Shown here piece after piece: positions 1 through 64,000 of a stretch of DNA of 64,000 bases. The DNA comes from Acidimicrobiales bacterium. Lineage in GTDB: Bacteria; Actinomycetota; Acidimicrobiia; Acidimicrobiales; VFJN01. Position 1 is the first letter of the stretch; each line of letters opens with the position of its first letter. The position numbers and the translations under genes are program-made. The stretch covers positions 1 through 64,000 of the forward strand of contig DATHJB010000170.1 in the NCBI GenBank assembly GCA_035316325.1, given 5' to 3'. Under the pieces are notes generated by a model that made no database searches, was not told the origin of the DNA, and saw only the letters and a program-made list of their open reading frames with translations.

Positions 1-178
1 GGGTAGGCACCACCGAGATCGCGCAGATACGCGACGCCGCCGTCTCCGTGAAGCGGGGCGACATGCGCTGGGGCGGTGGCTTCGGCGTCGAAGCCGAAGC
101 CACCGCCCCAGCGCATGTCGCCCCGCTTCACGGAGACGGCGGCGTCGCGTATCTGCGCGATCTCGGTGGTGCCTACCC
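1..178. repeat. 178-bp near-perfect palindrome at the window edge
   Basis: Bases 1-86 are the exact reverse complement of bases 93-178, with a 6-base centre (GTCGAA, 87-92). The left arm begins at base 1, so the true element may extend further left. The arms lie inside the reading frame of the truncated gene on the minus strand, so the left arm repeats part of that coding sequence in the opposite orientation. A fold-back join at a contig end is the simplest explanation. A real hairpin cannot be excluded from this window. Confidence 0.9.
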
Positions 179-299
179 GGGCGGGCGGATCGGTCGGCGC
201 TATCGAGTCGAGCCCGTCGATCGACGCGATCGACGGCAGCGCGGCTGCTCCCACGATGAACGTTCGGCGCTCCACAGCGTCTACCCCTTCGATTCCCAC
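1..299 (-). CDS. Truncated XRE-regulator-like protein (C-terminal-type region)
   Basis: An open frame runs from a GTG at 299 towards the window edge without a stop. The start is supported by a GGGGAGG Shine-Dalgarno at 309-315, 9 nt upstream; a second GTG lies at 275. The product begins MGIEGVDAVERRTFI and later reads VGTTEIAQIRDAA and RWGGG. This resembles the region after the helix-turn-helix in the large actinobacterial XRE regulator family, whose members usually carry VERRTFL-like and IR...GGG motifs. No HTH is visible, so this would be a short form or a piece. Only 93-299 is likely native sequence, because from base 92 to the edge the frame reads through the opposite arm of the palindrome. 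The family assignment is tentative. Confidence 0.4.
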   Translation of the reverse strand, partial: MGIEGVDAVERRTFIVGAAALPSIASIDGLDSIAPTDPPARVGTTEIAQIRDAAVSVKRGDMRWGGGFGFDAEATAPAHVAPLHGDGGVAYLRDLGGAY

Positions 300-498
300 A
301 TCACTGAACCTCCCCTGTGATGTGTGGACGATCATCGTGCCACAGGCTTAACCGGTCCTTACCCGGCGTTGAGGCCACAATGTGCGGCGAAATAGCGACA
401 TTTTCGGAATATGGCCGCACTCCGAGCCCCTCGGGCCGCGGAGTGTGGTCATCGCCCACTCGGTGGCGATGGGAGACTCGGGGACAGTGACGTCGATC

Positions 499-2193
499 AT
501 GAAGAAGGACCGGAACCGGGGCCCGAACCGCCGCGGCGGATCGCTCGGTTTCGGGCCGCGCTCGCTGCACCTCGAGCGCGACGATCGGCGGCCGGACCGG
601 CGCACCCGCTTCCGTCGCCTGCGCCGGCTCGACTTCGGGGCGGTGTTCGCCTGGGTGCTCGGCGTCGGCACGATCGTGCTGGTGCTGGTGCTCGGCTACA
701 AGGGCACGCGCGTCCACGTCGACCAGGCGGGCCTCGACGACGACAGCGCCCTCAACGCCCTCAGCGTCGCCGCGCTCGACGTGCGCATCACCTTCGAGTC
801 GACCGACGAGGCCAAGGAGTCGCAGCTCCGCTTCGACGGCGAGCCCGTCGAGGAGCCGGAGATCGAGGGCAAGGTCCTGCGCTGGAAGCCGCCCGCCGAC
901 CTGGAGGAGGGTGGCCATCGGCTGGAGCTGGAGGTGCCCCGGGCCCTGCTGAGCAACGCCCAGTTCCGCTGGGACTTCACGCTCGACACCACCCCGCCCA
1001 CGATCGAGGCGCCGCCGGTGGTCGAGGCCGTCGACATCGACCAGCCCGCCGAGGTGGCCGGCAAGGTGGAGGAAGGGGCGACGCTGCGGGTGGGCGGCCG
1101 CCGCGCGGAGGTGGCCGACGACGGCGCCTTCTCCGTGTCGTTCCCCCAGCCGCCGGCCGGAGCGGTGGTGTTCGAAGCGGTCGACGCCGCCGGCAACCGG
1201 GCCACCACCAGCGTCGTCGTGCCGGTCACCTACCCCGCCGTGCGCTCCGTCCACGTCACCGCGGCGGCCTGGAGCGAGCCGGCCCTGCGGAACCGCGTCC
1301 TGCAGCTGATCGACGAGAAGCGCATCGACGCCGTGCAACTCGACCTCAAGGACGAGACCGGCGTCGTCGGCTTCGACACCGACGTGCCGCTCGCCCACCA
1401 GATCGGCGCCGTCACCGAGTACTACGACCTCGACGCGGCCGTCGCCGCCATCACCGACCGCGGCGCCCGGGTGGTCGGCCGGGTGGCGGCCTTCAAGGAC
1501 CCCAAGCTGGCCCAGGCGGCGTGGGCGGCGGGCCGGCGGGAGCAGGTGATCCAGGCGCCGGGGGGCGGTCCGTACAACGAGCCCGGCCAGTTCACGAACT
1601 TCGCCAACGCCGAGGTGCAGCGCTACAACCTCGACGTCGCCCTCGACGCCGTCGAGCGGGGCGTGCACGACATCGTGTGGGACGAGGTTCGCCGTCCGGG
1701 CGACGATCCCACCAACGTGGTCGTGCCCGGGGTGCAGGGCTCGGCCAGCGAGGCGCTGGTCGGCTTCCTCGCCGGCGCCCACACGGAGCTGCGCCGGCGG
1801 GGTGCCTACCAGGGGGTCGGGGTGCTGGGCCTGTCGGTCGACCGGGGCGACCTCGTCGACCAGGACGTGGCCCAGATGGCCCGCCACGTCGACTACGTGG
1901 TGCCCACCATCCACCCCGCCTACTGGGGCAACGGCGAGTTCGGCGTCGCCAACCCCGTCCGCCAGCCCGGCGACCTGGTGGCCCGGGTCGTCAGCCGCTT
2001 CGGCGAGGTGACCCAGAACAGCGGTGCCCGGTTCGTCCCGTCGCTGCAGGACTTCAGCGCCCGCGGCATCGGCTACGGCGACGCCGAGATCCGCGCCCAG
2101 ATCGACGCGGCGCGCGCCGCGGGCGCGGTCGGCTTCGTCCTCTGGGACCCCTCGGTCACCTACACGGCGAGCGCTCTGGACCCCCGCCCCTGA
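499..2193 (+). CDS. Membrane-anchored DUF4015 putative glycoside hydrolase
   Basis: The product is about 564 aa. A basic N-terminus is followed by one transmembrane segment (VLGVGTIVLVLVLG, about residues 55-70), then an extracytoplasmic Ig-like region containing DTTPPTIEAP. The C-terminal half is a TIM-barrel-like domain of the DUF4015/GHL type, with AVQLDLKDETG, GRVAAFKD, NEPGQFTNF, IVWDEVRRPGDD, YVVPTIHPAYW and GFVLWDPS. This family is thought to act on extracellular polysaccharide, but its substrate is not established. The start is uncertain: ATG 499 (MKKDRNRG) gives a sensible positive-inside anchor, and ATG 469 is also in frame. It converges on the ferritin-like gene, with a 17-bp stem hairpin between them. 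Confidence 0.72.
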   Translation: MKKDRNRGPNRRGGSLGFGPRSLHLERDDRRPDRRTRFRRLRRLDFGAVFAWVLGVGTIVLVLVLGYKGTRVHVDQAGLDDDSALNALSVAALDVRITFESTDEAKESQLRFDGEPVEEPEIEGKVLRWKPPADLEEGGHRLELEVPRALLSNAQFRWDFTLDTTPPTIEAPPVVEAVDIDQPAEVAGKVEEGATLRVGGRRAEVADDGAFSVSFPQPPAGAVVFEAVDAAGNRATTSVVVPVTYPAVRSVHVTAAAWSEPALRNRVLQLIDEKRIDAVQLDLKDETGVVGFDTDVPLAHQIGAVTEYYDLDAAVAAITDRGARVVGRVAAFKDPKLAQAAWAAGRREQVIQAPGGGPYNEPGQFTNFANAEVQRYNLDVALDAVERGVHDIVWDEVRRPGDDPTNVVVPGVQGSASEALVGFLAGAHTELRRRGAYQGVGVLGLSVDRGDLVDQDVAQMARHVDYVVPTIHPAYWGNGEFGVANPVRQPGDLVARVVSRFGEVTQNSGARFVPSLQDFSARGIGYGDAEIRAQIDAARAAGAVGFVLWDPSVTYTASALDPRP

Positions 2194-2246
2194 CCGAAAC
2201 TTCGACAGAGTTGGTTGCTATGGCGCCATCTCTGTCGAAGTTTCGG
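2194..2246. terminator. Bidirectional hairpin between convergent genes (hairpin 1)
   Basis: A perfect 17-bp stem pairs 2194-2210 (CCGAAACTTCGACAGAG) with 2230-2246 around a 19-nt loop that holds the palindrome ATGGCGCCAT. There is no U-tract. It sits directly after the DUF4015 stop and directly before the stop of the minus-strand ferritin gene, as expected for a shared I-shaped terminator. Its arm sequence is closely related to the hairpin at 17211-17261. Confidence 0.7.
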
Positions 2247-2248
2247 GT

Positions 2249-2788
2249 TCAGGCGGTCGGCTCCAGGTCGGCGAGGAGGTTGAGGAGGTCGTCGGCGTGC
2301 TCCTCCTCGACGGCCAGGATGTCCTCCATGAGGCGGCGGGTCGTCGGGTCCTTGTCGCCGAGCCACTGCACGATCTCGGCGTACGACTCGATGGCGATGC
2401 GCTCCGCCACCAGGTCCTCCTTGATCATGCCGACGAGGGTGTCGCCCTCGACGTACTCGGCGTGGGAGCGGTCCTCGATGCCGATCGGCGAGAAGTTCGG
2501 CTCGCCCTGCAGCTGCACGATGCGCAGGGCGATGCGGTCGGCGTGGCCCAGCTCCTCGTTGGCGTGCTGCAGGAACTCGTCGGCCACCGGCCCGGCGGCG
2601 ATGCCGTCGGCCATGAAGTAGTGGCGCTTGTAGCGCAGCACGCACACGATCTCGGTGGCCAGCGCCTCGTTGAGCACCTCGATCACCTGCTTGCGGTCGG
2701 CCCCGTAGGCGTCGGTGATCGGCCCCTCGTCCATCTTCGCCCGCGCGCGCTCGCGGATGGTCTTGATGTCGGTCAGAAAGCTGGACAT
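2249..2788 (-). CDS. Ferritin-like / bacterioferritin-type diiron protein
   Basis: The product is 179 aa, about the length of a ferritin four-helix bundle. Likely diiron ligands are visible in order: E in NEALATEIVCVLRY, ELGHAD (ExxH), the helix DLVAERIAIESY and EEEHADDL (ExxH). The family oxidises and stores iron or protects DNA from peroxide in the cytosol; which role applies here is not decidable. The start ATG at 2788 is preceded at 6 nt by TAAGTT (2795-2800), consistent with a leaderless message. The gene is divergent from the sigR-like gene, so both may respond to oxidative stress, but that link is inference from position. Confidence 0.75.
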   Translation of the reverse strand: MSSFLTDIKTIRERARAKMDEGPITDAYGADRKQVIEVLNEALATEIVCVLRYKRHYFMADGIAAGPVADEFLQHANEELGHADRIALRIVQLQGEPNFSPIGIEDRSHAEYVEGDTLVGMIKEDLVAERIAIESYAEIVQWLGDKDPTTRRLMEDILAVEEEHADDLLNLLADLEPTA

Positions 2789-2794
2789 GTAGCG

Positions 2795-2800
2795 AACTTA
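2795..2800 (-). promoter_or_regulatory. -10 box (TAAGTT) of ferritin-like gene
   Basis: TANNNT box 6 nt upstream of the ATG on the minus strand, with no Shine-Dalgarno between. Leaderless promoter candidate; no clear -35 seen. Confidence 0.45.
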
Positions 2801-2867
2801 CCCCTGTCCCTCCACACCTAGGCGGAGTAGTGACGGGCCCATGTCAACGAGCCTCAATACGAGCCGA

Positions 2868-2873
2868 TAGCGT
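2868..2873 (+). promoter_or_regulatory. -10 box (TAGCGT) of the sigR-like gene
   Basis: TANNNT box 9 nt upstream of ATG 2883. A SigR-type autoregulatory promoter (GGAAT-N16-18-GTT) was looked for in 2789-2882 and not found. Confidence 0.4.
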
Positions 2874-2882
2874 CTCGTTCAT

Positions 2883-3467
2883 ATGGCCGATCGGGCACGG
2901 TTCACCGACCAGACGATGGATTTGATGCCGTCGCTGTACTCGGCGGCCCTGCGCATGACGCGCAACCGCGCCGACGCCGAGGACCTCGTCCAGGAGACCT
3001 ACCTGCGGGCCTACCGGGGCTTCAACGGCTTCGAGGAGGGCACCAACCTCAAGGCCTGGCTGTACCGGATCCTCACGAACACGTACATCAACTCGTACCG
3101 AGCCAAGAAGCGCCGCCCCGACGAGACCGAGCTCGACGACGTGGAGGACCTCTACCTCTACCACCGCATCGGCGGGCTCGAGGCCGCGATGGCCGGTCGC
3201 AGCGCCGAGGACGAGCTGCTCGACCGCTTCACCGAGTCCGAGGTGAAGGAGGCCGTCGAGGAGCTGCCGGAGAACTTCCGCATGGCCGTTCTACTTGCGG
3301 ACGTCGAGGGCTTCTCGTACAAAGAGATCGCGGAGATACTCGATATTCCGATCGGGACCGTCATGAGTCGGTTGCACCGGGGAAGAAAGGCGCTCCAGAA
3401 GCGGTTGTACGAGTTCGCCGTGGAGCGGAACCTCACCGACGCCGATCCCACGAATGCTCATGTCTGA
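2883..3467 (+). CDS. sigR: ECF sigma factor, SigR/SigH (RpoE) type
   Basis: The product is 194 aa. Region 2 spans about residues 10-80 ([19 protein letters not shown], with the conserved W of [13 protein letters not shown]). Region 4 lies at about residues 125-180 ([20 protein letters not shown], then [21 protein letters not shown]). It directs RNA polymerase to stress promoters. The downstream gene overlaps it and encodes a ZAS-domain anti-sigma factor, which is the arrangement of the actinobacterial SigR-RsrA and SigH-RshA disulfide-stress systems, so membership is inferred from both sequence and context. The partner would hold it inactive in reducing conditions. Confidence 0.88.
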
Positions 3468-3699
3468 CTGCAAAGACGCACTCCATCAGCTCTTCGACTT
3501 CCTCGACGGCGAGCTGACCACAGACAAGAAGGCCGCGATCCAGCACCACCTGGACACGTGCCAGCCCTGCGCCGAGCCCTACGACTTCGAGGCCGAGCTG
3601 CGGCTCGTCATCCGCAAGAAGTGCGCGGAGGCCGTGCCCGAGTCGCTCATGGCGAAGATCCGCAAGGCCATCGAGGCGGAGCCGGTCCCGCCCCAATAG
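3460..3699 (+). CDS. rsrA: Redox-sensing anti-sigma factor, RsrA/RshA type
   Basis: The product is about 79 aa and starts inside the sigma gene (overlap of 8 nt from ATG 3460, or 14 nt from ATG 3454), so translation is coupled. It shows the ZAS zinc motif H30-x3-C34-x2-C37 (HHLDTCQPC) plus C4 and C55. In the family, zinc release and a disulfide between the N-terminal Cys and a motif Cys free the sigma factor; C4 and C37 are positioned for that here. The helical C-terminal part ([12 protein letters not shown]) is typical. It acts in the cytosol. Confidence 0.85.
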
Positions 3700-3707
3700 G
3701 CGCGGCC

Positions 3708-4532
3708 TCAGTAGGCGCCGCGGCTGGTGAGCACCGCCAGCGGCGTCTTCACCAGGATCTTCACGTCGAGCCAGAACGTCCAGCTGTCGACGTAGTCGCG
3801 GTCGATCCCCACCCGCTCGGGGTAGCCCACGCCCGACCGGCCGTTCACCTGCCAGGCCCCGGTGAGCCCGGGCTTCACGGCCATGTAGGCGTCGCCGTCC
3901 TCGCCATAGCGCTCCAGCTCGCTGGGGACGATCGGCCGGGGTCCCACCAGGCTCATGTCGCCGCGCAGCACGTTGAGCAGCTGCGGCAGCTCGTCGAGGC
4001 TCGCCCGGCGCAGGAAGCGGCCCATCGGCGTGACCCGGCTGTCCATCGACGGCGGCAGCTTGAAGTCGTTGTCGACGTACTGCTGCCACAGCTCCGGGTC
4101 GCTGCGGAGCATGGCGTCGGCGTCGCGGTGCATGGTGCGGAACTTGAGCATCCCGAACGTGCGGCCGCCGCGCCCGACGCGCTGGTGGACGAAGAACGCC
4201 GGCCGGCCCGACGTCACCACGACGATGCCGGCGATCAGCAGGCCGACGACGCACATGAACGGGAGCGCGGCCAGCACGACGACGAGATCGAGCGCGCGCT
4301 TGGCACGTGACCTGCCCGGGCGGCTCGTCGGCGCCGTCCGAGGATCCCGCCGATCGAGCGTCGGGGCGTCCGCCTGTGGCCCGTCGCCGGTCGCAGAAGG
4401 ATCCCAGGCGCGCGGCACAGCGCGCTCGTCAGTCGCCGTCGAGGCCGGCGTGCTGCCCGTCCCAGCCCGCGGTTCAATGGCGCGGCTGTCGCCGGAGTGC
4501 TCCATCTGCCTGTCGCCCCCAGTCTTCCCCAT
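3708..4532 (-). CDS. Bacterial sugar transferase (undecaprenyl-phosphate glycosyl-1-phosphate transferase)
   Basis: The product is 274 aa. The first 75 residues are low-complexity and polar. A basic stretch and one hydrophobic hairpin follow (LDLVVVLAALPFMCVVGLL), then the catalytic domain of the WcaJ/PglC-like monotopic family with FVHQRVGRGG, MLKFRTM, LRRASLDELPQL, GDMSLVGPRP, VKPGLTGAWQVNGRS and RDYVDSWTFWLDVKIL. It would load a hexose-1-phosphate onto undecaprenyl phosphate to start exopolysaccharide or glycan assembly. No other polysaccharide genes are adjacent. The start is uncertain because only a weak upstream signal is seen. It converges on rsrA with an 8-nt gap. Confidence 0.82.
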   Translation of the reverse strand: MGKTGGDRQMEHSGDSRAIEPRAGTGSTPASTATDERAVPRAWDPSATGDGPQADAPTLDRRDPRTAPTSRPGRSRAKRALDLVVVLAALPFMCVVGLLIAGIVVVTSGRPAFFVHQRVGRGGRTFGMLKFRTMHRDADAMLRSDPELWQQYVDNDFKLPPSMDSRVTPMGRFLRRASLDELPQLLNVLRGDMSLVGPRPIVPSELERYGEDGDAYMAVKPGLTGAWQVNGRSGVGYPERVGIDRDYVDSWTFWLDVKILVKTPLAVLTSRGAY

Positions 4533-4686
4533 CTAGGTCGACGGACCCATCGCCTACCGGGCGGAAAGTTAGCAGCGCGTTAGCGCGACTGCGCCGGCGT
4601 CGAAAGCCCGCGGAAATTGGGCCAAAACTGCGACTACTCAGAGGGGGCGCGGGAATACGGAGAATCGTCCCCGTGTTGGGTCGAAC

Positions 4687-4875
4687 ATGGAGGAGCGCGC
4701 TCTATCGGGGGAAAGGGTCATCAGCGCTTCGAGCCAGTCTCGGACGTTTCCGCACGGCCGGGTCTGCTCCGAAGACGGTTGCCGGACCCGTCTCTCGATC
4801 TACAACGAGAGCGAGTACTGCTCGCTGCACCACCGCGCGGTCACGCCGCGCACACGGGGACGCAAGATCGCGTAG
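4687..4875 (+). CDS. Small Cys/His-motif protein
   Basis: The product is 62 aa. Its core holds C-x4-C-x12-C-x2-H (VCSEDGC, then LSIYNESEYC, then SLHH), which looks like a small zinc-binding knuckle. I recognise the C..GC.T.LS.YN pattern as recurring in small actinobacterial proteins but cannot give a function. The tail is basic (RTRGRKIA), which would suit nucleic-acid or protein binding. No strong Shine-Dalgarno precedes ATG 4687. Confidence 0.55.
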   Translation: MEERALSGERVISASSQSRTFPHGRVCSEDGCRTRLSIYNESEYCSLHHRAVTPRTRGRKIA

Positions 4876-4930
4876 CCGGGGAACGAAAGGTGCAGGGGGG
4901 AGTTCGCGGACCGCCACGCGGTCCCCTACC

Positions 4931-5074
4931 ATGCGCGGCATGCTTGCCGTGATCTGGCACTTCTGGCTCGGGGTCGCCTTGGCGGCCGGAGCCATCCTGA
5001 CCGTGGTCATGATGGTCGCCGGCTACTTCAGGACGGTGGAATCCCAGCGCTACCCCTCCCGGAAGCAGCGCTAG
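4931..5074 (+). CDS. Small single-pass membrane protein
   Basis: The product is 47 aa (MRGMLAVIWHFW...). It is almost entirely one transmembrane helix, about residues 5-28, followed by a short basic tail (SQRYPSRKQR), so it is probably inserted with the tail in the cytosol. A second ATG is at 4940. It ends 3 nt before the DUF2342 gene, which suggests co-transcription. The function is unknown. Confidence 0.5.
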   Translation: MRGMLAVIWHFWLGVALAAGAILTVVMMVAGYFRTVESQRYPSRKQR

Positions 5075-5077
5075 CAG

Positions 5078-6166
5078 ATGGCCGGGCCGGTCGACTGGGG
5101 GATGGCCGAGCGGGTCGCGATCCGGGTCGCCGGTCGGGAGCCGCTGGCGGCGTCCTACCACTACGACCGCCTGACGTCCGACTTCGCCGAGGTCACCACC
5201 GAGGCCGAGGAGCTGGTGGCCGAGGCCACCGGGCTGCGCTCCGCCGGCGGTCCCGCCCGCGCCCGGGTGGTGGGCCGCGACGGCTGGGTCCGCGCCAACC
5301 TCGCCAGCTTCGAACGGTTGCTGCGGCCCTTCACCGAGCGACTGGCCGAGCGGCTCGACACCCACACGGGCATCCGCGCCGTGCCCGCGCAGGTCGCGCG
5401 CCGCACCGCGGGCCTCGAGGTGGGCGTGCTGCTGGGCTGGATGTCCACCCGGGTGCTGGGCCAGTACGACCTCCTGATCATCGAGGACGAGAGCCCCGAG
5501 GACCAGGACGTCGTCTACTACGTGGGCCCCAACGTGCTGGCGCTGGAGAAGCGCTTCGGCTTCCCGCCCCGGGAGTTCCGGCTGTGGCTGGCGCTCCACG
5601 AGGTCACCCACCGGGCCCAGTTCACCGGCATCCCCTGGCTGCGGGAGCACTTCCTGTCGCTGGTGGAGAAGTCGCTCGACGCCGTCGACCCCGACCCGAA
5701 GCGCTTCATCGACGCGCTGGGCCGGGTGATCGACGAGGTGCGCGCCGGCCGCAGCCCGCTCGACGAGGGCGGCATCGCCTCGCTGTTGGCCGGGCCGGAG
5801 CAGCGCGAGCTGTTCGGCCGCATCGGCGGGATGATGAGCCTGCTCGAGGGCCACGGCGACGTGACGATGGACCGGGCCGGCGAGGGCCGGGTGCCCTCGG
5901 CGCCGCGGTTCTCGCGGGCGCTGCGGGACCGGCGCCAGCAGGCCGGCGGCATGGCCAAGGTCGCCCAGCGCCTGCTGGGCATCGAGGCGAAGATGAACCA
6001 GTACCGGCAGGGCGAGGCCTTCATCGCCTACGTGGAGGCCCACGGCGGGCCGGACGCCCTGGAGGCCGCCTGGCGCGGTCCCGAGTGGCTCCCCACCCTC
6101 GCCGAGATCCGCGCCCCCCAGGAGTGGCTCGACCGTGTGCGCCTCTCCGAAGAGCTCGTCGGCTGA
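5078..6166 (+). CDS. DUF2342 zincin-like metalloprotein (F420-biosynthesis-associated family)
   Basis: The product is 362 aa. It carries the zinc-protease-like helix LALHEVTHRAQF (HExxH, about residues 174-178) followed by GIPWLREHF, as in the Zincin_2/DUF2342 family of actinobacteria. The family is annotated as associated with coenzyme F420 producers; its substrate is unknown and peptidase activity is inferred from the motif only. The start ATG lies 3 nt after the preceding small membrane gene. A 46-nt palindrome separates it from tilS. Confidence 0.8.
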   Translation: MAGPVDWGMAERVAIRVAGREPLAASYHYDRLTSDFAEVTTEAEELVAEATGLRSAGGPARARVVGRDGWVRANLASFERLLRPFTERLAERLDTHTGIRAVPAQVARRTAGLEVGVLLGWMSTRVLGQYDLLIIEDESPEDQDVVYYVGPNVLALEKRFGFPPREFRLWLALHEVTHRAQFTGIPWLREHFLSLVEKSLDAVDPDPKRFIDALGRVIDEVRAGRSPLDEGGIASLLAGPEQRELFGRIGGMMSLLEGHGDVTMDRAGEGRVPSAPRFSRALRDRRQQAGGMAKVAQRLLGIEAKMNQYRQGEAFIAYVEAHGGPDALEAAWRGPEWLPTLAEIRAPQEWLDRVRLSEELVG

Positions 6167-6179
6167 CGAGCCGTCCCCT

Positions 6180-6225
6180 TTCTGTCTTCGCTGAGCACGT
6201 CATGACGTACTCAGCGAAGACAGAA
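6180..6225. terminator. 46-nt palindromic hairpin between the zincin gene and tilS (hairpin 4)
   Basis: Bases 6180-6195 pair perfectly with 6210-6225 (16 bp). The centre ACGTCATGACGT (6197-6208) is itself a palindrome, so the element is symmetric apart from one mismatched pair. There is no U-tract. It probably ends the upstream transcript or acts as an operator; it contains the first ATG of the tilS frame. Confidence 0.6.
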
Positions 6226-7074
6226 GCGCTGTTGACCCGCTGCACGTTCCCGTCAGCGGGCACGGCGGTCGACGTGGCGGTATCGGGCGGGGCCGACTCC
6301 CTGGCGCTGCTGGTGCTGGCGGTCGAGGCGGGCTGCGTCGTCACCGCCCACCACGTCGACCACGGGTTGCGTCCCGGCTCCGCCGACGAGGCGACGCTCG
6401 TGCAGGCGGCGGCGGAGCGGTTCGGGGCAGGGTCCGAGGCACACCGGGTCGACGTCGAGCCGGGGCCGAACCTGGAGGCGCGGGCACGGGCGGCCCGCTA
6501 CGCCATGCTGCCCGAGGGGGTGCTCACCGGCCACACCGCCGACGACCAGGCGGAGACGGTGCTGCTGAACCTGCTGCGGGGCGCCGGTCTCGACGGTCTG
6601 GCGGGGATGGCGCCGGAACGCCGTCCGCTGCGGCGGCTGCGCCGGGCCGAGACCGTCGAGCTGTGCCGGTCGCTCGGCCTGGAGCCCTTCCACGATCCCT
6701 CCAACGACGACCCGGCGTTCCGTCGCAACCGGGTCCGCCACGAGGTGCTGCCGCTCCTGTCCGACGTCGCCGGCCGTGACGTCGTCCCGATCCTCGCCCG
6801 TCAGGCCGACCTCCTCCGCGACGACGCCGAGCTGCTCGACGCCCTCGCCGCCGACGTCACCGAGATCCGCGACGCGCCGGTCGCCCTGGCCCGCCGCTCG
6901 ATCCGGCGGTGGCTCCGCGAGGCGGGGGGTCCGGAGCGGCACCCGCCGGACGCCGCGACGGTCGCCCGGGTGCTGGCCGTGGCCCGTGGTGAGTCCGTCG
7001 GGTGCGACGTGGGCGGCGGGTGGCGGGTGGTCCGCTCGAAGAACCGGTTGACGCTGCAACAACCCTCTGACTGA
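6202..7074 (+). CDS. tilS: tRNA(Ile)-lysidine synthase TilS
   Basis: The product is about 290 aa. It has the PP-loop SGGADS near residues 28-33, then HVDHGLRPGS, GHTADDQAET, LLRGAGLDGLAGM, and DPSNDDPAFRRNRVRHEVLPLL. It converts C34 of tRNA-Ile(CAU) to lysidine using ATP and lysine, so AUA is read as isoleucine. It is shorter than enterobacterial TilS and lacks a clear C-terminal domain, which is common in actinobacteria. The start is doubtful: ATG 6202 sits at the centre of the palindrome, and TTG 6232 (LTRCTFP) is an in-frame alternative. hpt follows, as in many actinobacteria. Confidence 0.85.
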   Translation: MTYSAKTEALLTRCTFPSAGTAVDVAVSGGADSLALLVLAVEAGCVVTAHHVDHGLRPGSADEATLVQAAAERFGAGSEAHRVDVEPGPNLEARARAARYAMLPEGVLTGHTADDQAETVLLNLLRGAGLDGLAGMAPERRPLRRLRRAETVELCRSLGLEPFHDPSNDDPAFRRNRVRHEVLPLLSDVAGRDVVPILARQADLLRDDAELLDALAADVTEIRDAPVALARRSIRRWLREAGGPERHPPDAATVARVLAVARGESVGCDVGGGWRVVRSKNRLTLQQPSD

Positions 7075-7121
7075 GACCGCTACCCCGTTCCAACCACCCC
7101 GCCGCCGCCCCAAGCGGTCTC
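7073..7121 (+). terminator. Possible 9-bp stem after tilS
   Basis: GAGACCGCT (7073-7081) pairs with AGCGGTCTC (7113-7121) across a 31-nt loop. The right arm belongs to repeat copy A, and the left arm is absent at the other two copies, so this may be coincidental. Confidence 0.3.
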
Positions 7122-7139
7122 GGGCTTCGCCGAGGCCAT
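7091..7139 (+). repeat. Promoter-linked repeat, copy A (upstream of hpt)
   Basis: This copy shares with copies B (44915-44964) and C (47984-48031, minus) a CAACCACCCCGCC block, a CCGCCCCAAGCGGTCTCGG block, a 4-6 nt variable spacer and GCCGAGGC. Exactly 3 nt after GCCGAGGC comes a TANNNT box (TACTCT, 7140-7145), and hpt starts 8 nt later. CTCGG and CCGAG form a short stem. Confidence 0.8.
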
Positions 7140-7145
7140 TACTCT
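7140..7145 (+). promoter_or_regulatory. -10 box (TACTCT) of hpt
   Basis: TANNNT box 8 nt upstream of ATG 7154, directly following repeat copy A. Leaderless promoter candidate. Confidence 0.5.
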
Positions 7146-7153
7146 CTACCGCC

Positions 7154-7717
7154 ATGCCGCCCTCGTCGCCGCCGCCAGAGCATCACTTCGACGACCCGAA
7201 GCTCGGCCCCGTCGTGGTGTCGTCGGCCCAGATCGCCGAGCGCATCAAGGTCATGGGCGCCGAGATCACCAAGGACTACGAGGGCCGGTCGCCGCTGTTC
7301 GTCTGCGTCCTCAAGGGCGCCTTCATCTTCCTCGCCGACCTGGTGCGCGAGGTGCACCTGCCGGTGGAGGTCGACTTCATGGCGGTGTCGTCGTACGGGG
7401 CGTCCACCAAGTCGTCCGGCGTCGTCCGCATCGTGAAGGACCTGGAGATGGACCTGCTGGGCCGCGACGTGGTGCTGGTGGAGGACATCGTCGACTCGGG
7501 CCTCACCCTCAACTACCTCTCCAAGAGCCTCCAGGCCCGCGACCCCGCCAGCCTCGAGGTGTGCGCCCTGTTCGTGCGCCAGGGCAACCAGAAGACCGCG
7601 CTGAAGCTGCGCTACGTCGGCTTCGAGATCCCGCCGTCGTTCGTGCTCGGTTACGGGCTCGACGTCGCCGAGCGCTTCCGGAACCTTCCGTACGTCTGCG
7701 AGCACGCTGCGGAGTAG
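7154..7717 (+). CDS. hpt: Hypoxanthine(-guanine) phosphoribosyltransferase
   Basis: The product is 187 aa, the usual length. The PRPP-binding motif VVLVEDIVDSGLTL is at about residues 107-120. LKGAFIFLADL and DFMAVSSYG are typical of bacterial HPRT, and FVLGYGLDVAERFRNLPYV closes the active site. It salvages hypoxanthine and guanine to IMP and GMP in the cytosol. The tilS-hpt-ftsH order is a conserved arrangement. Its own leaderless promoter follows repeat copy A. Confidence 0.93.
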   Translation: MPPSSPPPEHHFDDPKLGPVVVSSAQIAERIKVMGAEITKDYEGRSPLFVCVLKGAFIFLADLVREVHLPVEVDFMAVSSYGASTKSSGVVRIVKDLEMDLLGRDVVLVEDIVDSGLTLNYLSKSLQARDPASLEVCALFVRQGNQKTALKLRYVGFEIPPSFVLGYGLDVAERFRNLPYVCEHAAE

Positions 7718-7764
7718 TTGGGTTGAACCCCGTGGCCGAGGGGTAGTCCGCGGCCGCTCACAGG

Positions 7765-7770
7765 TAGTCT
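7765..7770 (+). promoter_or_regulatory. -10 box (TAGTCT) of ftsH
   Basis: TANNNT box 10 nt upstream of GTG 7781; no Shine-Dalgarno between. Confidence 0.4.
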
Positions 7771-7780
7771 GGCCCGCACC

Positions 7781-9771
<1,991 letters not shown>

Positions 9772-9775
<4 letters not shown>

Positions 9776-10386
9776 CCGACGGCAACGGCAAGCGCGGCGA
9801 CACCCGCACCGACAGCCAGATCGACCAGCCCCGCATCGCCAGGGCGGTGCGGGAGATCCTCGAGGCCATCGGCGAGGACCCCGACCGCGACGGCCTGCAG
9901 AACACCCCCGACCGGGTCGCCCGCATGTACGCGGAGATCACCTCCGGGCTCCACGAGCAGGCCGACACCCACCTGTCGGTCACGTTCGAGGCCGGTCACG
10001 ACGAGATGGTCATGGTCCGCGACATCCCCGTCTACTCGCTCTGTGAGCACCACATGCTGCCCTTCGTGGGCAAGGCGCATGTGGCGTACATCCCCGGCGA
10101 CGACGGGCAGATCACCGGGCTGTCGAAGCTGGCCCGGCTGGTCGACGCCTACGCCAAGCGGCTGCAGGTGCAGGAGAAGCTCACCGTGCAGATCGCCGAC
10201 GAGATCGACAGCACCCTGCTGCCCAAGGGTGTGATGGTGGTGATCGAGGCCGAGCACCTGTGCATGACCATGCGCGGCGTGCGCAAGCCGGGGGCCACCA
10301 CGGTGACCTCGGCCGTGCGGGGCCTGTTCCGCACCAACGTGGCCACCCGCGAGGAAGCGATGCGTTTCGTGGTCGGCCAGCGCTGA
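9772..10386 (+). CDS. folE: GTP cyclohydrolase I
   Basis: The product is 204 aa. Zinc-binding and catalytic motifs are [11 protein letters not shown] and [15 protein letters not shown]. It converts GTP to 7,8-dihydroneopterin triphosphate, the first step of folate synthesis. ATGA overlap with ftsH makes it translationally coupled. It heads a folE-folP-folB-folK run. Confidence 0.95.
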
Positions 10387-10404
10387 CCGCCACCAGTACG
10401 GGAC

Positions 10405-10410
10405 TACAGT
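10405..10410 (+). promoter_or_regulatory. -10 box (TACAGT) of folP
   Basis: TANNNT box 8 nt upstream of GTG 10419. It supports that GTG as the start and a separate promoter inside the folate cluster. Confidence 0.45.
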
Positions 10411-10418
10411 CCAATGCC

Positions 10419-11216
10419 GTGCCTCCGCTGGTGATGGGTGTCGTCAACGTCACCCCTGACTCGTTTTCCGACGGTGGGCGGTACCTCGACCACGCAGCCG
10501 CGATCGCCCACGGACGGGCTCTCGTGGCGCAGGGGGCCGACATCGTCGACGTGGGCGGCGAGTCGACCCGGCCGGGTGCCGACCCCGTCCCCTCGGCCGA
10601 CGAGCTGGGCCGCGTCCTGCCGGTGGTGGAGGGCCTCGTCGCCGCGGGCGTGCGGGTCTCGATCGACACCCGCAAGGCCGACGTGGCCGAGGCCGCGGTG
10701 GCGGCCGGGGCGAGCCTGATCAACGACGTGTCGGCGACGCTCGCCGACGTGGCCGCGGCGACCGGGGCCGGCTTCGTCGCCATGCACATGCTGGGCGACC
10801 CCCGCACCATGCAGCGCGAGCCCCAGTACCGCGACGTGGTCGCCGAGGTGCGCGACTTCCTGGTCGAGCGGGCCGAGGCGGCGGTGAAGGCGGGCGTCGG
10901 CGAGGTGTGGATCGACCCCGGCATCGGGTTCGGCAAGAACCTCGAGCACAACCTCGATCTCCTGGCCAACCTCGACGACCTGGTCGCCACGGGGTTCCCG
11001 GTGGTGGTCGCCACCAGCCGCAAGAGCTCGCTGGGCGTGCTCCTCGGCCAGGCCGATCGGGCGGGCGCAACGCCCCCGGTGCACGACCGGCTCGAGGGAT
11101 CGTTGGCCACCGCGGCGTGGGCTCTGTGGCGCGGCGCGGCGATGGTTCGGGTCCACGAAGTTGCGGAGACCATGCGGGTGGTGCGCAAAGTGCGGGCGCT
11201 AATGGCGGCGGCATGA
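10419..11216 (+). CDS. folP: Dihydropteroate synthase
   Basis: The product is 265 aa. All DHPS signatures are present: VNVTPDSFSDGG, VDVGGESTRPGA, VSIDTRKA, LINDVSA, WIDPGIGFGKN, ATSRKSSLG and a final VRVHEV. It condenses p-aminobenzoate with the pterin pyrophosphate. GTG 10419 is chosen because a TACAGT box lies 8 nt upstream; GTG 10431 and ATG 10434 are alternatives that would cut into the first strand. A paralogue with an altered pterin loop lies at 51517-52425. Confidence 0.93.
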   Translation: MPPLVMGVVNVTPDSFSDGGRYLDHAAAIAHGRALVAQGADIVDVGGESTRPGADPVPSADELGRVLPVVEGLVAAGVRVSIDTRKADVAEAAVAAGASLINDVSATLADVAAATGAGFVAMHMLGDPRTMQREPQYRDVVAEVRDFLVERAEAAVKAGVGEVWIDPGIGFGKNLEHNLDLLANLDDLVATGFPVVVATSRKSSLGVLLGQADRAGATPPVHDRLEGSLATAAWALWRGAAMVRVHEVAETMRVVRKVRALMAAA

Positions 11217-11235
11217 TCTGGAAGGAAGGCATCTC

Positions 11236-11757
11236 GTGGCAGCCATGAAGGGCAAGTGGGCCCAGGGCATCACCCCGCGCAACTTCGTGTGGGTGCTCAA
11301 GGACCGACTGGCCATCGCCGAACGTCCCGGGGGCTACGGCACCAACCACCGTCGCGTCCGCCGGCAGGAGGAGATCATCTGGATCCGGGAGCAAGGCTTC
11401 ACCCGGGTGATCTCGCTGATCTCCGCCACCCACAACCTGCACAACTACGACGAGCTGGGCGTGGCCTGGTTGCACCGTCCGTTGCGCCCGACCGACGACC
11501 TGCCCTCGTTCCAGGCGTCGCTCTACAACGAGATCCGTCACCTGCTGTCGGTCGGCGAGAAGGTGCTCGTCCACCGCGAGGAGGTCGGTGACAGCATCTG
11601 TGGTCTGGTCGCCGGCTACCTGCTGTGGGCCGGGCTGGTGCCGTACGGGCCGCAGGCGATCTCGGTGACCGAGCGGCTGACGTCGCGGCAGCTGGGCCCG
11701 CAGGGTCGGCAGCTGGTCGCGAACGCCGACCTGCTGCGCCAGCACCAGGCGTCGTGA
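11236..11757 (+). CDS. Dual-specificity-phosphatase-like protein with degenerate active site
   Basis: The product is 173 aa. The layout resembles a compact tyrosine/dual-specificity phosphatase, including the VLVH strand that normally leads into the HC-x5-R loop. Here the loop reads HREEVGDS (residues 113-120), so the nucleophile Cys is Arg and the phosphate-binding Arg is Ser; hydrolysis by the usual mechanism is not expected. GLVAGYLLWAGL continues as the family's helix. GTG 11236 has a GGAAGGAAGG Shine-Dalgarno 7 nt upstream. It lies between folP and folB and overlaps folB by 4 nt, so it is co-expressed with folate genes. Its role is unknown; a binding or regulatory pseudophosphatase is an inference. 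Confidence 0.6.
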   Translation: MAAMKGKWAQGITPRNFVWVLKDRLAIAERPGGYGTNHRRVRRQEEIIWIREQGFTRVISLISATHNLHNYDELGVAWLHRPLRPTDDLPSFQASLYNEIRHLLSVGEKVLVHREEVGDSICGLVAGYLLWAGLVPYGPQAISVTERLTSRQLGPQGRQLVANADLLRQHQAS

Positions 11758-12134
11758 CCGACCGGATCGACCGGATCGAGCTGCGCGGCCTGGTCGTCAT
11801 GGCCCGGGTGGGCGTGTTGCCCTTCGAGCAGGAGCAGGACCAGCCGATCGAGCTCGACGTCGACGTGGTGACCGACCTGCGGGCGGCCGGCGCGTCGGAC
11901 GTCCTCACCGACACGATCCACTACGGCGAGGTCTGTGCGGTCGTCGAGGCCGCCATGCAGAAGGAGTCGGTGGGGCTGCTGGAGCGGCTGGCGACGGTGG
12001 TGGCCGAGGCGGTGCTCGCCGTCGACGTGCGCATCGCCGCCGTCGAGGTGGCGGCCCGCAAGCTGCGTCCGCCCGTGCCGCAGCAGCTCGCCACCTCCGG
12101 GGTGCGGATCACCCGCTCCCGACCGGCGGCGTGA
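11754..12134 (+). CDS. folB: Dihydroneopterin aldolase
   Basis: The product is 126 aa. It begins TDRIDRIELRGL, with VGVLPFEQEQDQP, TIHYGEVC, LLERLATVVAEAVL and VEVAARKLRPP, all typical of the FolB fold. It converts 7,8-dihydroneopterin to 6-hydroxymethyl-dihydropterin. GTGA overlap with the preceding gene and with folK gives tight coupling on both sides. Confidence 0.9.
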   Translation: MTDRIDRIELRGLVVMARVGVLPFEQEQDQPIELDVDVVTDLRAAGASDVLTDTIHYGEVCAVVEAAMQKESVGLLERLATVVAEAVLAVDVRIAAVEVAARKLRPPVPQQLATSGVRITRSRPAA

Positions 12135-12583
12135 CCCGGGCGTTCCTCGGGCTCGGGTCGAACGTCGGCGACCGCGAGGGGTTCCTGCGGGAGGCCGTGG
12201 CGTCGCTGGAGGACGTCGGGCTGAAGGCCGTGTCGCCCCGGTACGAGACCGACCCGGTGGGCGGCCCGGAGCAGGGCGCCTTCCTGAACCTGGTGGTGGA
12301 GCTCGACACCGAGCTGTCGGCCCGGGAGCTGCTGGCCGTGTGCCGGCGCCTGGAGGCCGCGGCGGACCGGCTGCGGGAGGTGCGCTGGGGGCCGAGGACG
12401 CTCGACGTGGACGTGCTGTGGATCGACGGGGTCACGGTCGACGAGGACGATCTGGTCGTGCCCCATCCCCGCATGTGGGAGCGTCGCTTCGTGCTGGCGC
12501 CGCTGCACGACCTGGCCCCCGACCTGGTCTCCGCTGACGCCCTGGCCGGGGCCGAGGGCCACGTGGAGCGCGTCGAGTCGTAG
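12131..12583 (+). CDS. folK: 2-amino-4-hydroxy-6-hydroxymethyldihydropteridine pyrophosphokinase
   Basis: The product is 150 aa. FLGLGSNVGDRE, SPRYETDPVGG, FLNLVVELDT, WGPRTLDVDVLW and VPHPRMWERRFVLAPL are HPPK hallmarks. It pyrophosphorylates the pterin for DHPS. The GTG start overlaps folB by 4 nt. Confidence 0.94.
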   Translation: MTRAFLGLGSNVGDREGFLREAVASLEDVGLKAVSPRYETDPVGGPEQGAFLNLVVELDTELSARELLAVCRRLEAAADRLREVRWGPRTLDVDVLWIDGVTVDEDDLVVPHPRMWERRFVLAPLHDLAPDLVSADALAGAEGHVERVES

Positions 12584-12586
12584 GCT
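12581..12586 (+). promoter_or_regulatory. -10 box (TAGGCT) of the DUF2520 gene
   Basis: TANNNT box overlapping the folK stop, 5 nt upstream of GTG 12592. Confidence 0.4.
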
Positions 12587-12591
12587 CATCC

Positions 12592-13311
12592 GTGGTGACC
12601 ACCGTGCGCATCATCGGTCCCGGTCGGGCGGGGACCTCGCTGGCCCTGGCGCTGACCAACGCCGGTTGCGACGTGGCGCCGATGCTGGGCCGGGACGACG
12701 ACCTGAGCGGCGCCGCCCACCACGTGAACGTCCTGGTGATCGCCACGCCCGACGCCGCGATCGGGGCGGTGGCCGAGGCGGTCGAGCCCGACCCGGCGAC
12801 GGTCGTCGTCCACCTGGCGGGGTCGCTGGGCCTCGACGTGCTGGCGCCGCACGCCCGGCGGGCCGCGCTGCATCCCCTGGTCGCCCTGCCCAACCCCGAC
12901 ATCGGGTCGAAGCGCCTGGTGGGCGCCTGGTTCGCGGTGACGGGCGACCGGTTCGTCCGCACGCTGGTCGACGCCGTGTACGGCCGGGCCATCCCCGTCG
13001 ACGACGAGCACCGGGCCACCTACCACGCCGCCGCGTCGATCGCCGCCAACCACCTCGTGGCGCTCATGGGGCAGGTGCGGCGGATCGGGGCCGTGGCCGG
13101 CGTGCCCTTCGAGGCCTACCTCGACCTGGCCCGGGCCGCGCTCGACGACGTCGCCGCCCTCGGTCCGGCCGACGCCCTCACCGGCCCGGTCGCCCGCGGC
13201 GACGAGGTGACGGTCCAGCGCCACCTCGACGCCCTCCCCGACGACGAGCGCCCCGCCTACGAGGCCCTCGCCGCCGCCGCCCGTCGCCTGGCGAAGGGAA
13301 CCACGAGGTGA
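12592..13311 (+). CDS. Rossmann-fold DUF2520 protein (ketopantoate-reductase-like fold)
   Basis: The product is 239 aa. The N-terminal nucleotide-binding motif IIGPGRAGTSLA is followed by VLVIATPDAAI and HLAGSLGLDVLA, then the helical DUF2520 half (YHAAASIAANHLVALMGQ, ALTGPVARGD). The fold is that of 6-phosphogluconate-dehydrogenase-like reductases. Location directly before panC is common in actinobacteria and suggests a role near pantothenate synthesis, but no activity is established. Its stop is 4 nt before the panC start. Confidence 0.8.
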   Translation: MVTTVRIIGPGRAGTSLALALTNAGCDVAPMLGRDDDLSGAAHHVNVLVIATPDAAIGAVAEAVEPDPATVVVHLAGSLGLDVLAPHARRAALHPLVALPNPDIGSKRLVGAWFAVTGDRFVRTLVDAVYGRAIPVDDEHRATYHAAASIAANHLVALMGQVRRIGAVAGVPFEAYLDLARAALDDVAALGPADALTGPVARGDEVTVQRHLDALPDDERPAYEALAAAARRLAKGTTR

Positions 13312-13315
13312 CCCG

Positions 13316-14170
13316 GTGAGTCCTCCGCTGCAGGTGACGGGCATCGGGGAGCTGCGGACCACGCTCGACTTCGAGCGCTCGGTGGAGCGCACGATCGGCT
13401 TCGTGCCCACCATGGGCTACCTGCACGAGGGCCACGCCTCGCTGATGCGGCGGGCGACCGAGGAGACCGACGTGGTGGTCGCCTCGATCTTCGTCAACCC
13501 GCTGCAGTTCGGCGCCGGCGAGGATCTCGACGCCTACCCCCGCGACCTGGCCCGCGACACGGCGCTCGCCAACGACAACGGCGTCGACCTGCTGTTCGTG
13601 CCCGACGCCGCCGAGATGTACCCCCGGCCGCTGCTCACCACGGTGTCGGTGGCCGAGGTGTCGGAGCGGTTGGAGGGCGCCACCCGCCCCACCCACTTCG
13701 CGGGCGTGGCCACCGTGGTCGCCAAGCTGTTCAACATCGTCGGCCCCTGCCGGGCCTACTTCGGCGAGAAGGACTTCCAGCAGATCGCCGTCGTGCGCCG
13801 CATGGTGGCCGACCTGTCGTTCCCGGTCCACGTGGTCGACTGCCCGACGCTGCGGGAGCCCGACGGCCTGGCGATGTCGTCGCGCAACAGCTACCTGACC
13901 CCCGACGAGCGGGCCGCGGCCCCGGTCGTCCACCGGGCGCTCCTCGTGGGCGCGGCGGCCATCCAGGAGGGCGAGCGCGACCCCGCCGCGGTGCGGGAGC
14001 GGATGGCCGCGATGATCGCCAAGGAACCCCTCGGGGAACTGGACTACGTGGCCGTGGTCGAAGCAGACTCACTGGCGGTACCTGACACCCTCTCGGGGAA
14101 TCTACGGCTGCTCGCAGCTGTTCGGTTCGGGCGGGCCAGGCTTATCGACAACGTGGGGGTGACCGCATGA
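13316..14170 (+). CDS. panC: Pantothenate synthetase
   Basis: The product is 284 aa. The ATP-binding motif FVPTMGYLHEGHASLM is near residues 28-43, with FVNPLQFGAGEDL, YFGEKDFQQ and LAMSSRNSYL. It joins pantoate and beta-alanine. The GTG start has GAGGTGA just upstream, overlapping the previous stop. panD follows, supplying beta-alanine. Confidence 0.95.
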   Translation: MSPPLQVTGIGELRTTLDFERSVERTIGFVPTMGYLHEGHASLMRRATEETDVVVASIFVNPLQFGAGEDLDAYPRDLARDTALANDNGVDLLFVPDAAEMYPRPLLTTVSVAEVSERLEGATRPTHFAGVATVVAKLFNIVGPCRAYFGEKDFQQIAVVRRMVADLSFPVHVVDCPTLREPDGLAMSSRNSYLTPDERAAAPVVHRALLVGAAAIQEGERDPAAVRERMAAMIAKEPLGELDYVAVVEADSLAVPDTLSGNLRLLAAVRFGRARLIDNVGVTA

Positions 14171-14200
14171 CGGCACCCACCTCAGGAGGTCAAACAGCCC

Positions 14201-14626
14201 ATGCGACGCCGCATGCTCAAGTCGAAGATCCACCGTGCGACGGTCACCGACGCGAACTTGCACTACGTGGGGTCGATCACGGTCGATCCCGAGCTGTTGG
14301 CAACGGCCGACATCCTCGAGCACGAGCAGGTGGCCGTGGTCGACATCGACAACGGCGCCCGATTCGAGACGTACACGATCGCCGGACGGCCGGGGTCGGG
14401 TGACATGTGCCTCAACGGCGCCGCCGCCCGCCTGGTGCAGCCGGGCGACCGCATCATCGTGATCAGCTACGCCGAGTACGAGTCGGCCGAGCTGGAGGAC
14501 TACGCGCCGCGGATCGTGCACGTCGACGCCGCCAACCGGCAGGTCGACGACGCCACGGCCGAGCTGCTGGCGTCGGCGCAGGCGCGGCACGCGCCCCACC
14601 GCTACGCGGAGGTGCCGGCCAGCTGA
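14201..14626 (+). CDS. panD: Aspartate 1-decarboxylase precursor
   Basis: The product is 141 aa. The self-cleavage site G-S is in HYVGSITVD; Ser becomes the pyruvoyl group. [12 protein letters not shown] is the conserved catalytic region. It makes beta-alanine for panC. AGGAGG near 14185-14190 supports ATG 14201; ATG 14213 (MLKSKIH) would match shorter homologues. Its own C-terminal codons supply the Shine-Dalgarno for nadB, and it overlaps the proposed nadB start by 4 nt. Confidence 0.93.
14608..14614 (+). promoter_or_regulatory. Shine-Dalgarno (GGAGGTG) for nadB
   Basis: A strong Shine-Dalgarno within the panD C-terminus, 8 nt before CTG 14623. There is no ATG, GTG or TTG in the nadB frame between it and the FAD-binding motif. 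Confidence 0.6.
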
Positions 14627-16278
14627 CGATCTCCGGCCCGGCGGCCGAGCCGCTCGACCTCCTGGTCCTCGGGTCCGGGGTCGCCGGGCTGTCGGCGGCG
14701 GTGCGGGCCGCGGAGGCGCACGGCCTGCGGGTCGGGGTGCTCACCAAGGGCGACCTCGACCAGGCCACCACCCGCTGGGCACAGGGCGGCGTGGCGGCCG
14801 TGCTGGGCGGCGACGAGGCCGACAGCACCGACCTCCACCTGGCCGACACGCTGGGCGCCGGCGCCGACCTGTGCGACGTCGACGCCGTGCGGGTGCTGGT
14901 CGACGAGGGCCCGGCCCGGGTCACCGAGCTGATCGCCCTCGGCGCCACGTTCGACCTCGACGCCGACGGCTCGCTCGCCAAGGCCCGCGAGGGCGGCCAC
15001 AGCCACCCCCGCATCGTCCACGCCGGCGGTGCCGCCACCGGCGTCGAGGTCGAGCGGGCACTCGTCGCCGCGGTGCGGGAGACCGCGGCGGCGATCTACG
15101 AGCAGACCTTCGCCAGCAAGCTGCTGGTCGAGCACGGGCGCTGCGTCGGGGTCCGCGCGCTACCCGGCCTCGCCGGCCACGGCCGTGTGCTCGGCAATTC
15201 CGGCCTCGCCGGCCACGGCCGTGTGCTCGGCGACGGCGAGGTGGAGGTGCGGGCGCGGCACGTGCTGGTCGCCACCGGTGGCGCCGGCCAGCTGTTCGCC
15301 GTCACCACCAACCCGGCCGAGGCCACCGGCGACGGCATCGCCATGGCGCTGCGGGCGGGAGCGGCCGTGGCCGACGTCGAGTTCGTGCAGTTCCACCCGA
15401 CCGCCCTGCACCACCCGGCCCGGCCCAAGCCGCTGCTGTCGGAGGCGCTCCGGGGCCACGGGGCGCTGCTGCGGAACGGGAAGGGCGAGCGCTTCGTCGA
15501 CGAGCTGCTGCCCCGCGATCGGGTCAGCCGGGCCATCACCCGGGTCCTGCTCGACGAGGGCACCGACCACGTGTGGCTCGACGCCACCGGGCTGGAGCGG
15601 TTCGCCGAGCGGTTCCCGACCATCAACGCCGCGCTCGACGAGGTGGGCCTCGACCCCGCCACGGAGTGGCTGCCCGTCGCCCCCGCGGCCCACTACAGCT
15701 GCGGCGGCATCCTCGCCGACCTCGACGGCGCCACGACGCTGCCCGGCCTGTGGGTCGCCGGCGAGGCGGCCGGCAACGGCGTCCACGGCGCCAACCGCCT
15801 GGCGTCGAACTCGCTGCTCGACGGGATGGTGTTCGGCCCCCGGGTGGTCGAGGCGGTGGAGCGGGGCAAGGACGGCCCCGACCCGACCGGTGCCATGCGG
15901 GCGTTCCTGCAGGCCGACGGCAGTCCCGGCGACGGCCGCGCCATCCCGGGCGTGCGGCTGGCGGCACCCAAGCTGCCGACCGGCGTCCCGGGCGACGAGC
16001 CCGCGGCGCGGGCGGCCCTGCAGCGGGCGCTCACCGAGCACGCCGGGGTCCTGCGGTCGGTCGGTTCCCTGGCCGCCGCGCTCGAAGCGGCCCAGGTCGC
16101 CGCGGCGACCGCCCCCCGCGACACCGTCGCCGGCCAGGAGCTGCTGAACCTGGCGACCGTCGGGGCCTCCCTGAGCGCCGCCGCGACGGCCCGCGAGGAG
16201 ACCCGCGGCGCCCACGCCCGGAGCGACTTCCCCGAGCGCTCGGCCGACCTCGCGGTGAGGTTCGTCGTCAAGGCGTAA
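14623..16278 (+). CDS. nadB: L-aspartate oxidase
   Basis: The product is about 551 aa. The FAD-binding motif [13 protein letters not shown] is at the N-terminus. [42 protein letters not shown] and [20 protein letters not shown] are those of NadB. It oxidises aspartate to iminoaspartate for quinolinate synthesis. Start: CTG 14623 ([17 protein letters not shown]) is the only codon that fits the strong Shine-Dalgarno at 14608-14614 and keeps the FAD motif. The nearest in-frame ATG upstream (14407) would give an implausible Arg-rich extension. An in-frame tandem duplication ([10 protein letters not shown] twice) sits in a variable region. nadA is not in the window; nadC is 2.1 kb downstream. Confidence 0.88.
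15164..15231 (+). repeat. 36-bp-period tandem duplication inside nadB
   Basis: A 32-bp exact repeat (15164-15195 and 15200-15231) duplicates the codons for [10 protein letters not shown] in frame, adding 12 residues. Confidence 0.85.
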
Positions 16279-16317
16279 CGGTTGTCACGCTGCTGATTGC
16301 TGGCCGGGCCGTGTTGC

Positions 16318-16323
16318 TACGGT
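16318..16323 (+). promoter_or_regulatory. -10 box (TACGGT) of the DUF2510-scramblase gene
   Basis: TANNNT box 9 nt upstream of ATG 16333. Confidence 0.45.
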
Positions 16324-16332
16324 GGGCTCCCT

Positions 16333-17199
16333 ATGTCAGATCAGCAGGCAGCGGGCGCCCCAGGGCCTGCCCAAACTCAGCAACCCCAGCACGCTCCGGG
16401 CTGGTATCCCGACCCCTTCGGCCGCCACGAGACGCGCTGGTGGGACGGTGCGAACTGGAGCGAGCACGTCGCCTCGCACGGTCGCCAGGCCGTCGATCCC
16501 CCGCAGGGCGGCGGCCACATCCCCCAGGTGAACCGGCCCACCGAGAAGGTCGTCCGCGACGTGCAGAGCGTCGGCGGCGCCGTCACCCCGCAGGGCGGCG
16601 GCACGCTCTTCACCGAGCCGGTGCTGGTGGTGAACCAGAAGGCCAAGCTCATCGAGGTCAACAACGAGTACGCCATCTACAACCAGCACGGCCAGCAGCT
16701 CGGCGCGGTGCGCCAGGTCGGTCAGAACGCGCTGAAGAAGGCCATCCGGATCTTCACCAGCTACGACCAGTTCATGACCCACAAGCTGCAGATCGTCGAC
16801 CTGCAGGGCAACGTGCTGATGGCGCTCACCCGGCCGGCCAAGGTGCTCAAGTCGCGCATCATCGTGCAGGACGCCATGGGCACCGAGGTGGGCCAGATCG
16901 TCCAGCAGAACGCCATCGGCAAGATCCGCTTCGGGCTCGAGTCGGGTGGCACCACTTGGGGCTCCATCAACGCCGAGAACTGGCGGGCCTGGAACTTCAA
17001 CGTACTGGACCACACCGGCGCCGAGGTGGCCCGCATCACCAAGACGTGGGAGGGCTTCGCCAAGACGATGTTCACCACGGCCGACAACTACGTCGTGCAG
17101 ATCCACCGGCCGCTGGAGGAACCGTTGCGGTCCCTGGTGGTCGCCGCCGCGCTGGGTGTCGACACCGCCCTGAAGCAGGACGCCCGCGGCTTCGGCTGA
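16333..17199 (+). CDS. DUF2510 plus phospholipid-scramblase/LURP-like protein
   Basis: The product is 288 aa. The N-terminus holds a DUF2510 motif (PGWYPDPFGRHETRWWDG, then NWSEHV), which often marks actinobacterial membrane-linked proteins. The rest is a scramblase/LURP-one-related beta-barrel domain, with LVVNQKAKLIEVNNEY, QLGAVRQVGQ, GNVLMALTRPAK and TADNYVVQIHRPL. Similar proteins occur widely in actinobacteria. The biochemical role is not known and lipid scrambling should not be assumed. A hairpin shared with the convergent hydrolase follows. Confidence 0.78.
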   Translation: MSDQQAAGAPGPAQTQQPQHAPGWYPDPFGRHETRWWDGANWSEHVASHGRQAVDPPQGGGHIPQVNRPTEKVVRDVQSVGGAVTPQGGGTLFTEPVLVVNQKAKLIEVNNEYAIYNQHGQQLGAVRQVGQNALKKAIRIFTSYDQFMTHKLQIVDLQGNVLMALTRPAKVLKSRIIVQDAMGTEVGQIVQQNAIGKIRFGLESGGTTWGSINAENWRAWNFNVLDHTGAEVARITKTWEGFAKTMFTTADNYVVQIHRPLEEPLRSLVVAAALGVDTALKQDARGFG

Positions 17200-17210
17200 G
17201 GGCGCAACAC

Positions 17211-17261
17211 CGAAACCTCGACAGGAGTGGTGGCTAGAGCGCCACTGGTGTCGAAGTTTCG
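17211..17261. terminator. Bidirectional hairpin between convergent genes (hairpin 2)
   Basis: CGAAAC-C-TCGACA at 17211 onward pairs with TGTCGA-A-GTTTCG ending at 17261. An inner AGTGG/CCACT stem is present and a few mismatches occur (one C-A and two G-G pairs). The outer arm CGAAAC(T/C)TCGACA is nearly identical to hairpin 1 at 2194-2246, 15 kb away. It lies between the stops of two convergent genes and has no U-tract. Confidence 0.65.
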
Positions 17262-17268
17262 CCTGGGG

Positions 17269-18339
17269 TCAGCCGTCCTTGGACTGGAGGGAGCCGCGAC
17301 CGGACGCGGCGACCTCCTCCTCCAGGCCGTCCCAGGCCGTGGGGTCGACGTCGAGCTCGCGGTCGAGGAACGCCACCAGGACCCGGTCGAGGAGCGCCCC
17401 GTCCGCGCTCCCGAAGAGCGAGGTGTGGGTGCCTTCGTCGAGCAGCAGCAACGCCATCCGCCCCGGCCGCTGGGCGAACACGGCCTCGCTGATGGCCGGG
17501 ACGACGCCCGGGTCCTTCCGGCCGTGGACCAGCAGCATCGGCGTGGCGAACTCGGCGTCGTAGGCGCCGGTGGGGTACAGCAGCGGGCCGCCCGAGATGG
17601 CCACGACGGCCTTGACGCGCGGGTCCTCGCAGCAGCTGTTCTCGAACCCGAAGACCGTGGCCGAGCCCAGTGAGTGCCCGCCGACGGCGATCCGGTCGGG
17701 GTCGATGCTGTCGGCCAGCGGGTCGTCGGAGCGGTCGGCGCGCTCCAGGAGGGTGTCGATCACGAAGCTCATGTCGCCCGGCTGGTTGACCAGGTCGACG
17801 TCGGTGGCGATGCCCTCCTGGCTGAGCGGGAACGTCGGCAGGGCGACGACGTAGCCGGCGCTGGCCCAGCGCTTCGCCGGGGCGACGAGGCTGGCGCCCG
17901 AGCCGTTCCAGCCGTGCGCGAACACCAGCAGCGGGAAGGGGCCGGTGGCGGGCTCGGCGTCGTCGGTGTCGGGCGGCGGGCCGCTGCCGTCGGCGAGGCC
18001 GCTGCCGTCGGTGGGCGGCTCCTCGGCGTCGGTGGGGTACAGGACGGTGAGCCCGACGGTGCGGTCGTCGGCGGCCGCGACGCCCCGGTCGGGTGCCGCG
18101 GGCGTGGTGCGGCCGGCGTCGACCAGCGTCTCGGTGTGCGAGCCGACGCCGAAGGGCCGGCGGTCGGGGATCGGGGCCGGCGCCGACGTGGTGGTCGTCG
18201 TCGGAGGCTCGTCGCCCGAGGCGTCGCCCGAGTCGCCCGAGCCGGCCGTGGTCAGCAGGGCCAGCACGATCGCGCTCACAGCGATGTACTGCACCGTACG
18301 TGGCCGCGTTTGCCCTGGATGCCGCCCACTTGTCGCCAC
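17269..18339 (-). CDS. Secreted or membrane-anchored alpha/beta hydrolase
   Basis: The product is 356 aa. One N-terminal hydrophobic segment (YIAVSAIVLALLTTAG) is followed by a Thr/Pro-rich linker. The catalytic domain has the oxyanion-side motif LLVFAHGWNGSG, the nucleophile elbow GGHSLGS, a candidate acid in LLVHGRKDPG and a candidate His in DEGTHTSLFG. It resembles dienelactone-hydrolase or platelet-activating-factor-acetylhydrolase-like esterases. The substrate is unknown. The start is GTG and the gene is divergent from nadC. Confidence 0.75.
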   Translation of the reverse strand: MATSGRHPGQTRPRTVQYIAVSAIVLALLTTAGSGDSGDASGDEPPTTTTTSAPAPIPDRRPFGVGSHTETLVDAGRTTPAAPDRGVAAADDRTVGLTVLYPTDAEEPPTDGSGLADGSGPPPDTDDAEPATGPFPLLVFAHGWNGSGASLVAPAKRWASAGYVVALPTFPLSQEGIATDVDLVNQPGDMSFVIDTLLERADRSDDPLADSIDPDRIAVGGHSLGSATVFGFENSCCEDPRVKAVVAISGGPLLYPTGAYDAEFATPMLLVHGRKDPGVVPAISEAVFAQRPGRMALLLLDEGTHTSLFGSADGALLDRVLVAFLDRELDVDPTAWDGLEEEVAASGRGSLQSKDG

Positions 18340-18379
18340 GATCTGTGAGTCTGTCGCGTGGCCCGCAAGACTGCACCCG

Positions 18380-19240
18380 ATGCACGAGTTTCATGCGCCC
18401 GTCACTGCCGTCCGCGAGGCGGTCGGCCGCGCTCTCGTCGAGGACCTCACGCCGCTGGGCGACATCACCTCGGCGCTGCTGCCACCCGACCTCCAGGCCC
18501 GGGCCTTGTTCGTTCCCCGCGACGACGGGGTGCTCGCCGGCTGCCGCTGCGTCGACGAGTCGTTCCGGCAGGTCGACGAGACGGTGCAGGTCGCCTGGTC
18601 GGCCGACGACGGCGACAAGGTGGTCGCCGGCCAGACCGTCGCCGAGGTGCGTGGGCCGCTGGTGTCGATCCTGACGGGGGAGCGGACCGCGCTGAACTTC
18701 CTCGGCCACCTGTCGGGGATCGCCACGCTGACGGCCCGGTTCGTCGCCGCCGTGGAGGCCGCCGGCGGGGCGCTGCGCGTGTGGGACACCCGCAAGACCA
18801 CGCCGGGGCTGCGGTCGCTGGAGAAGGCGGCGGTGCGGGCCGGGGGCGGGTCGAACCACCGGGGCAACCTGTCGGAGTGGGTGCTGCTGAAGGACAACCA
18901 CCTGGAGCTGATGTCGATCACCGACGCCGTGGCCACCGCCCGGCGCCGCTGGCCGGGCCGCACCGTTCAGGTGGAGTGCGCCGACGCCCAGATGGTGTCG
19001 GAGGCGGTGAAGGCCCAGGCCGACGCCCTGCTGCTCGACAACATGTCGCCGGCCGCGGTGCGGTCGGTGGTGATGAAGGTGCGGGCCGACCACCCCACCC
19101 GGCCGCTGCTGGAGATCTCCGGCCGCATCGACCTCGACCGCATCAGCGCCTACGCCACGACGGGCGCCGACCTGGTCTCGATCGGCGCCCTGACCCACTC
19201 GGCCCCGGTCCTCGACATCGGCCTCGACGTCGTGAAGTGA
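18380..19240 (+). CDS. nadC: Quinolinate phosphoribosyltransferase (decarboxylating)
   Basis: The product is 286 aa. DLTPLGDITSALL, TGERTALNFLGHLSGIAT, WDTRKTTPGLR, EWVLLKDNHLE, VQVECAD, DALLLDNMSP, LEISGRI and DLVSIGALTHS are the ordered NadC motifs. It converts quinolinate and PRPP to nicotinate mononucleotide. It is separated from nadB by two unrelated genes. Confidence 0.94.
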   Translation: MHEFHAPVTAVREAVGRALVEDLTPLGDITSALLPPDLQARALFVPRDDGVLAGCRCVDESFRQVDETVQVAWSADDGDKVVAGQTVAEVRGPLVSILTGERTALNFLGHLSGIATLTARFVAAVEAAGGALRVWDTRKTTPGLRSLEKAAVRAGGGSNHRGNLSEWVLLKDNHLELMSITDAVATARRRWPGRTVQVECADAQMVSEAVKAQADALLLDNMSPAAVRSVVMKVRADHPTRPLLEISGRIDLDRISAYATTGADLVSIGALTHSAPVLDIGLDVVK

Positions 19241-19249
19241 CGGGGGTCG

Positions 19250-19255
19250 TAGCCT
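19250..19255 (+). promoter_or_regulatory. -10 box (TAGCCT) of the DUF5996 gene
   Basis: TANNNT box 7 nt upstream of ATG 19263. Confidence 0.45.
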
Positions 19256-19262
19256 CTTGACC

Positions 19263-20177
19263 ATGTGGCCGGAACTGGTGGTCGACGAGTGGAGCGACAC
19301 TCGGGACACCCTGCACATGTGGACCCAGATCGTCGGCAAGGTGCGCATGGAGCTCACGCCGCTGGTGAACCACTGGTGGAACGTGCCGCTGTACGTGTCG
19401 ACCCGGGGGCTCACCACGTCGCCGATCCCGTACCGCGGCCGCAGCTTCGCCATGACGTTCGACTTCGTGGCCCACGAGCTGGTCATCGAGACCGACGACC
19501 CCGAACGGCGCACCGTCGCCCTGGCACCGAAGCCGGTGGCGGTGTTCTACGAGGAGACGCTGGCGGCGCTGGAGAGCCTCGACATCGAGGTGCACATCCT
19601 GGCCCGGCCGGTCGAGGTCGAGAAGTCCATCCCCTTCGCCGAGGACTACGAGCACGCCTCCTACGATCCCGACGCCGCCCACCGGTTCTGGCGGCTCCTG
19701 GTGCACTGCGACCGGGTCTTCGGTGCCTTCCGCGCCCGCTACCTGGGGAAGGTCAGCCCGGTGCACGTGTTCTGGGGTGGGCTCGACCTCGCCCTCACCC
19801 GGTTCTCCGGCCGGACCGCCCCCAAGCACCCGGGCGGCGTGCCCAACTGCGGCGCCTGGGTCATGGAAGAGGCCTACTCCCACGAGGTGTCGAGCGCCGG
19901 CTACTTCCCCGCCGGCGGGCGTGAGGGCGCCTTCTACTCCTACGCCTATCCCGAGCCGGCCGGGTACGCCGCCTACCCGGTGGCGGACGGCGTCACCTAC
20001 GACGCCCAGCTGGGCGAGTTCCTGCTGCCGTACGAGGTGGTGCGCACGGCCGACGACCCGGACGCCGTGCTGCTCGACTTCCTGCAGACCACCTACGCCG
20101 CGGCGGCCGACCTGGGCGGCTGGGACCGCGCCGCGCTCGAACGCCACGACGACGACCCGAAGCACGAGGAGCACTGA
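19263..20177 (+). CDS. DUF5996 family protein
   Basis: The product is 304 aa. [21 protein letters not shown] opens it, followed by [40 protein letters not shown] and a C-terminal [14 protein letters not shown]. This is the DUF5996 pattern, a family of unknown function. No signal peptide or membrane segment is seen, so it is probably cytosolic. It ends 1 nt before the aldo/keto reductase, so the two are likely co-transcribed. Confidence 0.72.
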
Positions 20178-20178
20178 C

Positions 20179-21174
20179 ATGACCGTCCCCACCCGCACCC
20201 TCGGTCCCGACGCGCTCCCGGTCGGAGCGCTCGGTCTCGGCTGCATGAGCATGAGCGCCGTCTACGGCCCCGGCGACGACGCCGACGCGCTCGCCACCAT
20301 CGACCGGGCGATCGAGCGCGGCGTCACCCTCTTCGACACCGCCGACATCTACGGCGCCACCACCAACGAGGAGCTGGTCGGCAAGGCGCTGGCGGCGCGG
20401 CGCGACGACGTGGTGATCGCCACCAAGTTCGGCATCCTGCTCGAATCGTTCCCCCCGAGGAACGCCGACGGTCGCCCCGAGTACGTGCACTCGGCGTGCG
20501 ACGCGTCGCTGGGCCGCCTCGGCGTCGATCACATCGACCTCTACTACCAGCACCGCGCCGACACGTCCGTCCCCATCGAGGAGACCGTGGGCGCCATGGC
20601 CGAGCTGGTCGCCGCCGGGAAGGTGCGGCACCTGGGGCTGTCGGAGGCCTCGGTCGACACCATCCGCCGGGCCGCCGCCACCCACCCGATCACGGCGCTG
20701 CAGTCCGAGTGGTCGCTGTGGACCCGCGACATCGAGGACGAGATCGTCGGCGTGTGCCGGGAGCTGGGCATCGGCATCGTCCCGTACAGCCCGCTGGGCC
20801 GGGGGATGCTGACGGGCACCGTGACCGGCCACGACGACATCGGCGACGGCGACTTCCGCCGGGGCGTCCCCCGCTTCCAGGGCGAGAACCTCGACCTGAA
20901 CCTGCGCCTGGTCGACGAGGTGAAGGCCGTGGCGTCGGCGCACGGGACGACTCCGGCGCAGGTGGCGCTGGCGTGGCTGCTGGCGAAGGGCGACGACGTC
21001 GTCCCCATCCCCGGCACCAAGCGGCCCGGTCGGCTGGACGAGAACCTCGGCTCCCTCGACGTGGAGCTCACCGGCGACGACCTCACCCGCCTCGACGCCC
21101 TCCGCCCGGTCGGCGCCCGCTCCGCCGACCCCGGCTGGGTCAACCGCTCCACCCCGCCGCTCGCCACCGGCTGA
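20179..21174 (+). CDS. Aldo/keto reductase
   Basis: The product is 331 aa. [22 protein letters not shown] (catalytic D and Y), VVIATKFG (catalytic K), YYQHRAD (catalytic H), [19 protein letters not shown] and [14 protein letters not shown] place it in the AKR superfamily, close to the YakC/AKR13 branch. It is an NADPH-dependent carbonyl reductase of unknown substrate. Confidence 0.88.
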
Positions 21175-21214
21175 CCGCCCGGCGGCGGTTTCGGGGGCGG
21201 CGGAGCCCAGCGCG

Positions 21215-21220
21215 TAGCCT
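21215..21220 (+). promoter_or_regulatory. -10 box (TAGCCT) of coaX
   Basis: TANNNT box 8 nt upstream of GTG 21229. Confidence 0.45.
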
Positions 21221-21228
21221 CACGGGCC

Positions 21229-22041
21229 GTGATGCTCCTGGCGATCGACGTCGGCAACACCCAGACGGTCATCGGGCTGTACGACCTGGAGCCCGACAAC
21301 GGCCACAACGTGCAGAAGCGCCTGGCCGAGACGCACCTGCTCGACCACTGGCGGGTCGCCACCAACGCCGAGCGCACGGCCGACGAGCACGCCCTCGTCG
21401 TCCAGGAGTTCCTCGGTTTCCACGGCTTCTCGTTCGACGAGGACATCGGCGGCGCGGTGCTGTGCTCGTCGGTCCCCCGGGTGACCGGGGCGATCCGGCG
21501 CATGACCGAGCGCTACTTCGGCTTCCCGACCGTCGTGATCGAGCCGGGGATCCGCACCGGCGTGCCCATCCTCTACGACAACCCGAAGGAGGTCGGCGGC
21601 GACCGCATCGCCGACGCGGTGGCGGCGTTCGACCTGCTCGGCGGCCCCACCGTGGTGGTCGACTTCGGCACCGCCACCACCTTCGAGGCCATCTCCGCAC
21701 GTGGCGAGTACATGGGCGGCGCCATCTTCCCCGGCATCGACATCAGCCTCGACGCCCTGTTCGAGCGGGCCGCGGCCCTGCGGCGGGTCGAGCTGGTGGA
21801 GCCCCGGCACGTGATCGGCCGGTCGACGGTCGAGTCGATGCAGTCGGGCGTGATCTACGGCTACACGTCGCTGGTCGACGGCATGGTCAAGCGCATCGAG
21901 GCCGAGTTGGGTGCGGAGATCCGGGTCGTCTCCACCGGGGGCCTGTCGGGCCTGATCACGCCCCTGTCGGCCACGATCGAGCACCATGAGCCGTTCCTCA
22001 CGCTCCATGGCCTGCGCATCATCTACGAGAAGAACCTGTAG
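21229..22041 (+). CDS. coaX: Type III pantothenate kinase
   Basis: The product is 270 aa. The ASKHA phosphate-1 motif is LLAIDVGNTQTVIG; NPKEVGGDRIADAVAA, DFGTATTFEAI, GGAIFPGI and VVSTGGLSGL follow. It phosphorylates pantothenate, continuing the panC/panD pathway to CoA. lysS starts 6 nt after its stop. Confidence 0.94.
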   Translation: MMLLAIDVGNTQTVIGLYDLEPDNGHNVQKRLAETHLLDHWRVATNAERTADEHALVVQEFLGFHGFSFDEDIGGAVLCSSVPRVTGAIRRMTERYFGFPTVVIEPGIRTGVPILYDNPKEVGGDRIADAVAAFDLLGGPTVVVDFGTATTFEAISARGEYMGGAIFPGIDISLDALFERAAALRRVELVEPRHVIGRSTVESMQSGVIYGYTSLVDGMVKRIEAELGAEIRVVSTGGLSGLITPLSATIEHHEPFLTLHGLRIIYEKNL

Positions 22042-22047
22042 CCCCTC

Positions 22048-23465
<1,418 letters not shown>

Positions 23466-23469
<4 letters not shown>

Positions 23470-24626
23470 GCCCGACCGTCAAGGCGGACGTCGGGCGCCT
23501 GACCCCGCCGGACGACGCACCCGTCGCCGAGCTCGTCGCCGGGTTGCGGACCTTCGGCCTGCGGTTGATGGCCTCTCAGCCCGCGGAGCTCAACCTGGTC
23601 GTGTCGCCGGCGAGCATTGCCCTCGCCTTCGCCATGGTGGAGGCAGGTGCGAGCGCGTCGACGTCGGCCGACATAAGGCGGGCGCTCGCCCTCCCCGCAC
23701 CGCCGGGCCTCCACGGGGCGACCAACGCCCTGTCCGTCCGGCTCGACGCCGTGCGTCGGGAGGGCGTCACCCTCGACGTCGCCAACGCCATCTGGGGCCA
23801 GGTGGGGCTGCCGCTCGGCGCGGGCTTCCTCGCGTCGATCGCCTCGCACTACGGCGCCGGCGTCGCCACCGTCGACTTCGCCGCCGACCCCGAGCTGGCC
23901 CGCCAGGAGATCAACCGGTGGGTGGCGGACGTGACCCGGGAGCGGATCCCCGAGCTCTTCCCGGCCCGGATGATCGATGTCGACACGATGTTCGCGGTCG
24001 TCAACGCCGTCTACCTGGACGCCGCGTGGCACACGCCGTTCGACGAGTCGCGCACCCTCGACCTCCCCTTCACGTTGACCGACGGCTCGAGCGCCGACGT
24101 GGCCACGATGCACAACGCGCGGTTGTCCACCCGGGCCGCGGTCGAGCCCGACCACAGCGCCGTGAGGTTGCCCTACGAGGGCGGCGACCTGGCGATGGTG
24201 GTGCTGGTCCCGGCCGGGTCGACCACACTGGCCGCCTTCGAGGCGTCGCTGACGGGGGAGCGGCTCGCCGCCATCGTCGCCGGGCTCGGCCACGACGTCG
24301 TCGATCTGAGCCTCCCGCGCTGGGACATCGGCACTGCCCTCGACCTGGGCCCGCCGCTCTCGGAGCTGGGCCTGCGCATCCCGGGCGGTGACCTGAGCGG
24401 CATGGCCCCGGATGCCCTCATCGGCGCGGCGGTCCACGCCGCCAACATCACCGTCGACGAGAAGCGGACCGTGGCGGCCGCGGCGACCGGTGTCGTGGCC
24501 GGCCGTACAGGGATGCCGCCCCCACCGTTGCGGATCGCCGTCGACCGGCCGTTCCTCTTCGTGGTGCAGCACGAGGCGACCGGCGCGCCGCTCTTCATCG
24601 GGCGCGTCACCGACCCTCGCACCTAA
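23466..24626 (+). CDS. Serpin-family protein without signal peptide
   Basis: The product is 386 aa and covers a complete serpin fold: VSPASIALAFAMVEAGA, DVANAIWGQ, VVNAVYLDAAWHTPF, VRLPYEGGDLAMVVLVP, HAANITVDE and DRPFLFVVQHEATGAPLFIGRV. The hinge reads EKRTVAAAAT, with Arg in place of the canonical P15 Gly, and the reactive loop carries GRTGM. No signal peptide is seen: the GTG start overlaps lysS by 4 nt and aligns with the mature part of the next gene (TVKAD). It is clearly a paralogue of the adjacent lipoprotein serpin. It would be cytosolic if this start is right. Inhibitory activity is uncertain because of the hinge change. Confidence 0.85.
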
Positions 24627-24637
24627 CACCGCCGACC

Positions 24638-24643
24638 TACGAT
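24638..24643 (+). promoter_or_regulatory. -10 box candidate (TACGAT) of the second serpin gene
   Basis: TANNNT box 46 nt upstream of ATG 24690; the leader contains GAGGAGAG as Shine-Dalgarno. Confidence 0.35.
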
Positions 24644-24689
24644 GCGGTTTCTCGGGAACCGCGCGGGCTGCGAGGAGAGTCTGAGTGTC

Positions 24690-25997
24690 ATGGCCGCCAT
24701 TCCCCTGCGCCGACTGGTCGCTGCTGCGCTCGCCTGCTCGTTGCTCACCGCCGCGGCCTGCGGCGACGGTTCCTCCGACGACACCGGTCGCGCCGACGAG
24801 AGCTCCGACGCCGACGGGCCGGCCGGGCAGACCGTGAAGGCCGACCTCGCCCGGGTCAGCCCGCCCGCCGACGCTCCTGTCGACCAGGTCGTCACGGGCC
24901 TGCGCGACTTCGCCCTGCGCCTCGCCGCCTCCGAGGACCCCGGCGAGAACGTGGTGCTGTCGCCCACCAGCATCGGCGTCGCCTTCGCCATGGCCGAGGC
25001 CGGTGCGTCCGACGCCACCGCGGCCGACATCGCCGAGGTCTTCGGCTTCCCCGACCAGCCGGCGGTCCACGAGGCGATGAACGCCCTCACCGCGCAGCTC
25101 GACGCCACCAACCACCCCGGCAACGAGGACTCGGAAGGCGTGACGCTGGAGCTGGCCAACGCCCTGTGGGGCCAGGAGGGCCTCGAGTTCGGGCCGGAGT
25201 TCCTCGACACGCTGGCCACCCAGTACGGCGCCGGGGTCGACACGGTCGACTTCGCCGGCGACCCCGAGGGCGCCAAGGCCGCCATCAACGGCTGGGTGTC
25301 CGACGTGACCCGGGAGCGCATCCCCGACCTGATCTCCGAGATCGATCCGGCGACCGTGGTCGCGATCGTGAACGCCATCTACCTGAAGGCGTCGTGGCAG
25401 ACCCAGTTCGCCGAGGATCTCACGAGCGACGGACCCTTCACGCTCACGTCCGGCTCGACGGTCGACGTGCCGACCATGCACGCCTCGTCGCTCAACACCT
25501 CGGCGGCGGAGGGCGACGGGTGGCAGGCGGTGCGGCTGCCGTACGACGGCAACGAGCTGTCGATGGTCGTGGTGGTGCCCGACGAGGGAACGTCGCTGGC
25601 CGACTTCGAGTCAGGCCTCGACGGCGCCGGGCTGGGGCAGATCCTCGACGGGCTCGAGTCCGCCTCGGTCGACCTCAGCCTGCCCCGCTTCGAGGCCAGC
25701 TCGGCGCTCGACCTGGCAGAGCCGCTGTCGGCCCTGGGCCTGACCATCCCCGGTGGCGACCTGGGCAGGGTGGCGCCCGGCACCTCGGTGGCGATCGGCC
25801 AGGCGGTGCACGCCGCCAACATCACCGTCGACGAGAAGGGCACCGAGGCCGCCGCCGCCACGTTGATCATGGGCGTCACCTCGATGCCGTCCGAGATCCT
25901 CACGATCGACGTCGACCGCCCGTTCCTGTTCGTCGTCCAGCACGACGAGACGGGTGCCCCCCTCTTCTACGGCCGCATCACCGACCCGAGGGGCTGA
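24690..25997 (+). CDS. Serpin lipoprotein
   Basis: The product is 435 aa. The N-terminus is a lipoprotein signal with lipobox LTAAAC and an acidic Ser-rich linker. The serpin domain has VLSPTSIGVAFAMAEAGA, LANALWGQ, IVNAIYLKASWQTQF, VRLPYDGNELSMVVVVP, HAANITVDEKG and DRPFLFVVQHDETG. The hinge EKGTEAAAAT is fully canonical, so an inhibitory serpin on the outer face of the membrane is plausible. The reactive loop continues LIMGVTSMP, so P1 may be Ser or a nearby residue. Its 3' end overlaps the convergent DUF4915 gene by 31 bp. Confidence 0.9.
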   Translation: MAAIPLRRLVAAALACSLLTAAACGDGSSDDTGRADESSDADGPAGQTVKADLARVSPPADAPVDQVVTGLRDFALRLAASEDPGENVVLSPTSIGVAFAMAEAGASDATAADIAEVFGFPDQPAVHEAMNALTAQLDATNHPGNEDSEGVTLELANALWGQEGLEFGPEFLDTLATQYGAGVDTVDFAGDPEGAKAAINGWVSDVTRERIPDLISEIDPATVVAIVNAIYLKASWQTQFAEDLTSDGPFTLTSGSTVDVPTMHASSLNTSAAEGDGWQAVRLPYDGNELSMVVVVPDEGTSLADFESGLDGAGLGQILDGLESASVDLSLPRFEASSALDLAEPLSALGLTIPGGDLGRVAPGTSVAIGQAVHAANITVDEKGTEAAAATLIMGVTSMPSEILTIDVDRPFLFVVQHDETGAPLFYGRITDPRG

Positions 25998-27436
25998 CCC
26001 TCCACCGGAGCTGACTCGGGCTCCACGGGATTCACGGGCTCGGCGGCGGCCTCGACCACCACCTCGCCGCTGGTGCGGCGGCCGAACCAGCCCCGGCCCG
26101 TCTGGTGGAGGGCGAGGCGCAGCTCGTAGCGGCCGGGTTCGTCGGGGGCCACCAGCAGCACCTCCACCTCGACCCGGTCGTCGGCGTGGAGCAGGCGGGG
26201 GAGCGCCGACAGAGGGCCACGGCGGAAGAGGTTCCGGTCGTCGCTCCGGATCCAGCGGGCGCCCACCCGGACGGGGTGCGGCGGCACCGAGGCGAGTGCC
26301 AGCGGCGAGTCGTTGACCACCGTCACCGTGAGCGTGCCGGCGCCGCCGGATCGCAGCGGCCCGGTCGGCAGTGTCGCCTGCACCTTGCAGCGCCCGGCGG
26401 CCTCGCGGTCGAGCAGCTCGCCCGCGGTCGCCAGCGTCGCCGCCGTCGCCGCCGTCACCAGGTGCACCCGAGCCGTCTCCGGTGCCGAGTGGCGCCCGGG
26501 CTCCCGCCCGTCGCCCCGGTGCTGCTCCACCGCCCGAGCCGGGTTGGCCCCGAAGCCGACGGCCACCGCCCGGGCCAGCTCCGGTGGCACGGGCAGGATG
26601 TCGTAGACCTCGAGGCAGGGCATGCGCACCCGCCCGACCACGGTGAAGCTGTCCAGGTCGACCACCACCACCTCGGCCCGGTCGTCGTCGTCCTCGCGGT
26701 GGGCGTTGCCGCCGACGATCGCCCACGGCCCCACCACGGCCAGCCCTCGTGAGAACCGGTCGACGCCCACGCGCCGCACCACCCGGCCCGTGGCGTCGCA
26801 CTCGGTGAGGGTGCCGCGGGTCGACTCGCACAGCAGCCACCGGTCGCCCACCCGGCGGGGGTGGTGGGGGTGCGCCAGGTCGGACAGCACGTCGACGCCC
26901 CGCTCGACGTCGTGGACGAAGCCCTCGGTGGCCGCGCCGTCGCGGTCGCCGTCGCCGTCACCCGCCCGCCAGGCCTTGTGCCGGTCGAAGCGGCCGAAGG
27001 CGCAGACGTGGAGCCGCCCGTCGACGGTGACCAGCGAGTTGACGTGCCACGAGTCGGGCACCGTGCCGCCCCGCCACACGACAGTGGGAGGGCGGCCGGG
27101 CTCCGTGCGCCACACGATGCCGTCCCAGCTGGAGGTGACGAGCAGGGCGTCGTCGTGCCAGCAGATGTCGTGGGGGTCGCGGATGGTGTCGAGGCGCTCG
27201 TAGCTGCGCACGCCCTGGTCGTCGTAGGAGAGCAGCTCGCAGGCGGCGGTCTGCTCGCCCGGCGCCCGCAGCGCCCGCCACAGCCGCCCACCGCCCAGCG
27301 CCAGGCCCGAGGTGGGGATGTTGTCGAGCGCCTCGGGCTCCCCGTCGGTCAGGTCGTAGATGCCCCCGCCCCAGCGCCCGAACCCGCTCACCAGCAGCCG
27401 CCGATCCCCCAGAGCGTGCTGCCACGACGCCTTCAT
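25967..27436 (-). CDS. TIGR03032/DUF4915-type beta-propeller protein
   Basis: The product is 489 aa. Repeated short motifs such as LLVSGFGRWGGG, DPHDICWHDDALLVTSS, DSWHVNSLV, LAHPHHPR and FSRGLAVVG suggest a beta-propeller of the DUF4915/TIGR03032 type. Family members often sit near sulfotransferase or glycan genes; none is adjacent here. The last 120 residues are a separate beta-rich domain (GAGTLTVTVVNDS, GRYELRLALHQ), perhaps Ig-like. No signal peptide is seen. The C-terminal codons overlap the end of the convergent serpin gene. Confidence 0.65.
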   Translation of the reverse strand: MKASWQHALGDRRLLVSGFGRWGGGIYDLTDGEPEALDNIPTSGLALGGGRLWRALRAPGEQTAACELLSYDDQGVRSYERLDTIRDPHDICWHDDALLVTSSWDGIVWRTEPGRPPTVVWRGGTVPDSWHVNSLVTVDGRLHVCAFGRFDRHKAWRAGDGDGDRDGAATEGFVHDVERGVDVLSDLAHPHHPRRVGDRWLLCESTRGTLTECDATGRVVRRVGVDRFSRGLAVVGPWAIVGGNAHREDDDDRAEVVVVDLDSFTVVGRVRMPCLEVYDILPVPPELARAVAVGFGANPARAVEQHRGDGREPGRHSAPETARVHLVTAATAATLATAGELLDREAAGRCKVQATLPTGPLRSGGAGTLTVTVVNDSPLALASVPPHPVRVGARWIRSDDRNLFRRGPLSALPRLLHADDRVEVEVLLVAPDEPGRYELRLALHQTGRGWFGRRTSGEVVVEAAAEPVNPVEPESAPVEGQPLGSVMRP

Positions 27437-27442
27437 GTGGGC

Positions 27443-27448
27443 ACGGTA
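27443..27448 (-). promoter_or_regulatory. -10 box (TACCGT) of the DUF4915 gene
   Basis: TANNNT box 6 nt upstream of the ATG at 27436 on the minus strand. Confidence 0.45.
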
Positions 27449-27485
27449 CCCGCGGCCACCCGGCCGTCGCCGGGTGGCCGCTCAC

Positions 27486-30044
27486 TCAGGTGAAGCGCTC
27501 GTCGATGACCTCGACCAGGCGGCGGCCGGACTCGACGGGGCCGACGCCGCGGCGCTCCATGGCGACCCCGGCGGCCAGCAGGGTGACGCCGCCGGCGGCG
27601 AGCCAGGCCCAGGTGGGCAGGCCGGCGGTGACGCCCAGCGTCTCGTGGACGGTGACGGCAACCACCAGGGCGGTGCCGGCGAACAGCGGCCCGGCCAGCC
27701 GCCACGCGCCACCCGCGGCGACGGCGAGCACGCCGACGATGCCGGCCAGCGCGGCGTGCCCCGAGGGGCCGCCGTCGACCCGCTCCACCAGCGCCGCGCC
27801 GCCCAGCAGGACGACGGGCGGGGCGAGCGTCAACCACGACGTGGTGTCGAACCGGCGGCGGGTCTGCAGGCCGACGGCGAGCAGCAGCACGGCGACCGGG
27901 GCGACGTAGGCGTCGGCGGCGGTCACGTCGGCGGAGGACAGCAGACCCCACGTGCCGATGGTCATGGCGGTCCCGCCGAGGACACCGACGTCGAGCTGGT
28001 CGGTGACGAGCCCGACCGCTGCCACCCCCGCGCCCAGGAGCAGCAGGACCGTCGAGAAGGCCACGCCGTCGCCGGTGCCGAGGCACAGGCCGGCACCACC
28101 CGCCACCACCGCCGACACCAGCGCCGGTGGCGCCCAGCGGCCCGGGAGGCTCCCGGCGAGCCCGAGCCAGACGAGGCTCGTCACGGTCACGACGATGCCG
28201 GCCTCGGGCAGCGTCCATCCGACGTCGACGGCCAGCCCGGCGGCCACGATCGGCCCGGCGCAGCCGACCCCGATCAGCCCCGCCGGCTCGTCCAGGCGCA
28301 GGGTGTCGGCCAGGAGCAACCCCATCACCAGGGCGGCGACCCCCGCGGCCCCGAGCGGCGACAGCCAGACGGTGGTCACCAGGGCCACGACCATCCCGAC
28401 CCGGGGGATCGTGGCCAGCGTCTCCTCACCCGGCCCCTGCGTCGCCCGGTCGAGCACCAGGGCCATGACCCACCCGATCACGACGAGCCCCAGGCTCATC
28501 GCGGCCCACCGTTCCTCCCGGGCCAACATCGCCGCCCCCGCCGACACCGGCACCAACCCCAACATCGCCAGCTCGAACGCCCGCGCCGACTCCTTGGCCG
28601 CCCTCACCGCCGCCGCCCGAGCACCGAATCCCGGGGCCACCCATGGCCCTGGAACCGGCACTGGAGGCGGGGCCACCGGCGCCGGGGTCGGTCGGCGGGA
28701 GGCGTGGACGGCAGCCTCGGCGATGGCCAGGGCGCCGACGGCGGCCAGCGCGGCGGAGAGGGGGAGCATCTCCCAGGCGGCCAGGGGTGCGGCGGCCACG
28801 AGGGCGACCGCGAAGAGCTGGTCGGCCGAGGCGGCCCGGGAGAACCTCGGGGCGACCAGGACCGCGGCGGCGCCCAGCAGGCCCAGCGACACCGCCGCGG
28901 CCTCCGGTCGGCCGGTGAACAGCAGCGCCGCCGCCGCAGCGCCGACGACCGCGGCCGACAGCGACTGCGCCGACACCAGGCTCGTCGCCGCCAGCAGCCA
29001 GGTCGCCGTGACCGCCACGGCCGCCATGCCGGCGACCGGCGACGGGTCGACGTCCGTGACCGAGCCCCAGAACAGCACGACGGAGAACCCGATCGTCAGC
29101 AGCGCCGTGACCGCCATCCCGATCTCGGCGACGACACCGGCCGGCCCCCGCCAGAACGGATCGCGGGCGTAGGCCCGGTGCACCACCTGGGTGGCGAGGC
29201 AGAGGAACGCCACCGCCGCCAGCGACGAGGCGTCGTCGGGCTCGAACCGGACCCATGTCGCCGTCAGCCCCACCAGGCCGGCGGCGACCCCGGCGAGCAC
29301 CAGCGCCACGCTGCGGCGACGGGCCCCCAGCACGCCCAGCGCCAGGCCCGACAGCAGCCCGGTGGCCGCGGCCGCCGGACGGGGGCCGCCGACGAGCCCC
29401 AGCTGGGTGAGGGTGCCGGCGAACGGCAGCTCCGCCGTCGACGCCGCCGCCAGTGGGGTGGCGAACCCGGCCAGCACCGCCCAGGCGCCGGCACCCAGGT
29501 CGAGCCGCAGCTTTGACCGTTGCGGCTCCACGAGGCCGGCCGCCGCCAGCGCCACGCACGAGAGGACCACGCCCGCCGGCACGGTCGTCACGCCCCCGAC
29601 GCCCGCCGCCAGCACCACCACGCCCGCCCAGGTGGCGAAGCGCAGCACCACCGAACGCTCGTGGGCGGGGCCCTGGGCTGACGCCACCCCGAAGACCACG
29701 GTGGCCGAGAGCCCCTGGGCGAACAGCATCTGTGGCCACTCCCAGCCGGCCCGCACGCCCACGGCGGCCACGTCGATCGGCACCAGCAGCACGCCGAGGT
29801 GGAACAGTGCGCTGGCGGTGATCGGCAGCGTCGGGCGGAGGCGCTGGTGGGCCGCCAGGCAGATGCCGGTGACGGCGAGGAGGGCGCCCAGCTTGGCGCC
29901 GTCGGGGATGTCGTCCCAGCGGATCGTGATGAACGTGGCGGCTGCGGCGAAGAGGAGGAACGCTCCCAGCCCCGCCGTCCACATCGCGCCGGCGGGCGAG
30001 CCGTGGGGCGCCGAATCGGTCGTGTCGGTCGTTGGCGTTGCCAT
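27486..30044 (-). CDS. Very large polytopic membrane protein
   Basis: The product is 852 aa, made almost entirely of Ala/Val/Leu-rich transmembrane segments (about 25 or more by eye) joined by very short loops. The N-terminal part (TFITIRWDDIPDGAK) resembles DUF2157-like or SCO7613-type actinobacterial membrane proteins. No catalytic motif is seen. A cytosolic basic stretch occurs mid-protein (HASRRPTPAP). It lies downstream of the response regulator gene on the same strand with an 84-nt gap. The function is unknown. Confidence 0.7.
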   Translation of the reverse strand: MATPTTDTTDSAPHGSPAGAMWTAGLGAFLLFAAAATFITIRWDDIPDGAKLGALLAVTGICLAAHQRLRPTLPITASALFHLGVLLVPIDVAAVGVRAGWEWPQMLFAQGLSATVVFGVASAQGPAHERSVVLRFATWAGVVVLAAGVGGVTTVPAGVVLSCVALAAAGLVEPQRSKLRLDLGAGAWAVLAGFATPLAAASTAELPFAGTLTQLGLVGGPRPAAAATGLLSGLALGVLGARRRSVALVLAGVAAGLVGLTATWVRFEPDDASSLAAVAFLCLATQVVHRAYARDPFWRGPAGVVAEIGMAVTALLTIGFSVVLFWGSVTDVDPSPVAGMAAVAVTATWLLAATSLVSAQSLSAAVVGAAAAALLFTGRPEAAAVSLGLLGAAAVLVAPRFSRAASADQLFAVALVAAAPLAAWEMLPLSAALAAVGALAIAEAAVHASRRPTPAPVAPPPVPVPGPWVAPGFGARAAAVRAAKESARAFELAMLGLVPVSAGAAMLAREERWAAMSLGLVVIGWVMALVLDRATQGPGEETLATIPRVGMVVALVTTVWLSPLGAAGVAALVMGLLLADTLRLDEPAGLIGVGCAGPIVAAGLAVDVGWTLPEAGIVVTVTSLVWLGLAGSLPGRWAPPALVSAVVAGGAGLCLGTGDGVAFSTVLLLLGAGVAAVGLVTDQLDVGVLGGTAMTIGTWGLLSSADVTAADAYVAPVAVLLLAVGLQTRRRFDTTSWLTLAPPVVLLGGAALVERVDGGPSGHAALAGIVGVLAVAAGGAWRLAGPLFAGTALVVAVTVHETLGVTAGLPTWAWLAAGGVTLLAAGVAMERRGVGPVESGRRLVEVIDERFT

Positions 30045-30128
30045 GCCGGGCAGCGTCCGCCACCACGGCCCGACGCTGAACCCGGCGCGTCCCCCACCGC
30101 TCGGCGGGTGGACCCCAGGGGGCGGGGA

Positions 30129-30764
30129 TTACTCGATCCCGTGCTCCAGGGCGTAGCGGATCAGCTCCTGCTTCCGGTTGAGGTGGAGCTTCCCGAGGAT
30201 GTTGCGCACGTGGTTCTCCACCGTCTTCTCGGCGATGTAGAGCTGCTCGCCGATCTCCCGGTAGGTGTGGCCCCGGGCGACGTACTGCAGCACCTCGCGC
30301 TCGCGCTCCGACAGCGGCTGCATCGGCCCGGACGCCTTCGTCATCCGCCGGAACTCGCCCAGCACCAGCGACGCCAGCGCCGGCGAGAACACCGGCTCGC
30401 CGTGGGCGGCCCGCCACAGGCTGTGCCGCAGCTCCTCCGACGGCGTCGTCTTCACCAGGTAGCCGTTGGCACCGGCGGCGACGGCGTCGAGGAGGTCGCG
30501 CTCCTGCTCGCTGACGGTGAGCATCACGATGCAGGTGTCGTCGCCGCAGTGCCGGGCCACCTTCAGCCCGCCGCCGCCCGGCATGTTGAGGTCGCAGACG
30601 ACGAGGTCGGGCTTGGTCGACTTGATGACGGCGATGGCCTCGTCGGCGTCGCCCGCCTCGCCGATCACGTGGAAGTTCGACCCCAGGTCGGCCTTGAGGC
30701 CGGCTCGCCAGATGGGATGGTCGTCCGCCACGACCACCCGGACGGCCTTCAGCTCGCTCGCCAT
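30129..30764 (-). CDS. NarL/LuxR-family response regulator
   Basis: The product is 211 aa. The receiver domain has VVVADDHPIWRAGL, the phospho-acceptor Asp in LVVCDLNMPG, and Lys in YLVKTTP. The C-terminal LuxR HTH is at about residues 150-205 (LSEREREVLQYVARG, EIGEQLYIAEKTVENHVRNIL). It pairs with the adjacent histidine kinase. A TACGCT box 8 nt upstream suggests its own leaderless promoter. Targets are unknown; the large membrane protein next to it is a candidate. Confidence 0.92.
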   Translation of the reverse strand: MASELKAVRVVVADDHPIWRAGLKADLGSNFHVIGEAGDADEAIAVIKSTKPDLVVCDLNMPGGGGLKVARHCGDDTCIVMLTVSEQERDLLDAVAAGANGYLVKTTPSEELRHSLWRAAHGEPVFSPALASLVLGEFRRMTKASGPMQPLSEREREVLQYVARGHTYREIGEQLYIAEKTVENHVRNILGKLHLNRKQELIRYALEHGIE

Positions 30765-30772
30765 GGCTGCTC

Positions 30773-30778
30773 AGCGTA
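30773..30778 (-). promoter_or_regulatory. -10 box (TACGCT) of the response regulator gene
   Basis: TANNNT box 8 nt upstream of the ATG at 30764 on the minus strand. Confidence 0.45.
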
Positions 30779-30792
30779 GGGCGGACGCCCGC

Positions 30793-31926
30793 TCAGGTCG
30801 GCACCCAGCAGCGGACCTCGGTGCCCCGGCCCGGGTTGCCGTCGACCTCCACCCGGCCGCCCACCTCGGCGATCCGACCCCGGATCGACCGCGACAACCC
30901 GACGCCGTCGGCCACCGCGCCGTCGTCGAACCCCGCCCCGTCGTCCTTCACCGAGCAGAACAGCGACCCGTCCGCCGGCTCGGCGAACACCGTCACCGTC
31001 TGCGCCCCGCCGTGCTTGCCGGCGTTGGTGAGGGCCTCGCCGATGGCGCCGACCAGGGCGTCGGCCACGTCGGGCGCCACCGGCGGCAGGTCCGGGGCCA
31101 GGACCACCCGGGCGCCAGCGCCGTAGCGGTCCTCGAACAGGGCGGCCGCGGCCCGCAGCCGCGACCCGACCTCGCCGCCGCCGCTGATCGTCGTCGGCGA
31201 CTCGAACAGGTACTCCCGCAGCTCCCGCTCCTGCTCGTGGGCCAGCCGCACGACGTCCTCGTCGGTGGCCCGGCGCTGGACCACGGCCAGCGTCTGCAGC
31301 ACCCCGTCGTGCAGGGTGCGGGCGATCTCCTCCCGGGCCTGGGCCCGCGAGATCAGCCGTTCGGCCTCCCGCAGCTTCACGGTGATCAGGCCGGCGGTTG
31401 CCCCGGCCAGGGCGTAGAGCACCACCGACGACAGCGGCGACACCAGCTCGCGGCGCTCCCAGACGAAGCCGGGCTCGATGAGGTCGTCGGCCATGTAACC
31501 GAGGCCGACGATCGCCCCGGCGACGAGGCCGCCGCGCCCGGCGAAGACGATGCCGGCGGTGATGATGCCGGCCAGCGGCCACACCGAGCCGAGCATCTGG
31601 GCGTGGGAGACGCCGTTGTAGGCCAGCTCGTCGCCGACGGCCAGGGCGAACCCCACCGCCACCTCGCCGGCGATCACGGCCGGACGGGTGAGCAGCCGCA
31701 CGTCGCGCCGCAGCATCACGGTGGCGGAGGCGGTCACGGCCAGGGCGACGGCGACCAGCAGGTAGGCGACCCAGGGACGGGTGCCCGGGTCGTCGATCTC
31801 GGGACGGCTCAGCATCAGGACCACCGCCATCCACGCCCACGCCAGCCACCGGAACACGGCCACGCCGCTCAGCAGGCCTCGGACCAGGGAGTCCTCACGC
31901 TCGGCCTCGGCCATCATGAACCTCAT
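30793..31926 (-). CDS. Sensor histidine kinase (MacS/NarX-like HisKA_3 group)
   Basis: The product is 377 aa. Five or six transmembrane helices occupy residues 15-185. The dimerisation helix EEIARTLHDGVLQTLAVVQ carries the phospho-acceptor His. The ATPase part has GEALTNAGKHGGA (N box), DDGAGFDDG (G1) and GRGTEVRCW (G2). It senses an unknown membrane or envelope signal and would phosphorylate the adjacent regulator. Three clustered ATGs (31926, 31917, 31914) are possible starts. Confidence 0.88.
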   Translation of the reverse strand: MRFMMAEAEREDSLVRGLLSGVAVFRWLAWAWMAVVLMLSRPEIDDPGTRPWVAYLLVAVALAVTASATVMLRRDVRLLTRPAVIAGEVAVGFALAVGDELAYNGVSHAQMLGSVWPLAGIITAGIVFAGRGGLVAGAIVGLGYMADDLIEPGFVWERRELVSPLSSVVLYALAGATAGLITVKLREAERLISRAQAREEIARTLHDGVLQTLAVVQRRATDEDVVRLAHEQERELREYLFESPTTISGGGEVGSRLRAAAALFEDRYGAGARVVLAPDLPPVAPDVADALVGAIGEALTNAGKHGGAQTVTVFAEPADGSLFCSVKDDGAGFDDGAVADGVGLSRSIRGRIAEVGGRVEVDGNPGRGTEVRCWVPT

Positions 31927-32000
31927 TCTGCCGCGCCCGGGTAGGCAGGGCGGCGGGAACAGGTTGGTCGGCCGCCGGTGTTCACCGTCAGGATGTCGTG

Positions 32001-33476
32001 ATGCCCGACCTGCCGACGCCGGTGAACGCCGCCTCGACGTCGCTGGGCGTGGACGACCTGCCCCTTGCGCCGCCCTCGGCCGACCCGGCCGCCGGGGTGT
32101 GGATGCCCGGGCGGCGGCGTCTGACCGCCGGCCTGGTGCTCACGGTCACGCTGGTGGCGTTCGAGTCGCTGGCGATCTCGACGGTGCTGCCCGAGGTGTC
32201 CGACGAGCTGGGCGGCCTCGGCCTCTACGGCTGGGTGTTCTCGGGGTTCTTCCTCGGGTCGCTGCTGGGCATCGTGGTCGCCGGGCAGCTGTGCGACGAG
32301 CGGGGCACCTGGCTCCCGTTCGCCCTGGGTCTGAGCCTGTTCGCCGTCGGGCTGGCGGTGGGCGGGGCGGCCCAGTCGATGCCGATGCTGGTCGCCGGCC
32401 GGGTCGCCCAGGGCATCGGCGCGGGCGCAATCCCCGCCGTGGCCTACGCCACGGTCGGCCGGGCCTTCCCGAGCGACTTGCGTCCCCGGGTGTTCGCCGT
32501 CTTCTCCTCGGCCTGGGTCGTCCCCGGCCTGATCGGCCCGGTCGCCGCGACCACCATCGCCGAGGCCCTCTCCTGGCGGGCGGTGTTCTGGGCCCTCCTC
32601 CCTCTGGTCGGGGTCGCCGCCGCCATGACCCTCCCGGCCCTCTCCCGTGCCCACCCCGTCACCGACGATCCCACCCCCACGCGGGCTCCCGAGTCCGGCG
32701 ACGTCGCTGCCGGCATCGTCGACCGGCGGCGGGATGCGGTGGTGCTGGTGGCGGGCACGGCGGTGCTGCTCGTGGGCCTGGGGGCGTCGTCGCCGGTGCT
32801 CGGCGCGGCACTGGTGGTCGGGGGTGCGGCGCCCGCGGTGTGGGCCTTCCTGCGCCTGGTGCCCGCCGGGACCGCCCGCCTCGCCGCCGGGATGCCGGCC
32901 GCGGTCGCCGTGCGGGGCATCCTCACCTTCGCCTTCTTCGGCGCCGACCTCTTCGTCTCGCTGGCCATCACCGACGGCCGCGGCAAGTCGACCTGGCTGG
33001 CCGGCATGGGCCTCACCTCCGCCACCATCCTCTGGACAGCGGGATCCTGGGTGCAGCAGCGGCTGATCCACCGGGTCGGCCCCCGCTGGCTGGTGCGGCG
33101 GGGCTTCCTGCTGGTCGCCGCGGGGATCGTCGGCATGCTGGTGGTCCTCCAGCCGGTGCCGGCCTGGCTGGTGGTCCCCGCCTGGGGCCTGGCGGGGCTG
33201 GGCATGGGCATCGGCTACGCCCCGCTGTCGGTCACGGTCCTGAGCCTGGCCGCCGCGGGCCAGGAGGGCACGGCGAGCGCCTCGTTCCAGCTGTCCGACG
33301 TGCTGGGCGTGTCGCTGGGCACCGGCCTGTCCGGCGTGTTCGTGGCGCTCGGCGACGGCCGGGGCTGGGCGACCACGTCGTCGCTCACCTTCGCCTTCAC
33401 GTTGGCGGGCCTGGTGGCGTTGGGCGGCATCGTCGCCTGCGGCCGCCTCCCCCGGATGCTCCCGGCGAGCGACTAG
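32001..33476 (+). CDS. MFS transporter (DHA2-like drug exporter family)
   Basis: The product is about 491 aa with at least 12 transmembrane segments. It starts after a polar N-terminus of about 35 residues. FESLAISTVLPEVSDEL, GWVFSGFFLGSLLG, GQLCDERG and GRVAQGIGAGAIPAVAYATVGRAF match motifs A and C of multidrug-type major facilitators. Export of a small molecule with proton antiport is likely; the substrate is unknown. An adjacent GTG at 31998 could also start it. It converges on the polyprenyl synthetase with a 6-nt gap and no visible hairpin. Confidence 0.85.
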   Translation: MPDLPTPVNAASTSLGVDDLPLAPPSADPAAGVWMPGRRRLTAGLVLTVTLVAFESLAISTVLPEVSDELGGLGLYGWVFSGFFLGSLLGIVVAGQLCDERGTWLPFALGLSLFAVGLAVGGAAQSMPMLVAGRVAQGIGAGAIPAVAYATVGRAFPSDLRPRVFAVFSSAWVVPGLIGPVAATTIAEALSWRAVFWALLPLVGVAAAMTLPALSRAHPVTDDPTPTRAPESGDVAAGIVDRRRDAVVLVAGTAVLLVGLGASSPVLGAALVVGGAAPAVWAFLRLVPAGTARLAAGMPAAVAVRGILTFAFFGADLFVSLAITDGRGKSTWLAGMGLTSATILWTAGSWVQQRLIHRVGPRWLVRRGFLLVAAGIVGMLVVLQPVPAWLVVPAWGLAGLGMGIGYAPLSVTVLSLAAAGQEGTASASFQLSDVLGVSLGTGLSGVFVALGDGRGWATTSSLTFAFTLAGLVALGGIVACGRLPRMLPASD

Positions 33477-33482
33477 AGCCGA

Positions 33483-34496
33483 CTAGCCCCGGGGCGAGGC
33501 GTCGAGGCCCAGCACCAGGTGCTCGGCCGCCGCCGCCAGGGCCGACGCGGCGGGTCCCGGCGGCACGTCCGCCAGCGCACCCACGGCCTGACCCACGTAC
33601 TGCCGGGCCACCTCGGTCGCCTCACCGACGCCCGAACCCGCCCGCACCAGCTCCAGCGCCTTCACCCGGGCGACGTCGTCGATCGGCCCGCCCAGCAGCT
33701 CCCGGAGCTGGTCGCCGTCGGGACCGGTGAACGCCCGTAGCACCGGCAGGTTGTAGACGCCCTCGACCATGTCGTGGCCGGCGGGCTTGCCGAGCTCGTC
33801 GTCGGTGGCGACCACGTCGAGGATGTCGTCCACCACCTGGAACGCCATCCCGTAGCTGAGGCCGTAGTGCCCCAGCGCGTCGACGACCGAAGCGGGCGCC
33901 GCGCTCACCATCCCGCCGATCCGGCAGGCCGTCTCGTACAGCGCCGCGGTCTTGCCGGCGATGGCGTCGAGGTAGGCGGGCTCGCCGCGGTCGACCTGGT
34001 AGGCGACCTGCAGCTCCTGCACCTCGCCCACGCACAGCCGCCCGATGGTGCCGGCCAGCATCTGGGCGATGGCGGTGCCCAGCCCGGCGGCCAGCTCCGA
34101 CGCCCGGGCCAGCAGGAAGTCGCCCGAGATGATGGCCCGCAGGTTGCCCCAGCGGGCGTTGACGCTCTCCACGTTGTGCCGGGTGGTGGCCTCGTCGAGG
34201 ACGTCGTCGTGGTGCAGCGACCCGACGTGGACCATCTCGCAGGCGACCCCGCCGATGACCGCGTCCTCGCTGGCCGTCGCCACCGTGGCCCCGTCGCCCG
34301 CCGTCACGGTCGACGACACCACCGCCAGGACCGGGCGCAGACGCTTGCCGCCCGCCCGCACGAGGTGCGAGGTCATCTCGGTCAGGTCGGCGTGGGGGGT
34401 CTCGGTGGCCGCGAGCAGCCGCTGTTCGATGCGATCGCGCAGCGCCGGCATGCCGTCCAGCGCGAGCAGGGGGTGGGGCGCAGGCACGACCGTCAC
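33483..34496 (-). CDS. Polyprenyl diphosphate synthase (GrcC/HepT-like)
   Basis: The product is 337 aa. The first Asp-rich motif is HHDDVLDEATTRHN (DDxxD), followed by GDFLLARAS. The second is MAFQVVDDILDVVATDDELGKPAGHDMVEG. GGKRLRPVL near residue 50 binds diphosphate. It extends allylic diphosphates, most likely to the octa- or nonaprenyl chain of menaquinone; chain length cannot be read reliably. GTG start. Confidence 0.9.
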   Translation of the reverse strand: MTVVPAPHPLLALDGMPALRDRIEQRLLAATETPHADLTEMTSHLVRAGGKRLRPVLAVVSSTVTAGDGATVATASEDAVIGGVACEMVHVGSLHHDDVLDEATTRHNVESVNARWGNLRAIISGDFLLARASELAAGLGTAIAQMLAGTIGRLCVGEVQELQVAYQVDRGEPAYLDAIAGKTAALYETACRIGGMVSAAPASVVDALGHYGLSYGMAFQVVDDILDVVATDDELGKPAGHDMVEGVYNLPVLRAFTGPDGDQLRELLGGPIDDVARVKALELVRAGSGVGEATEVARQYVGQAVGALADVPPGPAASALAAAAEHLVLGLDASPRG

Positions 34497-34549
34497 GCTA
34501 GGGCCGGGATCGGAAGCCCCCGAAATCCCAGCTCACACCCGCTACCGTC

Positions 34550-34585
34550 GGGGTAGGCGGACGAGGCGGGGTAGGCGGACGAAGG
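34550..34585 (+). repeat. 18-bp tandem duplication upstream of the Clp-N gene
   Basis: GGGGTAGGCGGACGAGGC is followed directly by GGGGTAGGCGGACGAAGG (16 of 18 identical), ending 7 nt before the GTG start. The second unit supplies the purine-rich ribosome-binding region. Confidence 0.8.
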
Positions 34586-34592
34586 GGGCGAG

Positions 34593-35327
34593 GTGTTCGA
34601 GCGGTTCACGGACAAGGCCCGGCGGGTGGTGGTCCTCGCACAGGAGGAGTCCCACCGCCTGGGCCACAACCACATCGGCGTGGAGCACGTCCTCGTCGCG
34701 CTCGTCCACGACGACGAGAGCCTCGCCGGGGGCGCGCTGGCCGATCTCGGCGTCGACCTGCCCGGCGCGCGGGCGGCGGTCGAGGACCTGGTGGGCCGCG
34801 GCGACGGCACCCCGTCCGGCCACATCCCGTTCACCCCCGCCGCCAAGCGGACGCTCGAGCTCTCGCTCCGCGAGGCGCTGTCGCTCGGGCACAGCTACAT
34901 CGGCACCGAGCACCTGCTGCTGGGACTGGTGAAGGAGCTCGAGGCCGAGGAGTCGGACCTGCTGCCCCGCCTGGACCTGTCCCCGGCGCAGGTGCGTCAG
35001 GCGGTGACCGCCCGACTCACGGGGGGTCAGGTCGAGGAGGAGCCTTCGGTCACATCGGGCCGTCTGACCGTGACCTCGGCGAGCACGCCGTGGCCCGCGC
35101 ACGTCCGACCCACCTCGCTGGCGGCGTCGGTCATGAGCGGTGTGAGCGACGAGGCCACCCGGCGCCGACATCCCCGGATGGGCAGCGAGCACCTCCTGTT
35201 GTGGCTGCTCAGCCGGCCCGACGGCGGGGCGATGCGGGCGCTCCGGGCCGAGGGCGTCGAGGTCGCTGCGCTGCGACGGCGCCTCGAGCAGATGCTGGCC
35301 GAGGCCGGAGATTCCACAGATCCGTGA
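34593..35327 (+). CDS. Stand-alone Clp N-terminal-domain protein
   Basis: The product is 244 aa. It has a full double Clp-N repeat ([19 protein letters not shown], then HNHIGVEHVLVALVH, then [17 protein letters not shown], then SYIGTEHLLLGLV), closely similar to the N-terminus of the next gene, clpC. A linker and a further Clp-N-like piece follow (HPRMGSEHLLLWLLSRPDGG, then ALRRRLEQML). There is no AAA module. It may modulate substrate or adaptor choice by ClpC, or be a decoy; this is inference from paralogy and adjacency. The start is GTG. A TACCGT box at 34543-34548 is a possible -10, giving a leader of about 40 nt. Confidence 0.8.
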   Translation: MFERFTDKARRVVVLAQEESHRLGHNHIGVEHVLVALVHDDESLAGGALADLGVDLPGARAAVEDLVGRGDGTPSGHIPFTPAAKRTLELSLREALSLGHSYIGTEHLLLGLVKELEAEESDLLPRLDLSPAQVRQAVTARLTGGQVEEEPSVTSGRLTVTSASTPWPAHVRPTSLAASVMSGVSDEATRRRHPRMGSEHLLLWLLSRPDGGAMRALRAEGVEVAALRRRLEQMLAEAGDSTDP

Positions 35328-35358
35328 CGTCTGGCGCCCGACCGGGCCCGGCGACCAC

Positions 35359-35364
35359 TAGCCT
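35359..35364 (+). promoter_or_regulatory. -10 candidate (TAGCCT) upstream of clpC
   Basis: TANNNT box in the 169-nt gap before clpC. A second candidate, TACACT, lies at 35454-35459. The gap holds no other gene. Confidence 0.35.
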
Positions 35365-35453
35365 GACCAACTCTTGCTGTCCGCTCCGAAGAACGGTGCA
35401 GAGACGGGCAGCGAGCGCATCGTCTTCGAGGGTGGACGCAACACCCTCCGGGG

Positions 35454-35459
35454 TACACT
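35454..35459 (+). promoter_or_regulatory. -10 candidate (TACACT) proximal to clpC
   Basis: TANNNT box 37 nt upstream of TTG 35497, leaving room for the GGGAGG Shine-Dalgarno in a short leader. No HrcA or HspR operator was recognised here. Confidence 0.35.
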
Positions 35460-35496
35460 CGCCCCACGGATTCCCCCGACGGGTGGGAGGCAGGTC

Positions 35497-38061
<2,565 letters not shown>

Positions 38062-38078
38062 TCCGCTCGCTCATCATC

Positions 38079-38084
38079 TAACGT
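38079..38084 (+). promoter_or_regulatory. -10 box (TAACGT) of the LppM-like gene
   Basis: TANNNT box 10 nt upstream of GTG 38095. Confidence 0.4.
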
Positions 38085-38094
38085 CCCCTGCCCT

Positions 38095-38850
38095 GTGAGG
38101 TATCGACGCGGACTCCTGGCGGTGCTGGCCGTCGTGTTGACGGCCGGCTGCCAGGTCCGTACGGCGGTCACGGTGACGGTCGAGGACGACGGCTCGGGGA
38201 CGGTGGAGGTGGCCGTCGGGCTCGACGCCGAGGCCCTGGGTCGGGTGCCCGATCTCGACGCCAGCGGTGTGTCCGATGGTGCCGACCTGGTGCGGCTGGT
38301 GCGGGTCGACGACCTGACGGCCGCCGGCTGGTCGGTGGGTGAGGTGTCGTCGCCCGATGGTGAGGGCTTCGTGTGGCTGCAGGTCACCAAGCCGTTCGGC
38401 ACTCCTGGGGAGGCTCAATCGGTGCTGGCGGAGCTGACGGGGCCGGACGGTGGGCTGCAGGACCTGTCGGTGTCGCGGTCGGCGTCGTACGGCCAGACCT
38501 CGTACGAGTTCTCGGGCGTGGCCGACCTCAGCGGCGGCCTGGAGTCCTTCGGCGACGAGGGCCTGGCCACGGCACTCGACGGCGAGCCCCTCGGTGAGGA
38601 CCCGGCCGACATCGCCCAACGCCTGGGCGCGCCGCTGGAGGAGATGGTGAAGCTCTCGGTCGACGTCTCCCTCCCCGGCGACGTCACCGACGAGTGGTCG
38701 CCCGTGCTGGGCGGCGCCCCGGTCGACATGGCGGCGGAGTCCACGGTCTACAACCGCTCCGTGCTGGCCCTCACCGTGATCGCCTTGGTTTCAGCGGTAT
38801 CCCTGGTCGTCGTACTGCTCCTCCGCCGCCGGACTTCTTCCTCGGGGTAG
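38095..38850 (+). CDS. LppM-like lipoprotein with C-terminal membrane anchor
   Basis: The product is 251 aa. It has a lipoprotein signal (RRGLLAVLAVVLTAGC), an ectodomain with alternating beta-strands (TVTVEDDGSGTVEVAVGL) as in the mycobacterial LppM domain, and a C-terminal transmembrane helix (VLALTVIALVSAVSLVVVLLL) followed by RRRTSSSG. It is probably exposed on the outer face of the membrane. The function is unknown; its position between clpC and radA may reflect stable synteny only. Confidence 0.75.
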   Translation: MRYRRGLLAVLAVVLTAGCQVRTAVTVTVEDDGSGTVEVAVGLDAEALGRVPDLDASGVSDGADLVRLVRVDDLTAAGWSVGEVSSPDGEGFVWLQVTKPFGTPGEAQSVLAELTGPDGGLQDLSVSRSASYGQTSYEFSGVADLSGGLESFGDEGLATALDGEPLGEDPADIAQRLGAPLEEMVKLSVDVSLPGDVTDEWSPVLGGAPVDMAAESTVYNRSVLALTVIALVSAVSLVVVLLLRRRTSSSG

Positions 38851-38875
38851 GCCCTTGACTGTCACACCCCCTCAA

Positions 38876-38881
38876 TAAGGT
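38876..38881 (+). promoter_or_regulatory. -10 box (TAAGGT) of radA
   Basis: TANNNT box 6 nt upstream of GTG 38888. TTGACT lies 15 nt before it as a possible -35. Confidence 0.5.
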
Positions 38882-38887
38882 CGGGGT

Positions 38888-40249
38888 GTGGCTCGAACGA
38901 AGACCGTCTACCGCTGTAGCGACTGTGGCGCCGAGGCCCCGCAGTGGACCGGCTGGTGCTCCGGCTGCCAGGCGACGGGCACCCTGGTGGAGTCCCAGGT
39001 GACCGCGGCGCCGCGAGTCCTGGCCTCCCTGGCGCCGGCCGCGCCCGCCATACCCATCGCCGAGGCCAGCACGGGTGGCGTGGCGCCGCGGCCCACCAAC
39101 ATCGCCGAGGCCGACCGGGTGCTGGGCGGCGGCCTGGTGGCGGGGTCGGTGTCGCTGCTGGGCGGCGAACCGGGCGTCGGCAAGTCGACGTTCCTCCTCC
39201 ACCTCGCCTCGGCGGTGGCGTCCGACGGGCGGCGTTGCCTCTACGTCACCGCCGAGGAGTCGGCCCAGCAGGTGGCGGCCCGGGCCGAACGGATCGGGGC
39301 GATGGCGGGCAACCTGTGGCTGGCGGCGGAGACGGTGCTGCCGAACATCCTGTCGCTGCTCGACGAGGTGCGGCCCGAGCTGCTGGTGGTCGACTCCATA
39401 CAGACCCTGGTCGATCCGGAGCTGGGGGCGGCGGCGGGGTCGCTGACGCAGGTGCGGGGCTGCGCGCAGACGCTGGTGGCGGAAGCCAAGCGGCGCGACC
39501 TCACCGTGGTCATGGTGGGCCACGTCACCAAGGACGGCGGTCTCGCTGGGCCCAAGGTGCTGGAGCACGTGGTCGACACGGTGCTGTCGTTCGAGGGCGA
39601 GCGCCACCACGCCCTGCGCCTGCTGCGGGCCACCAAGCACCGCTTCGGCGGCACCCACGAGCTGGGCCTGTTCGAGATGGGCGACTGCGGGCTCATGGGC
39701 GTGCCCGACCCGAGCGCCCTGTTCCTGACCGACCGGCAGGTCGGCATCCCCGGCTCGGTGGTGGCGCCGGTGCTCGACGGCCAGCGCCCGATGCTGGTCG
39801 AGCTGCAGGCGCTGGTGGTGCCCACCCAGGCGCCGATGCCGCGGCGCACGGCCCAGGGCGTCGACAGCGGTCGGCTGGCCCAGGTGCTGGCGGTGCTGGA
39901 GCGACGCATCGGGCTGTTCGTGAGCAAACACGACGTGCACGTGGCCGTCTCCGGCGGCGTGCGGGTGCGGGAGCCGGGCGCCGACCTGGCCATCGCCCTG
40001 GCGGTGGCGTCGGCGTTGACCGATCGGCCGTTGCCGCCGCAGATGGTCGCCTGCGGCGAGGTCGGGCTGTGCGGCGGCCTGCGGCAGGTCCAGGGCACCG
40101 ATCGGCGGCTGGCGGAGGCGGCCCGGCTGGGGTTCACGTCGGCCCTCGCGCCTGCGTCGGCACCCGATCCACCCGCCGGTCTCCGGGTGGGGCGATTCCG
40201 CGCCCTGCACGAAGCGGTGACCGCAACACGCCTCGTCAACGGGTCGTGA
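38888..40249 (+). CDS. radA: DNA repair protein RadA
   Basis: The product is 453 aa. The N-terminal zinc finger is YRCSDCGAEAPQWTGWCSGC. The RecA-like core has Walker A GGEPGVGKST, VTAEESAQQV, LLVVDSIQTL and the RadA-specific KNRFG-like motif, here TKHRFGGTHELG. The C-terminal Lon-like domain is at about residues 290-440. It promotes branch migration in recombinational repair. disA follows 25 nt later, a conserved pairing. Confidence 0.94.
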   Translation: MARTKTVYRCSDCGAEAPQWTGWCSGCQATGTLVESQVTAAPRVLASLAPAAPAIPIAEASTGGVAPRPTNIAEADRVLGGGLVAGSVSLLGGEPGVGKSTFLLHLASAVASDGRRCLYVTAEESAQQVAARAERIGAMAGNLWLAAETVLPNILSLLDEVRPELLVVDSIQTLVDPELGAAAGSLTQVRGCAQTLVAEAKRRDLTVVMVGHVTKDGGLAGPKVLEHVVDTVLSFEGERHHALRLLRATKHRFGGTHELGLFEMGDCGLMGVPDPSALFLTDRQVGIPGSVVAPVLDGQRPMLVELQALVVPTQAPMPRRTAQGVDSGRLAQVLAVLERRIGLFVSKHDVHVAVSGGVRVREPGADLAIALAVASALTDRPLPPQMVACGEVGLCGGLRQVQGTDRRLAEAARLGFTSALAPASAPDPPAGLRVGRFRALHEAVTATRLVNGS

Positions 40250-40262
40250 GACATGGGCACAG

Positions 40263-40268
40263 TACGCT
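40263..40268 (+). promoter_or_regulatory. -10 box (TACGCT) of disA
   Basis: TANNNT box 6 nt upstream of GTG 40275. Confidence 0.45.
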
Positions 40269-40274
40269 TGCGGC

Positions 40275-41348
40275 GTGGTGACCCGGCGCACTCCCGAGCT
40301 GTTGGCGGCCCTGGCCGCGGTGGCACCGGGCATGCTGCTGCGCGAGGGGCTCGACCGCATCCTCCAGGCCAACAAGGGTGCTCTGATCGTCGTGGGCGAT
40401 GGTCCCGAGGTCTTGAACATCTGCTCCGGTGGCTTCTTGCTCGATGCGGCCTTCAGCCCGCAGCGGCTGTCGGAGCTGGCGAAGATGGACGGAGCGATCA
40501 TCCTGGCCAGCGACGCCAGCCGCATCGCCCGGGCCAACGTGCACCTGGTGCCGAACCCCAACGTGCCCACGTCGGAGACGGGCACCCGCCATCGCACCGC
40601 CGAGCGGGTGGCGCGGTCGATCGACGTGCCGGTGATCTCGGTGTCGGAGGACATGGCGATCATCGCCGTCTACGTCGGCGACCGGAAGCACCCGCTGGCC
40701 ACGATCCCGCAGCTGCTCACCCGGGCGAACCAGGCCCTGCAGACGCTGGAGCGCTACCGCACCAGGCTCGACGCTGTGACCAGCTCGCTGGCGGCGCTCG
40801 AGGTGGAAGACCTGGTCACGGTGCGCGACGTCGTGGCAGTGCTGCAGCGCACCGAGATGGTGGGCCGCATCGCCGACGAGATCGCCGCCGACATCGTGGA
40901 GCTGGGCGTCGACGGCCGGCTGGTGTCCCTGCAGCTCGACGAGCTGATGGGCCGGGTGGAGGACGACCGCCGCCTGGTGGTGCTCGACTACTTCCACGAG
41001 GAGTCGGGCTGGCACATCGACCAGGCGATGGCGGCCCTCGACGACCTCGGCACCGAGGAGCTGCTCGACCTCAAGGCGGTGGGGGCGGCCCTCCACCTGC
41101 CGGGCACGGCGCTCGACCTCGACGCCCACGTCGAGCCCCGGGGCTGGCGGCTGCTGTCCCGCATCCCGCGGCTGCCGGAGTCGGTGGTGGCCCGGATCAT
41201 CGACCGCTTCGGCTCCCTGCAGAAGATCATGCGGGCCACGATCGACGACCTCGACGACGTCACCGGCGTCGGCGAGTCGAGGGCCCGCTCGATCAAGGAG
41301 GGCCTGTCCCGCCTCGCCGAGACGAGCATCCTGGACCGCTACTCGTAA
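40275..41348 (+). CDS. disA: DNA-integrity-scanning diadenylate cyclase DisA
   Basis: The product is 357 aa. The DAC domain has DGA at residues 72-74 and GTRHR at 103-107, the catalytic motifs for making c-di-AMP from two ATP. A helical spine follows, and the C-terminal HhH domain (RFGSLQKIMRATIDDLDDVTGVGESRARSI) binds branched DNA. It links genome integrity to c-di-AMP signalling. In other bacteria RadA regulates DisA, and the adjacency here fits that. Confidence 0.95.
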   Translation: MVTRRTPELLAALAAVAPGMLLREGLDRILQANKGALIVVGDGPEVLNICSGGFLLDAAFSPQRLSELAKMDGAIILASDASRIARANVHLVPNPNVPTSETGTRHRTAERVARSIDVPVISVSEDMAIIAVYVGDRKHPLATIPQLLTRANQALQTLERYRTRLDAVTSSLAALEVEDLVTVRDVVAVLQRTEMVGRIADEIAADIVELGVDGRLVSLQLDELMGRVEDDRRLVVLDYFHEESGWHIDQAMAALDDLGTEELLDLKAVGAALHLPGTALDLDAHVEPRGWRLLSRIPRLPESVVARIIDRFGSLQKIMRATIDDLDDVTGVGESRARSIKEGLSRLAETSILDRYS

Positions 41349-41389
41349 CCCGCAGCCCCGCTCCGACCACGGCGAACCATGGTGGTGAG

Positions 41390-42049
41390 CTACCGGGCGC
41401 GGCGTTCGAGCTGTTCGCGGTTGGTGATCTTGTAGCGGCGGTCGGCCTGCTCGATCCAGCCGAGGCGGACGAAGCTGGCGATGGCCTTGTTCACCCGCTC
41501 GCGGGAGGCGCCGACGATGGCGGCCAGCTCCTCCTGGGTCACCGGCAGCACGAACTCGTCGTTGCCCGACGCGATCTCCAGCAGCCGCTTGGCGGTGCGG
41601 CCGGTCACGTCGAGGAACACCGAGTCGGCCAGGACGTCGTCCATGATCCGCACCCGGTCGGCCAGCATCGACACGACGCCCCAGAGCAGCTCCGGCCGCT
41701 CCTCGTAGATCTGCCGCACCGGGGCGAAGGCCACGGCCAGCAGCGTCGACGGCTCCAGGGCCCGAGCCTCGGCCGAGCGCCCCAACGGAAGGAAGAAGCC
41801 CATCTCCCCGAACAGATCCCCGTCCTCGACCAGGGCCACCACGGCCTCGCGGCCGTCGATCGAGCGCTTGGAGATGGCGATGCGACCCTGGATCACCACG
41901 TACAGCCGGTCCGGCTCGTCGCCCTCACGGAACACGACATCGCCCCGGCGCAGGCTCTCGCGACTGCTCTCGTTGGCCAGGCGCGTCAGTTCGTCGGGGC
42001 GAAGCTCCTTGAAGAGATCGACGCCTGCAAGCAGGTCAGCGGGGGTCAC
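41390..42049 (-). CDS. CRP/FNR-family transcriptional regulator
   Basis: The product is about 219 aa. The cyclic-nucleotide-binding barrel spans residues 5-125 (VVFREGDEPDRLYVVIQGRI, DGDLFGEMGFFL, then RSAEARAL). The HTH is in VTQEELAAIVGASRERVNKAIASF, very like mycobacterial Crp/GlxR. It likely binds cAMP and acts as a global regulator. Start: GTG 42049 is chosen because TAACGT lies 8 nt upstream and the length then matches the family; ATG 42079 is an alternative that would add 10 residues and cover that box. It converges on disA. Confidence 0.85.
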   Translation of the reverse strand: MTPADLLAGVDLFKELRPDELTRLANESSRESLRRGDVVFREGDEPDRLYVVIQGRIAISKRSIDGREAVVALVEDGDLFGEMGFFLPLGRSAEARALEPSTLLAVAFAPVRQIYEERPELLWGVVSMLADRVRIMDDVLADSVFLDVTGRTAKRLLEIASGNDEFVLPVTQEELAAIVGASRERVNKAIASFVRLGWIEQADRRYKITNREQLERRAR

Positions 42050-42057
42050 GCTCAGGA

Positions 42058-42063
42058 ACGTTA
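42058..42063 (-). promoter_or_regulatory. -10 box (TAACGT) of the crp-like gene
   Basis: TANNNT box 8 nt upstream of GTG 42049 on the minus strand; it decides the start. Confidence 0.5.
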
Positions 42064-42143
42064 ACCACGGAAACGCCATCTGGGTGGACACCACCCCCGG
42101 CATCCGACCCCGCCGGGTGGCCACCGCCCTCAGCTTGCGTGGC

Positions 42144-42149
42144 TAGGTT
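42144..42149 (+). promoter_or_regulatory. -10 box (TAGGTT) of ispD
   Basis: TANNNT box 9 nt upstream of ATG 42159. Confidence 0.45.
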
Positions 42150-42158
42150 CTTCGTGTC

Positions 42159-42806
42159 ATGGGCTCGGTGTGGACGATCGTGGTCGCGGCCGGCAGCGCC
42201 AGGCGGTTCGGTCAGCACAAGCAGTACCAGCCGCTCGGCGATCGCCGGGTGCTCGACTGGTCGCTCCAGGCCGCCCGGTCCGTGTCCGACGGTGTGGTCC
42301 TGGTGGTCCCCAGCGAGTACGCGGAGTCGCCCGAGCCCGGCGCCGACCGGGTGGTCGCTGGTGAGGACACCCGCTCCGGCTCGGTGCGCGCCGGGCTCGA
42401 CGCGGTGCCCCCCGAGGCCACCGTCGTCCTGGTGCACGACGGTGCCCGCCCCCTGGCCGGCGGCGACCTGTTCGAAGCCGTCGTCGCCGCCGTGGAGCAG
42501 GGGGCCGACGCCGTCGTGCCCGCCATCCCGGTGACCGACACGGTGCGGTCGCGCACCGACGGCGTCGTCGACCGGGCCGACCTGGTGGTGGTCCAGACCC
42601 CGCAGGCGTTCGACGCCGCCGTGCTGCGCGCCGCCCACGCCGGCAGCGACGAGGGCACCGACGACGCCTCGCTGGTCGAGGCCATCGGCGGCACGGTCCA
42701 GCTGGTGTCGGGCACGCCCACCAACCTCAAGATCACCTACCCGACCGACCTCCTGCTCGCCGAGGCCCTGCTCCCCGGCATCACCTACGGCCGGGCCGCC
42801 CCATGA
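42159..42806 (+). CDS. ispD: 2-C-methyl-D-erythritol 4-phosphate cytidylyltransferase
   Basis: The product is 215 aa. The CTP-binding loop is VVAAGSARRFGQHKQY, somewhat diverged from the usual AAGxGxR. VLVHDGARPL, PVTDTVR, QTPQAFD and NLKITYPTDL are intact. It is the third step of the MEP isoprenoid pathway. ATGA overlap with ispF couples the two. Confidence 0.92.
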   Translation: MGSVWTIVVAAGSARRFGQHKQYQPLGDRRVLDWSLQAARSVSDGVVLVVPSEYAESPEPGADRVVAGEDTRSGSVRAGLDAVPPEATVVLVHDGARPLAGGDLFEAVVAAVEQGADAVVPAIPVTDTVRSRTDGVVDRADLVVVQTPQAFDAAVLRAAHAGSDEGTDDASLVEAIGGTVQLVSGTPTNLKITYPTDLLLAEALLPGITYGRAAP

Positions 42807-43309
42807 GCGACGGCGGGAGCGTGCCCGGCATCCGGATCGGGCAGGGCTACGACGTGCACGCCTTCAGCGACGACCCGGCGCGCCCCCTGGTCATCGGCGG
42901 TGTCGAGTTCCCCGGCGCACCCGGCCTCGCCGGTCACAGCGACGCCGACGTGCTGGCCCACGCGGTCACCGACGCCCTGCTGGGCGCCGCCGGCCTGGGC
43001 GACATCGGCCAGCACTTCCCCGACACCGACGCCCGCTGGGCCGGCGCCGACTCGATCGAGCTGCTCACCAGCGCCGTCGCCGACGTCCGGGCTGCCGGCT
43101 GGTCGCCGCAGAACGTCGACTGCACGGTCGTCCTGGAGTCCCCGAAGCTGGCCCCTCACCGGTCGGCCATGGAGGAGCGCCTGTCGTCGGCCGTCGGCGC
43201 CCCCGTCACCGTCAAAGGAAAACGAGCCGAGGGCCTCGGCGCCCTCGGCCGCCACGAAGGCATCGCCTGCCTCGCCGTCGCCCTCGTCACCAGGAGCACC
43301 GCCACATGA
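42803..43309 (+). CDS. ispF: 2-C-methyl-D-erythritol 2,4-cyclodiphosphate synthase
   Basis: The product is 168 aa. Metal ligands are in GYDVHAF (D, H) and GHSDADVLAHA (H); DIGQHFPDTD and VTVKGKRAEGLGALGR close the substrate site. It follows ispD in the MEP pathway. It overlaps ispD and the rRNA methyltransferase gene by 4 nt each. Confidence 0.95.
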   Translation: MSDGGSVPGIRIGQGYDVHAFSDDPARPLVIGGVEFPGAPGLAGHSDADVLAHAVTDALLGAAGLGDIGQHFPDTDARWAGADSIELLTSAVADVRAAGWSPQNVDCTVVLESPKLAPHRSAMEERLSSAVGAPVTVKGKRAEGLGALGRHEGIACLAVALVTRSTAT

Positions 43310-44349
43310 AGCCGAACCGAGGACGAGGACGCGGGGGTGCTCCCGGTCGGGACGCACCGGCCGGCAAGGGTGCGTCGAGGCGGGGCGGGACGACCGGTGG
43401 GCGCGGCGTCGGGTCGGGAGCCCGTGGCGCCGCTGGTCGAGGCGCGGCCGGGGGTGGCACCGGCCGGGGAGCGGGCAGCCGGGGGTCGAGCGGTACCGGG
43501 CGGACACCGCCGCCGACCCGGGTGCGGCCGGGGAGCCGGACGACCACCACCGCGATCCCCTCGGCACGGCGGGGGCAGAGCAAGGACCGCCGCACCGTCG
43601 GCGGCGACCAGGTGGAGGGCCGTCAGGCCGTCCGGGAGCTGCTGGTGGCCGGTCGCCGCAAGGCGCACGAGATCTGGATCGCCGGCGACACCGAGGCCGC
43701 CCCCATCCTCGACGACATCCGCGAGATGGCCGCCGCGGCCCGCACCCCGGTCCGCGAGGTGAGCCGCGGCAAGTTCGCCGCCCAGGCCCGCTGCGAGGCG
43801 CCCCAGGGCGTCCTGGCGATGGCGGCAGGCCTCGAGGAGGCCTCGCTCGACGATCTGTTGAGCGGCTCCACGCAACGGGGGCGGAAGGTCGCCCCCTTCC
43901 TGGTCGCCCTCGACGGCGTGACCGACCCCGGCAACCTCGGCGCCGTGCTGCGCTCCGCCGAGTGCGCCGGCGCCACGGGCGTGGTGCTGCCCCGCCACCG
44001 GGCGGTGCACGTCACGCCGGCCGCCACCAAGGCCGCCGCCGGAGCCGTCGAGTACCTGCCGATCGCCCTGGTCGGCGGCCTCCCCGCCGCCCTGGCGCAG
44101 CTGTCGAAGGCGGCCGTCCTGGTGGTCGGGCTCGACGGCGCCGCCGACAAGCAGCTCGCCGACCTGAGCCCGGCCGACGGCCCGGTGTGCCTGGTGCTCG
44201 GGGCCGAGGGCCGGGGCCTGTCGCGCCTGGTCCGCGAGCGCTGCGACGAGGTGGTCGCCATCCCCCTGGGGGGAAGGCTCGCGTCGCTCAACGTCGCCGC
44301 CGCCGGAACTCTCGCCTGTTTCGAGATCGCCCGCCACCGCTCGGGGTAG
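43306..44349 (+). CDS. rlmB: TrmH-family 23S rRNA 2'-O-methyltransferase with long Gly/Arg-rich N-terminal tail
   Basis: The product is 347 aa. The first 90 residues or so are Gly/Arg/Ser/Thr-rich and disordered (MKPNRGRGRGGAPGRD...). The substrate-binding domain follows (VEGRQAVRELLVAGRRK). The SPOUT domain has TDPGNLGAVLRSAE, VLGAEGRGLSRLV and IPLGGRLASLNVAAAG, the SAM-binding knot. It probably methylates G2251 of 23S rRNA, by homology to RlmB. The tail may bind RNA electrostatically. It is coupled to ispF by an ATGA overlap. Confidence 0.88.
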   Translation: MKPNRGRGRGGAPGRDAPAGKGASRRGGTTGGRGVGSGARGAAGRGAAGGGTGRGAGSRGSSGTGRTPPPTRVRPGSRTTTTAIPSARRGQSKDRRTVGGDQVEGRQAVRELLVAGRRKAHEIWIAGDTEAAPILDDIREMAAAARTPVREVSRGKFAAQARCEAPQGVLAMAAGLEEASLDDLLSGSTQRGRKVAPFLVALDGVTDPGNLGAVLRSAECAGATGVVLPRHRAVHVTPAATKAAAGAVEYLPIALVGGLPAALAQLSKAAVLVVGLDGAADKQLADLSPADGPVCLVLGAEGRGLSRLVRERCDEVVAIPLGGRLASLNVAAAGTLACFEIARHRSG

Positions 44350-44352
44350 CTT
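44347..44352 (+). promoter_or_regulatory. -10 box (TAGCTT) of a small gene
   Basis: TANNNT box overlapping the end of the methyltransferase gene, 10 nt upstream of ATG 44363. Confidence 0.4.
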
Positions 44353-44362
44353 CGGACCCGAG

Positions 44363-44533
44363 ATGCTGATGGTCCAGTCCGAACAGTCGGGTGCCGTGCT
44401 GCTCCTCACGGGCGGGGTGTCGTTCCTCGTGGAGTCGCCGGCGGAGGTCGAGGCGCACCGCCGCGGCGGCGTCCCGCTCATCTCCGTGGCCCACACGCAG
44501 TTCCGGCGCTACGAGTCGGTCCGCAAGGCCTGA
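44363..44533 (+). CDS. Small hypothetical protein (56 aa)
   Basis: The frame encodes MLMVQSEQSGAVLLLTGG followed by SFLVESPAEVEAHRRGG and ends FRRYESVRKA. It has no recognisable domain, though the length, codon bias and an upstream -10 box support a real gene. It is probably soluble. Confidence 0.5.
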   Translation: MLMVQSEQSGAVLLLTGGVSFLVESPAEVEAHRRGGVPLISVAHTQFRRYESVRKA

Positions 44534-44582
44534 CCCCGGAACGACTTGCGGCCGCCCCGGCCCGGGCGACCAGAATGCCCTG

Positions 44583-44981
44583 GTGACAGCGGGCTGGACA
44601 CCGGAGCTGCGGGTGCACGAGACGGGCGCGGGCTGCCGTCTCACGCTCGTCGGCCTCTCCTACGGGCACGGCGAGACGCTGCAGGACGCGGCCGACGACC
44701 TCGTCCTCCGCGTCTTGAACCTGGTGCTGTGCCTGCGGTCGTCCGGCTTCCGGGTCCCCGCCGGCGTCGGCGCCCCCGACCCCCGGCTCCTCGATCTCCT
44801 GTGGGAGCTGGCGGACCTCGCGGCCCGCGGCGAGAACATCCGCACCCGCCTGCTGGGGCGTCGCGGAAGCGTCCGACCCCGCCACCTGACTCCGGCGGCC
44901 GCCGGTAGTCCCGCCAACCACCCCGCCGCCGCCCCAAGCGGTCTCGGGCATTCGCCGAGGCCGTTACATTCATACGGATGA
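44583..44981 (+). CDS. Hypothetical protein whose C-terminus reads into repeat copy B
   Basis: The product is about 132 aa from GTG 44583. The body (TAGWTPELRVHETGAGCRLTLVGLSYGHGETLQDAADDLVLRVLNLVLCLRSSGF) looks like a genuine alpha/beta fold; I do not recognise it. The last 24 residues or so (SPANHPAAAPSGLGHS...) are encoded by repeat copy B and may replace an original C-terminus. Confidence 0.45.
   Translation: MTAGWTPELRVHETGAGCRLTLVGLSYGHGETLQDAADDLVLRVLNLVLCLRSSGFRVPAGVGAPDPRLLDLLWELADLAARGENIRTRLLGRRGSVRPRHLTPAAAGSPANHPAAAPSGLGHSPRPLHSYG
44915..44964 (+). repeat. Promoter-linked repeat, copy B
   Basis: Same blocks as copies A and C; similarity to C continues leftward to about 44904 (GTAGTCCCGC). 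GCCGAGGC at 44954-44961 is followed after 3 nt by TACATT (44965-44970) and, 7 nt later, by ATG 44978. Confidence 0.8.
44965..44970 (+). promoter_or_regulatory. -10 box (TACATT) after repeat copy B
   Basis: TANNNT box 7 nt upstream of ATG 44978, spaced from the repeat as at the other two copies. Confidence 0.45.
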
Positions 44982-45031
44982 GCGACTCCGCCCTCACCGA
45001 CCCCGGCGTCGGCCCGTGGTCGAGCGAGTGA
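44978..45031 (+). CDS. Possible 17-aa peptide downstream of repeat copy B
   Basis: ATG 44978 opens MSDSALTDPGVGPWSSE and stops at 45031, 8 nt before the 3' end of the opposing tRNA-Thr. It has the same promoter-to-start geometry as hpt and otsA at the other two repeat copies. It could be the remnant of a gene once served by this promoter, or a leader peptide. Confidence 0.3.
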   Translation: MSDSALTDPGVGPWSSE

Positions 45032-45039
45032 GCAAGTGA

Positions 45040-45111
45040 GCCGGAAGTGGGACTCGAACCCACGGCCTGCTGTTTACAAGACAGCTGCTCTGCCAACTGA
45101 GCTATTCCGGC
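45040..45111 (-). tRNA. tRNA-Thr (anticodon TGT)
   Basis: On the minus strand the acceptor stem GCCGGAA pairs with TTCCGGC. The D arm is GCTC-AGTTGGCA-GAGC, the anticodon arm GCTGT-CTTGTAA-ACAGC with anticodon TGT, and the T arm GTGGG-TTCGAGT-CCCAC. CCA is not encoded. It reads ACA codons. Confidence 0.95.
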
Positions 45112-45203
45112 AACGAGCCCTAGATGCTTGCATCGCGGGGGCCGTCACGCCAACGTTTCCGAGTGCAATGACCCGGCGCCACCGGCGCCGGCGTCCGATG
45201 GCG

Positions 45204-45209
45204 TACCGT
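45204..45209 (+). promoter_or_regulatory. -10 candidate (TACCGT) of the LytR_C gene
   Basis: TANNNT box 37 nt upstream of ATG 45247; the leader carries AGGAGG at 45234-45239, 7 nt from the start, so this is a leadered gene. Confidence 0.4.
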
Positions 45210-45246
45210 CGAGATCTCCCACACGGACCTTCCAGGAGGCCGGAGA

Positions 45247-45762
45247 ATGGTTCCTGAGCGCACCCAACCGCGCGCCAACCCCGCACGGGGGGTGGCGCTG
45301 ATAGCGACCGCCGTGATCGTCGGGTTCCTGCTGCTGCGCAACTGGGACGGTGGCATCGCCGGGGGGAGCGAGGCGATCGACGCCGAGGCGGGCGGCGACG
45401 CGGCAGGTGGCGCCGGGGGGACGACCACCACCCTGCCGCCGACCACGGTGGCGGCGCGGCCGCCGTCCGAGGTGACGATCCGGGTGCTCAACGCCACCGA
45501 CGTGGTGGGCGCCGCCGGCAGCCAGAGCGAGATCCTCCAGCAGAACGGCTACCAGGCGGTCGAGCCCGACGACGCCGGCATGACGCTCGAGACCACCAAG
45601 GTCCTCTACGCCGCCGGCTACGAGCAGGAGGCCGCCGAGATGGCCCGGGCCATCAACTCGCCGCCGGACGCCCTGGAAGCCATCGCCGAGCCCCCACAGG
45701 TCGACCCGGCCGGCGCCAACCTGGTCGTCCTCCTGGGCGCGGACCTCGCCAGCGCCCTCTGA
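45247..45762 (+). CDS. LytR C-terminal-domain membrane protein
   Basis: The product is 171 aa. One N-terminal transmembrane helix (GVALIATAVIVGFLLL) is followed by a Gly/Ala then Thr/Pro-rich linker (GGTTTTLPPTT). The LytR_C domain follows (EVTIRVLNATDVVGAAGSQ, LETTKVLYAAGYEQEA, NLVVLLGADL). Such proteins are wall-associated and often occur beside LCP ligases; the catalytic LCP domain is absent here. It is preceded by tRNA-Thr on the opposite strand. Confidence 0.75.
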   Translation: MVPERTQPRANPARGVALIATAVIVGFLLLRNWDGGIAGGSEAIDAEAGGDAAGGAGGTTTTLPPTTVAARPPSEVTIRVLNATDVVGAAGSQSEILQQNGYQAVEPDDAGMTLETTKVLYAAGYEQEAAEMARAINSPPDALEAIAEPPQVDPAGANLVVLLGADLASAL

Positions 45763-45786
45763 CCCTGTTGCCATAGCCACCCCCGA

Positions 45787-45792
45787 TACGGT
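45787..45792 (+). promoter_or_regulatory. -10 box (TACGGT) of otsB
   Basis: TANNNT box 7 nt upstream of GTG 45800. Confidence 0.45.
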
Positions 45793-45799
45793 TCGGGGC

Positions 45800-46579
45800 G
45801 TGAGCTCCGCCACGGCTCTTGTCGCTCCCATCGTCCGTCGCGCCGACGAGAGCGGTGTGCTCCTCGACTTCGACGGGACGCTCGCGCCCATCGTCGACGA
45901 GCCCGCATCGGCCCGCCCGCTCGACGGCGTGATCGAGGTCCTCGAGGAGCTGACCCGGTCGTACCGGCTCGTCGGTGTGCTGTCGGGGCGGCCGGTGGCC
46001 TTCCTCGTCCCGTTGCTCCCGCCCGGCCTGGTCGTCTCGGGCCTGTACGGCCTCGAGGTGGTGCGGGACGGCCAACGGACCGACCACCCCTACGCGGGCT
46101 CGTGGCGGGAGGTGGTCGAGGACGTCGTGCGGACGTCCCGGTCGCGGGGCCCCGACGGGATGGACGTCGAGTCGAAGGGCCTGTCGCTCACCCTGCACTA
46201 CCGCTCGCATCCCGAGCTGGCCGAGGCGGTGCTCGCCTGGGCCAAGGGCCAGGCGGCCCGTTCGGGGCTGCAGGCCCGGCCGGCCCGCATGTCGGTGGAG
46301 CTGCACCCGCCCATACCTGCCGACAAGGGCACCGCCCTGGAGGACCTGGCCGGTGGGATGGCGGGGGTCGCCTACGTGGGCGACGACCGGGGCGACCTCC
46401 CCGCCTTCGACGCCCTCGACCGCCTGACCGCCGCCGACCCCGAGCTGCACGCCCTCAAGGTCGCCGTCGCCAGCGCCGAGGCCCCGGCCGAGCTGGTCGA
46501 CCGGGCCGACCTGGTCCTCGACGGCCCAACCGCGGTGCTCGCCTTCCTCCGGACCCTCGTCCCCGGCGACACGCCCTAG
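45800..46579 (+). CDS. otsB: Trehalose-6-phosphate phosphatase
   Basis: The product is 259 aa. The HAD nucleophile motif is LLDFDGTLAPI, with LVGVLSGRP, SGLYGLEVV, ADKGTALEDL and AYVGDDRGDLPAFDAL (acid loop). It removes phosphate from trehalose-6-phosphate. It converges on otsA with a 14-nt gap, so the two trehalose genes are separately promoted. Confidence 0.92.
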   Translation: MSSATALVAPIVRRADESGVLLDFDGTLAPIVDEPASARPLDGVIEVLEELTRSYRLVGVLSGRPVAFLVPLLPPGLVVSGLYGLEVVRDGQRTDHPYAGSWREVVEDVVRTSRSRGPDGMDVESKGLSLTLHYRSHPELAEAVLAWAKGQAARSGLQARPARMSVELHPPIPADKGTALEDLAGGMAGVAYVGDDRGDLPAFDALDRLTAADPELHALKVAVASAEAPAELVDRADLVLDGPTAVLAFLRTLVPGDTP

Positions 46580-46593
46580 GCCCGCCCGACCTG

Positions 46594-47970
46594 TCACCCA
46601 GCCGCGCGGAGCTGCTCGGCGAGCCAGTCGGACGGGGTGCGCTGCTCGACGATCGTGCGGAGGCGCTTCGCGTGGTCGCTGCGGGCGTCGGGGGACATGC
46701 GGAGCGCCCGGTCGAGGACGTCGGCGGTGCCGGCGACGTCGAACGGGGGGACAGCCAGGGCGACGTCGCCCAGCTCGGCCCACGCCCCGGCCTCCCGGGA
46801 CAGGCACAGCACCCCGTCGCGCTCGTTCACCAGCGCCGCCTCCTTGGCGACCAGGTTGAGGCCGTCGCGCACCGGGTTCACCAGCAGCACGTCGGCCCGC
46901 CGCAGCAACGCCACCGACCGGGGGTAGTCGTCGCTGGTGTCGTAGACGATCGGCGTCCAGTCGGACGTCGCCCACCGGTCGTTGATCGAGGCGACCACCG
47001 CGTCGACCTCCGCCTGGTAGCGGACGTACTCGGGCACCCCGCCCCGCGACGGGTACACGGAGGCGGCGAAGACGACCCGCTCCCGCCAGTCCGGGTACCG
47101 GTCGAGCAGGTCGTCGAAGGCCAGGAACCCCCGGAGGATGTTCTTCGACAGCTCGATGCGGTCGACCCGCCCGACCACCAGCCGGTCGCCGACCGCCGAG
47201 CACAGCGACGCGAACGCCGTGTCGCAGGCGGCCGACGAGGCGGCTCGGCGCACGTCGTCGGCGTCGGCCGGCAAGGGCGACACGAACGTCCGGGGCGTCA
47301 GCGCCAGCACCTCCCGGCAGCAGGCGGTGAAGTCGTCGGCCCAGCGCTGGGTGTGGAAGCCGCAGGCGTTGAAGGCGCAGAGACCCGCCAGCAGCTCGGC
47401 GGCCACGTGGTCGGGCAGCACCCGCAGCCACGTCGGGGTGGCGAACGGCGTGTGGGCGAAGTGGACCAGCGCCAGGTCGGGCCGGTGCTCGGCCAGGTCG
47501 TGGGCCACCAGCGCCAGGTGGTAGTCCTGCACCAGCACCGCGGCACCCGTCGGGGCGTCGTTCATGACGGCGCTGGCGAACGCCTGGTTGAGCTTGCGGT
47601 AGGCGCCCCACGCCTCCCGGAACTCCCGCCCGAAGGCGGGCGAGCGGGGCAGGTCGTAGAGGCCGTGGTGGAGGAACCAGAGGACCTGGTTGCTGACCTC
47701 GTCGTAGGCCCGCCGGTAGACGTCGGGGTCGATGGCCAGGAGCCGGGCCCGGAAGCCGTCGGCCTCGACGGTGCCGTGGGCGGCGGCGCGGCGGTCGGCG
47801 TCGGAGATGGCGGCGGCGATCCACGTCGCCCGGGTGCCGGCGACCAGCGGCCCGATGCCCGAGACCAGCCCGCCCGCCCCCCGTCGACCGACCAGTTGGC
47901 CGTCCTCCCGCTCGGAGAACGACACCGGCCCACGGTTGGACACGATCACCACGTCTCGTTCCACCACCAC
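46594..47970 (-). CDS. otsA: Trehalose-6-phosphate synthase (GT20)
   Basis: The product is 458 aa. VVIVSNRGPVSF opens it; RGAGGLVSGIGPLV binds the donor sugar. VLVQDYHLALVAHDLAEHRPD, FAHTPFATP, GRVDRIELSKNI and NPVRDGLNLVAKE are OtsA signatures. It makes trehalose-6-phosphate from a nucleotide-glucose and glucose-6-phosphate. The start is a GTG within GTG-GTG-GTG; TAGCTT lies 7 nt upstream, right after repeat copy C. Trehalose serves as osmolyte and reserve. Confidence 0.93.
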   Translation of the reverse strand: MVVERDVVIVSNRGPVSFSEREDGQLVGRRGAGGLVSGIGPLVAGTRATWIAAAISDADRRAAAHGTVEADGFRARLLAIDPDVYRRAYDEVSNQVLWFLHHGLYDLPRSPAFGREFREAWGAYRKLNQAFASAVMNDAPTGAAVLVQDYHLALVAHDLAEHRPDLALVHFAHTPFATPTWLRVLPDHVAAELLAGLCAFNACGFHTQRWADDFTACCREVLALTPRTFVSPLPADADDVRRAASSAACDTAFASLCSAVGDRLVVGRVDRIELSKNILRGFLAFDDLLDRYPDWRERVVFAASVYPSRGGVPEYVRYQAEVDAVVASINDRWATSDWTPIVYDTSDDYPRSVALLRRADVLLVNPVRDGLNLVAKEAALVNERDGVLCLSREAGAWAELGDVALAVPPFDVAGTADVLDRALRMSPDARSDHAKRLRTIVEQRTPSDWLAEQLRAAG

Positions 47971-47977
47971 CGTGCAG

Positions 47978-47983
47978 AAGCTA
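47978..47983 (-). promoter_or_regulatory. -10 box (TAGCTT) of otsA
   Basis: TANNNT box 7 nt upstream of the GTG at 47970 and 3 nt after GCCGAGGC of repeat copy C. Confidence 0.5.
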
Positions 47984-48031
47984 CTTGCCTCGGCGCAGCC
48001 GAGACCGCTTGGGGCGGTGGCGGGGTGGTTG
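47984..48031 (-). repeat. Promoter-linked repeat, copy C (upstream of otsA)
   Basis: Inverted relative to copies A and B. On the minus strand it reads CAACCACCCCGCC, CCGCCCCAAGCGGTCTCGG, a 4-nt spacer, then GCCGAGGC. Similarity to copy B extends to about 48041. The copy drives towards otsA. Confidence 0.8.
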
Positions 48032-48140
48032 GCGGGCTACTGGCCTCACGTCACCCGGACCCCACCCGCGCCGTAGCCGCAGGACGCCCAAGCGTGAGGC
48101 ACCCGACCGACCCCCACGCAGCGGGCAGACTGGCGGGCCT

Positions 48141-49190
48141 ATGCGCTTGGTGGCGGCCCCCGACAAGCTGCGTGGCACGGCCACGGCGCACGATGTCGCG
48201 GCCGCGCTCGGGCGGGCGGCGGCCGCAGCTGGCTGGGAATGCGTCGAGCAGCCGGTGGCCGACGGGGGCGAGGGGACGCTCGAGGTGTTCGGCGGCCCCA
48301 ACCGCACGACCCGCGTGACCGGCCCGCTGGGCGACCCGGTCGACGCCGAGTGGCGCCTCGACGGGAAGACCGCCGTCGTCGAGATGGCCCGGGCGTCCGG
48401 CCTCGACCTGGTGGGCGGCCCCGAGGGCAACGACCCGGTGGCGGCGTCGACGGTCGGCACCGGCGAGCTCCTGTCGAAGGCCCTGGAGTTGGGCGCCCGC
48501 CGCCTGCTGGTGGGCCTGGGCGGTTCGGCGACCACCGACGGCGGCCTGGGCGCCCTGCGCGCCCTCTACCCCCTCCAGAGGCTGCGGGGCATCGAGCTGA
48601 TCGTGATGTGCGACGTGCGCACGGCGTTCGTCGACGCCGCCGAGGTGTTCGCCCCCCAGAAGGGTGCCTCGCCCGCCCAGGTGGAGCTGCTGCGCCGCCG
48701 CCTGATCCGCCTGGCCGAGGTGTACCTGGAGGACCACGGCGTCGACGTTCTGGAGCTCCAGGGTGCCGGTTCCGCCGGTGGCCTGGCCGGAGGGCTTGCC
48801 GCGGCCGGCGGCACCCTGCTGGGCGGCTTCGACGCCATCGCCGACGAGGTGGCCCTGCCCGACGCCGTGGAGGATGCCGACCTGGTGATCACCGCCGAGG
48901 GCTTCCTCGACGAGCAGTCGTTCGAGGGCAAGGTCGTGGGAGGGGTGGCGGAACTCGCGGCCTCGTTGGGCGTACCCTGCCTCGCCATCGTGGGCGACTC
49001 AGTGGACCTCGAGGCGGAGGGCATCGTGGATCGAGTGGAGAGCGACGGGCCGGGCGGGCGGCTCCGGGTCGTGTCGCTCGTGGAGCGGTTCGGTCGGGAG
49101 CGCGCCGAGAGCGCCCCGGTCGAGTGCATCGAGGAGGTCGCGGCCGAGGCCCTCGCCACCGCCGGCCGAACGGGCGCCCCGCAGCAATGA
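48141..49190 (+). CDS. Glycerate kinase
   Basis: The product is 349 aa. APDKLRGTATAHDVA, VADGGEGTLEVF, GLGGSATTDGGLGALRAL, VMCDVRTAFVDAAEVFAPQKGA and VITAEGFLDEQSFEGK define the GlxK/GarK-type family. It phosphorylates glycerate at the 2- or 3-position, which cannot be decided from sequence. The next-but-one gene is gpgS, which uses 3-phosphoglycerate, so a link to glucosylglycerate metabolism is plausible. It is coupled to the permease gene by an ATGA overlap. Confidence 0.85.
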   Translation: MRLVAAPDKLRGTATAHDVAAALGRAAAAAGWECVEQPVADGGEGTLEVFGGPNRTTRVTGPLGDPVDAEWRLDGKTAVVEMARASGLDLVGGPEGNDPVAASTVGTGELLSKALELGARRLLVGLGGSATTDGGLGALRALYPLQRLRGIELIVMCDVRTAFVDAAEVFAPQKGASPAQVELLRRRLIRLAEVYLEDHGVDVLELQGAGSAGGLAGGLAAAGGTLLGGFDAIADEVALPDAVEDADLVITAEGFLDEQSFEGKVVGGVAELAASLGVPCLAIVGDSVDLEAEGIVDRVESDGPGGRLRVVSLVERFGRERAESAPVECIEEVAAEALATAGRTGAPQQ

Positions 49191-50545
49191 CCGAAGCGAT
49201 ACGCCGCGCCGGGCAGGTCGCCTGGGCGCTGACGGGGATGGCGGTGGTGCTGGCCATCCTGTTGTACCTCGGCTGGGTGATCCGGGTGGTGTGGCCGCCG
49301 CTGATCCTGGCGGGCGCCATCGTGTTCCTGCTCAACCCGATCGTCACGATGCTGCACCGCCGCGGCCTGCCCCGGGTGCTGGGCACGGCGGCCACCTACC
49401 TGGGCGGGGTCGGCCTGGTCGTGCTGGTCGGCTTCCTCCTGGCCCCGCAGGTGGGCGATCAGTGGGACGAGCTGGCCGACGACTGGCCCGAGCTGCGCGA
49501 GGAGGTGGAGGACTGGGTCGACGACCGCGCCGAGCAGTCGGCCGAGAACGACTGGCCGGTCCAGATCCCGACGTGGAACGAGCTCGAGGACTCGCTGTCC
49601 GACGACCACGCCCCCCGCGACCTCGACGGCGACGGCGACGTCACCGCCGCCGAGCGGGCCGAGCAGCGCCGCGACGAGCTGTTCGACCAGATCGACAGCT
49701 TCCGCGAGATGGGCCTGCGGATCTTCCACGTCGGCCTGATCTTCGTGCTGGCGCCGATCATCGCCTTCTACCTGCTGATCGACCTGCCCCACATCCGGCG
49801 CGTCACCGAGAGCCTGGTGCCGGAGGCCCGCAAGCAGGAGGTGCAGCTGGTCGCGCACCGGCTGAACCTCGCCATCGGCGGCTACTTCCGCGGACAGCTC
49901 CTGGTGGCGGGGATCGTGGGGACGATGGCGTCGATCGGCCTCGCCATCATCGACCTGCCGTTCTGGCTGGTGGTCGGCATGGTGGCCGGCATCTTCAACA
50001 TGATCCCGATGGTCGGGCCGTACCTCGGCGCCGTGCCCGGCGTGGTGGTCGCCCTGACGACCGGGGACCCCACGAAGGCCCTGTGGGTGATCGTGGTGAT
50101 GGTCGTCGTCCAGCAGATCGACAACCACTTCATCAGCCCGGTGGTGATGCAGCGGGCGGTGAGGCTGCACCCGGCGGTCGTCATGCTGACCCTGCTGGCG
50201 GGCGGCACCCTGGGCGGGTTCTTCGGCCTGCTGCTGGCGGTGCCGACCGTGGCCGTGCTGAAGGTCCTGGTCGGGCACCTGTGGCGTACCTACGTGCTGC
50301 AGCAGCCCATCGAGGTCGAGGCGCTGGCGTTCGCGGCGATGGACACCCAGCCCGGCGTCGGGCCCGTCGAGAAGGTCGAGCAGCGCAGCGAGCCGCTCGA
50401 CCGCATCGCCTACCCGGTCGACTCGGACACAGTGCCCGAGCCGGAGCCGGACGCTCCGGACGACGCCGCGACCACGGAGAGCGGCGACGATCCGGAGAAT
50501 TCTGCCACCGACAGCGCCGACGACGACGAGCCCTCGGCAGACTGA
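49187..50545 (+). CDS. AI-2E-type permease with EF-hand-like loop
   Basis: The product is 452 aa. Transmembrane segments lie near residues 12-55 and 66-87. A large predicted extracytoplasmic loop (88-172) follows, then further membrane segments with the family pattern (AGIFNMIPMVGPYLGAVPGV, DNHFISPVVMQ). The loop contains D145-L-D-G-D-G-D-V-T-A-A-E156, a full EF-hand-like calcium-loop pattern, next to a very acidic stretch. The C-terminal tail is acidic and disordered. The family exports autoinducer-2 or acts as ion antiporters; the substrate here is unknown. It overlaps glycerate kinase by 4 nt. Confidence 0.83.
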   Translation: MTEAIRRAGQVAWALTGMAVVLAILLYLGWVIRVVWPPLILAGAIVFLLNPIVTMLHRRGLPRVLGTAATYLGGVGLVVLVGFLLAPQVGDQWDELADDWPELREEVEDWVDDRAEQSAENDWPVQIPTWNELEDSLSDDHAPRDLDGDGDVTAAERAEQRRDELFDQIDSFREMGLRIFHVGLIFVLAPIIAFYLLIDLPHIRRVTESLVPEARKQEVQLVAHRLNLAIGGYFRGQLLVAGIVGTMASIGLAIIDLPFWLVVGMVAGIFNMIPMVGPYLGAVPGVVVALTTGDPTKALWVIVVMVVVQQIDNHFISPVVMQRAVRLHPAVVMLTLLAGGTLGGFFGLLLAVPTVAVLKVLVGHLWRTYVLQQPIEVEALAFAAMDTQPGVGPVEKVEQRSEPLDRIAYPVDSDTVPEPEPDAPDDAATTESGDDPENSATDSADDDEPSAD

Positions 50546-50582
50546 CTGCCCGCCCGGTCCCTCCGGACGGACCGCCACGAGG

Positions 50583-51485
50583 ATGCCGATGCCCACACCC
50601 CGACGCGCCGCGGCTGCGGACTACACCGTCGAGCCCTTCGCCGACCGCACGGCGACGGCGACGCTGGTGGTGCCGGCGCGCGACGAGGCGGCCAGCGTCG
50701 CCCACACGGTGATGGGCGCGGTGGTGATGCAGAAGCTCGACGTGATCGACCGGGTGCTGGTGGTCGACGGTGGCTCGTCGGACGACACGATGCTGGAGGC
50801 CCAGCTGGCCGGCGCCGACGTGGTCGCCGCAGCCGACGTGTGGCCCGAACTGGGCCCGGTGCTGGGCAAGGGCGACGCCCTGTGGCGGGCGCTGGCCCTG
50901 GTCGACACCGACGTGGTGGCGTTCCTCGACGCCGACCTGGAGGGGGACATCGGCCGGTTCGTGCGGGGCCTGGTGGGGCCGCTGGTGCTCGGGGGCGCCG
51001 AGACCCAGTTCGTGAAGGGGTCGTTCCACCGCATCAACCCCGACGGCGCCGATGCGGCCGATCCGTTCGACGGTGGCCGCGTCACCGAGCTGATGGCCCG
51101 ACCGCTGCTCAACCTGTGGCGCCCCGACCTGGCGGGCTTCTACCAGCCCCTCGGCGGCCAGGTGGCGGGCCGCACCGAGCTGCTGCGGTCGCTCCCGATG
51201 CTCACGGGCTACGCGGTGGAGGTCGCGATGCTGGTCGACGTGGTCGACCGGGTGGGCCTCGATGCCGTGGTGGAGGTCGACCTGGGCTCGCTGCGCAACC
51301 GGTCCCGTCCCACGGCCGCCCTGGCGCCCATGGCCCAGGAGGTGCTCTACGGCTTCGCCTCCCGGGTGCTGCCCGACGACGTCGTGCCGCCCTGGTCGCC
51401 GTACGTCCGCCCCCGGCGGGACGGCACCGGCGTGGAGGCCGACACAGCCCTCGTGGTGGAGCGCCCGCCTCACAGCGGTCTTTGA
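50583..51485 (+). CDS. gpgS: Glucosyl-3-phosphoglycerate synthase
   Basis: The product is 300 aa. The GT81/GT-A fold has VVPARDEAASVAHTV, VLVVDGGSSDDT, the metal-binding AFLDADLEGD, ETQFVKGSFHR, PDLAGFYQPLGGQVAG, and LTGYAVEVAMLVDV with DLGSLRNRSRP. It transfers glucose from a nucleotide sugar to 3-phosphoglycerate, the first step to glucosylglycerate and to methylglucose lipopolysaccharides. It faces folP2 as in mycobacteria (Rv1208/Rv1207). Its stop codon lies in the left arm of a perfect 20-bp hairpin. ATG 50583 or 50589 may start it. Confidence 0.92.
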   Translation: MPMPTPRRAAAADYTVEPFADRTATATLVVPARDEAASVAHTVMGAVVMQKLDVIDRVLVVDGGSSDDTMLEAQLAGADVVAAADVWPELGPVLGKGDALWRALALVDTDVVAFLDADLEGDIGRFVRGLVGPLVLGGAETQFVKGSFHRINPDGADAADPFDGGRVTELMARPLLNLWRPDLAGFYQPLGGQVAGRTELLRSLPMLTGYAVEVAMLVDVVDRVGLDAVVEVDLGSLRNRSRPTAALAPMAQEVLYGFASRVLPDDVVPPWSPYVRPRRDGTGVEADTALVVERPPHSGL

Positions 51486-51524
51486 AGGGAAACGACCACA
51501 TACGGGTCGTTTCCCTTCAAAGAC
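51478..51524. terminator. Bidirectional hairpin holding the stops of gpgS and folP2 (hairpin 3)
   Basis: Perfect 20-bp stem: 51478-51497 pairs with 51505-51524, 7-nt loop. Each arm contains TTTGA, so the gpgS TGA (51483-51485) and the folP2 TGA (51517-51519, minus) occupy equivalent positions in the two arms. There is no long U-tract. Confidence 0.8.
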
Positions 51525-52425
51525 GAGGGGGCGGCGGCTGGCGGCGCAGGTGGACGGGCAGCTCGAGGTCCTCGGGGATGTCGTTCCGGCCCGCCAGCAC
51601 GTCGGCGACGGCCAGGTAGTCGGCGACCTCGGCCACGTCGTGCACCCGGAACACGTAGCCCGGCTGGGCGGCCAGGTGCCCGACGGCCGCCAGCGTCCCG
51701 GCCAGGCGCTCCCGGGGCGGCCGCCCGGTGATCGCCCCCACGAAGTCCTTGCGGGACAGGGCCAGCAGCAGCGGCCGGCCCAGGGCCCGCACGCGGTCGA
51801 TCTCCCGCAGCACCGTCACCGTCTGGTACGGGGTCTTGGAGAAGTCGGGTCCCGGGTCGAGCACGATCGACTCCCGGGCCACGCCCCGCCGCGTCGCCTC
51901 GTCGATCGAGGCGTTCAGCATCGACACGACGTCGCCGGTCACGTTGTCGTAGAGCAGGGGGTCGGTGAGCCGCTCCTTCGGCCTGGAGCGGTTGTGCATG
52001 AGCACCAGCCCCGCCCCGACCTCGGCGCACAGGTCGGCGATCTCCGGGTAGAGCAGCCCGCTCACGTCGTTGACCATCGCCGCCCCTGCCGCCAGCACCG
52101 CCTCGACCACCGGCGGCTTGTAGGTGTCGACCGACACGAGCACGTCGGGCAGCGCCGCCAGGATCCCCTCCACCACCGGAAGCACCCGGCGGACCTCCTC
52201 GTCGGCCTCCACCTCGGGCACGCCGGTGATGCCGGACTGCCCGCCCACGTCGATCACGGTCGCCCCCTGCTCCACCAGCTCGACCGCCCGGGCCACGCGC
52301 GAGGCCACGTCCGGGTACTCGCCGGCGTCGGAGAACGAGTCGGGCGTGGCGTTGACGATGCCCATCAGCGCCGGGCGGGAGAGGTCGACAGCACGGCCAC
52401 GCACGACCAGGCGGGGAGCTTCCAC
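51517..52425 (-). CDS. folP2: DHPS paralogue FolP2
   Basis: The product is 302 aa. It keeps MGIVNATPDSFSDAG, VSVDTYKPPVVEA, MVNDVSG, VLDPGPDFSKT, LALSRKDFVG and FRVHDV. The pterin/pABA loop reads VIDVGGQSGITGVPEV in place of VDVGGESTRPGA, as in the mycobacterial FolP2 branch, which also deviates there. That branch is generally thought not to supply DHPS activity, so another pterin- or sugar-related role is likely. It converges on gpgS, a conserved pairing. Confidence 0.85.
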   Translation of the reverse strand: MEAPRLVVRGRAVDLSRPALMGIVNATPDSFSDAGEYPDVASRVARAVELVEQGATVIDVGGQSGITGVPEVEADEEVRRVLPVVEGILAALPDVLVSVDTYKPPVVEAVLAAGAAMVNDVSGLLYPEIADLCAEVGAGLVLMHNRSRPKERLTDPLLYDNVTGDVVSMLNASIDEATRRGVARESIVLDPGPDFSKTPYQTVTVLREIDRVRALGRPLLLALSRKDFVGAITGRPPRERLAGTLAAVGHLAAQPGYVFRVHDVAEVADYLAVADVLAGRNDIPEDLELPVHLRRQPPPPRL

Positions 52426-52476
52426 GCCCGCACCCTAGGAGGCCCGAGGAATGCCGGGATCACGGGAGGGGTTGGG

Positions 52477-52482
52477 TACGAT
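52477..52482 (+). promoter_or_regulatory. -10 candidate (TACGAT) of cysO
   Basis: TANNNT box in the gap between divergent folP2 and cysO; the leader contains GAGGTG 8 nt before ATG 52522. Confidence 0.4.
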
Positions 52483-52521
52483 CGCCCGCCGACGTCCCAC
52501 CCTCTCCGAGGTGTCCTCCCC

Positions 52522-52797
52522 ATGACCGTGTCCGTTCGCATCCCCACCACGCTGCGCACCCTCACCGCCGGCCAGTCCGAGGTGAAGCTGGAGGGAACGA
52601 CCGTCGGCGAGGTGCTGACCAACCTGGACGAGGCCCATCCCGGCTTCTCCAGCCGCCTGCTCGACGACGACGGCAACCTGCGCCGCTTCGTCAACGTGTT
52701 CGTCGCCGACGACGACATCCGCTTCCTCTCCGGCCTCGAGACCCCGGTCCCCGAGGGCGAGACGGTCTCGATCATCCCCGCAGTGGCTGGCGGTTGA
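52522..52797 (+). CDS. cysO: CysO-type sulfur carrier protein (MoaD/ThiS family)
   Basis: The product is 91 aa. The ubiquitin-like fold ends in IIPAVAGG with the Gly-Gly tail that is adenylated and thiocarboxylated. VSVRIPTTLRTLTAGQ and RRFVNVFVADDDIRFLSGL closely match mycobacterial CysO, the sulfur donor for CysM-dependent cysteine synthesis. The partner genes (mec, cysM) are not in this window. It lies just upstream of the groEL operators. Confidence 0.83.
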   Translation: MTVSVRIPTTLRTLTAGQSEVKLEGTTVGEVLTNLDEAHPGFSSRLLDDDGNLRRFVNVFVADDDIRFLSGLETPVPEGETVSIIPAVAGG

Positions 52798-52813
52798 ACC
52801 CCACCGAGGGCGG

Positions 52814-52840
52814 TTAGCACTCGGCGGTTGCGAGTGCTGA
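52814..52840 (+). promoter_or_regulatory. CIRCE operator 1 (HrcA site)
   Basis: TTAGCACTC, 9-nt spacer, GAGTGCTGA; one base from the consensus. This is the binding site of the heat-shock repressor HrcA. Confidence 0.93.
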
Positions 52841-52858
52841 CCGAGGGTGCTTGACTGG

Positions 52859-54542
<1,684 letters not shown>

Positions 54543-54582
54543 TCCTTCGCTGAAAGACCCCACCCCCGTCTCTCGACGGGTA

Positions 54583-54624
54583 CGACGGCCGGCTGTCCCC
54601 GCGACAGCCGGCCGTCGCGTTTTC
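54583..54624 (+). terminator. Strong intrinsic terminator after groEL
   Basis: A perfect 15-bp GC-rich stem pairs 54583-54597 with 54603-54617 around a 5-nt loop, followed by CGTTTTC. Confidence 0.88.
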
Positions 54625-54660
54625 GGCGCCGCGGAGTCGGTCGAGGCGACGGCCCACCGT

Positions 54661-54666
54661 TAGGTT
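54661..54666 (+). promoter_or_regulatory. -10 box (TAGGTT) of the histidine phosphatase operon
   Basis: TANNNT box 6 nt upstream of ATG 54673, the start of a six-codon leader frame. Confidence 0.45.
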
Positions 54667-54672
54667 GGGGAC

Positions 54673-54693
54673 ATGAACGGCGGACGGACATGA
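54673..54693 (+). CDS. Six-residue leader frame (MNGGRT) coupled to the phosphatase
   Basis: ATG 54673 opens MNGGRT and its TGA (54691-54693) overlaps the phosphatase ATG (54690). With the -10 box only 6 nt upstream, this would be the leaderless first frame, delivering ribosomes to the main gene by ATGA coupling. Confidence 0.4.
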   Translation: MNGGRT

Positions 54694-55337
54694 CGCGGTT
54701 GGTCCTCATCCGGCACGGCGAGGCGCAGGTCGCCCTCGACGGCATCATCGCGGGCGAGGAGCACTGCCGGGGCCTGTCCGACCACGGTCGTCGCCAGGCC
54801 GCCGCCCTCCGGGACCGCCTCAAGGAGACCGGCGAGCTGGGCGACGTCGGCGCCCTCTACGCCAGCACCGTCCCCCGGGCCCGGGAGACCGCCGAGATCA
54901 TCGCCCCCGCCCTCGGCCACCTCGACATACGCCTGGAGCGGGAGTTGCGGGAGTTCGACGCCGGCGAGGGCCACGGCCTCACCTGGGAGCAGTTCGACGA
55001 GCGCTACCCCCGGCCGGCCACGTTCGATCCGCACACCCTCCGCGCTCCGGGCGGCGAGACGTGGGCGGCGTTCGCCGAGCGGGTGGAGCGGGCGCTCGGC
55101 CGGATCGTGCGCGACCACCCCGACCAGACCGTCGTCGTGGCGTGCCACGGCGGCGTGATCGAGCAGTCGTTCCACCTGTGGGGCGTGTCGGCCGTGCAGG
55201 GCCTGCACATCGACATCCGGAACACCGGCATCACCGAGTTCCACTGGACCGACGTGTGGCCCTGGCACCAGCCGTCGGAGCCCACCTGGCGCCTCGTGCG
55301 CCACAACGACGCCGCGCACCTCGTCGGTCTGGTGTAG
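54690..55337 (+). CDS. Histidine phosphatase family protein (phosphoglycerate-mutase-like)
   Basis: The product is 215 aa. LVLIRHGEA is the catalytic RHG motif; GLSDHGRRQAAAL, YASTVPRARETAEI, EFDAGEGHGLTWEQF and VVVACHGGVIE (second catalytic His) follow. It is a cytosolic phosphatase or mutase of unknown substrate. CGGACGGA in the leader is only a weak Shine-Dalgarno, consistent with coupling to the leader frame. Confidence 0.88.
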   Translation: MTRLVLIRHGEAQVALDGIIAGEEHCRGLSDHGRRQAAALRDRLKETGELGDVGALYASTVPRARETAEIIAPALGHLDIRLERELREFDAGEGHGLTWEQFDERYPRPATFDPHTLRAPGGETWAAFAERVERALGRIVRDHPDQTVVVACHGGVIEQSFHLWGVSAVQGLHIDIRNTGITEFHWTDVWPWHQPSEPTWRLVRHNDAAHLVGLV

Positions 55338-55442
55338 ACATCGTGCGCCTGAGCGGATGCGTGCGTGAGAATGCGTTGTGGTGGTGCTGCTGGCTGGGAG
55401 CCTCGCTGTGGGGCTGTGATCCGGCCGGCAAATCTCCACGCG

Positions 55443-55448
55443 TAGCCT
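55443..55448 (+). promoter_or_regulatory. -10 candidate (TAGCCT) of the esterase-like lipoprotein gene
   Basis: TANNNT box 67 nt upstream of ATG 55516 in a 178-nt intergenic stretch that holds no other feature I can support. Confidence 0.3.
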
Positions 55449-55515
55449 GAGCGAACGGGCCTATCTGCTCCGGCTCCTGGCTCGACGGGGCCAGAACGGG
55501 TTCGGGGGGATTCGG

Positions 55516-57519
55516 ATGAAGCGAGCGCTGCTGGTCGTCGTGTTGGCCGTGACCGCGGTGGCGTGCGATCCCCCGCCCACCCACGGCACGATCGACGTCG
55601 CGCTGCCGCACGACCCGGCGAGCTGCGACCCGCTGGGTGGCGAGCGCTGCTACCTGCCCTTCCCCAACGACTACTTCACCGTCCCGGACGCCGACACGGC
55701 CACCGGCAAGCGGGTGAACTTCGGGGCCGAGACCCTGCCGGCCAACGCCGCCGGCACGCACGTCGACCCCGCCGAGCTGAACCGCAACGACGGCTTCTCC
55801 CCGGGCTCGGCGCTGACGGTGCTGCTGCCGGGGGTCGACCTGGCCGCCAGCGGTGCCGCCCCGATCACCAAGATGGCCGGCTCGCTCGACGAGGACGCAC
55901 CGATCGTGATCATGGACGTGGCGACGGGGGAGCGGCGCTCCTACTGGGCCGAGACCGACGTCGGTGCTCCCGACGACGCCCACCGGCTGACGTTCGTGCG
56001 TCCCACCCAGAACTTCGAGGAGGGCCACACCTACGTCGTGGCCCTGCGGGGCCTGGTCGACGGCGCCGGCGAGCCCCTCGCCCCCACCGACGCCTTCCGC
56101 GCCTACCGCGACGCCCTGGACACCGGCATCCCGGCGCTGGAGAACCGCCGCTGGCACATGGAGGGCCTCTTCGGGACCCTCGGCTACTACGGGGTCGAGC
56201 GCGACGACCTGATCCTGGCCTGGGACTTCACCGTCGCCAGCGAGCGCAGCCTGTCGGAGCGGGCGCTCGCCATGCGCGACGACGCCTTCGCCCAGCTCGG
56301 CGACGCCGCCCCCGCCTTTCAGGTAACGAGCGTGACGGAGAGCACCCGGGACAACCTGCTGCGCGAGGTGCAGGGCACGTTCGAGGTGCCCAACTACCTC
56401 ACCGGCGACGGCAGCACCGGCCAGGTGCTCAACAACGGCGACGGGCCCGGCCGCTCGCCGATCCCGCAGCGCAACGGCACCTCCACGGCCCGGTTCATCT
56501 GCACGATCCCCGACTCGGCCGTCAACGCCGACGGCACCGCCCAGCCGACGCAGGCGTCGCTGTACGGGCACGGGCTGATGGGGAGCGCCCGCGAGGTGCT
56601 CGGCGCCGGCTCCCGGTTCTCCCGGATGACCAACACCACGTACTGCGCCACCTGGTGGATCGGCATGTCGGAGGAGGACATCGGCTCGGTGGTGGCGGCG
56701 CTGCAGGACATGTCGGCGTTCCGGACGCTGCCCGACCGGCTGCAGCAGTCGCTGCTCAACTTCCAGTTCCTGGGTCGGCTGGTGACGCACGCCGACGGCC
56801 TGTCGTCGGACCCGGCGTTCCAGGCCGCCGACGGCACCCCGCTGCTCGACCAGCAGAACCTCACGTTCATCGGCGTCAGCCAGGGCGGCATCCTGGGCGG
56901 GGCGGCGACGGCGCTGTCGACCGAGTGGGACCGGGCCTTCCTGGGCGTGCCGGGCATGAACTACTCGACCCTGCTCGACCGCAGCGTCGACTTCGACGTG
57001 TTCGCCGAGCTCTACGACCCCAGCTACCCCGACCGGGTCGACCGCCAGATCGGCATCCTCGTCTCCCAGATGCTGTGGGACCGGGGCGAGAACGACGCCT
57101 ACGCCCAGCACCTCACCGAGGACAACTACCCCGGCTCGGGGGAGAAGCAGGTGCTGCTGTACGAGGCGTTCGGCGACCACCAGGTGGCCAACGTCGGCAC
57201 CGAGGTGATGGCCCGGACGATCGGCGCCAAGGTGCGGACCCCGGGCCTGGCGGCCGGCCGCAGCCCGGACGTCGAGCCGTTCTGGGACATCCGCGCGCTC
57301 GACCCGTCCGAGCTCCCGCACAGCGGCCACTCGTACCTGGTGGTGTGGGACTTCGGCACGCCGACGCCGCCCACCGGCAACGAGCCGAACCGGGCGGGGG
57401 ACGACCCCCACGGCATGGGCCGCGACCAGACCGAGGTGCTCACCATGGCGCTCACCTTCCTGGAGCAGGGCACCCTGGTCGACACCTGCGCCGCCGGCCC
57501 CTGCCAGACCGTCCCCTGA
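55516..57519 (+). CDS. Secreted lipoprotein with alpha/beta-hydrolase (esterase/lipase-like) domain
   Basis: The product is 667 aa. The lipoprotein signal is MKRALLVVVLAVTAVAC. The N-terminal half is beta-rich (FPNDYFTVPDADTATGKRVNF, RLTFVRPTQNFEEGHTYVVALRGLVD), as in the N-domain of some bacterial lipases. The hydrolase half has the nucleophile elbow IGVSQGGILGG; candidate acid and His residues lie in EAFGDHQVAN and SGHSYLVVWDFG. It likely acts on lipids or esters outside the cell; the substrate is unknown. Shine-Dalgarno GGGGGA precedes the start. Confidence 0.75.
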   Translation: MKRALLVVVLAVTAVACDPPPTHGTIDVALPHDPASCDPLGGERCYLPFPNDYFTVPDADTATGKRVNFGAETLPANAAGTHVDPAELNRNDGFSPGSALTVLLPGVDLAASGAAPITKMAGSLDEDAPIVIMDVATGERRSYWAETDVGAPDDAHRLTFVRPTQNFEEGHTYVVALRGLVDGAGEPLAPTDAFRAYRDALDTGIPALENRRWHMEGLFGTLGYYGVERDDLILAWDFTVASERSLSERALAMRDDAFAQLGDAAPAFQVTSVTESTRDNLLREVQGTFEVPNYLTGDGSTGQVLNNGDGPGRSPIPQRNGTSTARFICTIPDSAVNADGTAQPTQASLYGHGLMGSAREVLGAGSRFSRMTNTTYCATWWIGMSEEDIGSVVAALQDMSAFRTLPDRLQQSLLNFQFLGRLVTHADGLSSDPAFQAADGTPLLDQQNLTFIGVSQGGILGGAATALSTEWDRAFLGVPGMNYSTLLDRSVDFDVFAELYDPSYPDRVDRQIGILVSQMLWDRGENDAYAQHLTEDNYPGSGEKQVLLYEAFGDHQVANVGTEVMARTIGAKVRTPGLAAGRSPDVEPFWDIRALDPSELPHSGHSYLVVWDFGTPTPPTGNEPNRAGDDPHGMGRDQTEVLTMALTFLEQGTLVDTCAAGPCQTVP

Positions 57520-57528
57520 CCCTTCGGC

Positions 57529-57534
57529 TAACCT
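57529..57534 (+). promoter_or_regulatory. -10 candidate (TAACCT) of the glycosyltransferase pair
   Basis: TANNNT box 28 nt upstream of ATG 57563; a GGGGGA Shine-Dalgarno lies between. Confidence 0.35.
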
Positions 57535-57562
57535 CTGCGGGCTCGACTTCCTGGGGGACTCG

Positions 57563-59512
57563 ATGCTGGTAGGGCGAACGGAGGCGACCGAGACGGCCGA
57601 AGCGCCCGACGCTCCGGCCGACCGGGCGCGCCCCGCCGCGCCCGGGTGGCGGGCCGCGGTGCTGGCGGTCGCCGTGGTCGGCCTGGCGGTGAGCCCCGTC
57701 GTGGTCGGGGCGTTCTCCCTCGTCGGCGACACCTGGCATCCGGCGGGCGACTTCGCGCACTTCGTCTACAAGGTGTCGCAGGTGGGCACCCGGGACACGC
57801 CGCTGGTGGGCACCTACACCGTCAAGGGCTGGGCGCACCCCGGTCCCCTCGGCTTCTGGCTGAGCGCGCCCCTGTACCGCCTGACCGGCGGCGACCCCCG
57901 GGCGCTGCAGTGGACGGCTGCCGCGGCGAACGTGGTGGTCCTGGGCTGCCTCGCCGCCGTCGCCTGGCGCCGGGGCCGCTGGCCGCTGCTGCTCGGCGTC
58001 ACCGCGCTGATCGCGGTGGTGGTGCACGGCGTCGGGCCCGAGAACCTGGTCGACCTGTGGAACCCCTACCTGCCGCTCACGTCGTTCCTGCTGACGGTGT
58101 TCCTGGTGTGGGACGCCGCGCTGGGGCGGCGCCGGGCGCTGGTGGAGGCGGTGATCCCCGCCACGTTCGCCATGCACAACCACCTGGCGTTCGTGTCGCT
58201 GGCGGCGCTGCTGGGGTTGTGGCTCTACGCCTGGGTGCGCTGGTGGCCGCGGGTGGTGACACCCGGCGACGACGAGCCCGGGCGCGACGAGCTGCCCCGG
58301 GCGCCGTGGGCACCGTGGCGTCGGGTCGTCATCCGGGGGGCGCTGATCTCCGGGGTGCTGTGGCTGCCGGCCCTGGCCGACGCCCTGTTCGACCTGCACA
58401 ACCCGTGGAACATCGCCCGGTCCTTCGGCAGCAGCCAGGCCCGGGTGGGCCCCGCCGACGCCCTGGGGCTGGTGGGCCGCTACGTCCGCCCCGACGGGCC
58501 GTGGATGGGCGGCACCGAGCCCCGCACCGGCGTCATGTTCTCGGTGGTGGGCTCCGGCCCGGTGCCCCTGCTCCTCGTCGTCGGCCTGCTCGTCGCCTGC
58601 CTGGTGGCGGCCCGCCGGCGGGGCTTCGCCGACGCCACGGCGCTGACGACGCTGGCCCTGGTGCTGGTGGTCGGCGCGGTGCCGGCCGTCGCCCAGATCC
58701 CCATCCCCAACGAGGTGTACCTCACCCAGTGGCTGAAGGTCGTCGGTGGCTTCGCCTGGTTCGCGGTGCTGTGGACGGGCTGGCGGCTGGTGGAACCGTG
58801 GGTCCGGCAGGTGCCGCTCCGGCGGACGGCCGCGGCCGCGGTGGCGGGCGCGGTGGTGCTGGCCGGCGCCGCGACCACCTGGGGGAAGGCCACCCAGGTC
58901 GAGCTACCGCTCGACACCAGCGGTCGGCAGGTGCAGGAGCTGGTGGCCCAGCTCGACGGCAAGCTGCCCCGCGACGAGACGATCCGGGTCGACCGGCGGG
59001 GCGAGTTCTGGCACATCTTCGGGGCCGGCGTCTTCTACGCCCTGGCGGAGGACGGCTACGACGTCGTCACCGACGAGGGCTACGCCGGGCTCAAGTGGGG
59101 CCACGAGCACCGCTGGGGCGAGGGCGAGCCCTACGACCTGCTGCTCACCGTCGCCGTCGACCGGGCCGTCGACGAGTGCCGGGCCGACCCCCGGGCCGAG
59201 CAGCTGGCCTCCTGGGACTGGCTGTCGCCGGCGGACCGCCGCTGGTTGAGCGACGTGCAGCTACGCCGGCTGGCGGGCGAGGACGCCGTCAGCACCGAGG
59301 ACAAGGTGCGGGCCGCCGAGCTCGGACGGCACGATCTGCGCCTGGCGATCTTCGAGGGCCCCCGGGTGTGCGCGGACCCCGACCGGTTCGAGTTCCTCGC
59401 CACCTCCGACCGCAACGTCCTCCCCCTGGTGGCCGGCGCCGCCGGTGCGATGGTCCTGGCGGCCGGTGCCGGTACGTGGTTCGTCCTCCATCGCCGGCGG
59501 GCGACCCCATGA
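57563..59512 (+). CDS. Polytopic membrane protein, GT39/ArnT-like
   Basis: The product is 649 aa with about 12 transmembrane segments and a soluble C-terminal part (about residues 440-620) before a final transmembrane helix and RRRATP. The first extracytoplasmic loop (WHPAGDFAHFVYKVSQVG) carries an Asp where PMT-type lipid-sugar transferases bind donor, but the usual DE pair is not clear. A role in glycosylating cell-envelope molecules is inferred. It overlaps the following paralogous-looking gene by 4 nt (ATGA). Confidence 0.65.
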   Translation: MLVGRTEATETAEAPDAPADRARPAAPGWRAAVLAVAVVGLAVSPVVVGAFSLVGDTWHPAGDFAHFVYKVSQVGTRDTPLVGTYTVKGWAHPGPLGFWLSAPLYRLTGGDPRALQWTAAAANVVVLGCLAAVAWRRGRWPLLLGVTALIAVVVHGVGPENLVDLWNPYLPLTSFLLTVFLVWDAALGRRRALVEAVIPATFAMHNHLAFVSLAALLGLWLYAWVRWWPRVVTPGDDEPGRDELPRAPWAPWRRVVIRGALISGVLWLPALADALFDLHNPWNIARSFGSSQARVGPADALGLVGRYVRPDGPWMGGTEPRTGVMFSVVGSGPVPLLLVVGLLVACLVAARRRGFADATALTTLALVLVVGAVPAVAQIPIPNEVYLTQWLKVVGGFAWFAVLWTGWRLVEPWVRQVPLRRTAAAAVAGAVVLAGAATTWGKATQVELPLDTSGRQVQELVAQLDGKLPRDETIRVDRRGEFWHIFGAGVFYALAEDGYDVVTDEGYAGLKWGHEHRWGEGEPYDLLLTVAVDRAVDECRADPRAEQLASWDWLSPADRRWLSDVQLRRLAGEDAVSTEDKVRAAELGRHDLRLAIFEGPRVCADPDRFEFLATSDRNVLPLVAGAAGAMVLAAGAGTWFVLHRRRATP

Positions 59513-61176
59513 CCCTCGTGACGACGGCGGCGCCGACGTCGACCGCGGCGACGCGCCGGAAACCCGACGACGGGCGGTCCTTCGAGCGGTGGGGGATCGC
59601 GGTCTACCTCGTCGCCATCGTGGCGGTGGTCGGGGCCATCGTGGGGTGGCTGGGCGGGACGCTCGTCTACGTGGTCGACGACCCGGCGATCCACCTGAGC
59701 ATCGCCGACACCCTCGTCCACCACGGCACCTGGGGCGTGCAGGAGGGGTCGTTCCAGTCGGCCTCCTCGTCGCCGGTGTGGACGCTGCTGGTGGCGGCGG
59801 CAACGGCGCTCATGCCGCCCGACGTCGACATGTGGGCGCCGCTGGTGCTCAACGTGTTGGCCGGCCTCGCCGTGCTGGTCCTGCTGGGCCGCCACCAGTC
59901 GGTGCTGAACCCCGGCGCCCGGCGGGTCGACGTGGTCGGGGTGGCCGTGCTGGTCGTGGTGGTGCTGTTCCTCCCGGGCCTGGCCGTGGTGGGCATGGAG
60001 CACACCCTGCACATCGCCCTCGTGCTGGCCGTCGTCGCCCTCGTCCAGGAGCCGGGGCCCTGGCGGCCGTGGCTGGTGGGGGGCCTGCTGGCAGTGGCGA
60101 CCCTGACCCGTTTCGAGACCGCCTTCGTGGCCTTCGGGCTGGCGGTGGGCCTCCTCCTCGACGCCGGGCCGACTCGGTGGGTGATCCGGCGGGCGATCCG
60201 GCAGGCGGCGGTGGTGGTCGGGTCGGTCGGGGCCACGCTCGTCGCCTTCGCCGCGGTGAACGTCGCCCTGGGCGGGGGCGTGCTGCCCAACTCGGTGCTC
60301 GACAAGGGCCAGGGCGTCGGCAGCACCAACGGCCAGGCCGACGGGGCCAGCGTCGTCGACGTCGCCATGCGGTTCACCCGCGACCCCGTGCTGACGGGGC
60401 TCGTCGTCGTCGCCGTGGCCTACCTCCTGGTGACGTGGGGCCGACCGGCGACCCGCCGCGTCGGTGCCGTGGCGCTCGTCGTCGCCACCGCGCTGCACGC
60501 CACCTTCGCCGACATGGGCTGGTACGAGCGCTACCAGGCCTACCTCATCGCCATCGGCCTGTACGTCGCGCTGGGCGTCCTCGCCGAGCTGCCCGCCGAG
60601 GCCCGGCGCCGGGGGTTGGCGGCCCTGCTGCTGCTGGCCTGCGCCTTCGGGGTGGTGAAGGTCAGCCTGCTGGCGAAGGCGCCCCTGGCCGCCGACGACA
60701 TGTACCGGGCCCAGTACCAGGCCGGGCTCTTCCTGGACCGCTACTACGACGGTCAGGCGGTCGCGACCGACCAGCTCGGCTACATCAGCCTGCTGCACGA
60801 AGGCCCCCTCACCGACCTGGGCGGGCTCGCCGACTACGAGGTGCTGCGCGACCGACCCGAGGGGCCGGCGCTGCCGGGGTACCTGGCGACGCTCGCCGAG
60901 GAGCGCGGGTTCGAGGTGGCGGTGGTCTACGGCACGGACGGGCTGAGCAGCGTGCCGCCCGACTGGGTGCTGGCGGGGGCGTTCGAGCTCGACGGCGAAC
61001 CGGTCACCGGGGTGTCGAACCAGCTGCTGTTCTTCGCGGTGCGACCGGACGAGGCGCTGCCGCTGCAGGAGCACCTGCGCGACTTCGAGGGCGAGCTGCC
61101 CGGCCGCGTGCGCCTGCAGCTCAACGAGTTCGCCGGCCTGCAGGCGGATGCCGCCGCGGCCGAGGATGCCGGCTAG
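59509..61176 (+). CDS. Polytopic membrane protein, GT39/PMT-like
   Basis: The product is 555 aa with roughly 10-12 transmembrane segments. The first loop has VVDDPAIHLSIADTLVHHGTWG, the D-D-x-x-I arrangement typical of lipid-linked sugar transferases, and GMEHTLHIAL follows. A soluble C-terminal part (residues 400-550) resembles that of the preceding gene. The two are translationally coupled and probably work together on an envelope glycan; donor and acceptor are unknown. Confidence 0.68.
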   Translation: MTLVTTAAPTSTAATRRKPDDGRSFERWGIAVYLVAIVAVVGAIVGWLGGTLVYVVDDPAIHLSIADTLVHHGTWGVQEGSFQSASSSPVWTLLVAAATALMPPDVDMWAPLVLNVLAGLAVLVLLGRHQSVLNPGARRVDVVGVAVLVVVVLFLPGLAVVGMEHTLHIALVLAVVALVQEPGPWRPWLVGGLLAVATLTRFETAFVAFGLAVGLLLDAGPTRWVIRRAIRQAAVVVGSVGATLVAFAAVNVALGGGVLPNSVLDKGQGVGSTNGQADGASVVDVAMRFTRDPVLTGLVVVAVAYLLVTWGRPATRRVGAVALVVATALHATFADMGWYERYQAYLIAIGLYVALGVLAELPAEARRRGLAALLLLACAFGVVKVSLLAKAPLAADDMYRAQYQAGLFLDRYYDGQAVATDQLGYISLLHEGPLTDLGGLADYEVLRDRPEGPALPGYLATLAEERGFEVAVVYGTDGLSSVPPDWVLAGAFELDGEPVTGVSNQLLFFAVRPDEALPLQEHLRDFEGELPGRVRLQLNEFAGLQADAAAAEDAG

Positions 61177-61325
61177 GCCCTCGGCTACGTAGCGTCACGG
61201 CGCGACCCCCTTGCGCGAGGCTGCTGCAGGAGCAACGATGTCGACCTGCTTCTGAAGGGTGGGGCCCGACGAGGCGGCGACACAAGGAGGTGTCGTGTGG
61301 ATGATCACGACCGCGGTGTCCGACC

Positions 61326-61694
61326 GTGACGCTGCTGGTGATCACGGCTGTGCTGATGGCCGGAGTGATGGCGACGGTGGTGGTCGGCGGCCGGCAGCTG
61401 CTGGCTGACCCCGGGATGGGCGACGTCCGTCGGCGGCTCGAGGCGCTGCACCGGCAGGTGGTGGCGTGGCAGGCCGCGCACGACCACCAGGTGGAGTCGC
61501 TCGACCGGCGGATGCGCGACGTGGAGGAGGCCGCGGCCCGCGCCGAGGAGGAGGCGCGCATCGTCTCCGTGCAGATGGCGGAGCTGACCCGGGGCCTGGT
61601 GCGGCGGCTGGAGCAGGTGGAGCAGCGCAACGAGATCGAGCGCCTGGCCGCCCAGGGCCGCACCCTCGACTCCGGCGGCCCGGTCGGGTACTGA
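61326..61694 (+). CDS. Small membrane-anchored coiled-coil protein
   Basis: The product is 122 aa. One N-terminal transmembrane helix (LLVITAVLMAGVMATVVVGG) is followed by a long predicted coiled coil (RRRLEALHRQVVAW, RRMRDVEEAAARAEEEARI, RRLEQVEQRNEIERL). No catalytic motif. GTG start. It is possibly a scaffold or envelope protein. The 149 nt before it contain no other supportable feature. Confidence 0.55.
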   Translation: MTLLVITAVLMAGVMATVVVGGRQLLADPGMGDVRRRLEALHRQVVAWQAAHDHQVESLDRRMRDVEEAAARAEEEARIVSVQMAELTRGLVRRLEQVEQRNEIERLAAQGRTLDSGGPVGY

Positions 61695-61702
61695 CCCGCC
61701 CA

Positions 61703-61756
61703 GGGCAAATTGCGTTCGAAAACCCGACATGCGCGGCATTCCGAACGCAATTTCCC
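61703..61756 (+). terminator. Hairpin upstream of chdC (hairpin 5)
   Basis: AAATTGCGTTCG pairs with CGAACGCAATTT (12 bp); after a one-base bulge GGG pairs with CCC. The loop is 23 nt. It ends the coiled-coil gene and stops 8 nt before the chdC -10 box, so an operator role is also possible. Confidence 0.6.
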
Positions 61757-61763
61757 GGGGCGT

Positions 61764-61769
61764 TACTCT
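61764..61769 (+). promoter_or_regulatory. -10 box (TACTCT) of chdC
   Basis: TANNNT box 6 nt upstream of ATG 61776. Confidence 0.5.
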
Positions 61770-61775
61770 CCGAGG

Positions 61776-62483
61776 ATGATCGAAGCGATCTCGCCGGCCG
61801 AGGGCTGGGCCGTCCTGCACCTGTTCTGCAAGGTCACGCCGTTGGCCGATACGGATGCGGTGCTCGTCGCCGTCCGGACGCTCACCGCCCCGCGCGCCTC
61901 CGTCGAGGGCGCCGAGCACCAGGTCGTGAGCGCCGCGCTGCTGGGCCACAAGGCCGACGTGTGCCTGATGGCGCTGGGCCCCGACCTGTGGCGGCTGCGC
62001 CAGTTCCAGACCGACATCCAGGCCGCCGGGCTCGACGTGGTCGACAGCTACCTGTCGCTCACGGAGGTGTCGGAGTACGCCCAGGGCATCCCCGAGGAGC
62101 GGCGCCAGGCCCGCCTGTACCCGCAGCTGCCGCCCGACGGGATGAGCGCCTTCTGCTTCTACCCCATGTCGAAGCGCCGCGGTGACGTCGACAACTGGTA
62201 CCTGCTGTCGTACGGCGACCGGGAGAAGCTGATGTTCGGCCACGGCAGCACCGGTCGCACCTTCGCCGGTCGGGTGCTGCAGCTGATCACCGGCTCCACG
62301 GGGATCGACGACTACGAGTGGGGCGTGACGCTGTTCGCCGTGCACCCCGACGACCTCAAGGACGTCGTCTACACGATGCGCTACGACGAGGCGTCGTCGC
62401 GGTTCGCCGAGTTCGGCGTCTTCTACACCGGGATGGTGGCTTCCCTACCCGACATCTTGGTCGCCGTCGGCGTCCGCGACTGA
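61776..62483 (+). CDS. chdC: Coproheme decarboxylase (chlorite-dismutase family)
   Basis: The product is 235 aa. FCFYPMSKRRGDVDNWYLL, REKLMFGHGSTGRTFAGRVLQLITGSTGIDDYEWGVTLF and AEFGVFYTGM are the actinobacterial ChdC/HemQ pattern; the His of GHG is the likely heme ligand. It carries out the last step of the coproporphyrin-dependent heme pathway, converting coproheme to heme b. It stands alone here, without other hem genes. Confidence 0.92.
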   Translation: MIEAISPAEGWAVLHLFCKVTPLADTDAVLVAVRTLTAPRASVEGAEHQVVSAALLGHKADVCLMALGPDLWRLRQFQTDIQAAGLDVVDSYLSLTEVSEYAQGIPEERRQARLYPQLPPDGMSAFCFYPMSKRRGDVDNWYLLSYGDREKLMFGHGSTGRTFAGRVLQLITGSTGIDDYEWGVTLFAVHPDDLKDVVYTMRYDEASSRFAEFGVFYTGMVASLPDILVAVGVRD

Positions 62484-62600
62484 GCGAGCGTGGCCCGAGC
62501 GGCCCGGCGCTTTGGCGCCGAGAGCGGGAAACACTGAGCACTTCGATGAACACCTCGTTGCACGGCAGGACGTTCTGGTAACCGTCACGGCGCGCGGACC

Positions 62601-62606
62601 TAAACT
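62601..62606 (+). promoter_or_regulatory. -10 box (TAAACT) of the livH-like gene
   Basis: TANNNT box 10 nt upstream of ATG 62617. Confidence 0.45.
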
Positions 62607-62616
62607 CCGCCGGGTC

Positions 62617-63981
62617 ATGGAGGGATCAGTGGTCGGACACCATCGCGATCGGCGGCGCAGGGCGCTGGCAAGACGGGTCGGTTGCCTGCTGGTAGGAGTG
62701 GTCGGGTTGGCCGGGCTGGCGGCAGCCGCGGCCCCCGCGGGGGCGCAGGAGCCGCCCGCGGAACAGGCCCCGGCCGACGAGGCGCCCCAGGTCAACGGCC
62801 GCATCCGCTACGAGGACGAGGCCGGCGAGGACGTCGCCGTGCCCGACGTGGAGATCACCGTCGAGTCGGAGGACGGGTCGTTCTCCGAGACCCTCACCAC
62901 CGACGACGAGGGCGTGTTCAGCCTCGACCTGCCGGCACCGGGCAACTACACCGCCGAGATCGACACCAGCGGGCTGCCCGACGGCGTGGGGCTCGCCGAC
63001 GAGGACCGTGCCACGCTCGACCTCAACCTGTCGCCCGGCCAGGCCCAGCCGCTGCTGTTCCGCCTGGCCACCGGCGACGAGGTCGGCGGCGAGTCGACGC
63101 TCGAGAAGCTCCCCGACAGCATCTTCAACGGGATCCGCTTCGGGCTGGTGATCGCCATGTGCGCCATCGGCCTGTCGCTCATCTTCGGCACCACCGGCCT
63201 GGTGAACTTCGCGCACGGCGACATGGTCACGTTCGGCGCGCTGCTGGCGTTCTTCTTCAACCGCACGCTCGACATCCCCCTGCTGATCGCGGCGCCCATG
63301 GCGGTGGTGGGAGGCGGGTTGTTCGGAGCCGTCTTCAACCGGGGCGTGTGGCGGCCGCTGCGCGACCGGGGCACCGGCCTGGTGGCGATGATGATCGTGA
63401 GCTTCGGCATCGGGCTGGGGCTGCGCTACGTGTTCCTCTACCAGTTCCAGGGCGCCCGGCGGAGCTTCGGCGACTTCGACTACCAGCCCGACGACGTCGA
63501 CCTCGGCCTGATCTCGCCCGTCCCCCGCGACCTGTGGATCATGGGCATCTCGATCGTCGTGCTGGTGGGCGTGGCGGTGTTCCTGCAGCGCACGCTGATG
63601 GGCAAGGCCATGCGGGCGGTGTCCGACGACTCCGACCTGGCCGAGTCGTCCGGCGTCGACGTCGAGCGGGTGATCGCCTGGGTGTGGATCACCGGCGGGG
63701 GCCTGGCCGCCCTCGGTGGCATCTTCCAGGGCCTCGACCAGAAGATCCAGTGGCAGACCGGCAACCAGCTGCTGCTGCTGATCTTCGCCGGCGTGATCCT
63801 CGGCGGCCTCGGCACGTCGTACGGGGCGCTGGTCGGCAGCCTGACGATGGGCCTCCTCATCCAGGTGTCGGCGCTGTTCGTCGACACCGAGGTGCGCAAC
63901 GCCGCCGCCCTGCTGGTGATGATCGTCGTGCTGATGGTGCGGCCGCAGGGCATCCTCGGCTACGCGGAGAGGGTGGGGTAG
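62617..63981 (+). CDS. Branched-chain amino-acid ABC permease (LivH-like) with N-terminal extracytoplasmic domain
   Basis: The product is 454 aa. A signal peptide (about residues 1-43, cleavage near AGAQ) is followed by an acidic linker and a beta-sandwich-like domain of about 95 residues (VPDVEITVESEDGSFSET, TTDDEGVFSLDLPAPGNYTAEI), similar to carboxypeptidase-regulatory or SpaA-type repeats. From about residue 168 it is a standard LivH permease: GLSLIFGTTGLVNFAHGDMV, AMRAVSDDSDLAESSGVDV, GVILGGLGTSYGALVGS and LMVRPQGILG. Normal LivH lacks the extra domain. The domain would sit outside the membrane and could bind substrate, wall or the solute-binding protein; this is inference. Confidence 0.85.
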   Translation: MEGSVVGHHRDRRRRALARRVGCLLVGVVGLAGLAAAAAPAGAQEPPAEQAPADEAPQVNGRIRYEDEAGEDVAVPDVEITVESEDGSFSETLTTDDEGVFSLDLPAPGNYTAEIDTSGLPDGVGLADEDRATLDLNLSPGQAQPLLFRLATGDEVGGESTLEKLPDSIFNGIRFGLVIAMCAIGLSLIFGTTGLVNFAHGDMVTFGALLAFFFNRTLDIPLLIAAPMAVVGGGLFGAVFNRGVWRPLRDRGTGLVAMMIVSFGIGLGLRYVFLYQFQGARRSFGDFDYQPDDVDLGLISPVPRDLWIMGISIVVLVGVAVFLQRTLMGKAMRAVSDDSDLAESSGVDVERVIAWVWITGGGLAALGGIFQGLDQKIQWQTGNQLLLLIFAGVILGGLGTSYGALVGSLTMGLLIQVSALFVDTEVRNAAALLVMIVVLMVRPQGILGYAERVG

Positions 63982-63983
63982 CC

Positions 63984-64000
63984 GTGGACTGGGCAGAGAT
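63984..64000 (+). CDS. Start of next gene, probably livM (partial)
   Basis: GTG 63984 opens MDWAEI, 3 nt after the livH stop, with GGAGAGGGTGGGG upstream as Shine-Dalgarno. The second permease gene (livM) usually follows livH. Only 17 bases are visible. Confidence 0.4.

Follow-up and report, generated by a model that had tools for sequence, protein, structure and literature searches.

What does a protein made of Clp_N repeats, and without an AAA module, do when its gene stands directly upstream of clpC? We address this question for a gene at 34593-35327 (+) of a 64,000-nucleotide stretch of an Acidimicrobiales genome, called the window here, for which a first-pass annotation had taken the adjacency to suggest a ClpC regulator.

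A free ClpC N-domain with a lone third repeat

The gene has a GTG start and encodes 244 aa. Pfam assigned the protein to a single family, Clp_N (PF02861; 117.4 bits, E 3e-34), in three stretches and found no AAA family, so that it does not classify as a ClpC unfoldase, which has an M-domain and two AAA modules that carry Walker motifs. Scored singly, repeats 1 (34638-34796, +) and 2 (34869-35015, +) reached 54.5 and 41.7 bits, and repeat 3 (35148-35297, +), which amounts to half an N-domain and stands alone behind a low-confidence linker, reached 38.9 bits; because this is by itself above the curated Clp_N cut-off of 20.7 bits, repeat 3 is a real repeat rather than a chance match. The reported composition of two Clp-N repeats plus a further one, with AAA absent, was thus borne out, and the extra repeat that had been called degenerate exists as an above-threshold Clp_N match. 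Codon use fits a real gene, with GC at the three codon positions (0.79/0.50/0.92) similar to that of clpC (0.70/0.39/0.94).

The top PDB sequence matches are ClpC and ClpC1 N-domains (E 3.9e-50, residues 1-147). An AlphaFold2 model (mean pLDDT 83.7, pTM 0.60) is confident over the N-domain, where ten-residue blocks across 1-140 score 88-98, falls below 50 in the linker (146-167) and shows five helices between residues 173 and 237, of which the first and second score about 61-73 and the others about 86-90. In a fold search, whose match list was taken up by a single domain, the model matched the cyclomarin-bound ClpC1 N-domain (3wdc) with Z 23.1 and 2.0 Å over 145 residues, and the C-domain of ClpC2 (8ad9) with Z 20.5 and 2.7 Å over 144. 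The protein is of a known kind, a free ClpC N-domain, in an unusual build that has no HTH-like domain and carries the lone third repeat as its odd part.

Ligand-contact residues are retained

Residues 1-145 align without gaps to the ClpC N-domain, with 82 of 144 positions identical to the clpC product next door. Elsewhere in the class, ClpC N-domains share 81-99% identity with that of the window, so the description of the repeats as nearly identical to ClpC was too strong. Against 44 ClpC N-domains, namely that of the window plus 43 further distinct sequences with 140 aa or more (two shorter distinct ones were left out), the free protein is 53-57% identical to each.

We then considered residues with published roles. 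The available text of three papers (PMC10030653, PMC7193532, PMC6395927) links F2, E3, R4, V13, V14, Q17, H77, F80, K85, E89, L92 and L96 of Mycobacterium tuberculosis ClpC1 to cyclomarin, rufomycin or ecumicin binding or resistance, and that of a fourth (PMC12583610) places T7, E32 and E106 in the phospho-arginine sites of Staphylococcus aureus ClpC, which we mapped to positions 6, 31 and 106. All 15 ligand, drug and phospho-arginine positions are kept in the free protein, on a list drawn up after F2, F80 and E89 had already been seen to be kept; many ClpC proteins themselves also have 15 of 15. For thirteen of these positions conservation in ClpC is 95% or higher; all 13 are kept, compared with 61 of 106 other positions conserved to that degree (Fisher P = 0.0013), or with 51 of 79 when the comparison is limited to residues 2-113 (P = 0.006). 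The 45 changes at ClpC-conserved positions are concentrated elsewhere: 34 lie within 33-68 and 114-145, where 34 of 57 such positions are altered. R8, which by our mapping is R9 of S. aureus ClpC, a residue among the mutants studied in the available part of PMC12583610, is K in the free protein.

The chain begins MFERF, as in ClpC1, and residues added before Phe2 of ClpC1 are described in the accessible text of PMC7193532 as weakening ecumicin and rufomycin binding. Judged by these residues, the free protein looks like a working ClpC N-domain.

Pairing with clpC across Acidimicrobiia

In the window, clpC (35497-38061, +; TTG start, 854 aa) follows the free gene after a gap of 169 bp, which confirms the reported direct adjacency. 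On the other side lies a polyprenyl-synthase-like gene (33483-34496, -; named by eye), which in this class commonly lies divergent from clpC. To assess conservation, a check that the first-pass annotation had proposed, we took one clpC locus from each of 54 genomes among the best matches in a 40-relative search and a 395-genome class search; these are not a random draw, and the loci from the 40-relative search cover 29 of the 40 relatives. One locus with only 365 bp of upstream sequence (L014, genome G024) was set aside, leaving 53 genomes; two further loci (L069 and L084) came from genomes already in the count. Each locus offered up to about 1.5 kb of upstream sequence; the stretch was as short as 302 bp in L022 and 423 bp in L037, yet both still have the synthase next to clpC. 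Clp_N ORFs were sought in these stretches by blastp with the 244-aa protein as query (E 1e-3).

None of the 53 other genomes assessed had a Clp_N ORF just 5' of clpC. The synthase-like gene is divergent from clpC in 49 of them, at an estimated gap of 87-605 bp (median 161), and the stretch 5' of clpC holds neither synthase nor Clp_N ORF in the other four (G008, G025, G043 and G065). All five same-family genomes with an assessed locus (G001, G002, G004, G005 and G006) have the synthase and no Clp_N ORF before clpC; a sixth family member that is 67% complete (G003) gave no match at all in the 40-relative search, and the genus is represented in the comparison set by this genome alone. Close relatives thus lack the gene beside clpC, the very outcome that the first-pass annotation had named as evidence against its proposal. 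Given the prevailing synthase-clpC order and the absence of Clp_N ORFs within it, the free gene was most likely inserted between synthase and clpC in this lineage, which we regard as more probable than its loss from all the others.

The clpC gene also appears to have kept transcription signals of its own. A TACACT box lies at 35454-35459 (+), 3' of the free gene and at -43 of clpC. Between -60 and -25, a box of this type is present 5' of clpC in 34 of 53 other loci (200 shuffles: mean 1.9, maximum 8), a set that differs from the 53 genomes above by one genome each way. The clpC leader resembles by eye that of a same-family genome (G001). From this sequence pattern, clpC most likely retains its own promoter downstream of the free gene, and an operon of the two is therefore not required. 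Since the pair occurs in none of the 53 genomes, the five of the same family included, and clpC has its own promoter-like box, adjacency is not evidence of a regulator. A consensus scan of the region returned 0 promoters and 0 terminators. Before the free gene, TACCGT (34543-34548, +; at -50) is the sole TAnnnT within 100 bp of the start and, by inference, a possible -10 element; two copies of a repeat, GGGGTAGGCGGACGA (starting at 34550 and 34568, spanning 34550-34582, +), lie directly 5' of the gene.

Origin of the gene

A tree of 34 N-domains, with long branches, stars on 2 of 31 inner branches and an unsettled bootstrap, left the free protein unplaced. Compared as paralogues, the free gene and clpC differ by dN 0.39 and dS 0.68 (NG86). 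Over codons 70-113 (34800-34931 against 35704-35835 in clpC), 29 of 34 codons at identical residues are shared, the highest among 47 clpC genes, compared with 20 of 38 over codons 2-69. This would be a weak hint of gene conversion with clpC, weak because several stretches were looked at.

We also searched 395 class genomes with the third repeat, scoring 13 candidates in most genomes, so that the figures refer to the matches listed and weak orthologues may be missed. The best listed match outside the own genome (E 2.3e-9) was dismissed as an orthologue candidate, being the start of a clpC at a contig end; the next listed include free Clp_N proteins at L064 (7.7e-8) and L076 (1.8e-7) and a 247-aa frame in genome G307 (1.9e-7). 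A scan of public genomes confirmed 147 loci; the 80 listed are mostly Nitrospira by title, and the 28 of these that were inspected consist largely of complete ClpC but include free Clp_N proteins from Pseudonocardia, Catelliglobosispora, Leptolyngbya and Anabaena.

Free Clp_N proteins in other genomes, phages and plasmids

Free Clp_N proteins are not confined to this locus. Three more are encoded in the same genome, on contigs C43, C210 (L041 3154-3987, -) and C212 (L040 3468-4316, +), and they keep 12, 8 and 7 of the 15 site residues. The C43 protein (L039:3183-3932, +) has an HTH-like N-terminus that matches the ClpC2 N-domain (8ada, E 7.1e-6), and two ClpC2-type operators lie within 50 bp 5' of its gene; they match at 13 and 12 of 14 positions, and none of 300 shuffles equalled the better of them. 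By sequence it is likely the ClpC2 counterpart of this lineage. The same operators occur in genomes G030 (L044) and G034 (L053), and a changed form, CGACAAC...GTTGTCG, in G001 (L052). The C210 protein also has an HTH-like N-terminus by eye, and no ClpC2 operator was found upstream of its gene; the C212 protein has a C-terminus similar to the ClpX C4 zinc finger, at 23.0 bits (E 7e-5) and thus under the cut-off of 27.

At least 11 of the 40 relatives carry one or more free Clp_N proteins (G001, G009, G013, G015, G016, G019, G024, G030, G034, G035 and G036), with absence of AAA established by Pfam for L044, L045, L047, L048, L051 and the own genome's three and judged by length for the others. 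Four of 20 regions inspected were not counted: L042 and L049, rejected as clpC ends cut by contigs, L043, which has an in-frame stop, and L058, which by eye looked like a chance match. Several free proteins carry additional parts. A CcdA-like, antitoxin-type DNA-binding N-terminus (E 7e-4, below cut-off) precedes Clp_N in L064:1390-2154, L076:1123-1845 has an N-terminus of antitoxin DNA-binding type by eye, L047 combines Clp_N with a sub-threshold match to a LuxR-type HTH, and a 523-aa protein of Anabaena sp. UHCC 0204 (L089:3995-5566) has four Clp_N stretches, a UvrB/C-like match below cut-off and no AAA.

Mobile elements encode such proteins as well. Mycobacteriophage Myrna gp251 (L177:2471-3178; NC_011273.1 152856-153563) is a free ClpC N-domain of 235 aa without AAA that is identical to the window's ClpC N-domain at 115 of 144 positions and keeps 14 of 15 site residues; by sequence it is possibly a phage-encoded ClpC decoy. 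Phage Phabba was also among the matches for a free ClpC N-domain. On Mycobacterium branderi plasmid pJCM12687 (L178:2501-3208), a free 235-aa Clp_N protein keeps 14 of 15 site residues. By eye, its tail is similar to the tails of L047, L048 and L051; all four may share a C-terminal module. No clpC was noticed around the Myrna, plasmid and L048 genes in the stretches inspected by eye.

A candidate competitor for ClpC ligands

The reading that we favour, at a probability of roughly one half, is that the protein is the substrate-receptor domain of ClpC in free form, specific to this lineage, and competes with ClpC by analogy with mycobacterial ClpC2. We infer that it would bind ClpC N-domain ligands in the same hydrophobic groove; candidates are unfolded segments and adaptors, and possibly phospho-arginine proteins, cyclic-peptide antibiotics and phage proteins. 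Having no motor, it could not hand them to ClpP, so that binding would amount to competition with ClpC as a decoy, sponge or holdase, and the lone third repeat probably serves self-association or holds the domain in place. The presence of three ClpP matches and one ClpS match in the genome counts for this reading, as does the free ClpC N-domain of phage Myrna; the lack of an orthologue among the genomes searched, an identity of 57% in a domain with very little variation otherwise, and K at R8 count against it.

ClpC2 provides the tested precedent. As far as the available text of PMC10030653 goes, ClpC2 binds cyclomarin like the ClpC1 N-domain (2.2 versus 2.3 nM), offsets the effect of the compound on ClpC1 in vitro and is protective in M. 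smegmatis; it has an N-terminal dimerising domain and keeps its own gene repressed through the operator CGTCAAC-n5-GTTGACG until ligand is bound. Ilamycin and ecumicin also bind ClpC2, yet trigger no rescue (PMC12913811, accessible part), and a review ascribes competition for ligands to the small Clp proteins ClpC2 and ClpC3 (PMC10864484, accessible part). Direct orthology to this self-repressing cyclomarin sponge would account for the free N-domain and the fold match to 8ad9, but we rejected it as highly improbable, since the protein has no N-terminal dimerising or HTH-like domain, the best operator match within 200 bp 5' of the gene covers 8 of 14 positions (88% of 300 shuffles were as good), and the C43 protein is the better candidate. 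With no such operator upstream, induction by ligand is not supported, and competition by the free receptor would run without a ClpC2-type self-repression loop. No more credible is the idea that the protein confers immunity specifically against a ClpC-binding peptide from this organism or its neighbours; the groove shared with ClpC1-binding antibiotics and its 15 kept residues could be adduced for it.

The main rival to the decoy reading is docking on ClpC itself. Here the free domain would bind ClpC (the M-domain or AAA1, the resting place of ClpC's own N-domain) or ClpP and affect activity or assembly, a role that has been proposed for plant ClpT1, which binds plant Hsp100s and alters ClpD ATPase in the available text of PMC4243950. 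In S. aureus ClpC, the phospho-arginine sites and K85 are the means by which the N-domain maintains the resting state (PMC12583610, text available), the equivalents T6, E31, K85 and E106 are all kept in the free protein, and the model matches ClpT2 (4y0c; Z 18.0, 2.5 Å over 143) and ClpT1 (4y0b; Z 17.3, 2.3 Å over 135). Ligand binding would keep those same residues, though, N-domains of many other Clp proteins match the model too, R8 is K and the pairing with clpC is unconserved, which leaves this regulator rather unlikely. We give similar, limited credence to a diverging duplicate of the clpC 5' part with little or no function, retained by chance: its restriction to this genome among those assessed, its divergence from a near-invariant domain and its unsettled place in the tree would suit such a relic, but 244 open codons with strong codon bias, the full set of site residues and a third repeat still above the family cut-off speak against it. 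A more elaborate possibility, which we consider doubtful, joins capture and docking: lone third repeats from two copies would pair into a pseudo N-domain, and the resulting dimer, with two intact grooves, would capture ligands and dock on ClpC. A single gene placed 5' of the clpC promoter would in this way tune ClpCP in trans, as a second, independently formed solution beside ClpC2.

Part of the original proposal therefore stands: modulation of ClpC is the best reading, with ClpC2 as precedent, while adjacency falls away as its support. Likewise, the claim that such a regulator was not described in this group agrees with the acidimicrobial ClpC literature screened by title and abstract start, where we found none, but the kind is already described in ClpC2. 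Among the matches listed, literature on free Clp-N proteins is mostly on plants; the available part of a ClpI paper (PMC10149685) does not mention ClpC2.

Mycobacterial ClpC1 is a drug target, and the ClpC2 precedent indicates that a free copy of the receptor domain can blunt a drug. If the favoured reading is true, a ClpC2-independent receptor with 15 intact contacts and with phage and plasmid kin would mean that decoys arise repeatedly, and antibiotics aimed at ClpC may encounter sponges that are already in place. Should the protein be a relic, its importance would be slight.

Comparison with known systems

Set against ClpC, the free protein lacks the AAA modules and the M-domain. Plant ClpT1 and ClpT2 are likewise free double Clp-N proteins of a Clp system (PMC4243950, accessible text), but they are distant (17-20% identity in structural alignment) and absent from the PDB sequence matches within E 0.001, and by these matches the free protein is not closer to ClpT than to ClpC. 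A similar layout is that of L048 (genome G034, contig C48), which has a ClpC-like N-domain, 15 of 15 sites, a third Clp_N stretch and no AAA, but is 438 aa long with a further C-terminal part. The Myrna and M. branderi plasmid proteins share the ClpC-like N-domain, with no AAA found, and have two Clp_N stretches against three here. Mycobacterial ClpC2 (Rv2667; 8ad9, 8ada, 8b9o) has the same fold and is also a ClpC N-domain without AAA, and its cyclomarin contacts F2, F80 and E89 are F, F and E in the free protein; the ClpC2 N-domain (8ada) is not among the 42 PDB sequence matches of the free protein. Unlike ClpC2, the free protein has neither the N-terminal dimerising domain nor the operator; it starts directly at MFERF and bears a third Clp_N repeat at its C-terminus.
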